Assembly (NCBI GenBank): GCA_030377945.1
Contig: JAUCGD010000012.1
Coordinates: forward strand, 1-40,917
From: Desulfobacterales bacterium HSG17
GTDB lineage: Bacteria > Desulfobacterota > Desulfobacteria > Desulfobacterales > Desulfococcaceae
DNA length: 40,917 nt
Direction of reading: 5' to 3'
The stretch's first letter is position 1; each line of letters opens with the position of its first letter. Positions 1-40,917 of the stretch are shown one piece after another. The notes below the pieces were generated by a model. It did not search any database. It was given only the letters and a program-made list of their open reading frames with translations, and was not told the origin of the DNA. The translations under genes and the position numbers were made by a program.

Positions 1-2
1 CC

Positions 3-1421
3 AATTTTATTACAGGTAAATATGCTGAATCAAGCCTGGGCAGACTTATTGAAAAAGCAATCAAAACCATGCAATACCAGGTGAGTGATTTTAAAGTATA
101 TGCACCAAACAACAATGAACCTTCAGCCTTTATTGCACAGCCCCTGGTTCATGAAGGCAGGCTTGAACTTATGGTAGCTATGGAACTTTCCATTGATTCA
201 ATCAGCAGCTTAATGCACCAGAGGACAGGCATGGGAAAAACCGGTGAAACCTACCTTGTGGGCCAGGATAAGCTCATGCGCTCAAATTCTTTTCTTGATC
301 CTGAAAATCATTCGCTTAAAGCATCTTTTGCCAATCCTGCAAAAGGCAGCGTGCAAACCAGGGCCAGTACCCAGGCCCTGGCTGGTAAAACAGACGAAAG
401 AATTATAATAGATTATAATGGCAACCCGGTTCTTTCAGCTTACACACCCTTGAAAATCGGAGATTTAACATGGGCTTTAATTTCAGAGATTGACAAGGCC
501 GAGGCTTTTTCAGCAGTCAACAAATTAAAGATTTTCATTGCATTGATTATGGCAGGGGTTTTAGTGCTGACCCTGGTGATCTCATTTCTCATTACCCGCT
601 CAATTTCAAGGCCGATAACATATATTATCGAAGAACTGAATAAAGGTTCGGATCAACTGGCCTCTGCATCAAGTCAAATATCATCCTCCAGCCAGTCTCT
701 TGCTGAAAATTCCTCGGAACAGGCAGCCTCTGTGGAGCAGTCTTCAGCTTCTCTTGAGCATATGCTTGCCACTACCAGGAAGGACTCGGAAAACGCAGGC
801 AAGGCTGATAATTTTATGGCACAGGTTTACGAGGTTGTAAATAAAGCAAATGCCTCTGTGGAAAATCTGGGCCATTCCATGAAGGAAGTATCTGAAGCCA
901 GTGAAAAAACATCAAAAATAATAAAAACTATTGATGAAATTGCATTTAAAACCAACCTGCTGGCCTTAAATGCAGCAGTTGAGGCAGCCCGCGCAGGTGA
1001 AGCCGGGGCCGGATTTGCAGTGGTAGCTGAAGAGGTAAGAAATCTGGCCATACAATCTGCCCAGGCAGCAAAAAATACTGCTGAACTGATACAGGGTACG
1101 GTTGATAAAATAGGACTTGGAACAACAGTGGTCAAAAGCACTCATATGACATTTCTGGAGGTTTCCTCCAGCTCGAAAATAGCAGGGTCTCTTTTTGATG
1201 AAATCGCTGTGGCTTACAAACAGCAGGTCACAGAACTGCAACAATTAAACCAGGCTGTTGGCGAGATTAACAATTCAACTCAGACCAACGCAGCCAGCGC
1301 AGAAGAAATGGCTTCAGTTTCAGAAGAGCTGAATGCACAGGCAGAGTACATGAAGGGAAATGTGAATGAGCTTGCAAAATTGATTAACGGTAATGAAAAA
1401 ATGAAATACAGGGAGGTCTGA
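3..1421 (+). CDS. methyl-accepting chemotaxis protein, 5' part missing
   Basis: The reading frame is open from the left edge, so the true start lies upstream and only the C-terminal ~472 residues are visible. They begin with the end of a periplasmic Cache-like sensor (residues 1-170 of the fragment, with a [19 protein letters not shown] stretch typical of the membrane-proximal Cache lobe). One transmembrane helix follows ([20 protein letters not shown]), then a long coiled coil with the conserved MCP hairpin tip ([33 protein letters not shown]). The tip is where CheA and CheW bind in this family. After the membrane helix there is only a short SISRPI stub and no full HAMP domain, an arrangement known in deltaproteobacterial MCPs. 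The C-terminus has no CheR-docking pentapeptide. The next gene starts 2 bases after the stop, and its ribosome-binding site lies inside this gene, so the two are probably co-transcribed. Confidence 0.93.
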
Positions 1422-1423
1422 TA

Positions 1424-1786
1424 ATGGCGAAAATATTGATTATTGATGATGACAAAAATATCAGGGATATGCTCAGAATGCATCTGGAAGATGCAGGCCA
1501 TAAAATTATAGAAGCTGAAACCGGACTGAAGGGAATTGAGGCTGTACGCCAGAATATTATTGATCTGATTATTACGGATATTATCATGCCGGACCAGGAA
1601 GGAATTACAACGATCAAATTCCTGATAGATAAATTTCCCAATATAAAAATTATTGCCATGTCCGGCGGAGGACATATTACAGCTGAAACCTATCTGGATA
1701 TAGCAAAAAAATTCGGCGTAAAAAAGGCTTTTACAAAGCCATTTAAAATAAAAGAAATACTGGATGCTGTGCAGGAACTGCTGTGA
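1424..1786 (+). CDS. CheY-like single-domain response regulator
   Basis: This is a 120-residue stand-alone receiver. The acidic pocket is IIDDDKN near the start, the phospho-acceptor is Asp52 (DLIITDIIMPD), the switch Ser/Thr lies in AMSGGGH, and the conserved Lys is in FTKPFK. No output domain follows, so it acts by binding a partner, such as a motor switch or kinase, or as a phosphate sink. The start is set by GGGAGGT at 1411-1417, inside the end of the MCP gene. The 2-base gap to the MCP suggests it is the receiver for that chemosensory branch, but the sequence does not show which kinase phosphorylates it. Confidence 0.93.
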   Translation: MAKILIIDDDKNIRDMLRMHLEDAGHKIIEAETGLKGIEAVRQNIIDLIITDIIMPDQEGITTIKFLIDKFPNIKIIAMSGGGHITAETYLDIAKKFGVKKAFTKPFKIKEILDAVQELL

Positions 1787-1833
1787 ATGAGAAAGGCGAT
1801 CTGCCGGTAACCCGATAATCGTGTTCTTGTTCG

Positions 1834-2014
1834 TTCTCTTTGCTGGGTCCCAAGCTTGTATATTGAAAGAGACTGTTTGTAGTAACCGCTTTAGCGATTA
1901 AAAAATGAGCGCTAAAGCGCTCACTACAAACTTACAATCTCCTGCTTACAGAAAGAAGCAGAGCTTCCAAGACCAGGGTTCCCAAGCAGGAGTTTGGGAA
2001 CCAGCAAAAGAGAA
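1834..2014. repeat. composite palindromic repeat element filling the 1787-2063 gap
   Basis: The 277-base gap holds no gene. An outer imperfect inverted repeat (1834-1854, TTCTCTTTGCTGGGTCCCAAG, against 1993-2014) encloses a second palindrome with 22-base arms at 1875-1896 and 1910-1931 (GTTTGTAGT..CGCTTTAGCG, two mismatches). It also encloses a GCTTCCAAGACC..GTTCCCAA..TTTGGGAAC block at 1957-2003 that recurs at 37522-37568. This looks like one mobile palindromic repeat nested in another. There is no run of T after the stems, so a Rho-independent terminator is not supported. Confidence 0.75.
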
Positions 2015-2063
2015 AAGGTTAAAGACAGCATCAGTTTTCTATATAACCCGGAGGTAACAAAAT

Positions 2064-3176
2064 ATGGAAGATACCACTCGGACAATCCTCATTATAGATG
2101 ATGACGAAGATGTCAGTAGTACCCTGGAGGCCCTTTTATTACGCTATCAATATCACCTGGAATTTGCAGACAATGGTTTAACCGGCCTGGAATTGGCGGA
2201 AACAGTAAATCCAGACCTGATACTGCTTGATGTCATGATGCCGGGAATGGACGGATTTGAAGTTTGCAGGCGGCTTAAAGAAGATCAACTCACCCGTAAA
2301 ATCCCTGTAATCATGATTACTGCACTGGATACCAAAGAAGACATGGTTAACGGGCTGGATGCGGGTGCTGATGATTTTATTCATAAGCCCTTTAACACTA
2401 TTGTGCTTCGGGCCAGGATACGCTCAATGCTGAGAATAAAATCCCTGGTTGATGAACTGGAAAACAGCATTAAAAAGGAATACTATCTGTCAGATCTGGG
2501 AAGACTGGCCGGGGGTATTGCCCATGATCTTCGAAATGTCAGTTTTACTATATCAGGCTATACTGAACTTCTTTTAAATGATTTTGCAGACAAAAGCCAG
2601 GGAGCCAGATCCTGCCGAAAAATACTTGGTGCGGCCGCATTAATGGATCAGATTGTCAATGGTCTTGTAACTTATGCAGGTGATAAAAATTCTAGAAAAA
2701 CCGTGCAGGATTTAAAACCCTTGATTAAAGGCTCATTCAATATTTTTATCAGGCAGCTGAAAATCGTTGAAATGGATGTTAACCTGGAAGATGTATCTAA
2801 AATTGAGTGCAATATCGGCGAGATCCATCAGATTTTTTTAAATCTTATTAAAAATGCCCTGGATGCCATGTACAAGGAAAACAAAAGAAAACTGAGCATT
2901 CGTTTATGGCAGGAAGCAAATGAAGTATTTGTTTCTGTTTCAGATACAGGCCCGGGAATTCCCCAGGATGTATTACCCCATATTTTTAAGGACCTTTTTA
3001 CAACAAAACCCAAAGGGGAAGGAACCGGCATTGGCTTGGCAACAGTAAAAAAGATTATGGAATCACATAATGGCAAAATCAGTGTCAGCAGTGAAAAGGG
3101 AAAAGGAGCGAATTTTACCCTTTGTTTTCCTGCCTGGCAGGAAGATACGGAAAAAAGGTGTAAAAATGATAAATAA
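2064..3176 (+). CDS. receiver-histidine kinase (REC-HisKA-HATPase)
   Basis: This is a 370-residue soluble protein with no membrane segment. An N-terminal receiver (residues ~7-122) has the acid pair IIDDDED, acceptor Asp56 (LILLDVMMPGMDG) and Lys in HKPFN. A short helix leads to a kinase core: His154 in LAGGIAHDLRN, N-box LIKNALDA, G1 box DTGPGIP and G2 box GEGTGIGLATVKKI. Having the receiver upstream of the kinase suggests that phosphorylation of the receiver controls the kinase, as in other REC-HK proteins. The start has GGAGG about 8 bases upstream. The 3' end overlaps the next gene by 11 bases, so translation is probably coupled. The partner regulator is not evident. Confidence 0.92.
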   Translation: MEDTTRTILIIDDDEDVSSTLEALLLRYQYHLEFADNGLTGLELAETVNPDLILLDVMMPGMDGFEVCRRLKEDQLTRKIPVIMITALDTKEDMVNGLDAGADDFIHKPFNTIVLRARIRSMLRIKSLVDELENSIKKEYYLSDLGRLAGGIAHDLRNVSFTISGYTELLLNDFADKSQGARSCRKILGAAALMDQIVNGLVTYAGDKNSRKTVQDLKPLIKGSFNIFIRQLKIVEMDVNLEDVSKIECNIGEIHQIFLNLIKNALDAMYKENKRKLSIRLWQEANEVFVSVSDTGPGIPQDVLPHIFKDLFTTKPKGEGTGIGLATVKKIMESHNGKISVSSEKGKGANFTLCFPAWQEDTEKRCKNDK

Positions 3177-6100
3177 CAGGAAATCAGGTATTGTTAAATT
3201 GAGCCTGTCAGGACGCATAACAACCGGATTTGTTATAGCAGTAGTTTTTATAATAATCCTGACATCTTATACCTATAACGCGATTGAAAGCAGCCAATCA
3301 ACTTTAAAATCACTGGCAGATGAGAAAATTATAATTATTCATAAGACCGAAAAAATCCTCAGTGAATTTACAAAGGCACAGAAACTTTCCCAGGGAAAAT
3401 CACTGGAAATCCTTAAAAATACTGAAAAGCTTCTTAAAAATATGTCAGCCGGGGTTAATAAAGATATTTTTGATTCACTGCAAAAGGCTGAAATAGAGAA
3501 TGCACAAGCAGCAAAAATTACACTTTTCATATCCTTAATTGCAGCAGTTTTATGCCTGATACTGTGCAGATGGATTGTAAATTATCTGAATCGGCGTATT
3601 TGTTTTCTGGAAGAACAGGCTGATAAAATTGCTGAGGGACAAATTTCTGAAAATAAAGATGAAGATGAAGATGAAGATGAACTGAGCCGGGTCAGCAGAT
3701 CATTGAAAAAAATCAGGACATCCTTTTTTGAAATAAGTCGGATTGTGGATTTAATGTCAGCCGGAGATTATGGACAGCGTCTTAAAAACCGCAGTTATGA
3801 TGACAGAATGGTAGATGGTATTAACCGGATGTGTAATAATCTTTCAGATATTGTCATCCAGGCCAATGCCATATCGTCCGGTAATTATACTGCTGATATT
3901 ACCCCGCGTTCTGAAAATGACGAGCTTGGAATTGCCATGCAGCGCATGACCAGGACTTTCAGGGAAATGGGACAGATTGTTGAGAAAGTTTCACAGGGAG
4001 ATTTTTCACAGAAGATAAATAAAAAGGGTGAAAATGATCTGCTGGCAGAAAATTTCAACAGTATGCTCTATGTTCTGAGAGTCTTTTCTACGGAACTCAG
4101 CCGAGTAGCACTGGAGGTTGGAACCGAAGGAATACTGGGAGGCCAGGCCCGGATTGAAAATGTGTCAGGAGCATGGAAAGATTTGATAGAAAATGTCAAT
4201 CTCATGGCCCGGAACCTGACAAACCAGGTTCGGGATATTGCCCAGGTAGCCGGTGCAGTTGCGAACGGCGATCTCAGCCGCAAAATCACCATTGAGGCAA
4301 GAGGCGAGATCCTTGATCTGAAAATTACCATTAACAGAATGGTTGACCGTTTAAATGCCTTTTCATCCGAAGTAACCCGCGTGGCAAAAGAAGTTGGAAC
4401 AGAAGGCAGGTTAGGAGGCCAGGCACAAGTACGGGATGTATCAGGCACATGGCTTGACCTGACAAACAATGTGAATTTTATGGCTGAAAACCTGACAAAC
4501 CAGGTGAGAAATATTGCCAGTGTTACAACTGCCGTTGCCAAAGGCGACCTGACCCGAAAAATAATAGTTGATGCCAATGGTGAAATCCTGGAACTGAAAA
4601 ATACCATCAATACAATGGTTGACCGGCTAAACAGTTTCTCTTCCGAGGTAATTCGCGTGGCCCGTGAAGTCGGAACAGATGGAAAACTCGGGGGCCAGGC
4701 AGATGTTGAAGGGGTTTCCGGCATATGGCTCAGGCTTACGGATAATGTTAATACAATGGCTGACAATCTTACGGATCAGGTTCGCGGAATTATAATGGTT
4801 GTGACTGATGTTGCACAGGGCAGATTCAGCAGCAAATTTCAACTGGAAGCAAAAGGGGAAATTGCAGGACTGGTAAATACAATCAACAATATGACAGAAA
4901 CCCTTTCTCTATTTGCCATCCAGGTAACCGATGTCGCGCATGACGTGGGTGTAAAAGGACTGCTTGGAAGACAGGCTGAGGTACCTAATGCAAAAGGGGC
5001 CTGGCGTGAACTGACAGATAACGTAAACCGGCTTGCTGATAATCTCACTGTCCAATTGCGGGCAATTGGCGAGGTTGCCACATCCGTCACCCAGGGAAAT
5101 CTTGACCGGACAGTTGATGTTGCAGCACAGGGAGAAGTCGAACTGCTCAAAAACAATGTAAATATCATGATCGGCAATCTCAGGGAGACAACCAGGACCG
5201 GCACTGAACAAAACTGGTTAAATTCAAACCTTGCCAGGTTCAACAGGATGCTCCAGGAGCAAAAAGATATTAAAAACCTGGCTGATATGCTGCTTTCCGG
5301 TCTTGCAGAGATACTTCCGGTGCGACACAGCGTATTTTACCTTAATGATGATAAAGACGGAGAAGTGGTTTACAGTCTTTTTTCCAGTTACGGTTATCAG
5401 AAGCGCAAATTTCTGCCAAATCTGTTTCGGGAAGGCGAAGGACTCACAGGACAGTGTGCCAGGGAAAAAAAGAGAATTCTGGTGTCTCATGTACCTGAAG
5501 ATTATATAAGGATTGGCTCCGGCCTTGGTGAAGCCGTTCCTCAAAATATCATCCTGGTCCCGGCCCAGTTTGACGATCAGGTACTGGCTGTTATTGAACT
5601 GGCCTCATTTGAAGAATTTGATGAAATCCAGTTGTCTTTTCTGGATCAGCTTGCAGAAAGCACAGCAATTGTAATAAACAGCATCGGCTCTGCCAGGCGC
5701 ACTGAAAGACTGCTCATAGAATCCCAGTCCATGTCAGAGGAACTCCAGGAACAGCAGGAAGAGTTGAAAAGTGCCAACGAGGAACTGGAAGAGCAGACTC
5801 AAAAACTGGAAACTTCAAAGATGTCTGTTGAACAGCGGAACACAGAGCTGGAAAAAGCAAGGGAAGAGCTGAACGAACGGGCAATGGAGCTGGCACTTTC
5901 AAGCAAGTACAAATCCGAATTCCTGGCAAATATGAGCCATGAACTGAGGACCCCGTTAAACTCCATCCTGCTTCTTTCCGGGATGATGGCCAAAGGCCAG
6001 ACAGGAGAACTTGATGAAGAACAGCTCAAGCATTCTCAAATAATACATGATGCAGGAAGCGAATTGTTGCAGCTTATTAATGAGATACTTGATCTTTCAA

Positions 6101-7974
6101 AGATTGAATCCGGTAAAATGCCTGTTCATCTGGATGAAATGGAGCTAAAAGATGTAACTGAAAATGCAAAACATATGTTTCTGCCTGTTGCAGCTGACCA
6201 GGGGCTGGAATTTTTCATACATATTGATGAAAATATGCCCCCTGTAATACGCACAGATCCTGACCGGGTACAGCAGGTAATACGCAATTTCCTGTCCAAT
6301 GCTTTCAAGTTTACGGAGCATGGTTCAGTCAGGTTAATAATTCATTCCGTACACAAAGAAAATATTGACAGCATAATCGGTTCACAGGAGATCAGGGACA
6401 AGATCAGCAGCAGCAGCCATGACTTTTTTGCCATGTCAGTACAGGATACAGGAACCGGTATTCCCAAGGATAAAATGCACATGATCTTTGAGGCATTTCA
6501 GCAGGCTGACGGTTCCATCAGCCGCACAAAAGGCGGAACAGGCCTTGGCCTGTCCATTTCCCGTGAAATAGCCAATATACTCGGAGGTACCCTTGCCCTT
6601 TCCAGCAAAGAAGAAGAAGGCTCGGTTTTTACACTTATCCTGCCTGTGCATCCTAACCAGGAACTTGAAGATAGTTCGGAACAGGAAAATATAAAAAACC
6701 CTGAAACACGCGCACTTCCTGATTCACCAAAAATAATTCAGGAAAGGATTGAAGATGACCGTTTAAAAATTTCCGGAAAAGATGAGCGTGTATTGCTGGT
6801 TGTAGAAGATGATCCCCGCTTTGCAATAACTCTTATGGAACTGGGGAGAAAACATAAATTCAAGGTTATTCACGCCAACAGGGGCACTGACGGAATCAAT
6901 CTGGCAGAACAATTTCTGCCGTGTGCAATTCTCCTGGATATCCAGCTTCCTGTCATGGACGGATGGACTGTCATGCGTCATCTCAAGAAAAATCCTGCAA
7001 CCCGTCATATTCCGGTACATGTCATCTCAGTTGTGGCAGAGGAAAATTTCGGATACCGCCTGGGTGCTGTTCAATACCTGGTCAAACCGGTTAAGCCCAA
7101 AGAGCTGGAACAAACATTTTCCCTGATAGATGAACACCTGGAAAAAAAGATGCGGAAATTGCTTATTATTGAAGATAATGAAAATGAGCGGGAAGCGGTT
7201 AAAAAAATAATCGGCAACGGAGATGTGACTGTTACTGGTGTGGGAACCGGTAAAAAGGGTATTGAAGAACTCAAAACCGGGAATTATGACGCACTTGTTC
7301 TTGATCTGAGCCTGCCGGACATGAATGGATATGATGTACTGAAAACCATTTCCAAATCTCCTGAAATCAAACGTATTCCAACCATAATTTATACAGGGAA
7401 GGACCTGAGTATCCAGGATGAAAGAAAGCTTCGCAGGTATGCAGAAACAATTGTAATCAAAACAGCCGAATCACCCGGACGTCTCCTGGAAGAAACCACT
7501 ATTTTTCTTCACAGGGTTCAGGCTGATATGGATGAAATGAGACAGAATCTTCTTGCTGAGATTGCCGGGGAAGACAAAACCCTGAAAAACAGGACTGTGC
7601 TGCTGGTAGATGACGACATTCGCAACGCATATGCACTTAACGCAATCATGGAACGTAAGGGCTTGAACGTAATAAATGCAGCCAACGGGCAGGAAGGGCT
7701 TGATATGCTGAAAGAGCATCCGGAAATTGATATTGTTCTAATGGATGTCATGATGCCTGTTATGGACGGGCTTGAAGCCATGCGCCGCATACGCTCCCTG
7801 GACAAACATGCAGAACTGCCCATTATTGCACTGACAGCAAAAGCCCTTAAAGAAGACCGTGACAATTGCCTGGAAGCCGGGGCTTCGGATTATATGAGCA
7901 AACCCCTTGACCATGATCAATTGCTGTCATTAATCCGGGTATGGTTATCAGCAAAAATAAATGGTGAAAAATGA
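3166..7974 (+). CDS. tandem-HAMP/GAF hybrid histidine kinase with three receivers
   Basis: The protein has 1602 residues from the ATG at 3166. The frame is open back to 3070, but 3166 is preferred because AAGGTG lies just upstream and MINNRKSG.. leads directly into the first membrane helix. Domains in order: TM1 ~18-36, a short loop, TM2 ~117-140, a long HAMP array (~141-670), GAF (~705-845), coiled coil, HisKA (His925 in FLANMSHELRTPL), HATPase (~1020-1160, DTGTGIP and GGTGLGLSIS), then REC1 (Asp1258), REC2 (Asp1380) and REC3 (Asp1527). The HAMP array holds four long units sharing EVGTEG.LGGQA..V.G.W..L..NVN.MA.NLT.QVR, like the poly-HAMP of fungal group III (Nik1-type) kinases. The periplasmic loop is small, so the input probably comes from the membrane, from partners or through the GAF domain. 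The stop overlaps the CheR-like gene (ATGA). An upstream and a downstream REC protein are plausible relay partners. Confidence 0.93.
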   Translation: MINNRKSGIVKLSLSGRITTGFVIAVVFIIILTSYTYNAIESSQSTLKSLADEKIIIIHKTEKILSEFTKAQKLSQGKSLEILKNTEKLLKNMSAGVNKDIFDSLQKAEIENAQAAKITLFISLIAAVLCLILCRWIVNYLNRRICFLEEQADKIAEGQISENKDEDEDEDELSRVSRSLKKIRTSFFEISRIVDLMSAGDYGQRLKNRSYDDRMVDGINRMCNNLSDIVIQANAISSGNYTADITPRSENDELGIAMQRMTRTFREMGQIVEKVSQGDFSQKINKKGENDLLAENFNSMLYVLRVFSTELSRVALEVGTEGILGGQARIENVSGAWKDLIENVNLMARNLTNQVRDIAQVAGAVANGDLSRKITIEARGEILDLKITINRMVDRLNAFSSEVTRVAKEVGTEGRLGGQAQVRDVSGTWLDLTNNVNFMAENLTNQVRNIASVTTAVAKGDLTRKIIVDANGEILELKNTINTMVDRLNSFSSEVIRVAREVGTDGKLGGQADVEGVSGIWLRLTDNVNTMADNLTDQVRGIIMVVTDVAQGRFSSKFQLEAKGEIAGLVNTINNMTETLSLFAIQVTDVAHDVGVKGLLGRQAEVPNAKGAWRELTDNVNRLADNLTVQLRAIGEVATSVTQGNLDRTVDVAAQGEVELLKNNVNIMIGNLRETTRTGTEQNWLNSNLARFNRMLQEQKDIKNLADMLLSGLAEILPVRHSVFYLNDDKDGEVVYSLFSSYGYQKRKFLPNLFREGEGLTGQCAREKKRILVSHVPEDYIRIGSGLGEAVPQNIILVPAQFDDQVLAVIELASFEEFDEIQLSFLDQLAESTAIVINSIGSARRTERLLIESQSMSEELQEQQEELKSANEELEEQTQKLETSKMSVEQRNTELEKAREELNERAMELALSSKYKSEFLANMSHELRTPLNSILLLSGMMAKGQTGELDEEQLKHSQIIHDAGSELLQLINEILDLSKIESGKMPVHLDEMELKDVTENAKHMFLPVAADQGLEFFIHIDENMPPVIRTDPDRVQQVIRNFLSNAFKFTEHGSVRLIIHSVHKENIDSIIGSQEIRDKISSSSHDFFAMSVQDTGTGIPKDKMHMIFEAFQQADGSISRTKGGTGLGLSISREIANILGGTLALSSKEEEGSVFTLILPVHPNQELEDSSEQENIKNPETRALPDSPKIIQERIEDDRLKISGKDERVLLVVEDDPRFAITLMELGRKHKFKVIHANRGTDGINLAEQFLPCAILLDIQLPVMDGWTVMRHLKKNPATRHIPVHVISVVAEENFGYRLGAVQYLVKPVKPKELEQTFSLIDEHLEKKMRKLLIIEDNENEREAVKKIIGNGDVTVTGVGTGKKGIEELKTGNYDALVLDLSLPDMNGYDVLKTISKSPEIKRIPTIIYTGKDLSIQDERKLRRYAETIVIKTAESPGRLLEETTIFLHRVQADMDEMRQNLLAEIAGEDKTLKNRTVLLVDDDIRNAYALNAIMERKGLNVINAANGQEGLDMLKEHPEIDIVLMDVMMPVMDGLEAMRRIRSLDKHAELPIIALTAKALKEDRDNCLEAGASDYMSKPLDHDQLLSLIRVWLSAKINGEK

Positions 7975-8780
7975 TCTCCGATGATCTGCTGGATAAACTG
8001 ATAGAATCCATACGCGACACCTATGGCTATGATTTTCAAAATTACAGCCGGAACTATTTTGAACGCCGGATCAGGCAGCTTATGAAAAATACGGGAAAAA
8101 AAGAATTTGATGATTTTTTACACAGCATTGTTACAGATGTTGAATATTTCCGGGGACTGATTGAAAAACTCTCTATCAATGTAACATCCATGTTCCGCAA
8201 TCCCGGATTATTCTGGTATCTGAGAAAAAAAGTACTTCCCATACTGGCAACATATCCTCATATCCGCATATGGTCGGCAGGAACAGCATCAGGCGAGGAA
8301 GCCTGGTCCCTGGCAATATTGCTCAGGGAAGAAAACCTGTATCACCGTTCCTTGATCTATGCCACTGACTTTAACCCGATAATCCTGAAACAGGCCGCAA
8401 AAGGAATTATCCCCCTGCATAAAATGGCCCGGTACACAGGCAATTATATTAAAACCGGCGGAAAAGAAGAGTTCTCTATATACTACCGTACCACCCGGAA
8501 TAATGCCTTCCTGGATAAATCCCTGGCAAAAAATATAGTCTTTTCCACCCATGACCTTATAAAAGGAGGTATCTTCAACGAATTTCACCTGATACTGTGC
8601 AGGAATGTATTGATCTATTTCAATGAAATACTTACTGACAATGTTCTGAAATTAATGAGCCACAGTCTGGTTGAAAGGGGATATCTCTGCCTGGGCGACA
8701 AGGAGAGCATCCTGTTCAGAGGACCCGGATGTTGTTTCGAGGAAATCATCAGGGAATTCAGGGTCTATCGGAAAATCTAA
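7971..8780 (+). CDS. CheR-type glutamate O-methyltransferase
   Basis: This 269-residue SAM-dependent methyltransferase of the CheR family methylates receptor glutamates in chemotaxis systems. The helical N-terminal domain (~1-75) contains FERRIRQLM. The catalytic domain has the SAM-binding IRIWSAGTASGEEAWSLA, then IYATDFNPIILKQA and the CRNVLIYFN motif. Its start overlaps the kinase stop (ATGATC), so the two are translationally coupled. CheR next to a tandem-HAMP kinase is a known pairing, usually with CheB as well. No CheB methylesterase domain is seen in this window, so demethylation would have to come from elsewhere, or the enzyme may modify something other than the MCP. It lacks the TPR or PAS extensions of larger CheR fusions. 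Confidence 0.93.
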   Translation: MISDDLLDKLIESIRDTYGYDFQNYSRNYFERRIRQLMKNTGKKEFDDFLHSIVTDVEYFRGLIEKLSINVTSMFRNPGLFWYLRKKVLPILATYPHIRIWSAGTASGEEAWSLAILLREENLYHRSLIYATDFNPIILKQAAKGIIPLHKMARYTGNYIKTGGKEEFSIYYRTTRNNAFLDKSLAKNIVFSTHDLIKGGIFNEFHLILCRNVLIYFNEILTDNVLKLMSHSLVERGYLCLGDKESILFRGPGCCFEEIIREFRVYRKI

Positions 8781-8810
8781 TTAACTGAAAAAAGCCGTGT
8801 TCGTAATCAT

Positions 8811-8954
8811 GCCCTTGCTCTTGCCCTTGCCCTTGCTCGTGCTCGTGCTCGTGCTCTTAATCGAAAAAAGTTTTCGATTAAGAACAGAATTATAAGCATA
8901 GCTGGATAGCATTAAAAATGAGATTACGATTACGATTACGATTACGATTACGAT
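8811..8954. repeat. two hexamer tandem repeats flanking a perfect hairpin
   Basis: The gap 8781-8987 holds no credible gene. It contains eight hexamers of the GCCCTT/GCTCGT type at 8811-8858 and about 5.5 copies of GATTAC at 8922-8954. Between them is a 13-base inverted repeat (8855-8867 with 8871-8883, CTTAATCGAAAA / TTTTCGATTAAG, 3-base loop). The minus strand is open across it but codes only low-complexity peptide. The role is unknown: slippage-prone repeat or mobile palindrome. Confidence 0.85.
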
Positions 8955-8987
8955 AAAAATAATTTTGATTTTGGAAGGAGATATTTT

Positions 8988-9770
8988 ATGCACTCAAACA
9001 CACCTGAATCGCACCCACTCAGGGATGTAATTCTCATTGTGGATGACAACCCCAGGAACCTGTTTTCCATGAAAAAAGTATTGAGCAGCAAAAACAGGGA
9101 GATTGTTACAGCCGAATCCGGGCAGGCTGCCCTGATGTTTCTTATGAAACATCAGGTTTCCCTTATTATCATGGATGTCCAGATGCCTGAAATGGACGGT
9201 TTTGAAACGGTTCAGTTTATATTGCAGGATCAGCGCCATGCAGAAGTTCCCATCCTTTTTATTACGGCATTTTATCGTTCCGAAGATTATGTGAAATACG
9301 GTTTTGATGCCGGGGGGTATGACTACATAAGCAAACCGGTTGATGCCGAGCTTCTGTCTTCCAAAGTTAATGTTTTCCTCAAAATGAAGCGACGTCAGAA
9401 AGAATCTGAAAATATCTGCCGTCAATTAAGCAGGCATGCTGATGAATTAAGGCAGAAGAACAGGTATTTAACCGATATTCTCTCTTCCATGAGCCACGGC
9501 TTGATTATGGCGGATACAAAAGCAAGAATTAAAACCGTAAACAGGGCCGCATTATTTCTGCTGGGATACAATGAAAAAGAAGTAACCGGAAAAAACGTAT
9601 CCCATATTTTTGAAGATGGAGATTTGATGATCCGGGATAATTTTTCACATAAAGAAAAGATTGCCGTAACACATGATGGTGAGAAAATTCCTGTGATAAT
9701 ATCAGCCTCGGTCATGAGAGATGAAGCAGGAAACAATTGCGGGACAGTCCTGGTAATAAGGGGAAAATGA
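8988..9770 (+). CDS. receiver-PAS protein at the head of the Kai cluster
   Basis: The protein has 260 residues and no kinase domain. The receiver (~8-125) has LIVDDNPRNLFSM, acceptor Asp63 (IIMDVQMPEMDG), the switch TAFYRSED and Lys in SKPVD. A coiled linker leads to a PAS domain (~150-260) of the type that binds small ligands or dimerises (GLIMADTKARIKTVN, FLLGYNEKEVTGKNV). It ends soon after the PAS, as if a HisKA module were missing or supplied by a partner. The start has GGAAGGAG at 8974-8981. It is 74 bases ahead of the KaiC homologue and probably belongs to that cluster, possibly as the receiver of the kinase at 12337; that link is inference. Truncation of an ancestral REC-PAS-kinase is an alternative origin. 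Confidence 0.88.
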   Translation: MHSNTPESHPLRDVILIVDDNPRNLFSMKKVLSSKNREIVTAESGQAALMFLMKHQVSLIIMDVQMPEMDGFETVQFILQDQRHAEVPILFITAFYRSEDYVKYGFDAGGYDYISKPVDAELLSSKVNVFLKMKRRQKESENICRQLSRHADELRQKNRYLTDILSSMSHGLIMADTKARIKTVNRAALFLLGYNEKEVTGKNVSHIFEDGDLMIRDNFSHKEKIAVTHDGEKIPVIISASVMRDEAGNNCGTVLVIRGK

Positions 9771-9775
9771 AGTAT

Positions 9776-9791
9776 AAGCCCCGATGGGGCT
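9776..9791. repeat. GCCCC palindrome after the REC-PAS gene
   Basis: AAGCCCCGATGGGGCT lies 5 bases after the stop codon. It has the same GCCCC-NNN-GGGGC core as the REP-like family at 21397, 28146 and 31136, but here the ATATTTGTAG tail is absent. It could form a short mRNA hairpin; no T tract follows, so it is not a convincing terminator. Confidence 0.6.
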
Positions 9792-9844
9792 GAAATCGGA
9801 ATTCCATGCAATTCGTTATTATATTTTAACATAGGAGACAACAT

Positions 9845-11950
9845 ATGACAGATCAGCAAAACAAAATATCCCTGGCAAAAATCAGCTCAGGTATTGCGGG
9901 GCTGGATGAAATCCTGGAAGGCGGTTTTCCTGTTGGACGCACGACTATTATCAACGGGGGGCATGGCAGCGGCAAGAGTTTAATAAGTTTGGAATTTCTT
10001 TATCGCAATGCCCTGAAAGGCAAAGCAGGTATTTATATCACATTTGAAGAAAAAGCCCTTCGGGTAAGGCAGAATGCCATGACTCTTGGATGGGATTTGC
10101 AGGTATTGGAAAATCAGGGCAATTTATATTTACTGGATATATTCATGAACCCAGAAACTGCAATTTCCGGTAATTTTAATCTTAAAGGAATGCTGGCAAT
10201 GATTGAAGGGCTTACAAATCAAATGGATGCAAAACAGATTGTGCTTGACGGAATTGATTCTCTTTTGCGTTTTTTTAATGATACACAGCGAGAACGGAGT
10301 GAACTGGAAAATCTCGGTGCATGGCTTAACGAACGGGAACTGACTGCCATAATAACCGCCAAGAAATCGGAAAGCCTGAAACAAACGGAAAATTACGATT
10401 ATCTTGATTTCATGGCTGACTGCGTAATCCATGCAGACCAGCGGATTGACGAGCAGATAAACACCCGCAGGATCAGAATTTCCAAATATCGGGGATCGAA
10501 TTTCGGCAACAATGAATATCCGTTTGTTATCACTGAAGACGGGATAGGCATCATACCTGTTTCAAAATCAGGTCTCAACTTCATGGAAACGGGACAATAT
10601 ATTTCAAGCGGTCAACCCGGATTTGATGAAATACTGGGAGGCGGTTATCGGCGCGGTTCATGTGTATTGATTGCCGGGGGAAGCGGAGCCGGAAAATCCA
10701 TTATTGCAGCCACTTTTACCCGCCATATATGCATGGCAGGAGAAAAAACTCTATATGTGAGCCTTGAAGAAGCCCGTGATTCTTTTATCGCCAATATGTT
10801 GAGCCCAGGCATTGATCTGAACCCTGCACTGAAAAACGGATCTATGAAATTTATTTCAAATATACCCGAATCCATGGGAGCTGAAGAACATCTGTTCAAT
10901 TTGAATAAACACATTGAAACTTTTAAACCGGATCATTTTATTCTTGATGCCATATCTGCCTGTGCCCGCATGGGAACAGCTCAGGTTGGGTTTGACTTTC
11001 TTATCCGTCTTGCAGGTATATGTAAAAGAAAAGGGATTACATGTATTTATACCAGTCAGACAGACATTAGCAGCGGACTCAGTAATATGAGCGGTAATGA
11101 CATATCCTCCCTGGTAGATTCCATGATCTTGCTCAACATGGCGGAAATCAGGGGGGAAATCAATCGCACCATGCTGGTTTTCAAATCCCGCGGCATGAAG
11201 CACTCAAACCAGTACAGGGAGTATTGTATCACTGATAATGGTATTCAGCTTCTGGAAGTGTATGTGGGAAAAGGCGGTGTTCTTACCGGAACGGAACGGC
11301 AGGAACAGGAGATAAAAGAAGAGACTGAACGCCGGCGCATGAAAAAAGAACTTGAACGGAAAAAGAGCGAACTTGCAATGAAAAAAACAGCCCTGGCTGC
11401 AAGCACATCTGCCCTGAATGCCGAGATGGATGTCCTTCGTGTGGAACTGGAGACCATGAAAATGGAAGGGGATTTATGGGAAAAGAGCCGCAGCCTCCGG
11501 GCAAAGATACGTGGACAGGAGATGATGATCCAGTCTCCGGAAGATGTAATGCAGGCAAAGAGTGAAAACACTGCTGCCGGGCTTGAATCCTTTCTTGAAA
11601 CAGTTAATGCACCGGTATTCTGCTTAAACAGGGAACTCTGTTTTACTCAATGGAGCCAGTCCATGGAACAGATAACAGATTATGCTGAGGATGAAGTAAT
11701 TGGCAAAAATCTGGATGATTTCATTCCGGCCAAGGCTAATGAATCTGTCATTGATGTTCTGGAAAATACAATAAACGGTATTGAAACATCTGCAAGTTTC
11801 AGGCTTTTGCTCAACTCCAAAAACGGAGAAACGGCAGCATTACTTTTAAATTCATCTGCCAGGCGGAATAATGAAGGAAAAATCACAGGGGCAATATGCG
11901 TTGGCCAGGACATCACAAATTTGCAAAACAGGAATGAAGAAATTCGGTAA
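9845..11950 (+). CDS. kaiC: KaiC-family double ATPase with C-terminal PAS domain
   Basis: The protein has 701 residues. Two RecA-like KaiC domains come first. The first (~10-240) has Walker A GGHGSGKS (Lys44), catalytic Glu68-Glu69 (YITFEEK) and Walker B IVLDGIDSLL. The second (~250-480) has GGSGAGKS (Lys284), Glu308-Glu309 (YVSLEEARD) and FILDAISACARM. The segment ISSLVDSMILLNMAEIRGE aligns with cyanobacterial KaiC around its autophosphorylation pair Ser431/Thr432; here the pair is Ser421/Ser422. After the core come VYVGKGGVLTG, a charged coiled coil (~490-560) and a PAS domain (~578-697) not found in cyanobacterial KaiC. KaiC forms ATP-driven hexamers that time or gate output. KaiB follows at once; no KaiA is visible. 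Whether it oscillates cannot be told from sequence. Confidence 0.93.
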   Translation: MTDQQNKISLAKISSGIAGLDEILEGGFPVGRTTIINGGHGSGKSLISLEFLYRNALKGKAGIYITFEEKALRVRQNAMTLGWDLQVLENQGNLYLLDIFMNPETAISGNFNLKGMLAMIEGLTNQMDAKQIVLDGIDSLLRFFNDTQRERSELENLGAWLNERELTAIITAKKSESLKQTENYDYLDFMADCVIHADQRIDEQINTRRIRISKYRGSNFGNNEYPFVITEDGIGIIPVSKSGLNFMETGQYISSGQPGFDEILGGGYRRGSCVLIAGGSGAGKSIIAATFTRHICMAGEKTLYVSLEEARDSFIANMLSPGIDLNPALKNGSMKFISNIPESMGAEEHLFNLNKHIETFKPDHFILDAISACARMGTAQVGFDFLIRLAGICKRKGITCIYTSQTDISSGLSNMSGNDISSLVDSMILLNMAEIRGEINRTMLVFKSRGMKHSNQYREYCITDNGIQLLEVYVGKGGVLTGTERQEQEIKEETERRRMKKELERKKSELAMKKTALAASTSALNAEMDVLRVELETMKMEGDLWEKSRSLRAKIRGQEMMIQSPEDVMQAKSENTAAGLESFLETVNAPVFCLNRELCFTQWSQSMEQITDYAEDEVIGKNLDDFIPAKANESVIDVLENTINGIETSASFRLLLNSKNGETAALLLNSSARRNNEGKITGAICVGQDITNLQNRNEEIR

Positions 11951-11952
11951 TG

Positions 11953-11963
11953 AAGGAGGTGAT
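11953..11963 (+). promoter_or_regulatory. very strong Shine-Dalgarno site of kaiB
   Basis: AAGGAGGTGAT matches the anti-Shine-Dalgarno end of 16S rRNA over 11 bases and sits 2 bases before the kaiB ATG. It is by far the longest match among the starts in the window. It fits a need for more KaiB than KaiC, since in known systems KaiB binds KaiC as a ring of several subunits (inference). The spacing is unusually short for so long a match. Confidence 0.8.
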
Positions 11964-11965
11964 AA

Positions 11966-12286
11966 ATGGAATCAGCAGACACTTGTACTCCCAACATAAT
12001 TAAATGCTCCAAAAATATTGAATATGATCTTCAGCTCTTTATTGCAGGAAAAGATCCGGTCTCGGTACAGGCACTTAAAAATATTCAAATGATATGTGAA
12101 AAACATTTAAAAGGAAGTTATCAGCTTCAGGTGACTGACATAGTAAAGGACTTCCAGGAAGCCGTGAAAAACAGGGTAATGATAACACCCATGTTAATTA
12201 TGAAGTTGGATTCTGCAAGAGTAACCATTATCGGCAACCTGAATGATACCCAAAAAGTACTGACAGAACTGGGAGTGGAAGAATAA
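11966..12286 (+). CDS. kaiB: KaiB
   Basis: This is a 106-residue protein of the KaiB family, a thioredoxin-like protein that in known systems binds phosphorylated KaiC. Recognisable features are the first strand YDLQLFIAGKDPVSVQAL, the helix NIQMICEKHLKGSYQLQV and the conserved ITPMLIMK Pro motif. The C-terminal IIGNLNDTQKVLTELGVEE matches the usual (I/L)GDLSDTEKVL pattern. The length is normal for a stand-alone KaiB. It starts 15 bases after the KaiC stop behind a very strong ribosome-binding site and is followed 50 bases later by a hybrid kinase. The order KaiC-KaiB-kinase suggests a timing or stress module in which KaiC/KaiB state is read by that kinase; the sequence itself shows only the linkage. 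Confidence 0.93.
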   Translation: MESADTCTPNIIKCSKNIEYDLQLFIAGKDPVSVQALKNIQMICEKHLKGSYQLQVTDIVKDFQEAVKNRVMITPMLIMKLDSARVTIIGNLNDTQKVLTELGVEE

Positions 12287-12336
12287 CCCCGGCAAAAAAT
12301 TTAAATTTCCTATACAATTAAAAAGGAAATAATAAT

Positions 12337-13935
12337 ATGACTATTGCTGAACCAACACATAAAGAACCGGAAGAACGGATTCCTGCATTTGAGGAAACCC
12401 AGGAAAGCTATAAGCGTATTGTTAATAAAACTAAGTCCGGGCTTATGATTGTTGATAAAAATGGCATTGTGCAATTTGCCAACCCTTCCATGAAATCCCT
12501 TTTAAGCTTTTACGGGGAGCTGCCGGGCAATCAGTTTGGGATTCCCCTGACTAGTAATTCACAAACCGAAGTCAGGACAGTGCTGGAAGACGGAAGCCTT
12601 GGCAATGCTGAAATGGATGTAACAGAAATAACATGGGAAAATGAACAATGCTATCTTGTAATGCTTCATGATATCACAGATCAGAAGAAAGCAGAAATCG
12701 CCCTGGAGCTGGAACGAGCCTCCCTTGCCAAACGTGTGGAAGAACGAACAAGAGAACTATCCGCAGCAAATGCCAAACTGGAAAGAACCGCACGTCTCAA
12801 AGACGAATTCCTGGCTAATATGAGCCATGAACTACGCACACCGCTGACATCCATACTGGGCATGACCGAGGCACTCCAGGAGCAGGTTTTCGGACCAATG
12901 AATGAAAAAGAACTTAGTTCTTTAAACAGAATTGAGCAAAGCGGCAGGCACCTTCTCAATTTGATAAACGATATACTGGATCTATCCAAAATAGAAGCCG
13001 GAAAAATCGAACTGGACATGACCCGGATTTCAGTTGAAGCAATATGCCGGACATGCATAAACATGATAAAACAGCAGACACATAAAAAAAGGATTAAATT
13101 GAATGTCTCAATTGACAAAAACCTGAAATATATTCGGGCAGACATGCTGCGTCTAAAACAGATCCTGGTGAACCTTCTCAACAATGCGGTTAAATTCACG
13201 CCCGAAGAAGGTGAGATCAACCTTAATGCAGATGAAAAAAGCACCCTTGGAACTATTGAATTTACCGTGCAGGATACAGGTATCGGAATCCCTGAAAAGG
13301 ATATGGAAACTTTATTTCAACCTTTTGTGCAGGTTGACGGCAGCAAATCCCGCCATCATGAAGGCACGGGCCTTGGGCTTTCACTTGTATCCCGACTGAC
13401 AGAGATGCACGGAGGCAGCGTATCATTAATCAGCAAGATGGGACAGGGCAGCCAATTTACTGTTTCTTTACCACTGGATAGTGTCCCCCAAAATGAAAAA
13501 AAACAGATAACTGTGGAAAATCCACAGGCGTCTTCAAATATCTCATGTATCAAAAATACAACAATCCTCCTGACTGATGATAATCAATCCAATATTGAGA
13601 CACTGGGAAACTATTTATCAGCTAAAGGCTGCCAGGTCATCACTGCCGGTGACGGATACCAGGCTTTGCAGCAGGCAAAAGAAAAAAACCCCGATATTAT
13701 CCTCATGGATATACAGATGCCGGGAATGGACGGCATGAAAGCAACACGGAGAATTCGGGCAGACAAAAACCTGAAACATATCCCTGTCATAGCCCTGACA
13801 GCACTGGCCATGCCCGATGACCGTGAACAATGTATAAAAGCCGGTGCAAATGAATACATGGCCAAACCTGTCAAATTAAAAAAACTGGTTGAGATGATAG
13901 AGAAATTATTAAAAACGGAGAGAAAACAGAAATAA
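12337..13935 (+). CDS. PAS hybrid histidine kinase of the Kai cluster
   Basis: This is a 532-residue soluble protein. It has a PAS domain (~22-120, SGLMIVDKNGIVQFANPSM), a coiled linker and HisKA with His164 (EFLANMSHELRTPL). HATPase (~265-380) has DTGIGIPEKD and GTGLGLSLVS. The C-terminal receiver (~408-525) has TDDNQSN, acceptor Asp458 (IILMDIQMPGMDG), ALTALAMP and Lys in MAKPVK. It lies 50 bases after kaiB and has AAAGGAAAT as ribosome-binding site, so it is probably part of the same transcript. In cyanobacteria the kinase SasA reads KaiC through a KaiB-like sensor domain. This protein has PAS instead, so any direct KaiC contact is only a hypothesis. Its DHp/receiver cassette is close to those of the kinases downstream. 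Confidence 0.92.
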   Translation: MTIAEPTHKEPEERIPAFEETQESYKRIVNKTKSGLMIVDKNGIVQFANPSMKSLLSFYGELPGNQFGIPLTSNSQTEVRTVLEDGSLGNAEMDVTEITWENEQCYLVMLHDITDQKKAEIALELERASLAKRVEERTRELSAANAKLERTARLKDEFLANMSHELRTPLTSILGMTEALQEQVFGPMNEKELSSLNRIEQSGRHLLNLINDILDLSKIEAGKIELDMTRISVEAICRTCINMIKQQTHKKRIKLNVSIDKNLKYIRADMLRLKQILVNLLNNAVKFTPEEGEINLNADEKSTLGTIEFTVQDTGIGIPEKDMETLFQPFVQVDGSKSRHHEGTGLGLSLVSRLTEMHGGSVSLISKMGQGSQFTVSLPLDSVPQNEKKQITVENPQASSNISCIKNTTILLTDDNQSNIETLGNYLSAKGCQVITAGDGYQALQQAKEKNPDIILMDIQMPGMDGMKATRRIRADKNLKHIPVIALTALAMPDDREQCIKAGANEYMAKPVKLKKLVEMIEKLLKTERKQK

Positions 13936-13984
13936 CCGCATCAAGCCGGAATAAGTACCTACGCAAAAAGTCTGTTACATTTTT

Positions 13985-14056
13985 AACCACAGATTACACA
14001 GATTTTCACAGATTAAAATCTTAACATATCTGTGTTGATCTGTGTAATCTGTGGTT
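13985..14056. repeat. CACAGATT trimeric hairpin repeat
   Basis: Perfect 19-base arms AACCACAGATTACACAGAT (13985-14003) and its complement (14038-14056) enclose an inner pair CACAGAT / ATCTGTG. Each arm is three CACAGAT units 9-10 bases apart. The 223-base gap 13936-14158 holds nothing else recognisable apart from a weak 11-codon frame at 14113. It has the same plan as the CACGAAT hairpins at 35941 and 40459. Confidence 0.85.
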
Positions 14057-14158
14057 CATTAATATTGTAACATGATAACGTGTATGTCATAAAATTTTGA
14101 TGAGGTACTTATATGCTGAAAAAAGAGCAAAAATATAAAATATTATAAGGTATTCAAA

Positions 14159-17134
14159 ATGGAAAAAAAACCAACATATCAGGAATTGGAACAACGGGTT
14201 AAAGAATTGGAAAACAAAGCCATCAATTGTGACCAATTAACAGGGAAAATGGAAACAATTTTTGATTTTTCTCTGGATATGATCTGTTCCGGTAATTTGG
14301 ATGGTTATTTTACCAGGACAAATCCCTCTTTTGAGAGAATACTCGGTTATAATAAAAAAGAGCTTCTTGAAAACCCTTTCCTCTTTTTCGTGCATGATGA
14401 AGACGTAGAAAAAACAAAAAAGGCTTTGGCTGAAGCAGTAAATGGAAAAAAAGAACTCTTTGTTGAGAACAGGTACAAGTGTATTGACGGTTCATGCAAA
14501 TGGATAGAATGGAAAGTGCTGGTAAAAGCTCAAGAAAACAGATTTATTGCTGTCGGCCGGGACATCACCGAACGCAGGCAGGCTGATGAATTGCTGTTAA
14601 AGAGTGAAGAACGTTTTAAGCATCTCCTGAACTCAGTTGATAATGTGATCTGGGCAGCCACATTAGATGGCTCTATGTTATACATCAATAAGGCGGTTGA
14701 ACAGATCTACGGCAGAACTGTCAGCGAATTCATGGAAAATAGTAACATGTGGTATGAGGTCATTCATCCCGGGGACCGGGAAAGAGTGATAAAAAAGTCA
14801 AGGGAATTGTTCAATTTGGGAAAAAGCGTCAATGAGTACCGCATCCTGCGGCCCGATGGTGAAATTAGATGGCTGTACGACAAAAAAAATGTTGTATTGG
14901 ACAAACAGGGAAATCCTATTCAGATAGGCGGCATAGCTACGGATATCACGGAAAAAGTTCTTTCTGAAAAAAAGCTTGCAGAATCTATTAGTGACTTGAA
15001 ATTATCCAACGAACAGTCGATAGCTTACGCAAGGGATCTCCGCAAAGAAAATGAAGAACGCAAACGTGCAGAGAATGATCTGAAGAATGAGATAAGAGAA
15101 CATATGGAGACAAAAAACTTTCTTGACCGCATTATAGAACAGTCTCCCCTGGCTACCTGGATTGCAGACAGCAAAGGAACCCTGATTCGAACCAATAAGG
15201 CAGAACGGGACCTTATGAATATACGAGATGAGGAAGTAGTTGGTAAGTATAACATATTTGAAGATAATATTATAAAAAGCCAGGGGGTTATACCCTTAGT
15301 CAGGAAAGCTTTTGAAGGAGAGCCTGTCAATTTCCACCTTAAATGGAATGGTAAGAATTATACTTCCCTTGATATTGAAAAATTACGCAATCTAATGCTT
15401 GATATCACCATGTACCCCATATTCGATGCTTCGCGCAAAATTTCAAATGTTGTGATACAGCAGTCTGATATTACTGAAACCGACAAAGCTAACAGAGAAC
15501 GTCTCAAAGCGGAACAGGGATTAAATAGACTAGCCGCAGAACTGGCGCTGCTGATTGATACTGCCAATGCGCCCATATTCGGTGTGGATTACCACGGCAA
15601 TATCAACGAGTGGAACCAGTGTGCTGAAAAAATTACCGGGTTCAGCAAAAAAGAAGTTAAAGGCAAAAATATGGTCTCCGAGTATATCACCATCGATTAT
15701 AGAAAATCGGTAAGCCTTGTCCTGGACAGGGCAATAAAAGGCAAAGAAACATCCAATTACGAATTCCCGATTTTCACTAAATCCGGGAAACGTCTGATGG
15801 TGCTTTTAAACGCCAATACAAGACGAGATTCCCAGGGCAATGCCATAGGCGTTATCGGGGTGGGTCAAGACATAACCGAGCTGAATGATTATAGGGAAAA
15901 TCTGGAAAACCTTGTAGAACAAGGAACAAAAGAATTGCGAATCACCAATGCCGAACTTGCCCGTGCCAACCGCCTGAAAGATGAATTCCTGGCTAATATG
16001 AGCCATGAACTCCGTACACCCCTTACAGCTATTCTGGGCATGTCCGAGGCCCTTCTTGAACAGGTTTACGGCCCCCTGAATGAAAAACAGGCTAATTCAC
16101 TCAGCCGCGTTGAAAGCAGCGGGCAGCATCTTCTTAACCTTATTAACGACATCCTGGATCTGTCAAAAATTGAAGCAGGTAAAATGGATCTGGAAATCAG
16201 CAGGATTTCCGTTGAATCCGTGTGCAGGGCAAGTCTGCGAATGATAGAAGACAGTGCGCAAAAGAAAAACCAAAAACTAAGTCTGAGCATTGACAGCAGA
16301 TTACAGCATATCATGGCTGACATGCTGCGCTTAAAACAGATACTTGTCAACCTGTTAATTAATGCTGTCAAATTCACCCCGGAGGGTAAAAAAATAAGTC
16401 TTGAAGTAAATTGCGACCCTGGTGAAAACATTGTCGAATTTGCTGTCCTGGATACGGGAATCGGTATTTCAAGAGAAAATATGAAAAAACTGTTTAAACC
16501 CTTTGTTCAGTTGGATGGCAGTTTCAAACGGAAACAGGAGGGTACTGGATTGGGACTGGCCCTTGTGTATAAACTGGCTGAAATGCACGGCGGCAGCGTA
16601 AAAGTAGAAAGCGAGGAAGGTAGATACAGCCGGTTTGCCGTAATGCTGCCCTGGCATAATAACAAAAACCTTCAAAATTTTGAAAATCCCGGGGGTCTTG
16701 TAAAACGTGCCAGGATACTGATGGCAGACGACAATATTGCTAATATCGAAACCATTTCCGACTATTTAAAAACAAAATTATATGATGTATTGCTTGTCTA
16801 TGACGGAGCCGAAGCAGTAAATCTGACCATTAAAGAAAAACCTGATTTGATCCTTATGGACATCCAGATGCCTGTTATGGACGGCATGGAAGCTATAAAA
16901 TCAATCAGGAAATGGGAAAATGATAAAAACCATGAAACCGCATATAAAAAAATTCCGATAATTGCCCTGACAGCACTTGCCATGCCCGGAGACCGGGAAC
17001 AATGCCTTGAGGTCGGTGCTGATGATTATATCAGCAAGCCTTTTGGATTGAAAAATCTGGTCAAAAGGATAGAGGAATTGCTGAACCGCAATGATTTAAC
17101 GGCCGCAGAGAAACATGAAATTGCACAGACATAG
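14159..17134 (+). CDS. four-PAS hybrid histidine kinase
   Basis: This is a 991-residue soluble hybrid kinase. A short N-terminal coil (MEKKPTYQELEQRVKELENK), typical of deltaproteobacterial PAS kinases, leads to PAS1 (~31-140), PAS2 (~150-266), PAS3 (~321-443) and PAS4 (~464-580). Each PAS ends near a (G/S)xDITE-type exit motif. Then come HisKA (His616, EFLANMSHELRTPL), HATPase (~715-830, DTGIGISREN, GTGLGLALV) and a receiver (~851-970) with MADDNIANI, Asp901 (LILMDIQMPVMDG) and Lys in ISKPFG. The ligands of the PAS domains cannot be told. The DHp region is nearly identical to those of the genes at 17194, 25567, 26837 and 28483. The start has AAGG about 10 bases upstream. The next gene's start lies about 60 bases downstream. 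Confidence 0.93.
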   Translation: MEKKPTYQELEQRVKELENKAINCDQLTGKMETIFDFSLDMICSGNLDGYFTRTNPSFERILGYNKKELLENPFLFFVHDEDVEKTKKALAEAVNGKKELFVENRYKCIDGSCKWIEWKVLVKAQENRFIAVGRDITERRQADELLLKSEERFKHLLNSVDNVIWAATLDGSMLYINKAVEQIYGRTVSEFMENSNMWYEVIHPGDRERVIKKSRELFNLGKSVNEYRILRPDGEIRWLYDKKNVVLDKQGNPIQIGGIATDITEKVLSEKKLAESISDLKLSNEQSIAYARDLRKENEERKRAENDLKNEIREHMETKNFLDRIIEQSPLATWIADSKGTLIRTNKAERDLMNIRDEEVVGKYNIFEDNIIKSQGVIPLVRKAFEGEPVNFHLKWNGKNYTSLDIEKLRNLMLDITMYPIFDASRKISNVVIQQSDITETDKANRERLKAEQGLNRLAAELALLIDTANAPIFGVDYHGNINEWNQCAEKITGFSKKEVKGKNMVSEYITIDYRKSVSLVLDRAIKGKETSNYEFPIFTKSGKRLMVLLNANTRRDSQGNAIGVIGVGQDITELNDYRENLENLVEQGTKELRITNAELARANRLKDEFLANMSHELRTPLTAILGMSEALLEQVYGPLNEKQANSLSRVESSGQHLLNLINDILDLSKIEAGKMDLEISRISVESVCRASLRMIEDSAQKKNQKLSLSIDSRLQHIMADMLRLKQILVNLLINAVKFTPEGKKISLEVNCDPGENIVEFAVLDTGIGISRENMKKLFKPFVQLDGSFKRKQEGTGLGLALVYKLAEMHGGSVKVESEEGRYSRFAVMLPWHNNKNLQNFENPGGLVKRARILMADDNIANIETISDYLKTKLYDVLLVYDGAEAVNLTIKEKPDLILMDIQMPVMDGMEAIKSIRKWENDKNHETAYKKIPIIALTALAMPGDREQCLEVGADDYISKPFGLKNLVKRIEELLNRNDLTAAEKHEIAQT

Positions 17135-17193
17135 AGACAAACGCCGTGCGTCTCAATAACAGAGCAATAAACTATAAAAGGAAAAAGAACCGG

Positions 17194-20100
17194 ATGAATC
17201 ATATAAAAGCAATAATAGGAATCCTGGCAGCGATTGTGTTTTACTGCGGGCCTTTGGACATAATGGCCGTGGCTTCCGTTAAATCCGAACTGCAATTTGA
17301 CCATCAGCTGAACACTAAGGGAATGGTGTTTAACGGCGGATTTATACAGGATATAGATGGTTTTATCTGGATAGCCACCCAAAGCGGGTTAATCAAATAT
17401 AACGGATATGATGTAAAAAAATATACTGCCGGCCCTGATTCCGTTTCATCCGACTATATCTATGATATCCATGAAGACAGGGAAGGTTTTATCTGGATAA
17501 CCACTCCCTTGGGCCTGAACAGGTATGACAAGGAAACCGATACCTTTGCCATCTACAAACATGATCCGGAAAATACCGGCAGTATAAGTCATAATGTGTT
17601 TAACTGGACAAACCAGGCAATTGCAGAAGATAAGGATGGGAATCTATGGTTTGGTACACTGAAGGGTTTGAATAAATATAACAAAAAAACCAAAACTTTT
17701 ACCAGGCATCTGAATGATCCCACTAATCCGCACAGCTTGAGCACTAACAATATCTGGTCATTATTAATTGACAGAAAAGGGTTTCTGTGGATCGGGTCAG
17801 ATAAAGGACTTGACTGTTTTGATAAGACTTCTGGGAAATTCATCCATTATAAACATGATCCTGGAAATACAGGAAGCCTGAGCGATAACAGGATTATTTC
17901 AATTCATGAAGACAGAAGCGGCGTTATCTGGCTGGGAACTCAAAACAGCGGGTTGAAACGATTTGACAAAACTTCCGGGAGCTTTACCTGTTATGTAAAT
18001 GAGAAGAATAATCCTTACAGCATAAGTGATAACAGCGTATTTTCAATCTGCGAGTTAAAAAACGGTGAACTGTGGATTACTCACGGTATCAGGGGAAACG
18101 GCCTTGATGTATTCGATCCCCGGGGTGAAACTTTTGTTAATTATCGGCATAGTCCTGGTGATCCGACCAGCCTGTCCTTTGAGTATATAATGGCAGTATA
18201 TGAAGACCGTACAGGTATCATCTGGATAGTAAACTTCAATGGAAAGCTGGATAAGTCAGATAAAAAAAGCCGGAAATTCAAACTATACCAAAATGAGCCG
18301 GGTAATGATAACAGCCTGGGAAATAATATGGTAAGTGTGGCTATTAAAGACAGGGATGGATTTGTCTGGATCGGATTTGGATCAGGGGAGCTTGACAGGT
18401 ATGATCCCAAAGCAGGTACATATCAGCATTATAAACATGATCCGTCTGATCCGGAAAACCTGATAAATAATATGAAAGTTATCACAGGGATGCTTGAAGA
18501 CAGTGAAGGAAATTTATGGATTTTGGGCAACAATTTATGCTTATTTGACAGGGAAAACGGCAAATGTATAAAGAGTTATTCTCTGGACTGCCATGACGGC
18601 TCATCTCTTATCGAAGACAAAAATAATCCTGATACACTTTGGTTTGCCACAAACCTGGGCGGACTTGCCAAATTTGATAAGAGTACTGAGAAAATTACAT
18701 ATTACAAACATGATCCTGATGTTCCCGAAAGTATTGCAAATAACGTAATTTGGCAGATATTTCAGGATAATGACGGAACAATATGGGTTCCTACATTTGG
18801 CGGGGGCCTTGACAGGTTTGATCCGAAATCAGGAAAAGTTATTGCACATTATGACCATGATCCTGCTAATCCCGCAAGTATCGGTTCCAATACGCTTAAT
18901 CATGTATATGAAGATTCAACAGGTGTCATCTGGGTCGGGACTGCCGGAGGCGGGCTGAACAGGTTAGATAAAGATCAAACATTCAAACGCTATACAGAAA
19001 CAAACGGATTTTTGACGAATAATGTGCAGAGCATAATTGAAGACAATAATAATTCTCTCTGGCTGGGAACGAAAATCGGGCTGATAAGATTTGATCTGGA
19101 AAACAAAACCTCGAAATTATATACTAAAGACGACGGATTGCAGGGCAATGAATTCTGGGAATATCCTCTTCTGAAAACAGATGATGGCGAGATATGGGTG
19201 TTTGGCGGTAACGGTGCAAACAGTTTTTATCCTGACAAATTGCAAGATAATCCGCACATTCCCCCTGTTGTCATGACTTCATTAACACAGGGCAATGAAA
19301 AAATTATATTGAACAAATCTCCTGAAAAAGTAAGGGAAATCGCCCTGGACTGGCAGCAGAATTTTTTCGAATTCGAGTATGCCGCAATTAACTATACAAA
19401 TCCCGGTAAAAATCATTACAAATATAAACTGGAAGGTTTTGACAGGGACTGGTTCGATGCAGGAACAAGGCGATTTGGCAGATACTCGAATCTTCCGGAC
19501 GGCAATTACACACTTAAAATTATCGGATCAAATAATGACGGAGTCTGGAACATGGAGGGCATCTCCGTAAAAGTAACTGTTTCTCCACCGATCTGGAAAA
19601 CATGGTGGTTTTATTCATTATGCGCTGCTTGCTTATCAGTTTTATTCCTGATGATCTATCAATTTAAAACCAGGCAGTTATATAATGAAAGAAAAGCTGC
19701 AATAAAGATCAGGGAAAGCGAAGAAAAATATCGGATTCTTGTTGAGAATCAGACAGACCTGATCGTAAAAGTGAATATTGACGGAAGGTTCCAGTTTGTC
19801 AGCACCTCCTACTGCATATTTTTTAATAAAACGGAAGATGAGTTGATTGGAAAAACATTCATGCCCCTGGTACACGAAGATGATCAAGAAGATACAGCCA
19901 GGAAAATGAAAAAGTTATATCAGGCACCGCATACTGTATATCTTGAACAGCGTGCTATGACAAAAGAAGGCTGGAGATGGCTGGGGTGGCAGGATACGGC
20001 TGTTCTTGACAATGACGGAAATGTAACGGCTGTCATTGGCGTGGGGCGAGACATTCATAAACGCATACTGGCGGAAAATGCCTTGATAGAACATAAACAA

Positions 20101-21363
20101 AACCTTGAAAAGAGTGTCAGTAAGCGAACATCTGACCTGCGTATCGCAAATACTGAACTTATTCGTGCCAACCGCCTGAAAGATGAATTCCTGGCAAACA
20201 TGAGCCATGAACTCCGCACTCCCCTTACAGCTATCCTGGGCATGTCCGAAGCCCTTCTTGAACAGGTTTACGGCCCCCTGAATGAAAAACAGGCCAGGTC
20301 ACTCCTTCGCGTTGAAAGCAGCGGAAAGCATCTTCTTAACCTGATTAACGACATCCTGGATCTGTCAAAAGTAGAAGCAGGAAAAATGGAATTGACAATT
20401 GAACTGATTTCCGTGGAGGCCGTATGCCAGGCAAGCCTGCAAATGATAAAAGAAATTGCTCAAAAGAAAAATCAAAAAATAAATCTAAGCATTGACAGCA
20501 GATTTCAGCATATCCGGGCTGACGTGCTGCGCATAAAACAGATACTTGTTAACCTTTTAATGAATGCCGTCAAATTCACTCCTGAAGGCGGAAAAATCGG
20601 TCTTGAAGTAAATTGTGAACCGGAACAGGACATGATGGAATTTGCAGTATGGGATACAGGTATAGGTATTTCTAAGAAAAATATAAAAAAAATGTTTCAA
20701 CCCTTTGTACAGATAGACGGCAGTTTTACACGAGAACAGGGTGGAACCGGACTGGGACTGGCCCTTGTGTCTAAACTGGCTGAATTGCACGGCGGAAGTG
20801 TAAAAGTTGAAAGTGAGGAAGGCAGGCACAGCCGATTTTCTGTTAAGCTGCCCTGGCATCCTGAAGAAGCTGAAAACGATAAAAACCTTCAGAGTTTAAA
20901 AAATGACAAAAATCTCCAGAGTTTTAAAAATCCCGGAATTCTTGTAAAACGAGCCAGGATACTGATGGCAGACGATAATATTGCCAACATTGAAACAATT
21001 GCCGCATATTTAAGTGCAAAGTCATATGAAGTATTTATAACATATGACGGAGCCGAAGCACTAAAGCAGACCATCAAAGAAAAACCGGATTTGATCCTTA
21101 TGGACATCCAGATGCCGGTCATGGACGGCCTGGAAGCAATAAGATCAATCAGGAAATGGGAAAAGAATGAAAATCATGAAGCCGGTGCTGAAAGAATGCC
21201 GATTATCGCCCTGACAGCACTTGCCATGCCCGGAGACCGGGAACAATGCATTGAAGCCGGTGCTGATCACTACATGAGTAAACCTGTGAGGTTGAAAGAA
21301 TTGAATAAGATGATTGAGAATATGCTGCCTGATAATTGCAAAAACAAAAGGAATGCAAAATGA
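17194..21363 (+). CDS. two-propeller hybrid sensor kinase (HTCS-like, no DNA-binding domain)
   Basis: The protein has 1389 residues from the ATG at 17194. A GTG at 17146 would add 16 residues, but the ATG gives a normal signal peptide (MNHIKAIIGILAAIVFYCG). Fourteen blades of the Reg_prop type follow, each marked by a W(I/L/V/F)xx turn such as GFIWIAT, GNLWFGT and GVIWVGT. That equals two seven-blade propellers (~30-690). A Y_Y_Y domain (~720-785, INYTNPGKNHYKYKLEGFD) and one membrane helix (~802-822) come next. The cytoplasmic part has PAS (~850-960), HisKA (His1005), HATPase and a receiver (Asp1304). The extracytoplasmic half matches the hybrid two-component systems that sense polysaccharide fragments in Bacteroidetes. 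Those end in an AraC-type DNA-binding domain, which is absent here, so a separate output is needed. The ligand is unknown. Confidence 0.93.
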   Translation: MNHIKAIIGILAAIVFYCGPLDIMAVASVKSELQFDHQLNTKGMVFNGGFIQDIDGFIWIATQSGLIKYNGYDVKKYTAGPDSVSSDYIYDIHEDREGFIWITTPLGLNRYDKETDTFAIYKHDPENTGSISHNVFNWTNQAIAEDKDGNLWFGTLKGLNKYNKKTKTFTRHLNDPTNPHSLSTNNIWSLLIDRKGFLWIGSDKGLDCFDKTSGKFIHYKHDPGNTGSLSDNRIISIHEDRSGVIWLGTQNSGLKRFDKTSGSFTCYVNEKNNPYSISDNSVFSICELKNGELWITHGIRGNGLDVFDPRGETFVNYRHSPGDPTSLSFEYIMAVYEDRTGIIWIVNFNGKLDKSDKKSRKFKLYQNEPGNDNSLGNNMVSVAIKDRDGFVWIGFGSGELDRYDPKAGTYQHYKHDPSDPENLINNMKVITGMLEDSEGNLWILGNNLCLFDRENGKCIKSYSLDCHDGSSLIEDKNNPDTLWFATNLGGLAKFDKSTEKITYYKHDPDVPESIANNVIWQIFQDNDGTIWVPTFGGGLDRFDPKSGKVIAHYDHDPANPASIGSNTLNHVYEDSTGVIWVGTAGGGLNRLDKDQTFKRYTETNGFLTNNVQSIIEDNNNSLWLGTKIGLIRFDLENKTSKLYTKDDGLQGNEFWEYPLLKTDDGEIWVFGGNGANSFYPDKLQDNPHIPPVVMTSLTQGNEKIILNKSPEKVREIALDWQQNFFEFEYAAINYTNPGKNHYKYKLEGFDRDWFDAGTRRFGRYSNLPDGNYTLKIIGSNNDGVWNMEGISVKVTVSPPIWKTWWFYSLCAACLSVLFLMIYQFKTRQLYNERKAAIKIRESEEKYRILVENQTDLIVKVNIDGRFQFVSTSYCIFFNKTEDELIGKTFMPLVHEDDQEDTARKMKKLYQAPHTVYLEQRAMTKEGWRWLGWQDTAVLDNDGNVTAVIGVGRDIHKRILAENALIEHKQNLEKSVSKRTSDLRIANTELIRANRLKDEFLANMSHELRTPLTAILGMSEALLEQVYGPLNEKQARSLLRVESSGKHLLNLINDILDLSKVEAGKMELTIELISVEAVCQASLQMIKEIAQKKNQKINLSIDSRFQHIRADVLRIKQILVNLLMNAVKFTPEGGKIGLEVNCEPEQDMMEFAVWDTGIGISKKNIKKMFQPFVQIDGSFTREQGGTGLGLALVSKLAELHGGSVKVESEEGRHSRFSVKLPWHPEEAENDKNLQSLKNDKNLQSFKNPGILVKRARILMADDNIANIETIAAYLSAKSYEVFITYDGAEALKQTIKEKPDLILMDIQMPVMDGLEAIRSIRKWEKNENHEAGAERMPIIALTALAMPGDREQCIEAGADHYMSKPVRLKELNKMIENMLPDNCKNKRNAK

Positions 21364-21370
21364 ATCACTA

Positions 21371-21526
21371 CACCCCAAACATATTTGCAGCAAAAAAGCC
21401 CCATCGGGGCGTCATATTTGCAGCAAATCAAAAACAGATACCGATTAAGCCCCATCGGGGCGTCATATTTGCAGCAAATCAAAAACAGATACCAATTAAG
21501 CCCCATCGGGGCGTCATATTTGTAGC
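21371..21526. repeat. REP-like tandem array, 51-bp period
   Basis: Three copies of AGCCCCATCGGGGCGTCATA followed by TTTGCAGCAAA start at 21397, 21448 and 21499, exactly 51 bases apart. A degenerate fourth copy (CCCCAAACATATTTGCAGC) starts near 21372. The 51-base period is a multiple of three, so the plus strand stays open through the array and codes KPHRGVIFAANQKQIPI repeats; I do not regard this as a gene. The array fills the gap between two kinase-region genes and is the same family as at 28143, 28434 and 31136. Confidence 0.9.
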
Positions 21527-21580
21527 ATTTGATGCATCTGGTTGTGAATGGAAATTATCATCATAAGGGAGGAACATGAA

Positions 21581-23821
21581 ATGAAAACAATTTTACATGT
21601 AAACTTGATCTTGATCAGTATTGCATTTATAATTCTTGTATCATTTTTTAACGGATTTGCAGCCGACAAAAAAGAATACCCGATATCACCCCCTGAACAA
21701 ATTGCCAAAAAATGGCGTATCGGTTACCTGGAAGGCGGTTCGCATTTTATTTATCAGAAGTTTTTTATCGAACTGATAAATTCGCTTGCCGATCTTGGCT
21801 GGATTGAACCGATTGACATTCCCCCCCAGGAAAATGATGAAGATACCGAAGCTTTATGGAACTGGCTGAGCGCCAATGCTAAAAGCAAATATCTTCAATT
21901 TGGAGCTGATGCCAGGTATTCAAATAACTGGGATAAAGATCAGCAAAAAAAAACCCGAAAAATTCTTCTCAAAAAACTGAAACAGGACAGGGATATTGAT
22001 CTGATAATTGCCATAGGAACCTGGGCCGGGAAGGACCTGGCAAATAATGAACACTCAGTGCCTTCAATTATCTGTATATCAGCTGATGCGCTTAGAGCCG
22101 GAATTATAAAAAGCGTGAAAGATTCAGGATATGACCACATATACGCCCAGGTTGATACCGAGCGATTTGAAAGACAGATCAGGGCATTTCATGATATAAT
22201 CGGATTCAAGAGGCTGGGAGTTGCTTATGAAGACAGCAGGGATGGCAGGAGTTATGCCGGAATTGCATATATTGAAAAGGTGGCTGATGAACGGAATTTT
22301 GAAATCATAACATGCCATACAAGACATGAAACATCAGATAAAACATTGGCTGAGGCCAGTGTACTGCAATGCACTGAAATACTCGCTCCCAAAATTGACG
22401 CTTTCTACATCATCCCAGGGAACGGAGTGACATCCCGTACCCTCCCCCTGGTTCTCAATACCATGAATGCTCACAGGATTCCCACGTTTTCCCAGATTAC
22501 TTCAAGAGAGGTCAGGCAGGGCGTACTTTTAAGTGTCAGCTCGGATATCAGAGTTCAGGCACAACGTGGTGCAGAAACAATCGCCAAAGTCCTTAACGGA
22601 GCAAAACCGCGTGATCTGGATCAGACATTTGAAGAACCCGTAAAAATTCTTTTCAACAAGGCCACAGCCAGAAAAATCGGTATAAAAAAAGATACCTATC
22701 GCCTGCTGTCAGACATGGCTGATGAAGTTTATGGTGACATACTTCCCCCTGAAAAAATCACCAAAAAATGGCGTATCGGTTACCTGGAAGGCGGTTCATG
22801 GAAAGATTATAAGGGCAGTTTGATTGCCACTGTCAGAGCGCTTGCCAGGCTTGGCTGGATCGAACCGGCTGCCATTCCCCGGCAGGAAAATAATGATGAT
22901 ACTGCCAAACTATGGGCATGGCTTTCCCTTAATATTAAAAGCAAGTATATTGAATTTGTCGAGAATGCCTGGTATTCAAGCAACTGGGATAAGGAAACGC
23001 GGAAAAATACGAAAAATATTCTCCTAAAAAGACTGAATGAAAAAGGCGATATTGATCTGATGCTGGCTATGGGAACCTGGGCCGGGCTGGATCTGGCCAA
23101 TAATGAACATTCGGTCCCCACAATTGTCGGTTCAACAAGTGATCCGGTGGCCGCCTGCATAATAAAAAGCCCTGAAAATTCAGGTTATGATCATATTCAT
23201 GCGCGTGTTGATCCCACGCGCGATGAAAGACAAATCCGTGCATTTCATGATGTGATCGGATTTAAAAAACTGGGGGTGTCCTTTAATGACACCGAGACGG
23301 GCCGGAGTTATGCTGCAATAAACCCAATAAAAAAGGTTGCCGGGGAGCGCGGATTTGAATTGGTGCCATGTTATATCGGCCAAACTGATGCTCCGGAAGC
23401 TGCTGCCGAAACATTTAACTGCACAAAAGAGCTTGCACCCAAAATAGATTCTTATTTTGTCTATTCCAGCAACAATATTACAATAAAAAACGTATCCGGA
23501 ATTCTTGAAGTTCTTGCTGAATACAAAATTCCTTCATTTTCTCAAAACCCCGACCTTGTTAAATCAGGAATCCTCATCAGTGTTGCTCAACCGAACTTCA
23601 ATGGTGTGGGAAAGTTTTATGCCGAGATAATTGCCATGATAATAAATGGAGAAAAACCCGGTGATTTGAACCAGGTGTATGAAGAATTCGTCAAAATAAC
23701 CTTTAATGCGGATACTGCAATTAAAATCGGCATAAAGCCCGATCTGTTCAACCTGCTCTCAGACACGGCCGAAGATGTGTATGGAAAGGAACACCGGCAT
23801 GAAGCTGAAACTGGAAAATAA
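21581..23821 (+). CDS. periplasmic protein with two tandem ABC_sub_bind-type domains
   Basis: The protein has 746 residues from the ATG at 21581, chosen over 21548 because AAGGGAGG (21565-21572) precedes it and a signal peptide follows (MKTILHVNLILISIAFIILV, ..FNGFAAD). The mature part is an internal duplication. Residues ~37-388 and ~389-746 both begin PPE.I.KKWRIGYLEGGS and share LGWIEP, NNEHSVP, SGYDHI.A.VD, QIRAFHD.IGFK.LGV and the closing LSD.A..VYG. A 37-base stretch is identical at 21705-21741 and 22761-22797. Each half resembles the periplasmic-binding-protein-like ABC_sub_bind family. No ABC permease or ATPase is nearby. Its gene overlaps the Cache kinase downstream by 23 bases, so it may deliver ligand to that sensor rather than to a transporter. 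The ligand is unknown. Confidence 0.85.
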   Translation: MKTILHVNLILISIAFIILVSFFNGFAADKKEYPISPPEQIAKKWRIGYLEGGSHFIYQKFFIELINSLADLGWIEPIDIPPQENDEDTEALWNWLSANAKSKYLQFGADARYSNNWDKDQQKKTRKILLKKLKQDRDIDLIIAIGTWAGKDLANNEHSVPSIICISADALRAGIIKSVKDSGYDHIYAQVDTERFERQIRAFHDIIGFKRLGVAYEDSRDGRSYAGIAYIEKVADERNFEIITCHTRHETSDKTLAEASVLQCTEILAPKIDAFYIIPGNGVTSRTLPLVLNTMNAHRIPTFSQITSREVRQGVLLSVSSDIRVQAQRGAETIAKVLNGAKPRDLDQTFEEPVKILFNKATARKIGIKKDTYRLLSDMADEVYGDILPPEKITKKWRIGYLEGGSWKDYKGSLIATVRALARLGWIEPAAIPRQENNDDTAKLWAWLSLNIKSKYIEFVENAWYSSNWDKETRKNTKNILLKRLNEKGDIDLMLAMGTWAGLDLANNEHSVPTIVGSTSDPVAACIIKSPENSGYDHIHARVDPTRDERQIRAFHDVIGFKKLGVSFNDTETGRSYAAINPIKKVAGERGFELVPCYIGQTDAPEAAAETFNCTKELAPKIDSYFVYSSNNITIKNVSGILEVLAEYKIPSFSQNPDLVKSGILISVAQPNFNGVGKFYAEIIAMIINGEKPGDLNQVYEEFVKITFNADTAIKIGIKPDLFNLLSDTAEDVYGKEHRHEAETGK

Positions 23822-25526
23822 ATTTCTGATACCTGTAATAGCACTGATTGTGGCCGGGATGTCCGTATCAATATTTATCTCCTTTGCCATGTCCCATAAT
23901 GCTATTAAGGATCTGAGCAGGGACCAACTGCTCAAGGTTGCAGATTCGGGAGTAAAACATCTGGCCTCATGGATAAAAATAATCAAAATGGATATGGCGC
24001 GTCTAAGCGATCAGAGCTATTTTACAATAGCGGTGCGTGACACATTTATAGGAAGGACATCCCGAAAAACAGTTGATATATATTTGAAGAACGCAAAAAA
24101 GGCGCATGAGTGTTATAAATCTCTTAACCTGGCTGATATAAATGGCAAGATTGTTTCATCTTCTTCCCAAAACAACAATAAAGTGATTAAAGACCGATTG
24201 TTTTTCCGGGAATCAATAAAAGGAGAAACATTTTTAAGCGATGCTTACCCGGACAGGGTAAGCAGTACCCCTGTTTTTGTTGTGTCGGTTCCTGTAAAGA
24301 GTAATGATGAAGTCACAGGTGTTTTATTCGCTATTGTCGATATCGGATATTTCAGCAGGGAATATATTGACAAGACGAAAGTGGGACAAAAAGGACATGC
24401 TTTTTTGATCAGCAGGGCAAAAACTGCAATCAGCAATACAGGCAGATCAGTGAATTTCAAACCTGAGAATAAAGAGTTCCTGAATTGTCTGGAAAGTAAA
24501 ATCTGGCAGGATGGTGTTTTCAGTTGTACTGTTGAAAATAATGAAAAATTCATTGCACTGGCACTGGAGCATGAGACCGGTTGGAGAATCGCTGTTTCTG
24601 TCGATCATTCAGATATTCTGAAGCCTGTACACCAGCTAGGCTTCATCAATTTCGCCATTGCCGGCTCTATGATCGTTTTTCTTGCCATTACAATACGGTT
24701 TATAGTGAAAACAATAACAAGTCCCATATCAAAGCTGAAAAAAGGCGTAATTACTATTGGCAAAGGAAATCTTGATTATAGAATAAATGTTGAAACACAG
24801 GATGAAATCGGGGAACTGACACGGGCTTTCAATGAGATGGCGGACAGGCGCAAACAGGCAGAAGAATTGTTGTTTGCATCCCTTGCTGAAAAAGAAATCC
24901 TTTTCAAAGAGCTTCATCACCGTGTGAAAAATAACCTGGAGGTGATTTCCGGTCTCCATTACCTGCAATCCGCCAGCATAGATGATGCCCGTACCAAAGA
25001 ACTTTTCATGGAAAGTGAAAAACGTGTCAAATCCATTGGAATGATCCATGAAAAACTTTATAAGTACAGGAACCTGACAGGAGTTGATTTTGCAGATTAT
25101 CTAGATGATCTGACTGATAATTTGATGCAGGCATACGCTGCAAGGACAGGGCCTGTACATATTGATATCAAAGCCGGAAACATTTTTTTTGAACTTGAAA
25201 CCGCGGTTCCGTGCGGGCTGATAATCGTTGAACTTGTCAGCAACGCCATGAAATATGCGTTTCCGCGTAATTTCATGTCTGCCGGTAAAGCGCCTGAAAT
25301 CCATATTGCCCTGACTCGCAGTCATCAGGATAATTACACCCTTATTGTCAGTGATAACGGAATCGGTTTTCCTGATGATATTGATTATCAAAATACCGAA
25401 TCCCTGGGCATGCAGCTTGTTAACATGCTGGCAAGCCAACTGGAAGGGGGGACCAGCATGACAACAGGGCAGGGAACGACTTTTAAAATCAATTTTACGA
25501 AAATCATGTATAAGAAAAGATTATAA
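23799..25526 (+). CDS. Cache-HAMP HisKA_2 sensor histidine kinase
   Basis: The protein has 575 residues from the ATG at 23799 (AAAGGA 9 bases upstream). An in-frame ATG at 23775 is less likely because it would put charged residues before the membrane helix. TM1 (~7-29), an extracytoplasmic double-Cache region (~30-275, TKVGQKGHAFLISRAKT), TM2 (~281-303) and HAMP (ending GELTRAFNEMADRRKQ) lead to a kinase of the HisKA_2 class. Its phospho-acceptor motif is ELHHRVKNNLEVISGL (His373/His374), and the HATPase has VELVSNAMKYAFP and SDNGIGFP. There is no receiver. The next gene codes a receiver of the DMDGIEAA type often paired with HisKA_2 kinases, which makes it the likely target. The Cache part is clearly related to that of the hybrid kinase at 31259. 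Confidence 0.9.
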   Translation: MKLKLENKFLIPVIALIVAGMSVSIFISFAMSHNAIKDLSRDQLLKVADSGVKHLASWIKIIKMDMARLSDQSYFTIAVRDTFIGRTSRKTVDIYLKNAKKAHECYKSLNLADINGKIVSSSSQNNNKVIKDRLFFRESIKGETFLSDAYPDRVSSTPVFVVSVPVKSNDEVTGVLFAIVDIGYFSREYIDKTKVGQKGHAFLISRAKTAISNTGRSVNFKPENKEFLNCLESKIWQDGVFSCTVENNEKFIALALEHETGWRIAVSVDHSDILKPVHQLGFINFAIAGSMIVFLAITIRFIVKTITSPISKLKKGVITIGKGNLDYRINVETQDEIGELTRAFNEMADRRKQAEELLFASLAEKEILFKELHHRVKNNLEVISGLHYLQSASIDDARTKELFMESEKRVKSIGMIHEKLYKYRNLTGVDFADYLDDLTDNLMQAYAARTGPVHIDIKAGNIFFELETAVPCGLIIVELVSNAMKYAFPRNFMSAGKAPEIHIALTRSHQDNYTLIVSDNGIGFPDDIDYQNTESLGMQLVNMLASQLEGGTSMTTGQGTTFKINFTKIMYKKRL

Positions 25527-25566
25527 AAAACGATTGCTGCAAAGACCGGGCAGAAAGGATAAACAC

Positions 25567-26826
25567 ATGGCAACAGTAAAAATACTGCTGGTTGAAGATG
25601 AAATGATAATAGCGCAAAAAATCAAGATTATTCTGACAGACATGGGATATGAAATTACTTCAATCGCTTCCACTGGCGAGGAAGCCATGCACAAGACTGC
25701 GGAAATGCATCTGGATCTCGTGCTTATGGATATTGTGATTAAAGGGGATATGGATGGTATTGAAGCAGCTGCTCGAATACGGGAACATTCCGAGATACCG
25801 ATAATCTACGTTAGTGCTTATGGGGATAACGAAACACTGAACCGCGCCAGGGCCACGCAACCGGTTGGTTATATACTCAAACCCATTAGTCCTGATCAGA
25901 TGCGCGTCACCATTGAAACAGGGCTGGAACTTCACATATCCCGGCAAAAACTGGATAAGGCTCAAAGAGATTATTGTTTTAAGCTTGAGGAAGAGGTGAA
26001 AAAACGTACCGATGATCTGCACAATACAAATGCAGAACTTGCGCGTGCAAATCGTCTGAAAGATGAATTCCTGGCAAACATGAGCCATGAACTCCGCACA
26101 CCGCTTACATCAATCCTGGGCGTGTCCGAAGTTCTTATTGAACAGGTTTACGGCCCTCTCAATGAAAAACAGGTAAAATCACTTCAAAACGTTGAAAAAA
26201 GCGGTCAGCACCTTCTTAACCTGATTAACGACATACTGGACCTTTCAAAAATCCAAGCAGATAAAATGGAATTGCAGATCAATGAGTTTGCCGTGGAAGA
26301 TCTGTGCCAGGCAAGCCTGCAAATAGTAAAACAGGCAGCTCAAATGAAAAAACAGAAACTTAACATAAGCATTGACATCAGATTAAAGCATATGCGGGCT
26401 GACATAATGCGTATAAAGCAAATACTTGTTAATCTTTTAATAAATGCAGTTAAATTCACGCCTGATGGCGGAAAGATAGGTCTTGAAGCTAATTGTGAAC
26501 CGGATCGGAATATAGTCGAATTTTCAGTCTGGGATACGGGCAGGGGTATTTCAAAAAAAAATATGAAAAAGCTGTTTAAACCTTTTGTTCAGTTAGACGG
26601 CAGTTTCACACGGGAACATGATGGCAGCGGCCTGGGGCTGGCCCTTGTGTACAAACTGACTGAGATGCACGGCGGCAGTGTAAACGTTGAAAGTGAGGAG
26701 GGCAGATACAGCCGGTTTGCTGTCAGGCTGCCCTGGCAGCCTGACAAAGAGCTTCAAGGTTTTGAAAACTCTGGAGATCTGAAAAGCAATGCATCTTCAA
26801 ATATTGAGAATGGCTGCAATGTATAA
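25567..26826 (+). CDS. receiver-histidine kinase (REC-HisKA-HATPase)
   Basis: The protein has 419 residues from the ATG at 25567 (AAAGGA upstream); an in-frame ATG at 25534 has no good ribosome-binding site. The receiver (~5-120) has LVEDEMIIA, acceptor Asp55 (LVLMDIVIKGDMDGIEAA), VSAYGD and Lys in LKPIS. This type commonly receives phosphate from HisKA_2 kinases such as the one encoded 40 bases upstream. A coil leads to HisKA (His174, EFLANMSHELRTPLTSIL) and HATPase (~272-388, DTGRGISKKN, GSGLGLALV). In the DHp, the usual SKIEAGK is SKIQADK. A plausible path is: upstream kinase, this receiver, then this kinase core, then the receivers of neighbouring hybrids; only the architecture is seen. 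It ends 10 bases before the next gene. Confidence 0.92.
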   Translation: MATVKILLVEDEMIIAQKIKIILTDMGYEITSIASTGEEAMHKTAEMHLDLVLMDIVIKGDMDGIEAAARIREHSEIPIIYVSAYGDNETLNRARATQPVGYILKPISPDQMRVTIETGLELHISRQKLDKAQRDYCFKLEEEVKKRTDDLHNTNAELARANRLKDEFLANMSHELRTPLTSILGVSEVLIEQVYGPLNEKQVKSLQNVEKSGQHLLNLINDILDLSKIQADKMELQINEFAVEDLCQASLQIVKQAAQMKKQKLNISIDIRLKHMRADIMRIKQILVNLLINAVKFTPDGGKIGLEANCEPDRNIVEFSVWDTGRGISKKNMKKLFKPFVQLDGSFTREHDGSGLGLALVYKLTEMHGGSVNVESEEGRYSRFAVRLPWQPDKELQGFENSGDLKSNASSNIENGCNV

Positions 26827-26836
26827 AGGAGGAAAA

Positions 26837-28144
26837 ATGATTAAAAATTCAAAACTGCTGATTGTTGATGACGTGCCGGAAATTCTGCATACTTTTGAGA
26901 GGTTATTAAAATTGGAAATGGATGTTGAAATTATAATAGCAGCCAGCGGCAAAGAGGCAATGAAAACCTTTTTGCATCATGACTTTGCCCTTATAATCCT
27001 GGATGTTAAAATGCCGGAAATGAGCGGCTTTGAGCTGGCAGAAATATTGCGCAGCAATGATGATACAAAACATATTCCCATTATTTTTGTAACGGGAATT
27101 TATAAGGAAGATGATTTCATATTCAAAGGGTATAAAACAGGAGCTGTCGATTATTTGATAAAACCTTTCAATACAGAGCATCTTATAAGTAAAGTAAGAG
27201 TTTTTGTTCAACTTGACCAGCGAAAAAAAGAGATTGAAGAAAAGAACAGACAGTTAGTGATGGAAATCACCGCACGCAAACAGCTTGAAATTGAGATGAC
27301 CGAGTACAGGGAAAACCTGGAAAAGCTTGTTAAAGAACGAACCGGTGATCTGCACATTACAAATGCCGAACTGACCCGTGCCAATCGCCTCAAAGATGAA
27401 TTCCTGGCAAACATGAGCCATGAACTCCGAACCCCCCTTACAGCCATCCTGGGAATGTCCGAAGCCCTTGTTGAACAGGTTTACGGCTCCCTCAATGAAA
27501 AACAGCTAAAATCACTCCGGCGCGTTGAAAGCAGCGGGCAGCATCTCCTTAACCTGATTAACGACATCCTTGATCTGTCAAAAATTGAAGCAGGTAAAAT
27601 AGACCTGGAAATTATTCGGGTTTTTGTGGACGAGGTATGCCAGGCAAGCATGCAAATTGTACGAGACGCTGCTCAAAAGAAGAATCAAAAACTCTTTCTC
27701 AGCATTGACAGCAGATTAAAGTTTATACAGGCTGATATGCTGCGTCTAAAGCAGATACTTGTTAACCTTTTGATGAATGCCGTTAAATTCACGCCTGAAC
27801 GCGGAAAAATCAGTCTTAAAGTAAATTGCAAGCCAGAGCAGAACATAGTTGAATTTGCAGTCCGTGATACAGGTATAGGTATTTCCGATGAAGATATTAA
27901 TAAACTGTTTCAGCCATTTGTACAATTAGACGGCAGTTTCACACGAGAACGCGATGGTACCGGTTTGGGGCTGTCCCTGGTATATAAACTGGTTGATTTG
28001 CACGGCGGCAGTGTAAATGTTGAAAGTGAAACAGGCATATACACCCGCTTTGCAGTTATGCTGCCCTGGTCTCCTGATACAGACCTCCAAGCTCTGAAAA
28101 ACCATTTGCCCAGGGTTATGAAAACAATGAAGACACCCGACTAA
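26837..28144 (+). CDS. receiver-histidine kinase (REC-HisKA-HATPase)
   Basis: The protein has 435 residues from the ATG at 26837, where AAAGGAGG (26825-26832) fixes the start and overlaps the stop of the gene before. An earlier ATG at 26789 lies inside that gene. The receiver (~5-122) has LIVDDVPEIL, acceptor Asp56 (LIILDVKMPEMSG), VTGIYKEDD and Lys in IKPFN. After a coiled coil come HisKA (His195, EFLANMSHELRTPLTAIL) and HATPase (~293-410, DTGIGISDED, GTGLGLSLV). It has the same plan as the gene at 25567, but its receiver is of a different subclass, so this is probably a second input to the same kinase type rather than a simple duplicate. The stop lies at the edge of a GCCCC repeat. Confidence 0.92.
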   Translation: MIKNSKLLIVDDVPEILHTFERLLKLEMDVEIIIAASGKEAMKTFLHHDFALIILDVKMPEMSGFELAEILRSNDDTKHIPIIFVTGIYKEDDFIFKGYKTGAVDYLIKPFNTEHLISKVRVFVQLDQRKKEIEEKNRQLVMEITARKQLEIEMTEYRENLEKLVKERTGDLHITNAELTRANRLKDEFLANMSHELRTPLTAILGMSEALVEQVYGSLNEKQLKSLRRVESSGQHLLNLINDILDLSKIEAGKIDLEIIRVFVDEVCQASMQIVRDAAQKKNQKLFLSIDSRLKFIQADMLRLKQILVNLLMNAVKFTPERGKISLKVNCKPEQNIVEFAVRDTGIGISDEDINKLFQPFVQLDGSFTRERDGTGLGLSLVYKLVDLHGGSVNVESETGIYTRFAVMLPWSPDTDLQALKNHLPRVMKTMKTPD

Positions 28145-28220
28145 ACCCCATAGGGGCAACATATTTGTAGCAAAACGAAACAAAAACCAATTAAGCCCCA
28201 TAGGGGCGCCATATTTGTAG
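28143..28220. repeat. two GCCCC-palindrome REP-like copies
   Basis: Copies start at 28143 (ACCCCATAGGGGCAACATAT with TTGTAGCAAAA tail) and 28193 (AAGCCCCATAGGGGCGCCAT with ATTTGTAG tail), 50 bases apart in the same orientation. The core is CCCCATAGGGG here rather than CCCCATCGGGG as at 21397 and 31136. They stand immediately upstream of the transposase remnant at 28241, with an inverted copy on its other side. Confidence 0.88.
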
Positions 28221-28240
28221 ATAATACGGAGGAGGATAAA

Positions 28241-28417
28241 ATGGCAAATTCATACATACAAATCTATCTGCATTACGTATTTGCCGTGCAAGGCAGGCAA
28301 AATTTAATTCACGAAAACAACCATGAAGGGGAAATAAAATCTAATTCATCCCGATTCATCAATAAAAAACAATGGATCATGGGAAAATTTCAATGGCAAA
28401 AAGGTTATGGGGCTTGA
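28241..28417 (+). pseudogene. remnant of a REP-associated (IS200/Y1-type) transposase, middle deleted
   Basis: This is a 58-codon frame behind a strong GGAGGAGG site. Its start, MANSYIQIYLHYVFAVQGRQ then NLI, matches the N-terminal strand of Y1 transposases of the REP-associated (RAYT) group. From about codon 38, RFINKKQWIMGKFQWQKGYGA, it matches the region close to their C-terminus. The ~80-100 residues normally between, with the HUH metal-binding motif, are missing, and the frame stops before the helix that carries the catalytic Tyr. It must be inactive. GCCCC-palindrome repeats flank it, direct copies upstream and an inverted copy downstream, as expected for a transposase that moves such palindromes. 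Recognition is by pattern memory, not a search. Confidence 0.75.
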
Positions 28418-28433
28418 TCTGTGGTTGTGGGTG

Positions 28434-28466
28434 TTTTGCTACAAATATATCGGCCCGATGGGGCTT
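28434..28466 (-). repeat. inverted REP-like copy downstream of the transposase remnant
   Basis: Read on the minus strand this is AAGCCCCATCGGGCCGATAT with a TTGTAGCAAAA tail, the same repeat as at 31136 but inverted relative to the two copies at 28143-28220. The remnant transposase thus lies between oppositely oriented copies. The core has one base change (GGGCC for GGGGC). Confidence 0.85.
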
Positions 28467-28482
28467 GGAAGGTGAAAATACT

Positions 28483-31245
28483 GTGAAAAATAATACAAAA
28501 AACAAATATGTTGAAGAAGATATTTCCAAATTGCGCAAAAAAGCTGAAAAAATTTTTCTGGAACAGCAGGATGATTATCCTGATCCTGAAAAATTATCAC
28601 CCGCCAAAACAAAAAGTCTTATCAATGAACTGAGAATCCGGCAGATTGAACTGGAAATACAGAATAAGGAACTGCGTCAGGAACGCAGCTTTGATAAGAA
28701 AGATGGCAGAGAATCCGACAGTTTTCAGGCTGAGGAACGATACCGCACTTTTTTTGAAAACATACTCAGCGGCATAGCAGTATATGAGCCGGATGGTGAA
28801 GGAAATGATTTTATTATCAAAGATATGAACAAGCTCGGTGAAAAACTGTCCAAAGTCAGGCGCAGGGATATTATCGGCAGAAAACTCACCGCAATTTTTC
28901 CAGGGATCAAAGAGTTCGGACTACTTGAGGTGTTGCAGCGGGTAAATATAACCGGGAAACCGGAATTTGCTGAAGCCGGCATCTATGAAGATGATAAACA
29001 TTCTCCTACCTGGTATGAAAACTCGGTGTTCAAGCTGCCTGCCGGAGAAATAGCTGCTGTTTACAATGATGTTTCAAAACGTATGAATGACGCAAATGTC
29101 CTCAGGGAATCAGAAAAGAAATACAAATCCCTTTTTGAAAATTCCTTGATGTCAGTTATTCAGGCCAGTGTTGACGGCAGAATAATTCTGGCAAATCAGA
29201 AAGGTGCCGAGTTATTCGGTTATAAAAATGTTAATGAATTTGTTAATGAATTTGATCCATCAAAAGCATATATCGGAAAACAAAGAGCTGACATGCTTGC
29301 ACAGCTCAAACAGGAAGGTTTTTTTACAAACAGGGAACAGCAGTTTTTAAGCAAAAACGGCACTTCATTCTGGATGCTGCATTCTTCATGCCTGGACAGG
29401 GAATCAGGTATAATAACAAGTGTCGGATTGGATATTACAGCCTGGAAAAAAACTGAAAAAGAGAGAGAACGTCTGCACAATATAATAGAAAAATCATCAT
29501 TTTTTATTAGTTGGGCAGATGTAGAAAAAAATATAAAATATATTAACCGGGCCGGCCGTAAAATGGCAGGCATTGCAGAAGAAGATGATTTAACCTGCCA
29601 AATTATAGAGAATTTTCATACGAAAAAAGGATTCTCTGTAACCCAAAACACAGGTATTCCCCATGCTATTGAAAAGGGTTTCTGGGAAGGTGAGTCAGAG
29701 CTTTTATCACATGACGGCCGAATAATACCTGTTTCTCAAACTATTATATCCCATTATGATGAAGATGGGAATATAGAGTATATAGCAACTATTATCCAGG
29801 ATATTAACAACATTAAAAAAAAGGAGCAGGAATTAAAGGATGCTGCCGCTGAACTGTTCAAACACAAACAAAGCCTGGAAAGAACAGTAAAACATCGTAC
29901 CGCAGATATTCGCATTACAAATGCCAAACTTAAGCGAGCCAATCGCCTGAAAGATGAATTCCTTGCAAATATGAGCCATGAACTGCGCACACCCCTTACA
30001 TCCATATTAGGCATGTCTGAAGCCCTTCTTGAGCAGGTTTACGGCCCTGTTAATGAAAAACAGATAAAATCACTCAGGCGGGTTAAAAGCAGCGGAAATC
30101 ACCTTCTTAACCTGATTAACGACATCCTGGATCTGTCAAAAATTGAAGCAGGTAAAATGGAGCTGAATATTACGCAGGTTTCTGTTCATGAAATATGCCG
30201 GGCAAGCCTTCAAATGGTAAAAGAAACTGCTCAAAAGAAAAATCAGAAACTCACTTTGAGCATTGATATCGGATTGAAGTATATATATGCTGACATACTG
30301 CGATTAAAGCAGATATTGGTAAATCTCTTAATGAATGCTGTTAAATTCACACCTGAACACGGAAAAATCGGTTTTGAAGTAAATTGTAAACCAGAACTGG
30401 AAATAGTGGAATTTGCAGTATGGGATACAGGCATTGGCATTTCCGAAAAGGATATGAAAAAACTGTTTAAACCTTTTGTACAATTGGATGGAAGTTTGAC
30501 ACGGAAAAATGATGGAACAGGACTGGGCCTTGCTCTTGTGTTTAAACTGGCTGATCTGCATGGCGGAAGTGTAAAAGTTGAAAGTGAAGAAGATAAATGC
30601 TCCAGATTTTCTCTAATGCTGCCCTGGCATCCTGACATAAATCTCCCTGGTATTGAATATCAGAAAGATAAAGAGACGAATAAAAACAAACAAACTCAAG
30701 AAAAATATGGAAATGCTGCAAAACATGCAAAAATACTGATGGCAGATGACAATATTTCCAACATTAAAACAATAACAGATTACCTGGAAGCAAAATCATA
30801 TGATGTAATGCTTGCCCATGACGGCTCCGAAGCTGTAAAACTGGCAATAAAAGAAAAGCCGGATTTAATTCTAATGGACATCCAGATGCCGGTCATGGAC
30901 GGCCTGGAAGCAATAAGAGAGATCAGGAAATGGGAAGAAACAGGGAATATCCAAATCAAAATCCCCATTATTGCCCTGACAGCTCTTGCCATGTCAGGTG
31001 ACCGTGAACAATGCCTTGAAGCAGGCGCGAATGAATACATGAGCAAACCGGTCAGGTTGAAAGATTTGATTGAAATGATTGATAAATTGCAGGTAACCGC
31101 CAGCAGCAAAAACCCAGAGGAAAAGAACCCAATAAAGCCCCATCGGGGCGGCATATTTGTAGAAAATGACAAAAAAACCAATAAAGCCCCATCGGGGCGG
31201 CATATTTGTAGCAAAACCGGCAAAAGCATGATTTCAGGTTTATGA
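28483..31245 (+). CDS. three-PAS hybrid histidine kinase with a repeat-derived C-terminal tail
   Basis: The protein has 920 residues from the GTG at 28483, preceded by GGAAGGTG at a good distance. The frame is open to an ATG at 28372, but those codons overlap the transposase remnant and an inverted REP copy, so they are probably not native. An N-terminal coiled segment (LSPAKTKSLINELRIRQIEL, seen in many PAS kinases) is followed by PAS1 (~80-190), PAS2 (~215-325) and PAS3 (~330-455). Then come HisKA (His499, EFLANMSHELRTPLTSIL), HATPase (DTGIGISEKD, GTGLGLALV) and a receiver with MADDNISNI, Asp799 (LILMDIQMPVMDG) and Lys in MSKPVR. The last ~35 residues (KPHRGGIFVENDKK..) are coded by two REP-like copies at 31136-31214 that have replaced or extended the native end. 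Confidence 0.9.
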   Translation: MKNNTKNKYVEEDISKLRKKAEKIFLEQQDDYPDPEKLSPAKTKSLINELRIRQIELEIQNKELRQERSFDKKDGRESDSFQAEERYRTFFENILSGIAVYEPDGEGNDFIIKDMNKLGEKLSKVRRRDIIGRKLTAIFPGIKEFGLLEVLQRVNITGKPEFAEAGIYEDDKHSPTWYENSVFKLPAGEIAAVYNDVSKRMNDANVLRESEKKYKSLFENSLMSVIQASVDGRIILANQKGAELFGYKNVNEFVNEFDPSKAYIGKQRADMLAQLKQEGFFTNREQQFLSKNGTSFWMLHSSCLDRESGIITSVGLDITAWKKTEKERERLHNIIEKSSFFISWADVEKNIKYINRAGRKMAGIAEEDDLTCQIIENFHTKKGFSVTQNTGIPHAIEKGFWEGESELLSHDGRIIPVSQTIISHYDEDGNIEYIATIIQDINNIKKKEQELKDAAAELFKHKQSLERTVKHRTADIRITNAKLKRANRLKDEFLANMSHELRTPLTSILGMSEALLEQVYGPVNEKQIKSLRRVKSSGNHLLNLINDILDLSKIEAGKMELNITQVSVHEICRASLQMVKETAQKKNQKLTLSIDIGLKYIYADILRLKQILVNLLMNAVKFTPEHGKIGFEVNCKPELEIVEFAVWDTGIGISEKDMKKLFKPFVQLDGSLTRKNDGTGLGLALVFKLADLHGGSVKVESEEDKCSRFSLMLPWHPDINLPGIEYQKDKETNKNKQTQEKYGNAAKHAKILMADDNISNIKTITDYLEAKSYDVMLAHDGSEAVKLAIKEKPDLILMDIQMPVMDGLEAIREIRKWEETGNIQIKIPIIALTALAMSGDREQCLEAGANEYMSKPVRLKDLIEMIDKLQVTASSKNPEEKNPIKPHRGGIFVENDKKTNKAPSGRHICSKTGKSMISGL
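31136..31214. repeat. two GCCCC-palindrome REP-like copies inside a coding end
   Basis: AGCCCCATCGGGGCGGCATA with a TTTGTAG tail starts at 31136 and again at 31185, 49 bases apart. Both lie within the 3' end of the kinase gene that stops at 31245. Because 49 is not a multiple of three, the two copies are read in different frames (KPHRGGIFV, then KAPSGRHICS). Confidence 0.9.
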
Positions 31246-31258
31246 AAGGATAAACAAA

Positions 31259-33943
31259 ATGAAAACAACACTTAGAACTAAATTTCTGATACCAACGATT
31301 ATTCTCGTGGTACTTGGTATTATTATATCATCAATTGCCACCCATGTAATTTCGGAAAATGCTATTCAAGGTGTTATAAAGTCGCAATTGCTCCATACTG
31401 CTGATTCTGCACAGCAGCATCTTGAATCATGGATTAAAATCAATAAAATGAGAATACGTCACTGGAGTGAAGAGGACTATTTCAAAATATCGGTTCGAGA
31501 CACTTTTATGGGTAAATCGTCCCGCAAAGCAGCTAATCTTTTTCTTAAAAAGAAAAAACAGAGAAGCCCGTTTTTTGAATCTGTTAACCTGTTGAACAAA
31601 AAAGGAGAGATTGTTGCTTCATCGGATTTTGAAGAAACAGGAAACAGGAATTATCTTGAAAATCAATTTTTCAGGGCATCCATTCAAGGCAGGGATTATA
31701 TTTCTGAGATTCATAAACATCCATTATCTGGAAAACCGCTTTTGTTTGTTTCATCCCCGGTTTATGCTGATGATGAGATTAAAGGTGTTTTGTTCGGTAT
31801 TGCGAATATGGATTATTTCACCGGGAAGTATATCCGGCCCATAAAAGTGGGTGAAAAAGGCCATGTATATATAACCGACTCCAGTGGCATTATTATAGCA
31901 CATTCGGATGAGACTAAATATCTTTCTGGTGAGACAAGATGTGAGCGTTTTGATAAGGTAAACACGAAATCAAAAGACATCATAATTCATTATTTCAGGG
32001 GAAAAAAAGAAATATTTGCCTTCAGGAATGAGACTATAACAGGTTCCGTGATAATTGCAGTTGCAACAATTGATGATATCATGCTGCCTGTTACTGTGAT
32101 CGCAAAATGGAACCTGCTGATTGCTGTTTTATTCATCGGCTTTTTTATCATTATAATAACCCTGGTTGTAAATTCCATTGTAAAACCGATAAGTGAATTG
32201 AAAAAAGGATCGAAAATCGTAGGTGACGGAAATCTTGATTATAAAATTGAAGTACTGACACAGGATGAAATAGGAGAACTGGCCCTTGAATTTAATGAAA
32301 TGCTAAAAAAACTCAAACTGGCCCTGTCAGATTTAAAAGAAAGCCAGACCAGGTCTTATGCGCTGCTCAAAGGCGTGCCTGTCTCAACTGTTGTCTGGCG
32401 CAAGAAGGGAAATAATTTTATACTTGAGGATTACAATGATGCTGCATTAAGCTTAACAAATGGAAATATTGAAAAATTTAAAGGCATTAAAGCAAGTAAA
32501 ATGCTTTCGCACAGACCGGAAATGTTTGAGCATATATCCAGGTGCTTTGCAGAAAAAGAATCCTTAAACCTGGAAACACTTTATGAAATGAAAACAACAG
32601 GTGAAAACAAGTATTTTTCCTTCAAATTTGCTTTTGTTCCTCCTGACTTTGTTCTGGTTCATTCTGATGATATTACTAAACAAAAAGAGTTGGAGAAAAT
32701 CCTTGAAAAAGAACGTATGTCCCTTGCCCAAAAAGTTGAAGAGCGAACCAGGGAGTTGACCCTTGCAAATGCCGAACTTGAGCGGGCATCCCGCCTTAAA
32801 GACGAATTCCTTGCCAATATGAGCCATGAACTGCGTACCCCGCTAAATTCCATACTGGGCATGTCCGAGGCCCTTCAGGAAGAGATATACGGCCCAATGA
32901 ACAAGCAGCAGCTTAACTCCCTGTACACTGTTGAAAAAAGCGGGCGGCACCTGCTTCAACTGATAAGCGATATCCTGGATCTGTCCAAAATCGAAGCAGG
33001 AAAAATTGAATTTCAAATTTCAGAAGTTTGTGTTGAAACAATAATCCGGGACAGCCTGAATATGATAAAACAAATAGGGATAAAAAAGAATATCAGGATT
33101 AACTCGGTTATTGATACTTGTGTAACAATTATAAAGGCTGATAATCTGCGTCTGAAACAGATACTTGTCAACCTTCTTATTAATGCTGTAAAATTCACTC
33201 CAGGAGGCGGTTCTGTGGGATTGGAAGTTATGGGTGAGCCTGAGAAGAATTCTGTGCAATTTATTGTATGGGATACAGGTATCGGTATTGCGGAAAAAGA
33301 TATAGAATTACTTTTTAAGCCATTTACACAATTAGATGCAGGTCTTTCAAGGAAAAATGAAGGGACAGGGCTGGGCCTGTCCCTTGTTGCCAGGCTGGCG
33401 GAAATGCACGGGGGCGGGGTATCTGTTAAAAGCAGGAAAGATAAAGGCAGCCGGTTTACGGTAACCCTGCCCTGGGATTTCAGTGAACAGTTAACAGTTA
33501 GCAGTAAGCAGGGGGGCGAGGTTATCATGGCCGGGGGAAAAGATGAAAGAATATCAAATCCTGAGCAAAATTTACCGGTTACGCTTTTGCTGGCAGAAGA
33601 CAACATGACCAATTCTGAAACCCTTTCCGATTATCTGCAAGCCAAAGGGTATAGAGTTATTATTGCATATGAAGGAGCTGAAGCTGTTCAGAAATACAGG
33701 CAGGAGCAGCTTGATGTAATTCTCATGGACATCCAGATGCCCGGTATGGACGGATTGGAAGCAATACAACAAATACGCAGGCATGAATCTGAACTTGAAA
33801 CAGACAGAACCCCGATAATCGCACTCACAGCCCTTGTAATGCCTGGAGACCGGGAAAAGTGCCTGGAAAGCGGGGCAGATGATTATATGTCAAAACCAGT
33901 GAATATGAAAATGCTAACAGAGATGATAAACAGGTATGCATGA
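31259..33943 (+). CDS. Cache-HAMP hybrid histidine kinase
   Basis: The protein has 894 residues, with AAAGGA upstream of the ATG. TM1 (~9-30), an extracytoplasmic double-Cache sensor (~31-275, VGEKGHVYITDSSGIIIAHS), TM2 (~283-305) and HAMP (~306-360, DEIGELALEFNEM) come first. A PAS-like segment (~365-475), a coil, HisKA (His523, EFLANMSHELRTPLNSIL), HATPase (DTGIGIAEKD, GTGLGLSLV) and a receiver with LAEDNMTNSE, Asp824 (VILMDIQMPGMDG) and Lys in MSKPVN follow. Cache domains of this kind bind small extracellular metabolites; the ligand is unknown. The first ~300 residues are related to the kinase at 23799 (shared WIKI.KM, SYF/DYF.I.VRDTF.G..SRK), while the second half belongs to the other kinase family, so domains have been exchanged. 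It closes the kinase battery. Confidence 0.93.
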   Translation: MKTTLRTKFLIPTIILVVLGIIISSIATHVISENAIQGVIKSQLLHTADSAQQHLESWIKINKMRIRHWSEEDYFKISVRDTFMGKSSRKAANLFLKKKKQRSPFFESVNLLNKKGEIVASSDFEETGNRNYLENQFFRASIQGRDYISEIHKHPLSGKPLLFVSSPVYADDEIKGVLFGIANMDYFTGKYIRPIKVGEKGHVYITDSSGIIIAHSDETKYLSGETRCERFDKVNTKSKDIIIHYFRGKKEIFAFRNETITGSVIIAVATIDDIMLPVTVIAKWNLLIAVLFIGFFIIIITLVVNSIVKPISELKKGSKIVGDGNLDYKIEVLTQDEIGELALEFNEMLKKLKLALSDLKESQTRSYALLKGVPVSTVVWRKKGNNFILEDYNDAALSLTNGNIEKFKGIKASKMLSHRPEMFEHISRCFAEKESLNLETLYEMKTTGENKYFSFKFAFVPPDFVLVHSDDITKQKELEKILEKERMSLAQKVEERTRELTLANAELERASRLKDEFLANMSHELRTPLNSILGMSEALQEEIYGPMNKQQLNSLYTVEKSGRHLLQLISDILDLSKIEAGKIEFQISEVCVETIIRDSLNMIKQIGIKKNIRINSVIDTCVTIIKADNLRLKQILVNLLINAVKFTPGGGSVGLEVMGEPEKNSVQFIVWDTGIGIAEKDIELLFKPFTQLDAGLSRKNEGTGLGLSLVARLAEMHGGGVSVKSRKDKGSRFTVTLPWDFSEQLTVSSKQGGEVIMAGGKDERISNPEQNLPVTLLLAEDNMTNSETLSDYLQAKGYRVIIAYEGAEAVQKYRQEQLDVILMDIQMPGMDGLEAIQQIRRHESELETDRTPIIALTALVMPGDREKCLESGADDYMSKPVNMKMLTEMINRYA

Positions 33944-33958
33944 TAAAATTACCATTGT

Positions 33959-33988
33959 TGTAGAGACGCACGATTGTGCGTCTCTACA
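33959..33988. repeat. perfect hairpin TGTAGAGACGCAC
   Basis: The 13-base arms TGTAGAGACGCAC and GTGCGTCTCTACA are separated by GATT, starting 15 bases after the last kinase stop. The motif belongs to a palindrome type found in many bacterial genomes. It could stabilise the mRNA end; no T run follows, so intrinsic termination is not supported. Confidence 0.8.
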
Positions 33989-34006
33989 TTGGATAAATTT
34001 AATATA

Positions 34007-34138
34007 TAGACATTATCGGAAATAATTTTGTAGGGTGCGTTAGCGCAGCGTAACGCACCGCAACCTTATAATAACGGTGCGTTACGGCTATCGCCTAACG
34101 CACCCTACGGTGGAAATCCTTATTTCCGATAATGTCTA
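34007..34138. mobile_element. MITE-like element with 19-bp terminal inverted repeats
   Basis: The ends TAGACATTATCGGAAATAA (34007-34025) and its exact complement (34120-34138) enclose a second near-palindrome, GTAGGGTGCGTTAGCGCAGC..CGCCTAACGCACCCTAC (about 34030-34108). The element is about 132 bases and has no reading frame of note. TA stands at both outer ends, which would fit TA-target duplication as in the IS630/mariner group, but TA is also part of the repeat, so this is only suggestive. The inner GGTGCGTTA palindrome may be an independent repeat nested in the element. Together with the hairpin at 33959 it fills the 269-base gap 33944-34212. Confidence 0.75.
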
Positions 34139-34212
34139 TTGTCAATATCAAGTATTTAGGTCAGGTATTTTCATCAGAGTTAAACGCAAAATGAACAGAA
34201 AGGTCATATAAT

Positions 34213-35118
34213 ATGAATAACAGAAATAATTATCTTATTTTAATTAAGAAGGTGTTTTTAATTAAGAACATATTATTAATCCAGTTAAGTATTTTATTTT
34301 TCTGCGGAGCCTGCTTTGCACAGGAAAAACAGAACCTTCCGCTCTGGGAATTTGGATTGTTTTCAGGTGCTGCAAGAATTCCCCATTACCGGGGTTCTGA
34401 TGAATACAATATCTATGCCCTGCCCCTTCCTTATTTTATATACAGGGGTGAGTTTATCCGGGCAGGCAGGGATGGGGTAAAAGGAATTTTTTATAAAAAC
34501 AATTATATTGAAACCAATATCTCTCTTTCAGGAAACCCGCCTGTTGACGGTGATAATGATGCCAGGAAAGGGATGCCTGATCTGGATGCTTTATTTGAAT
34601 TCGGGCCTGCAATAAAATGGTTTTTTATGGGAAAAGACCAATATGATAACCTGTATCTTGAATCTAGTTTAAGAGCAGCATCTTCACTGGGATTTGATGG
34701 GGGGCTTGATTTAAAATACCAGGGATTGCGCGGAGGAATAAATCTAATATATAATAATAAGGAATTGTTTAAACAGATAAAATTAAGATTTGGAGTAAAT
34801 GCAGGTGTTGATTTTACAGACAGCCGCCTTAACGCTTATTTTTATGATGTTGAACAGGAATATACTAACTCTGAAAGAAATTATTATGAATCGGATTCAG
34901 GTTATGCTGGTTTTTCCCTTTCAGGATTTTTGCAGAAAACCTTGACCAAAAGCCTTTCTTTAGGCGGGTATGTGAGATTGGACAATATTAACGGGGCAGT
35001 ATTTGAAGACAGCTCCCTGGTCAGGGATAAGAATAATTTTGTTGTGGGATGTGCCCTGACCTGGAAAATTTTTGAATCCAAACGCAGGGTAATGTCAGAA
35101 GAGGATGAAAATTATTAA
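34213..35118 (+). CDS. MipA/OmpV-family outer-membrane protein
   Basis: The protein has 301 residues with an N-terminal signal peptide (hydrophobic ILLIQLSILFFCGACFA, cleavage likely just before QEKQ). The mature protein matches the MipA/OmpV family of outer-membrane beta-barrels: WEFGLFSGAARIPHYRGSDE near the start, ALPLPYFIYRGEFIRAG, a DLDALFEFGPAIKW strand and alternating strands to the C-terminus, which ends in LTWKIFESKR. Members act as scaffolding for murein synthesis or as small porins; the exact job is not predictable. Its presence indicates an outer membrane. The ribosome-binding site is AAAGGT. It stands after repeat-filled DNA and 32 bases before the AIM24 gene, with no obvious link to the kinases. 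Confidence 0.82.
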   Translation: MNNRNNYLILIKKVFLIKNILLIQLSILFFCGACFAQEKQNLPLWEFGLFSGAARIPHYRGSDEYNIYALPLPYFIYRGEFIRAGRDGVKGIFYKNNYIETNISLSGNPPVDGDNDARKGMPDLDALFEFGPAIKWFFMGKDQYDNLYLESSLRAASSLGFDGGLDLKYQGLRGGINLIYNNKELFKQIKLRFGVNAGVDFTDSRLNAYFYDVEQEYTNSERNYYESDSGYAGFSLSGFLQKTLTKSLSLGGYVRLDNINGAVFEDSSLVRDKNNFVVGCALTWKIFESKRRVMSEEDENY

Positions 35119-35150
35119 AACAACGTAAATTAAAGGGAAAGGAGAAAAAA

Positions 35151-35933
35151 ATGGCTGATATGTTTGCAGATTTTAAAAAAGGATTAGCAGAAAAACAAAC
35201 ACCCCAGGACCAGCCCGGTTCCGGCCCTGCACCCTCTCCACAGGGCAGTTCTGAAAAAAATTATGAATATCTCCACAGGGGAGCATTTACCATGCTCAAG
35301 GTCAAACTCAATGCTGGAGAAAAAATCAAAGCAGAAGCTGATGCAATGGTGGCCATGAGTCCAAATGTCAGTGTTGAAGGCAAAATGGAAGGAGGATTAC
35401 TGGGAGGTTTTGGCAGAATGCTTACAGGTGAAAAATTCTTTTTCCAGACTCTCCATGCCCAGCAGGGACCTGGAGATGTTTATCTTTCCCCGGCAATTCC
35501 CGGAGATATTATGGAAATAGAAATGGACGGCATTACCTCCTATACTCTTCAAAAAGACGGTTTTTTTGCCGGTTCTGAAGGTCTGACCGTTTCTACTAAA
35601 ATGCAAAATCTGGGCAAAGGGCTATTTTCAGGGGAAGGCTTTTTTGTTATTAATGTCAGCGGCAAGGGGACCCTTTTTGTGAGTTCCTACGGTTCCATTC
35701 ATCCTATGGACCTGGCAGCAGGTGAAGAGATTATTATTGACAACTGCCACCTGGTGGCCTGGCCGGAAAACATGCAGTATAATATTGAAAAAGCCTCGGC
35801 AGGCTGGATTTCTTCCTTTACATCAGGTGAAGGCATGGTCTGCCGGTTTCGGGGGCCTGGACGTGTGCTGATTCAAACACGCAATCCAAGGGGATTTGGT
35901 TCTTGGATTCGGCAATTTATGCCTGTGAAATGA
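35151..35933 (+). CDS. AIM24/TIGR00266-family protein
   Basis: This is a 260-residue soluble protein. After a Pro-rich, variable N-terminus (~1-40) it has the beta-rich AIM24 fold. Recognisable segments are LHRGAFTMLKVKLNAGEKIK, MVAMSPNVSVEGKMEGGLLG, GRMLTGEKFFFQTLHAQQGP, VYLSPAIPGDI and the C-terminal GEGMVCRFRGPGRVLIQTRN. The family is widespread in bacteria and named after a mitochondrial protein. Its biochemical role is not established; a trimeric beta-prism scaffold is the known structure. The ribosome-binding site AAAGGAGAA is strong. It follows the outer-membrane gene by 32 bases and may share its transcript. Confidence 0.82.
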   Translation: MADMFADFKKGLAEKQTPQDQPGSGPAPSPQGSSEKNYEYLHRGAFTMLKVKLNAGEKIKAEADAMVAMSPNVSVEGKMEGGLLGGFGRMLTGEKFFFQTLHAQQGPGDVYLSPAIPGDIMEIEMDGITSYTLQKDGFFAGSEGLTVSTKMQNLGKGLFSGEGFFVINVSGKGTLFVSSYGSIHPMDLAAGEEIIIDNCHLVAWPENMQYNIEKASAGWISSFTSGEGMVCRFRGPGRVLIQTRNPRGFGSWIRQFMPVK

Positions 35934-35940
35934 TATTTTA

Positions 35941-36012
35941 AACCACGAATGACACGAATGACACGAATTAAATACTAATATAATATTCGTGTCATTCGTG
36001 TTATTCGTGGTA
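35941..36012. repeat. CACGAATGA trimeric hairpin repeat
   Basis: The left arm AACCACGAATGACACGAATG then ACACGAAT (35941-35968) pairs with 35985-36012 (ATTCGTGTCATTCGTGTTAT then TCGTGGT). Each arm is three CACGAAT units 9 bases apart. The repeat fills the gap between the AIM24 and M48 genes and is a single copy of the unit that is tandemly repeated at 40459-40917. Confidence 0.88.
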
Positions 36013-36037
36013 AAACAAAAAAAATGCAGGTATTAAC

Positions 36038-37162
36038 ATGGATTACCTCCACCATTACAAAGCCAGTGCATTTGAGCAGAACAACCGTTTTTTCGGGGAG
36101 ATTGCTCTTGATAAAAATACCCTGTATTTCAAATCAGGAAATACTAGAGTAAACTTTCCCTTAAAAAACCTCATGATAAGGGCAGGCGGGGCCAATGACA
36201 AAATGATTTTCTTAACCCATGCCAATTATCCAGGGTGGACTGTCTGCACCACAGATCATGAACTGCTCAAAGATTCATATTTAAACTCCCATACCCAAAT
36301 TGCAGAACAGACAGCAAAGATTCAACAGGGGAAAACACGGACTTTTATGATCCTTGCTTTTATTCTTGTCCTGTGTGCTGCATCCCTGTATGCTCTTTTT
36401 GCTTTAAAAGAACCCCTGGTAACAGCATTAGCCAAACGTATTCCCCCTTCCTGGGAGCAAAAACTGGGAGATGCTGCATTTTTGCAGATAAAAGCGGAAA
36501 AGGGATTTGTTGAAAATGACCAGGCAGGGCAAGCCCTAAAAAAAATAATTGAACCCCTTTTCAGCAAAATCCCCCAGGAACGCTATGGCTTTAAAGTGCA
36601 TATTGCAAGAGATCCAGCTGTTAATGCCTTTGCCCTTCCGGGCGGGATCATAGTATTAAACACTGGCATGATTACTTCGGCTGCAACTCCTGAAGAAATT
36701 GCAGGAGTGCTTGCCCATGAAGCAGCCCATGTTACCTTGCAGCACGGAACAAGACAGCTTATTGCATCTGTGGGAATTTTTGCACTTATCCAGGCATTTT
36801 TCGGAGATGTCACAGGTCTGGCAGCAATTCTTGTTGATAACAGCGCATTATTGCTGACCCGCAAATATTCCAGGGATTATGAACAGGAAGCAGATGACAT
36901 TGGATGGTCATACCTGGAAAATGCCAATATCAATCCCCAGGGCATGATTGATTTTTTCAAGCTTCTTTTAAAAAAACAAAATGAAAACAAGGCAGAAAAA
37001 GCCATATCCAAAATAGGAGATTCCCTGAATTTTTTAAGCACCCATCCAACAACAACACACCGAATTGAATATCTGCAAAACCTGCTGGAAAAAACAGATA
37101 AAAACCGTGAATATATGCAGTTTGATCTGGATTTTAAAGAATTTCAGGATTTGACAGGCTGA
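36038..37162 (+). CDS. membrane-anchored M48-family metalloprotease
   Basis: The protein has 374 residues. An N-terminal region of unclear type (~1-90) is followed by one membrane helix (~103-125, MILAFILVLCAASLYALFAL) and a zinc-peptidase domain (~165-355). It has the HEXXH motif HEAAH (residues 227-231, in GVLAHEAAHVTLQHGTRQ), the preceding FALPGGIIVLNTGMI strand and the third zinc ligand Glu282 in DYEQEADDIGW. These are the hallmarks of the M48 (Ste24/BepA/LoiP-like) family. STHPTTTHRIEYLQ near the end is also typical. Such proteases act in envelope quality control. The lone helix, with no cleavable signal, suggests the catalytic domain faces the periplasm (inference). There is no strong ribosome-binding site within the repeat-rich upstream gap. 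Confidence 0.9.
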   Translation: MDYLHHYKASAFEQNNRFFGEIALDKNTLYFKSGNTRVNFPLKNLMIRAGGANDKMIFLTHANYPGWTVCTTDHELLKDSYLNSHTQIAEQTAKIQQGKTRTFMILAFILVLCAASLYALFALKEPLVTALAKRIPPSWEQKLGDAAFLQIKAEKGFVENDQAGQALKKIIEPLFSKIPQERYGFKVHIARDPAVNAFALPGGIIVLNTGMITSAATPEEIAGVLAHEAAHVTLQHGTRQLIASVGIFALIQAFFGDVTGLAAILVDNSALLLTRKYSRDYEQEADDIGWSYLENANINPQGMIDFFKLLLKKQNENKAEKAISKIGDSLNFLSTHPTTTHRIEYLQNLLEKTDKNREYMQFDLDFKEFQDLTG

Positions 37163-37367
37163 ACGGGAAAAAATAGCTATAATCCGTAACAATAGACCGG
37201 AAGCTGTAATGATGAGCATTGATGAATATGAACGTATTTACGAAGCCTTTGAATTATTGGAACATTTAGATACTTATAAAACAATAAAAGAGCGAGAGCA
37301 GACACCGGTTAATGAATATATGTCCCATGAAGATATATTGCAGAAACTTAAGGAAAATCAAGAATGA
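37155..37367 (+). pseudogene. antitoxin remnant (Phd/YefM-like), N-terminus lost
   Basis: The frame is open from 37155 and reads EREKIAIIRNNRPEAVMMSI, DEYERIYEAFELLEHLDTYK, then EREQTPVNEYMSHEDILQKL up to the stop. This matches the C-terminal two-thirds of YefM/Phd antitoxins ((I/V)xRNN(K/R)PxAV..xxEYER.). The normal N-terminal ~25 residues, which bind operator DNA, are missing: a stop at 37152-37154 and the end of the M48 gene stand there. ATG codons at 37209 and 37212 could start only a 52-residue fragment. Its stop overlaps the start of the toxin remnant (ATGA), as in intact modules. Confidence 0.72.
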
Positions 37368-37519
37368 GTTACAAGATAAAATATCATCCTCAAGTTTATG
37401 CAGATTTGAAAGCTTTGGACAAGAGTGTTCTTTTAGCTCGTTCCCAAGCTCCTGACTTCGGCGTGAGCTCAGTCGAACGATTGGGAACGCACGATAGCAA
37501 GCTCTGCTTGCTATTATAG
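37364..37519 (+). pseudogene. RelE/ParE-type toxin remnant, cut off by a repeat
   Basis: The start MSYKIKYHPQVYADLKALDK then SV is typical of RelE-superfamily toxins (first strand and first helix). After about 24 codons the frame enters a GTTCCCAA-type repeat at 37436 and runs on as unrelated sequence to a stop at 37517. The catalytic C-terminal half is gone, so no toxin activity is expected. It overlaps the antitoxin remnant by 4 bases, keeping the original operon geometry. Confidence 0.72.
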
Positions 37520-37569
37520 GAAGCGGAGCTTCCAAGACCTCGTTCCCAAACTGGAGTTTGGGAACGAGC
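37436..37569. repeat. GTTCCCAA-type inverted-repeat element that interrupts the toxin
   Basis: The ends GCTCGTTCCCAA (37436-37447) and TTGGGAACGAGC (37558-37569) are exact complements. Inside, 37541-37566 is a perfect hairpin (CGTTCCCAAACT / AGTTTGGGAACG, 2-base loop). The segment GCTTCCAAGACC.. just before it matches the element at 1957-2003. With the two toxin-antitoxin remnants it accounts for the 450 bases between the M48 and helicase genes. Confidence 0.82.
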
Positions 37570-37613
37570 AGCCTATAAATGAAAAACTTTTAAATGTATT
37601 ATAAGGAACAATA

Positions 37614-40460
37614 ATGCAGGCAAAAACAAATGTAATAGCTCCAGGGGCAAGAGTGGTTATTCGGGATGCTGAGTGGCTGGTTCGCAAGGTTTTACCCACA
37701 TCTACGGGCGGGCTTTCACTTACTGTCACTGGAATATCAGAACTGGTAAAAGACAGGGAAGCCATATTTCTTGATGAGATTGACAAGGATATCCAGGTGC
37801 TTGATCCGGCAGATACAAAGCTGGTTGCAGACAGGTCTCCTTCCTATCAAAAATCCCTGCTCTATATGGAATGTCTTTTGCGGCAGGCTCCCCCGACTGA
37901 TGAAAATCTTTATTCAGGCCATCTGGCAGCAATGGATCTTGTATCTTACCAGCTTGAGCCAGCTATCCAGGCTCTTGAGCAGCCCCGCCAGCGCATTCTT
38001 ATTGCAGATGCGGTCGGGCTTGGCAAGACCCTGGCCTGCGGCATCCTGGTCAGTGATCTTATCAGGCGGGGACGGGGCAGGCGTATCCTGGTTCTGGCTG
38101 TTAAAAGTATGCTTACCCAGTTTCAAAAAGAAATGTGGAGCAGATTCACCATTCCCCTTGTGCGCCTTGATTCAACCGGCATTCAGCGTGTTCGTTCCCG
38201 TATTCCCACTAAACACAACCCTTTTTATTATTTTGACAGGGCAATTATTTCCATTGATACCCTGAAACAGGATACAGAATACCGCACATACCTGGAAAAT
38301 GCTTTTTGGGATATTATTGTAATTGATGAAGCCCATAATGTTGCACAGCGGGGAAAAGGTTCATCCCAGAGAGCAAAACTGGCAAAACTCCTGTCATCCA
38401 GATCAGACACCCTTATAATGCTGTCTGCAACTCCCCATGACGGCAGAGCCAGGAGCTTTGCCAGTCTGATGAACATGCTTGATCCTACTGCTATTGCCAA
38501 CCCTGATGAATACAGCCCTGAAGATATAAAAGGGCTTTTTATCCGCAGATTTAAAAAAGACATCCAGGCTCAGGTGCAGAATGCCTTTAAAAAAAGAAAG
38601 ATTTCCAAAGCCTATTGCAAAGCTGATGATACAGAGGAAAAAGCTTTTGAAATTCTGGCAGGTCTGGAATTTAAAAAAGGAAATCAGCGCAGAGGAGCAG
38701 GCCAATTATTTAAAACAACTCTTGAAAAAGCTTTGTTTTCAAGCCCTGCTGCATGTCTGATAAGCATAAAAAACCGGGTAGCCCGCCTGAAAAAAGATGA
38801 AAATAATGACTCGGATATTGCCGTACTTGAGGCTTTTGCTGCCTGTCTTGAACTTATCACCCCTGATAAATTTTCAAAATATCAAAAACTCCTGTCAGTT
38901 ATCCAGGATAAGAAAAACGGTTTTGGATGGACTGGAAAAGTCTGCAATGAACGCATGGTTATTTTTACGGAACGAATTGAAACCCTGCACTTTCTTTATG
39001 AAAATTTAGCCAGAGACCTTAAATTAAAAGACCATAAATATAAAAACAGTCAAATTGAAATACTTCACGGAGGCATGTCTGATGTGGATCAGCAGAAAAT
39101 TGTTGAGGATTTTGGCAAGGAAGAAGCTCCTGTCAGGCTTTTGATTGCTTCTGACGTGGCTTCAGAAGGCATAAACCTTCACTACCTGAGCCACCATCTT
39201 ATCCATTTTGACATTCCCTGGTCTCTTATGGTTTTCCAGCAGAGAAACGGCAGGATTGACCGTTACGGCCAGGAAAAAACTCCGTACATTCTTTACCTGT
39301 TGAATCAAAGCACCAATGAAAAAATCAGGGGAGATATGCGTATCCTGGAACTTCTTATTAAAAAAGACGAGGAAGCAGTTAAAAATATCGGGGACCCTTC
39401 GGCACTTATGGGAGTCTATGATATTGACGAAGAAGAAAAAATAACAGCAAATGCCATTGAAAAGAGAAAAAGCGAAATAGAATTTGAAAAAAGCCTGGAT
39501 AAAACAGGCACAAAAGGTTTTAATCCTTTTGAAATAATTATGAAAGGTGCATCTCCTGCCAAAGACCCAAAAGATAAAATAAAAACAATGGCTTCCCTGT
39601 ACACAGATGATTTCCAATATCTTAAAGCTGCTGTTCATTTTTTAAGTCAGACAGAAATGCTTCAATCTGAGTTTACAGATGATAATCAGGAAGTTACCCT
39701 GACCGCAACAGATGATTTAAAGCAGAGTCTTAAATATATTTTTCCAAAAGAAGCATGGCCCAAAGATGATGTTTTTGTGCTTTCCCCGGATACAGAAACA
39801 ATACAAAAAGAAATTAAGCAAAGCCGCAAAAATGAAAATGCCTGGCCCCAAATTCACTATCTCTGGCAGCATCACCCTGTTTTTGAATGGATAAATAACA
39901 AGGTTGCTGCCGGATTTGCCCGGCATGAAGCACCTGTGTTATCACTGCAAAATGCAATACCTGCCAGGGAAACCGTGTTTATCATTGCCGGACTCATCCC
40001 CAACCTTAAAAGCCATCCCCTTGTCCATCAATGGTTTGGAATAAGGTTCAAGGATGAAAAATTTTTGAAAATCGAAACATTTGAAGAAATTTTGGCAGCA
40101 ACAGGGCTTGGCAGGACAATTTTTCCAAACCCGGAAACAGAGGTTAAAACTGATTCTATCCAAAAGCTTATTCCGTCGGCTGTTAAACATGCAAGGCAAT
40201 ATATGAGCGCACTGAGAAAAGATTTTGAAAACAGGATAAATATAAAACTTGACCTGCATCTCAATGCACTGGAAGGTCTCAAGAAAAAGCACCATGAACA
40301 GATTGAAACGTTTTATACAGGAAAAAAGCAAATCAGCCAAAAAGAACAGGAAAAAAGGGAAATTGACCGCACCTTTGACGAGTTTATGAAATGGGTTGAA
40401 GAGACCATGACAACTGAGGATAAACCTTTTATACAGGTTGTGGCTGTTTTAGTTTTTTAA
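37614..40460 (+). CDS. SNF2/RapA-type superfamily 2 helicase, DrmD-like
   Basis: The protein has 948 residues. An N-terminal segment (~1-100, VIAPGARVVIRDAEWLVRKV) precedes an SF2 helicase core. The core has Walker A ADAVGLGKT (Lys138), DEAH (residues 238-241, VIDEAHN), SATPH, a C-terminal lobe with ILHGGMS, IASDVASEGINLHYL and the arginine-finger motif QQRNGRIDRYGQ. The Walker A context is ADAVGLGKT where most relatives have ADEVGLGKT. The C-terminal ~350 residues are charged and of unknown fold. The domain order and N-terminal segment resemble DrmD, the SNF2 helicase that opens class 1 DISARM defence operons, but stand-alone helicases of this group are also common and no other drm gene is in the window. 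The stop TAA falls in the first bases of the 86-bp repeat array, so the native end may have been altered. AAGGA lies 6 bases before the ATG. Confidence 0.82.
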   Translation: MQAKTNVIAPGARVVIRDAEWLVRKVLPTSTGGLSLTVTGISELVKDREAIFLDEIDKDIQVLDPADTKLVADRSPSYQKSLLYMECLLRQAPPTDENLYSGHLAAMDLVSYQLEPAIQALEQPRQRILIADAVGLGKTLACGILVSDLIRRGRGRRILVLAVKSMLTQFQKEMWSRFTIPLVRLDSTGIQRVRSRIPTKHNPFYYFDRAIISIDTLKQDTEYRTYLENAFWDIIVIDEAHNVAQRGKGSSQRAKLAKLLSSRSDTLIMLSATPHDGRARSFASLMNMLDPTAIANPDEYSPEDIKGLFIRRFKKDIQAQVQNAFKKRKISKAYCKADDTEEKAFEILAGLEFKKGNQRRGAGQLFKTTLEKALFSSPAACLISIKNRVARLKKDENNDSDIAVLEAFAACLELITPDKFSKYQKLLSVIQDKKNGFGWTGKVCNERMVIFTERIETLHFLYENLARDLKLKDHKYKNSQIEILHGGMSDVDQQKIVEDFGKEEAPVRLLIASDVASEGINLHYLSHHLIHFDIPWSLMVFQQRNGRIDRYGQEKTPYILYLLNQSTNEKIRGDMRILELLIKKDEEAVKNIGDPSALMGVYDIDEEEKITANAIEKRKSEIEFEKSLDKTGTKGFNPFEIIMKGASPAKDPKDKIKTMASLYTDDFQYLKAAVHFLSQTEMLQSEFTDDNQEVTLTATDDLKQSLKYIFPKEAWPKDDVFVLSPDTETIQKEIKQSRKNENAWPQIHYLWQHHPVFEWINNKVAAGFARHEAPVLSLQNAIPARETVFIIAGLIPNLKSHPLVHQWFGIRFKDEKFLKIETFEEILAATGLGRTIFPNPETEVKTDSIQKLIPSAVKHARQYMSALRKDFENRINIKLDLHLNALEGLKKKHHEQIETFYTGKKQISQKEQEKREIDRTFDEFMKWVEETMTTEDKPFIQVVAVLVF

Positions 40461-40917
40461 CCACGAATAACACGAATAACACGAATGATAAAAAAAAGGT
40501 TTTATTCGTGTTATTTGTGTCATTCGTGGTTTCATATTGTTTTTAACCACGAATAACACGAATAACACGAATGATAAAAAAAGGGTTTTATTCGTGTAAT
40601 TTGTGTTATTCGTGGTTTCATATTGTTTTTAACCACGAATAACACGAATAACACGAATGATAAAAAATGGGTTTTATTCGTGTAATTTGTGTTATTCGTG
40701 GTTCCATATTGTTTTTAACCACGAATAACACGAATAACACGAATGATAAAAAATGGGTTTTATTCGTGTAATTTGTGTTATTCGTGGTTCCATATTGTTT
40801 TTAACCACGAATAACACGAATAACACGAATGATAAAAAAAAGGTTTTATTCGTGTAATTTGTGTAATTCGTGGTTCCATATTGTTTTTAACCACGAATAA
40901 CACGAATAACACGAATG
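40459..40917. repeat. tandem array of 86-bp hairpin units running off the window
   Basis: Five complete units and the start of a sixth have CCACGAAT beginning at 40461, 40547, 40633, 40719, 40805 and 40891. The period is exactly 86 bases every time. Each unit has a left arm of three CACGAAT units 9 bases apart, an A-rich loop with GG(T)TTT, an inverted right arm, and a spacer TTYCATATTGTTTTTAA. The units differ only by substitutions; units 3 and 4 appear identical. No unique spacers are present and no gene is seen in this stretch. Confidence 0.95.

What the first reader, a model, noticed from the sequence alone, without database searches (positions are those of the whole stretch)
8988..13935. 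KaiC-PAS / KaiB / hybrid-kinase module outside cyanobacteria
Seen: a double-domain KaiC with both Walker A lysines (44, 284) and both Glu pairs (68/69, 308/309). A Ser-Ser pair (421/422) stands where cyanobacterial KaiC has Ser431/Thr432. A PAS domain is fused to its end. KaiB follows behind an 11-base Shine-Dalgarno match, flanked by a REC-PAS protein and a PAS-kinase-REC hybrid. Known: KaiB/KaiC without KaiA occur in diverse bacteria as timers or stress regulators. Inference: the PAS fusion lets a ligand or redox signal act directly on KaiC, with the REC-PAS protein and the hybrid kinase as input and output in place of SasA/CikA/RpaA. In a presumably anaerobic sulfate-reducing lineage, such a module could serve diel or redox timing.
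Basis: partly seen in the sequence, partly recalled or inferred. Interest (0 to 1): 0.72.

Follow-up and report, generated by a model that had tools for sequence, protein, structure and literature searches.

The report
KaiC timer protein with PAS tail
A sulfate-reducer-like bacterium carries the usual KaiC-KaiB-kinase timer genes found in many bacteria, but its KaiC protein has a sensor-type (PAS) domain attached beyond the coiled-coil that, in a studied relative, controls how fast the timer resets.

Summary
Window 9845-11950 encodes a double KaiC with both Walker lysines, both Glu pairs and a Ser-Ser pair (421/422) that aligns with phosphosites Ser413/Ser414 of Rhodobacter sphaeroides KaiC. 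KaiB and a kinase-REC hybrid follow; a REC-PAS gene precedes. kaiC-kaiB-signalling gene is an ordinary, published arrangement (72 of 79, then 52 of 69 loci; PMC3164672). REC-PAS upstream is not conserved (0 of 74).

PAS follows over a floppy linker. Two further proteins share this build with three PAS each: Halobeggiatoa HSG11 and Desulfococcaceae HSG7. In the genome samples no match reached the PAS part; yet each protein search left one known fusion unlisted, so rarity is uncertain.

Best reading: a KaiBC phospho-timer whose PAS biases KaiC or docks partners. PAS has no His and no LOV-type Cys. New variant of a known kind; function and timing untested.

The parts
8988..9770 (+). REC-PAS protein (260 aa); first gene of the presumed kai transcription unit
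   Evidence: Pfam Response_reg 15-127 and PAS_9 170-257; 74-base gap to kaiC; not found upstream of kaiC in 74 related loci
9845..11950 (+). KaiC-coil-PAS protein, 701 aa
   Evidence: PF06745 x2, PAS; best solved relatives KaiC_RS 8dba/8fwi
9845..10579 (+). CI domain (residues about 1-245), Walker Lys44, Glu68/69
10580..11284 (+). CII domain (residues about 246-480), Walker Lys284, Glu308/309
11105..11110 (+). codons of Ser421-Ser422, equivalent to KaiC_RS Ser413/Ser414
11288..11506 (+). long C-terminal helix (residues 482-554), in the place of the KaiC_RS coiled coil
   Evidence: AlphaFold2 helix 482-554; Foldseek match to 8fwi_A over 564 columns, rmsd 9.5; heptad test inconclusive
11507..11536 (+). 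break or flexible linker between coil and PAS (residues 555-564)
   Evidence: pLDDT under 50 at 552-567; the stretch is also weakly conserved in HSG11 and HSG7
11537..11914 (+). N-cap helix (565-586) and PAS core (about 591-690)
   Evidence: the 50 listed PDB matches of the isolated model are mostly PAS and LOV entries
11953..11963 (+). 11-base Shine-Dalgarno match AAGGAGGTGAT before kaiB
11966..12286 (+). KaiB, 106 aa
   Evidence: PF07689 51.5 bits, cut-off 27; PDB KaiB matches over residues 20-102
12337..13935 (+). hybrid kinase: weak PAS, HisKA, HATPase, REC; 532 aa
13985..14056 (.). imperfect inverted repeat built on ACAGATT/AATCTGT; may mark the end of the presumed kai unit
   Evidence: read directly
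14159..17134 (+). next PAS-rich hybrid kinase; its last PAS before the kinase core is of the same subfamily as the KaiC PAS (37%)

Best explanation
This is a KaiB-KaiC phospho-timer module, apparently without KaiA, of the Rhodobacter sphaeroides mechanistic type. Shown: KaiC carries the two ATPase domains, the Ser-Ser sites and a long predicted C-terminal helix in the place of the KaiC_RS coil; PAS follows over a predicted flexible linker; kaiB and a hybrid kinase follow. Inferred from KaiC_RS: constitutive autophosphorylation, dodecamer through the coil, coil-driven dephosphorylation, KaiB binding to ADP-bound CI. Inferred and new: the PAS beyond the coil (through PAS-PAS contacts or contacts with the opposite CII) biases the coil state, and so the dephosphorylation rate, in response to a cell signal. 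The hybrid kinase reads KaiC or KaiB state and passes phosphate to REC domains, one perhaps being REC-PAS.
For: Best solved relative by sequence and by fold is KaiC_RS, alignment running into the coil. Helix 482-554, break, helix 565-586, PAS. In KaiC_RS, little dephosphorylation is seen without the coil, and the coil shifts register with phosphorylation (PMC10076222 sections 5, 7, 9, 10). Two more proteins keep coil then PAS in the same place. KaiB directly downstream in 72 of 79 loci and a signalling gene after it in 52 of 69.
Against: The linker is predicted disordered, so coil and PAS are not one rigid helix. The fold match to 8fwi has rmsd 9.5, so the helix does not lie as in KaiC_RS. A single-heptad test does not mark the coil: shuffles as good in 649 of 2000 (window), 625 (HSG7), 1884 (HSG11); KaiC_RS itself 164, P0003 108. 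Window KaiC falls outside the clade that holds KaiC_RS, so the mechanism is carried over a deep split. No cofactor motif was found. No expression or biochemistry.
Confidence: 0.42

Rival explanations
1. The PAS is a docking or dimerisation module, not a sensor: it recruits PAS kinases (the adjacent hybrid kinase, REC-PAS, or the kinase at 14159) to the KaiC ring, so the fusion hard-wires the output. (Odds of the rivals overlap and do not add to one.)
For: PAS has no His and no LOV cysteine (own alignment, motif recalled); sequence search of the PDB matches residues 579-692 to phytochrome B at chain positions 655-772, which I recall as PAS repeats without chromophore; neighbouring genes carry PAS domains, one of the same subfamily (37%); the HSG proteins carry three tandem PAS.
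Against: The PAS of the directly adjacent genes (hybrid kinase 16%, REC-PAS 19%) are not especially similar. No interaction data.
Confidence: 0.33
2. The PAS is a neutral addition: the module works like any other bacterial KaiBC system and the PAS does nothing specific.
For: Fusion is rare in the searches made; the window PAS is more diverged (37-43% to the HSG copies) than these are among themselves (65-92%); relatives without PAS keep the same gene order.
Against: Kept in three diverged proteins (window 46-47% identical to the other two overall; 49-50% over residues 9-549), in frame, and predicted to fold (mean pLDDT 82.9).
Confidence: 0.17
3. Not a timer at all: a KaiC-family stress or energy-state switch reading the ATP/ADP ratio.
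For: Legionella KaiC2 homologue is linked to stress response (PMC5520375, passages); KaiB-KaiC_RS complex formation depends inversely on ATP/ADP (PMC10076222 section 10).
Against: The sequence parts of the KaiC_RS hourglass are present; the two roles overlap and cannot be told apart from sequence.
Confidence: 0.25

Closest known systems
Rhodobacter sphaeroides KaiC_RS/KaiB_RS hourglass (8dba, 8fwi, 8fwj; PMC10076222)
   Same: Ser-Ser phosphosites, long C-terminal helix, KaiB; best match by sequence and fold
   Different: KaiC_RS (568 residues) ends after the coil; window KaiC adds PAS; 190 of 534 positions identical; separate clade
kaiC-kaiB-histidine kinase gene context of many bacteria (PMC3164672, passages)
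   Same: kaiC, kaiB, then a signalling gene
   Different: an extra REC-PAS gene upstream (0 of 74 loci) and PAS inside KaiC
KaiC-PASx3 proteins of Halobeggiatoa HSG11 (P0002) and Desulfococcaceae HSG7 (P0121)
   Same: KaiC, coil, weakly conserved break, PAS of one subfamily
   Different: three PAS instead of one; their gene neighbours could not be reached
Archaeal fusions of KaiC-family ATPases with REC and other signalling domains (PMC5847659, passages)
   Same: KaiC-family ATPase joined to signal domains
   Different: as far as those passages tell: KaiC-REC in six genera of Methanosarcinaceae, and divergent iKaiC with HalOD1; not double KaiC-coil-PAS with KaiB. The primary paper (PMC5717392) is not held, so PAS fusions may be described there
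Cyanobacterial KaiABC clock
   Same: KaiC double ATPase, KaiB
   Different: Ser-Ser not Ser-Thr, no KaiA in the window, below the TIGR02655 cut-off (307 against 546 bits)

Membership tests
KaiC (double-domain) | two KaiC/RecA-type ATPase domains with Walker A lysines | tested here: met
   PF06745 two stretches; Lys44 and Lys284 invariant in 40 rows
KaiC (double-domain) | catalytic Glu pairs in CI and CII | tested here: met
   Glu68/69, Glu308/309
KaiC (double-domain) | adjacent Ser/Thr phosphosites in CII | tested here: met
   Ser421/422 opposite S413/S414; Ser-Ser in 82 of 85 rows
KaiC (double-domain) | autophosphorylation and ATPase activity | not testable with these tools
   needs protein
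Cyanobacterial clock KaiC (TIGR02655) | score over curated cut-off | tested here: not met
   307.3 against 546.25 bits; PRK09302 (NF006799) is met, 515.5 against 408
KaiC_RS-type coiled-coil KaiC | C-terminal extension of about 50 residues that forms a helix after CII | tested here: met
   predicted helix 482-554; sequence and fold matches run into it
KaiC_RS-type coiled-coil KaiC | heptad coiled-coil signal in that extension | tested here: inconclusive
   649 of 2000 shuffles as good; KaiC_RS 164 of 2000
KaiC_RS-type coiled-coil KaiC | dodecamer held by the coil, register shift | not testable with these tools
   monomer models only
Clade that holds KaiC_RS (KaiC2-like; label mine) | place in the same clade | tested here: not met
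   KaiC_RS with 8 rows in one clade, window with 36 others in the other, both SH-aLRT 100, quick tree, midpoint root
KaiB | KaiB domain over Pfam cut-off | tested here: met
   51.5 against 27 bits
KaiB, circadian (TIGR02654) | score over curated cut-off | tested here: not met
   57.1 against 145.3 bits; PRK09301 59.4 against 110
KaiB | fold switching | not testable with these tools
   needs NMR or binding kinetics
LOV flavin PAS | adduct cysteine | tested here: not met
   Leu623 at that place by my own alignment; the motif is recalled, not from a call (for the residues)
heme PAS (FixL/DosP type) | proximal histidine (recalled) | tested here: not met
   no His in residues 559-701
KaiA-free system | no kaiA in the genome | tested here: inconclusive
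   no kaiA family among the 21 window proteins scanned, but no whole genome is held

The most novel reading that the evidence does not exclude
An environment-gated KaiC timer in one polypeptide: the PAS (three in HSG7/HSG11) sits beyond the tip of the KaiC coiled-coil bundle, and its signal-dependent (in the window protein perhaps thiol-dependent) rearrangement shifts the coil register over more than 100 A, directly setting the Ser421/422 dephosphorylation rate. It would steer KaiC from outside, as KaiA does in cyanobacteria, by a different part.
Probability: 0.18. Interest if true: 0.75.

Novelty: new variant of a known kind. Interest (0 to 1): 0.45.

Why it matters
In KaiC_RS the C-terminal coil is proposed as the built-in regulator that KaiA later superseded (PMC10076222). 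A natural KaiC with a sensor-type domain beyond that coil would show how such a timer might take in a signal other than the ATP/ADP ratio, and gives a ready construct (with and without PAS) to test whether the coil can be steered from its tip. It also points to such systems in bacteria named as sulfate reducers and sulfur oxidisers.

Tried and rejected
Heptad analysis could not tell the window coil from shuffles, nor KaiC_RS convincingly. A four-gene conserved module: rejected for REC-PAS. A single origin of the fusion: SH-aLRT 89 and 85 in quick trees but 63/28 in the one finished careful tree, which had fewer rows, so left open; the careful 46-row tree did not finish and I did not run it again. 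Long open frames in other genomes as hidden fusions: 15 stretches fetched, none has PAS in the KaiC frame. Neighbours of the HSG7 and HSG11 genes: not reached in 146 + 146 (overlapping) relatives, 5 with a match each time, none into the PAS part. Direct transfer of a PAS from the adjacent kinase into KaiC: not supported (16-19%; 37% only to a PAS of the gene beyond). Three cysteines (593, 599, 685) in the window PAS as a redox switch: not at these places in the HSG copies, kept only as part of the novel reading. Papers: none holds any of six KaiC-PAS phrases; wider searches (and, for sulfur bacteria, 34, 59, 86) listed nothing that I recognised as KaiC-coil-PAS; archaeal fusions appeared in one paper. 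The library is open-access only and most listed papers were seen as listings.
Full report
WHAT IS THERE. Four + strand genes run from 8988 to 13935 with gaps of 74, 15 and 50 bases: REC-PAS (260 aa), KaiC-PAS (701 aa), KaiB (106 aa), hybrid kinase (532 aa). Each start is preceded by a purine-rich ribosome-binding-like stretch; that of kaiB is the full 11-base AAGGAGGTGAT. The unit is set off by 207 bases upstream, holding hexamer repeats and a 12-base-pair palindrome, and by 223 bases downstream, holding an imperfect inverted repeat. Promoter-like matches are no more frequent than in shuffles (12 against a mean of 14.5). Terminator-like matches are more frequent (12 against 4.5, sd 2.4); ten are on the - strand, and the two on the + strand (9120-9132, 9131-9156) lie inside the REC-PAS gene, which, if real, would count against reading all four genes from one start. 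One transcription unit is thus inferred from spacing alone.

KAIC. Pfam gives two KaiC domains and a PAS. NCBIfam PRK09302 is passed, the cyanobacterial model TIGR02655 is not. Walker lysines, Glu pairs and Ser421/422 are invariant in a 40-row alignment, and 82 of 85 aligned rows read Ser-Ser (the 85 are the window, two other fusions, KaiC_RS as printed, and 81 ORFs from 80 loci). The closest solved chains by sequence are R. sphaeroides KaiC 8dba and 8fwi, aligned from residue 9 to 549, with the Ser pair opposite S413/S414 and their Glu mutants. Foldseek agrees: 8fwi_A first, E 5.8e-52, 564 columns, though with rmsd 9.5, while KaiC chains without the coil fit at about 3 over about 470 columns.

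COIL AND PAS. AlphaFold2 on 40 sequences (mean pLDDT 83.4) gives one helix 482-554, pLDDT under 50 at 552-567, helix 565-586, then PAS. KaiC_RS has a long tail in the same place; there it builds the dodecamer, its register shifts with phosphorylation, and without it little dephosphorylation is seen (PMC10076222, passages and sections 5, 7, 9, 10). So the PAS stands where a signal could reach the coil. But the link is predicted floppy, a heptad test is inconclusive (649 of 2000 shuffles as good for the window, 1884 for HSG11, 164 for KaiC_RS), and no multimer could be modelled.

HOW RARE. Tail length after residue 485 is 216 in the window, 468-469 in HSG11 and HSG7, and at most 104 in the other 82 rows, some of which are cut by contig ends or, for KaiC_RS, by the printed alignment. 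In whole-genome samples a KaiC match was found in 45 of 389 (order of the Magnetomorum genome), 45 of 389 (its class, largely the same genomes), 22 of 369 (class of an Ectothiorhodospiraceae genome, query HSG11), 33 of 281 (phylum of a Chloroflexi genome) and 37 of 246 (phylum of a Methanoperedens genome). No listed match reached the PAS part, at E cut-offs of 1e-60 or 1e-40; only two to four candidates per genome were scored, so further KaiC copies may be unseen. Among the best 120 listed of 787 homologues, only the window protein and HSG11 carry PAS by the precomputed Pfam domains. All this is a floor: one search did not list HSG7, from HSG11, did not list the window protein. A paper's abstract reports much gene exchange between filamentous sulfate reducers and giant sulfur oxidisers (PMC6390638, abstract), which would suit the hosts named; the word KaiC does not occur in that paper.

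KINSHIP. In trees on the KaiC part alone the three fusions group together with SH-aLRT 89 (72 rows) and 85 (46 rows), but only 63/28 in the finished careful tree (25 rows). One origin is possible, not shown. KaiC_RS falls with 8 rows that I call KaiC2-like, the window with the other 36. The likeness to KaiC_RS is thus one of build, not of closest descent.

NEIGHBOURS. Of 80 related loci, 79 have enough sequence after kaiC; 72 have kaiB there and 38 have two or more. Of 69 with kaiB and enough sequence after it, 52 have a kinase, PAS or REC gene next (38 with a kinase domain, 24 with kinase and REC in one protein). Of 74 with sequence upstream, 10 have a signalling gene directly upstream, 8 of them with REC, and none a REC-PAS protein. 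My domain models were built from window domains and a single KaiB, so remote ones may be missed. A 2011 paper already described kaiC-kaiB followed by a kinase or GGDEF/EAL gene (PMC3164672, passages).

PAS SUBFAMILY. The KaiC PAS is 37-43% identical to the HSG PAS copies and 37% to the last PAS of the kinase at 14159-17134; the other window PAS compared are 16-21%. It has no His and three Cys; after residue 559 HSG11 has one Cys and HSG7 two, elsewhere. The 50 listed Foldseek matches of the isolated model include heme (FixL, DosP), flavin (LOV, NifL) and other PAS at 13-26% identity, FixL first, so they do not tell a ligand.

HOST. The window is a signalling island.

VERDICT. Real, correctly read in its parts, mostly a known kind of operon; the new point is a PAS beyond the KaiC coil, shared with two other proteins. 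Sensor or adapter cannot be decided from sequence.

Noticed in passing
window 8810-8858, 8856-8882, 8922-8954: Hexamer tandem repeats (TGCCCT/TGCTCG and GATTAC) around a 12-bp-stem palindrome, just upstream of the REC-PAS gene.
   Followed up: partly
window 9120-9156: Two overlapping terminator-like hairpins on the + strand inside the REC-PAS gene.
   Followed up: no
window 13985-14056: Imperfect inverted repeat of ACAGATT units between two kinase genes.
   Followed up: no
window 40454-40917 and 35944-36009: 86-base unit with CACGAATAA motifs repeated 5.4 times up to the window end; a similar 9-base motif (CACGAATGA) repeats near 36 kb.
   Followed up: no
window 21396-21527 and 31122-31216: About 50-base repeats containing GCCCCATCGGGGC; the second lies at the end of the kinase ORF 28372-31245.
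   Followed up: no
L001 247-5654: Two different KaiCs flank one KaiB, followed by a PAS kinase; the contig has the length of one whose KaiCs are named Candidatus Magnetomorum.
   Followed up: no
L020 6652-8233: Several kaiB-like ORFs, two of them overlapping, behind one kaiC in a planctomycete.
   Followed up: no
window 69-33943: Most of the stretch encodes signalling proteins on one strand: chemoreceptor, CheR, REC proteins and ten proteins with histidine-kinase ATPase domains.
   Followed up: partly
window KaiC residues 593, 599, 685: Three cysteines in the PAS of the window KaiC, absent at these places from the HSG11 and HSG7 proteins.
   Followed up: partly
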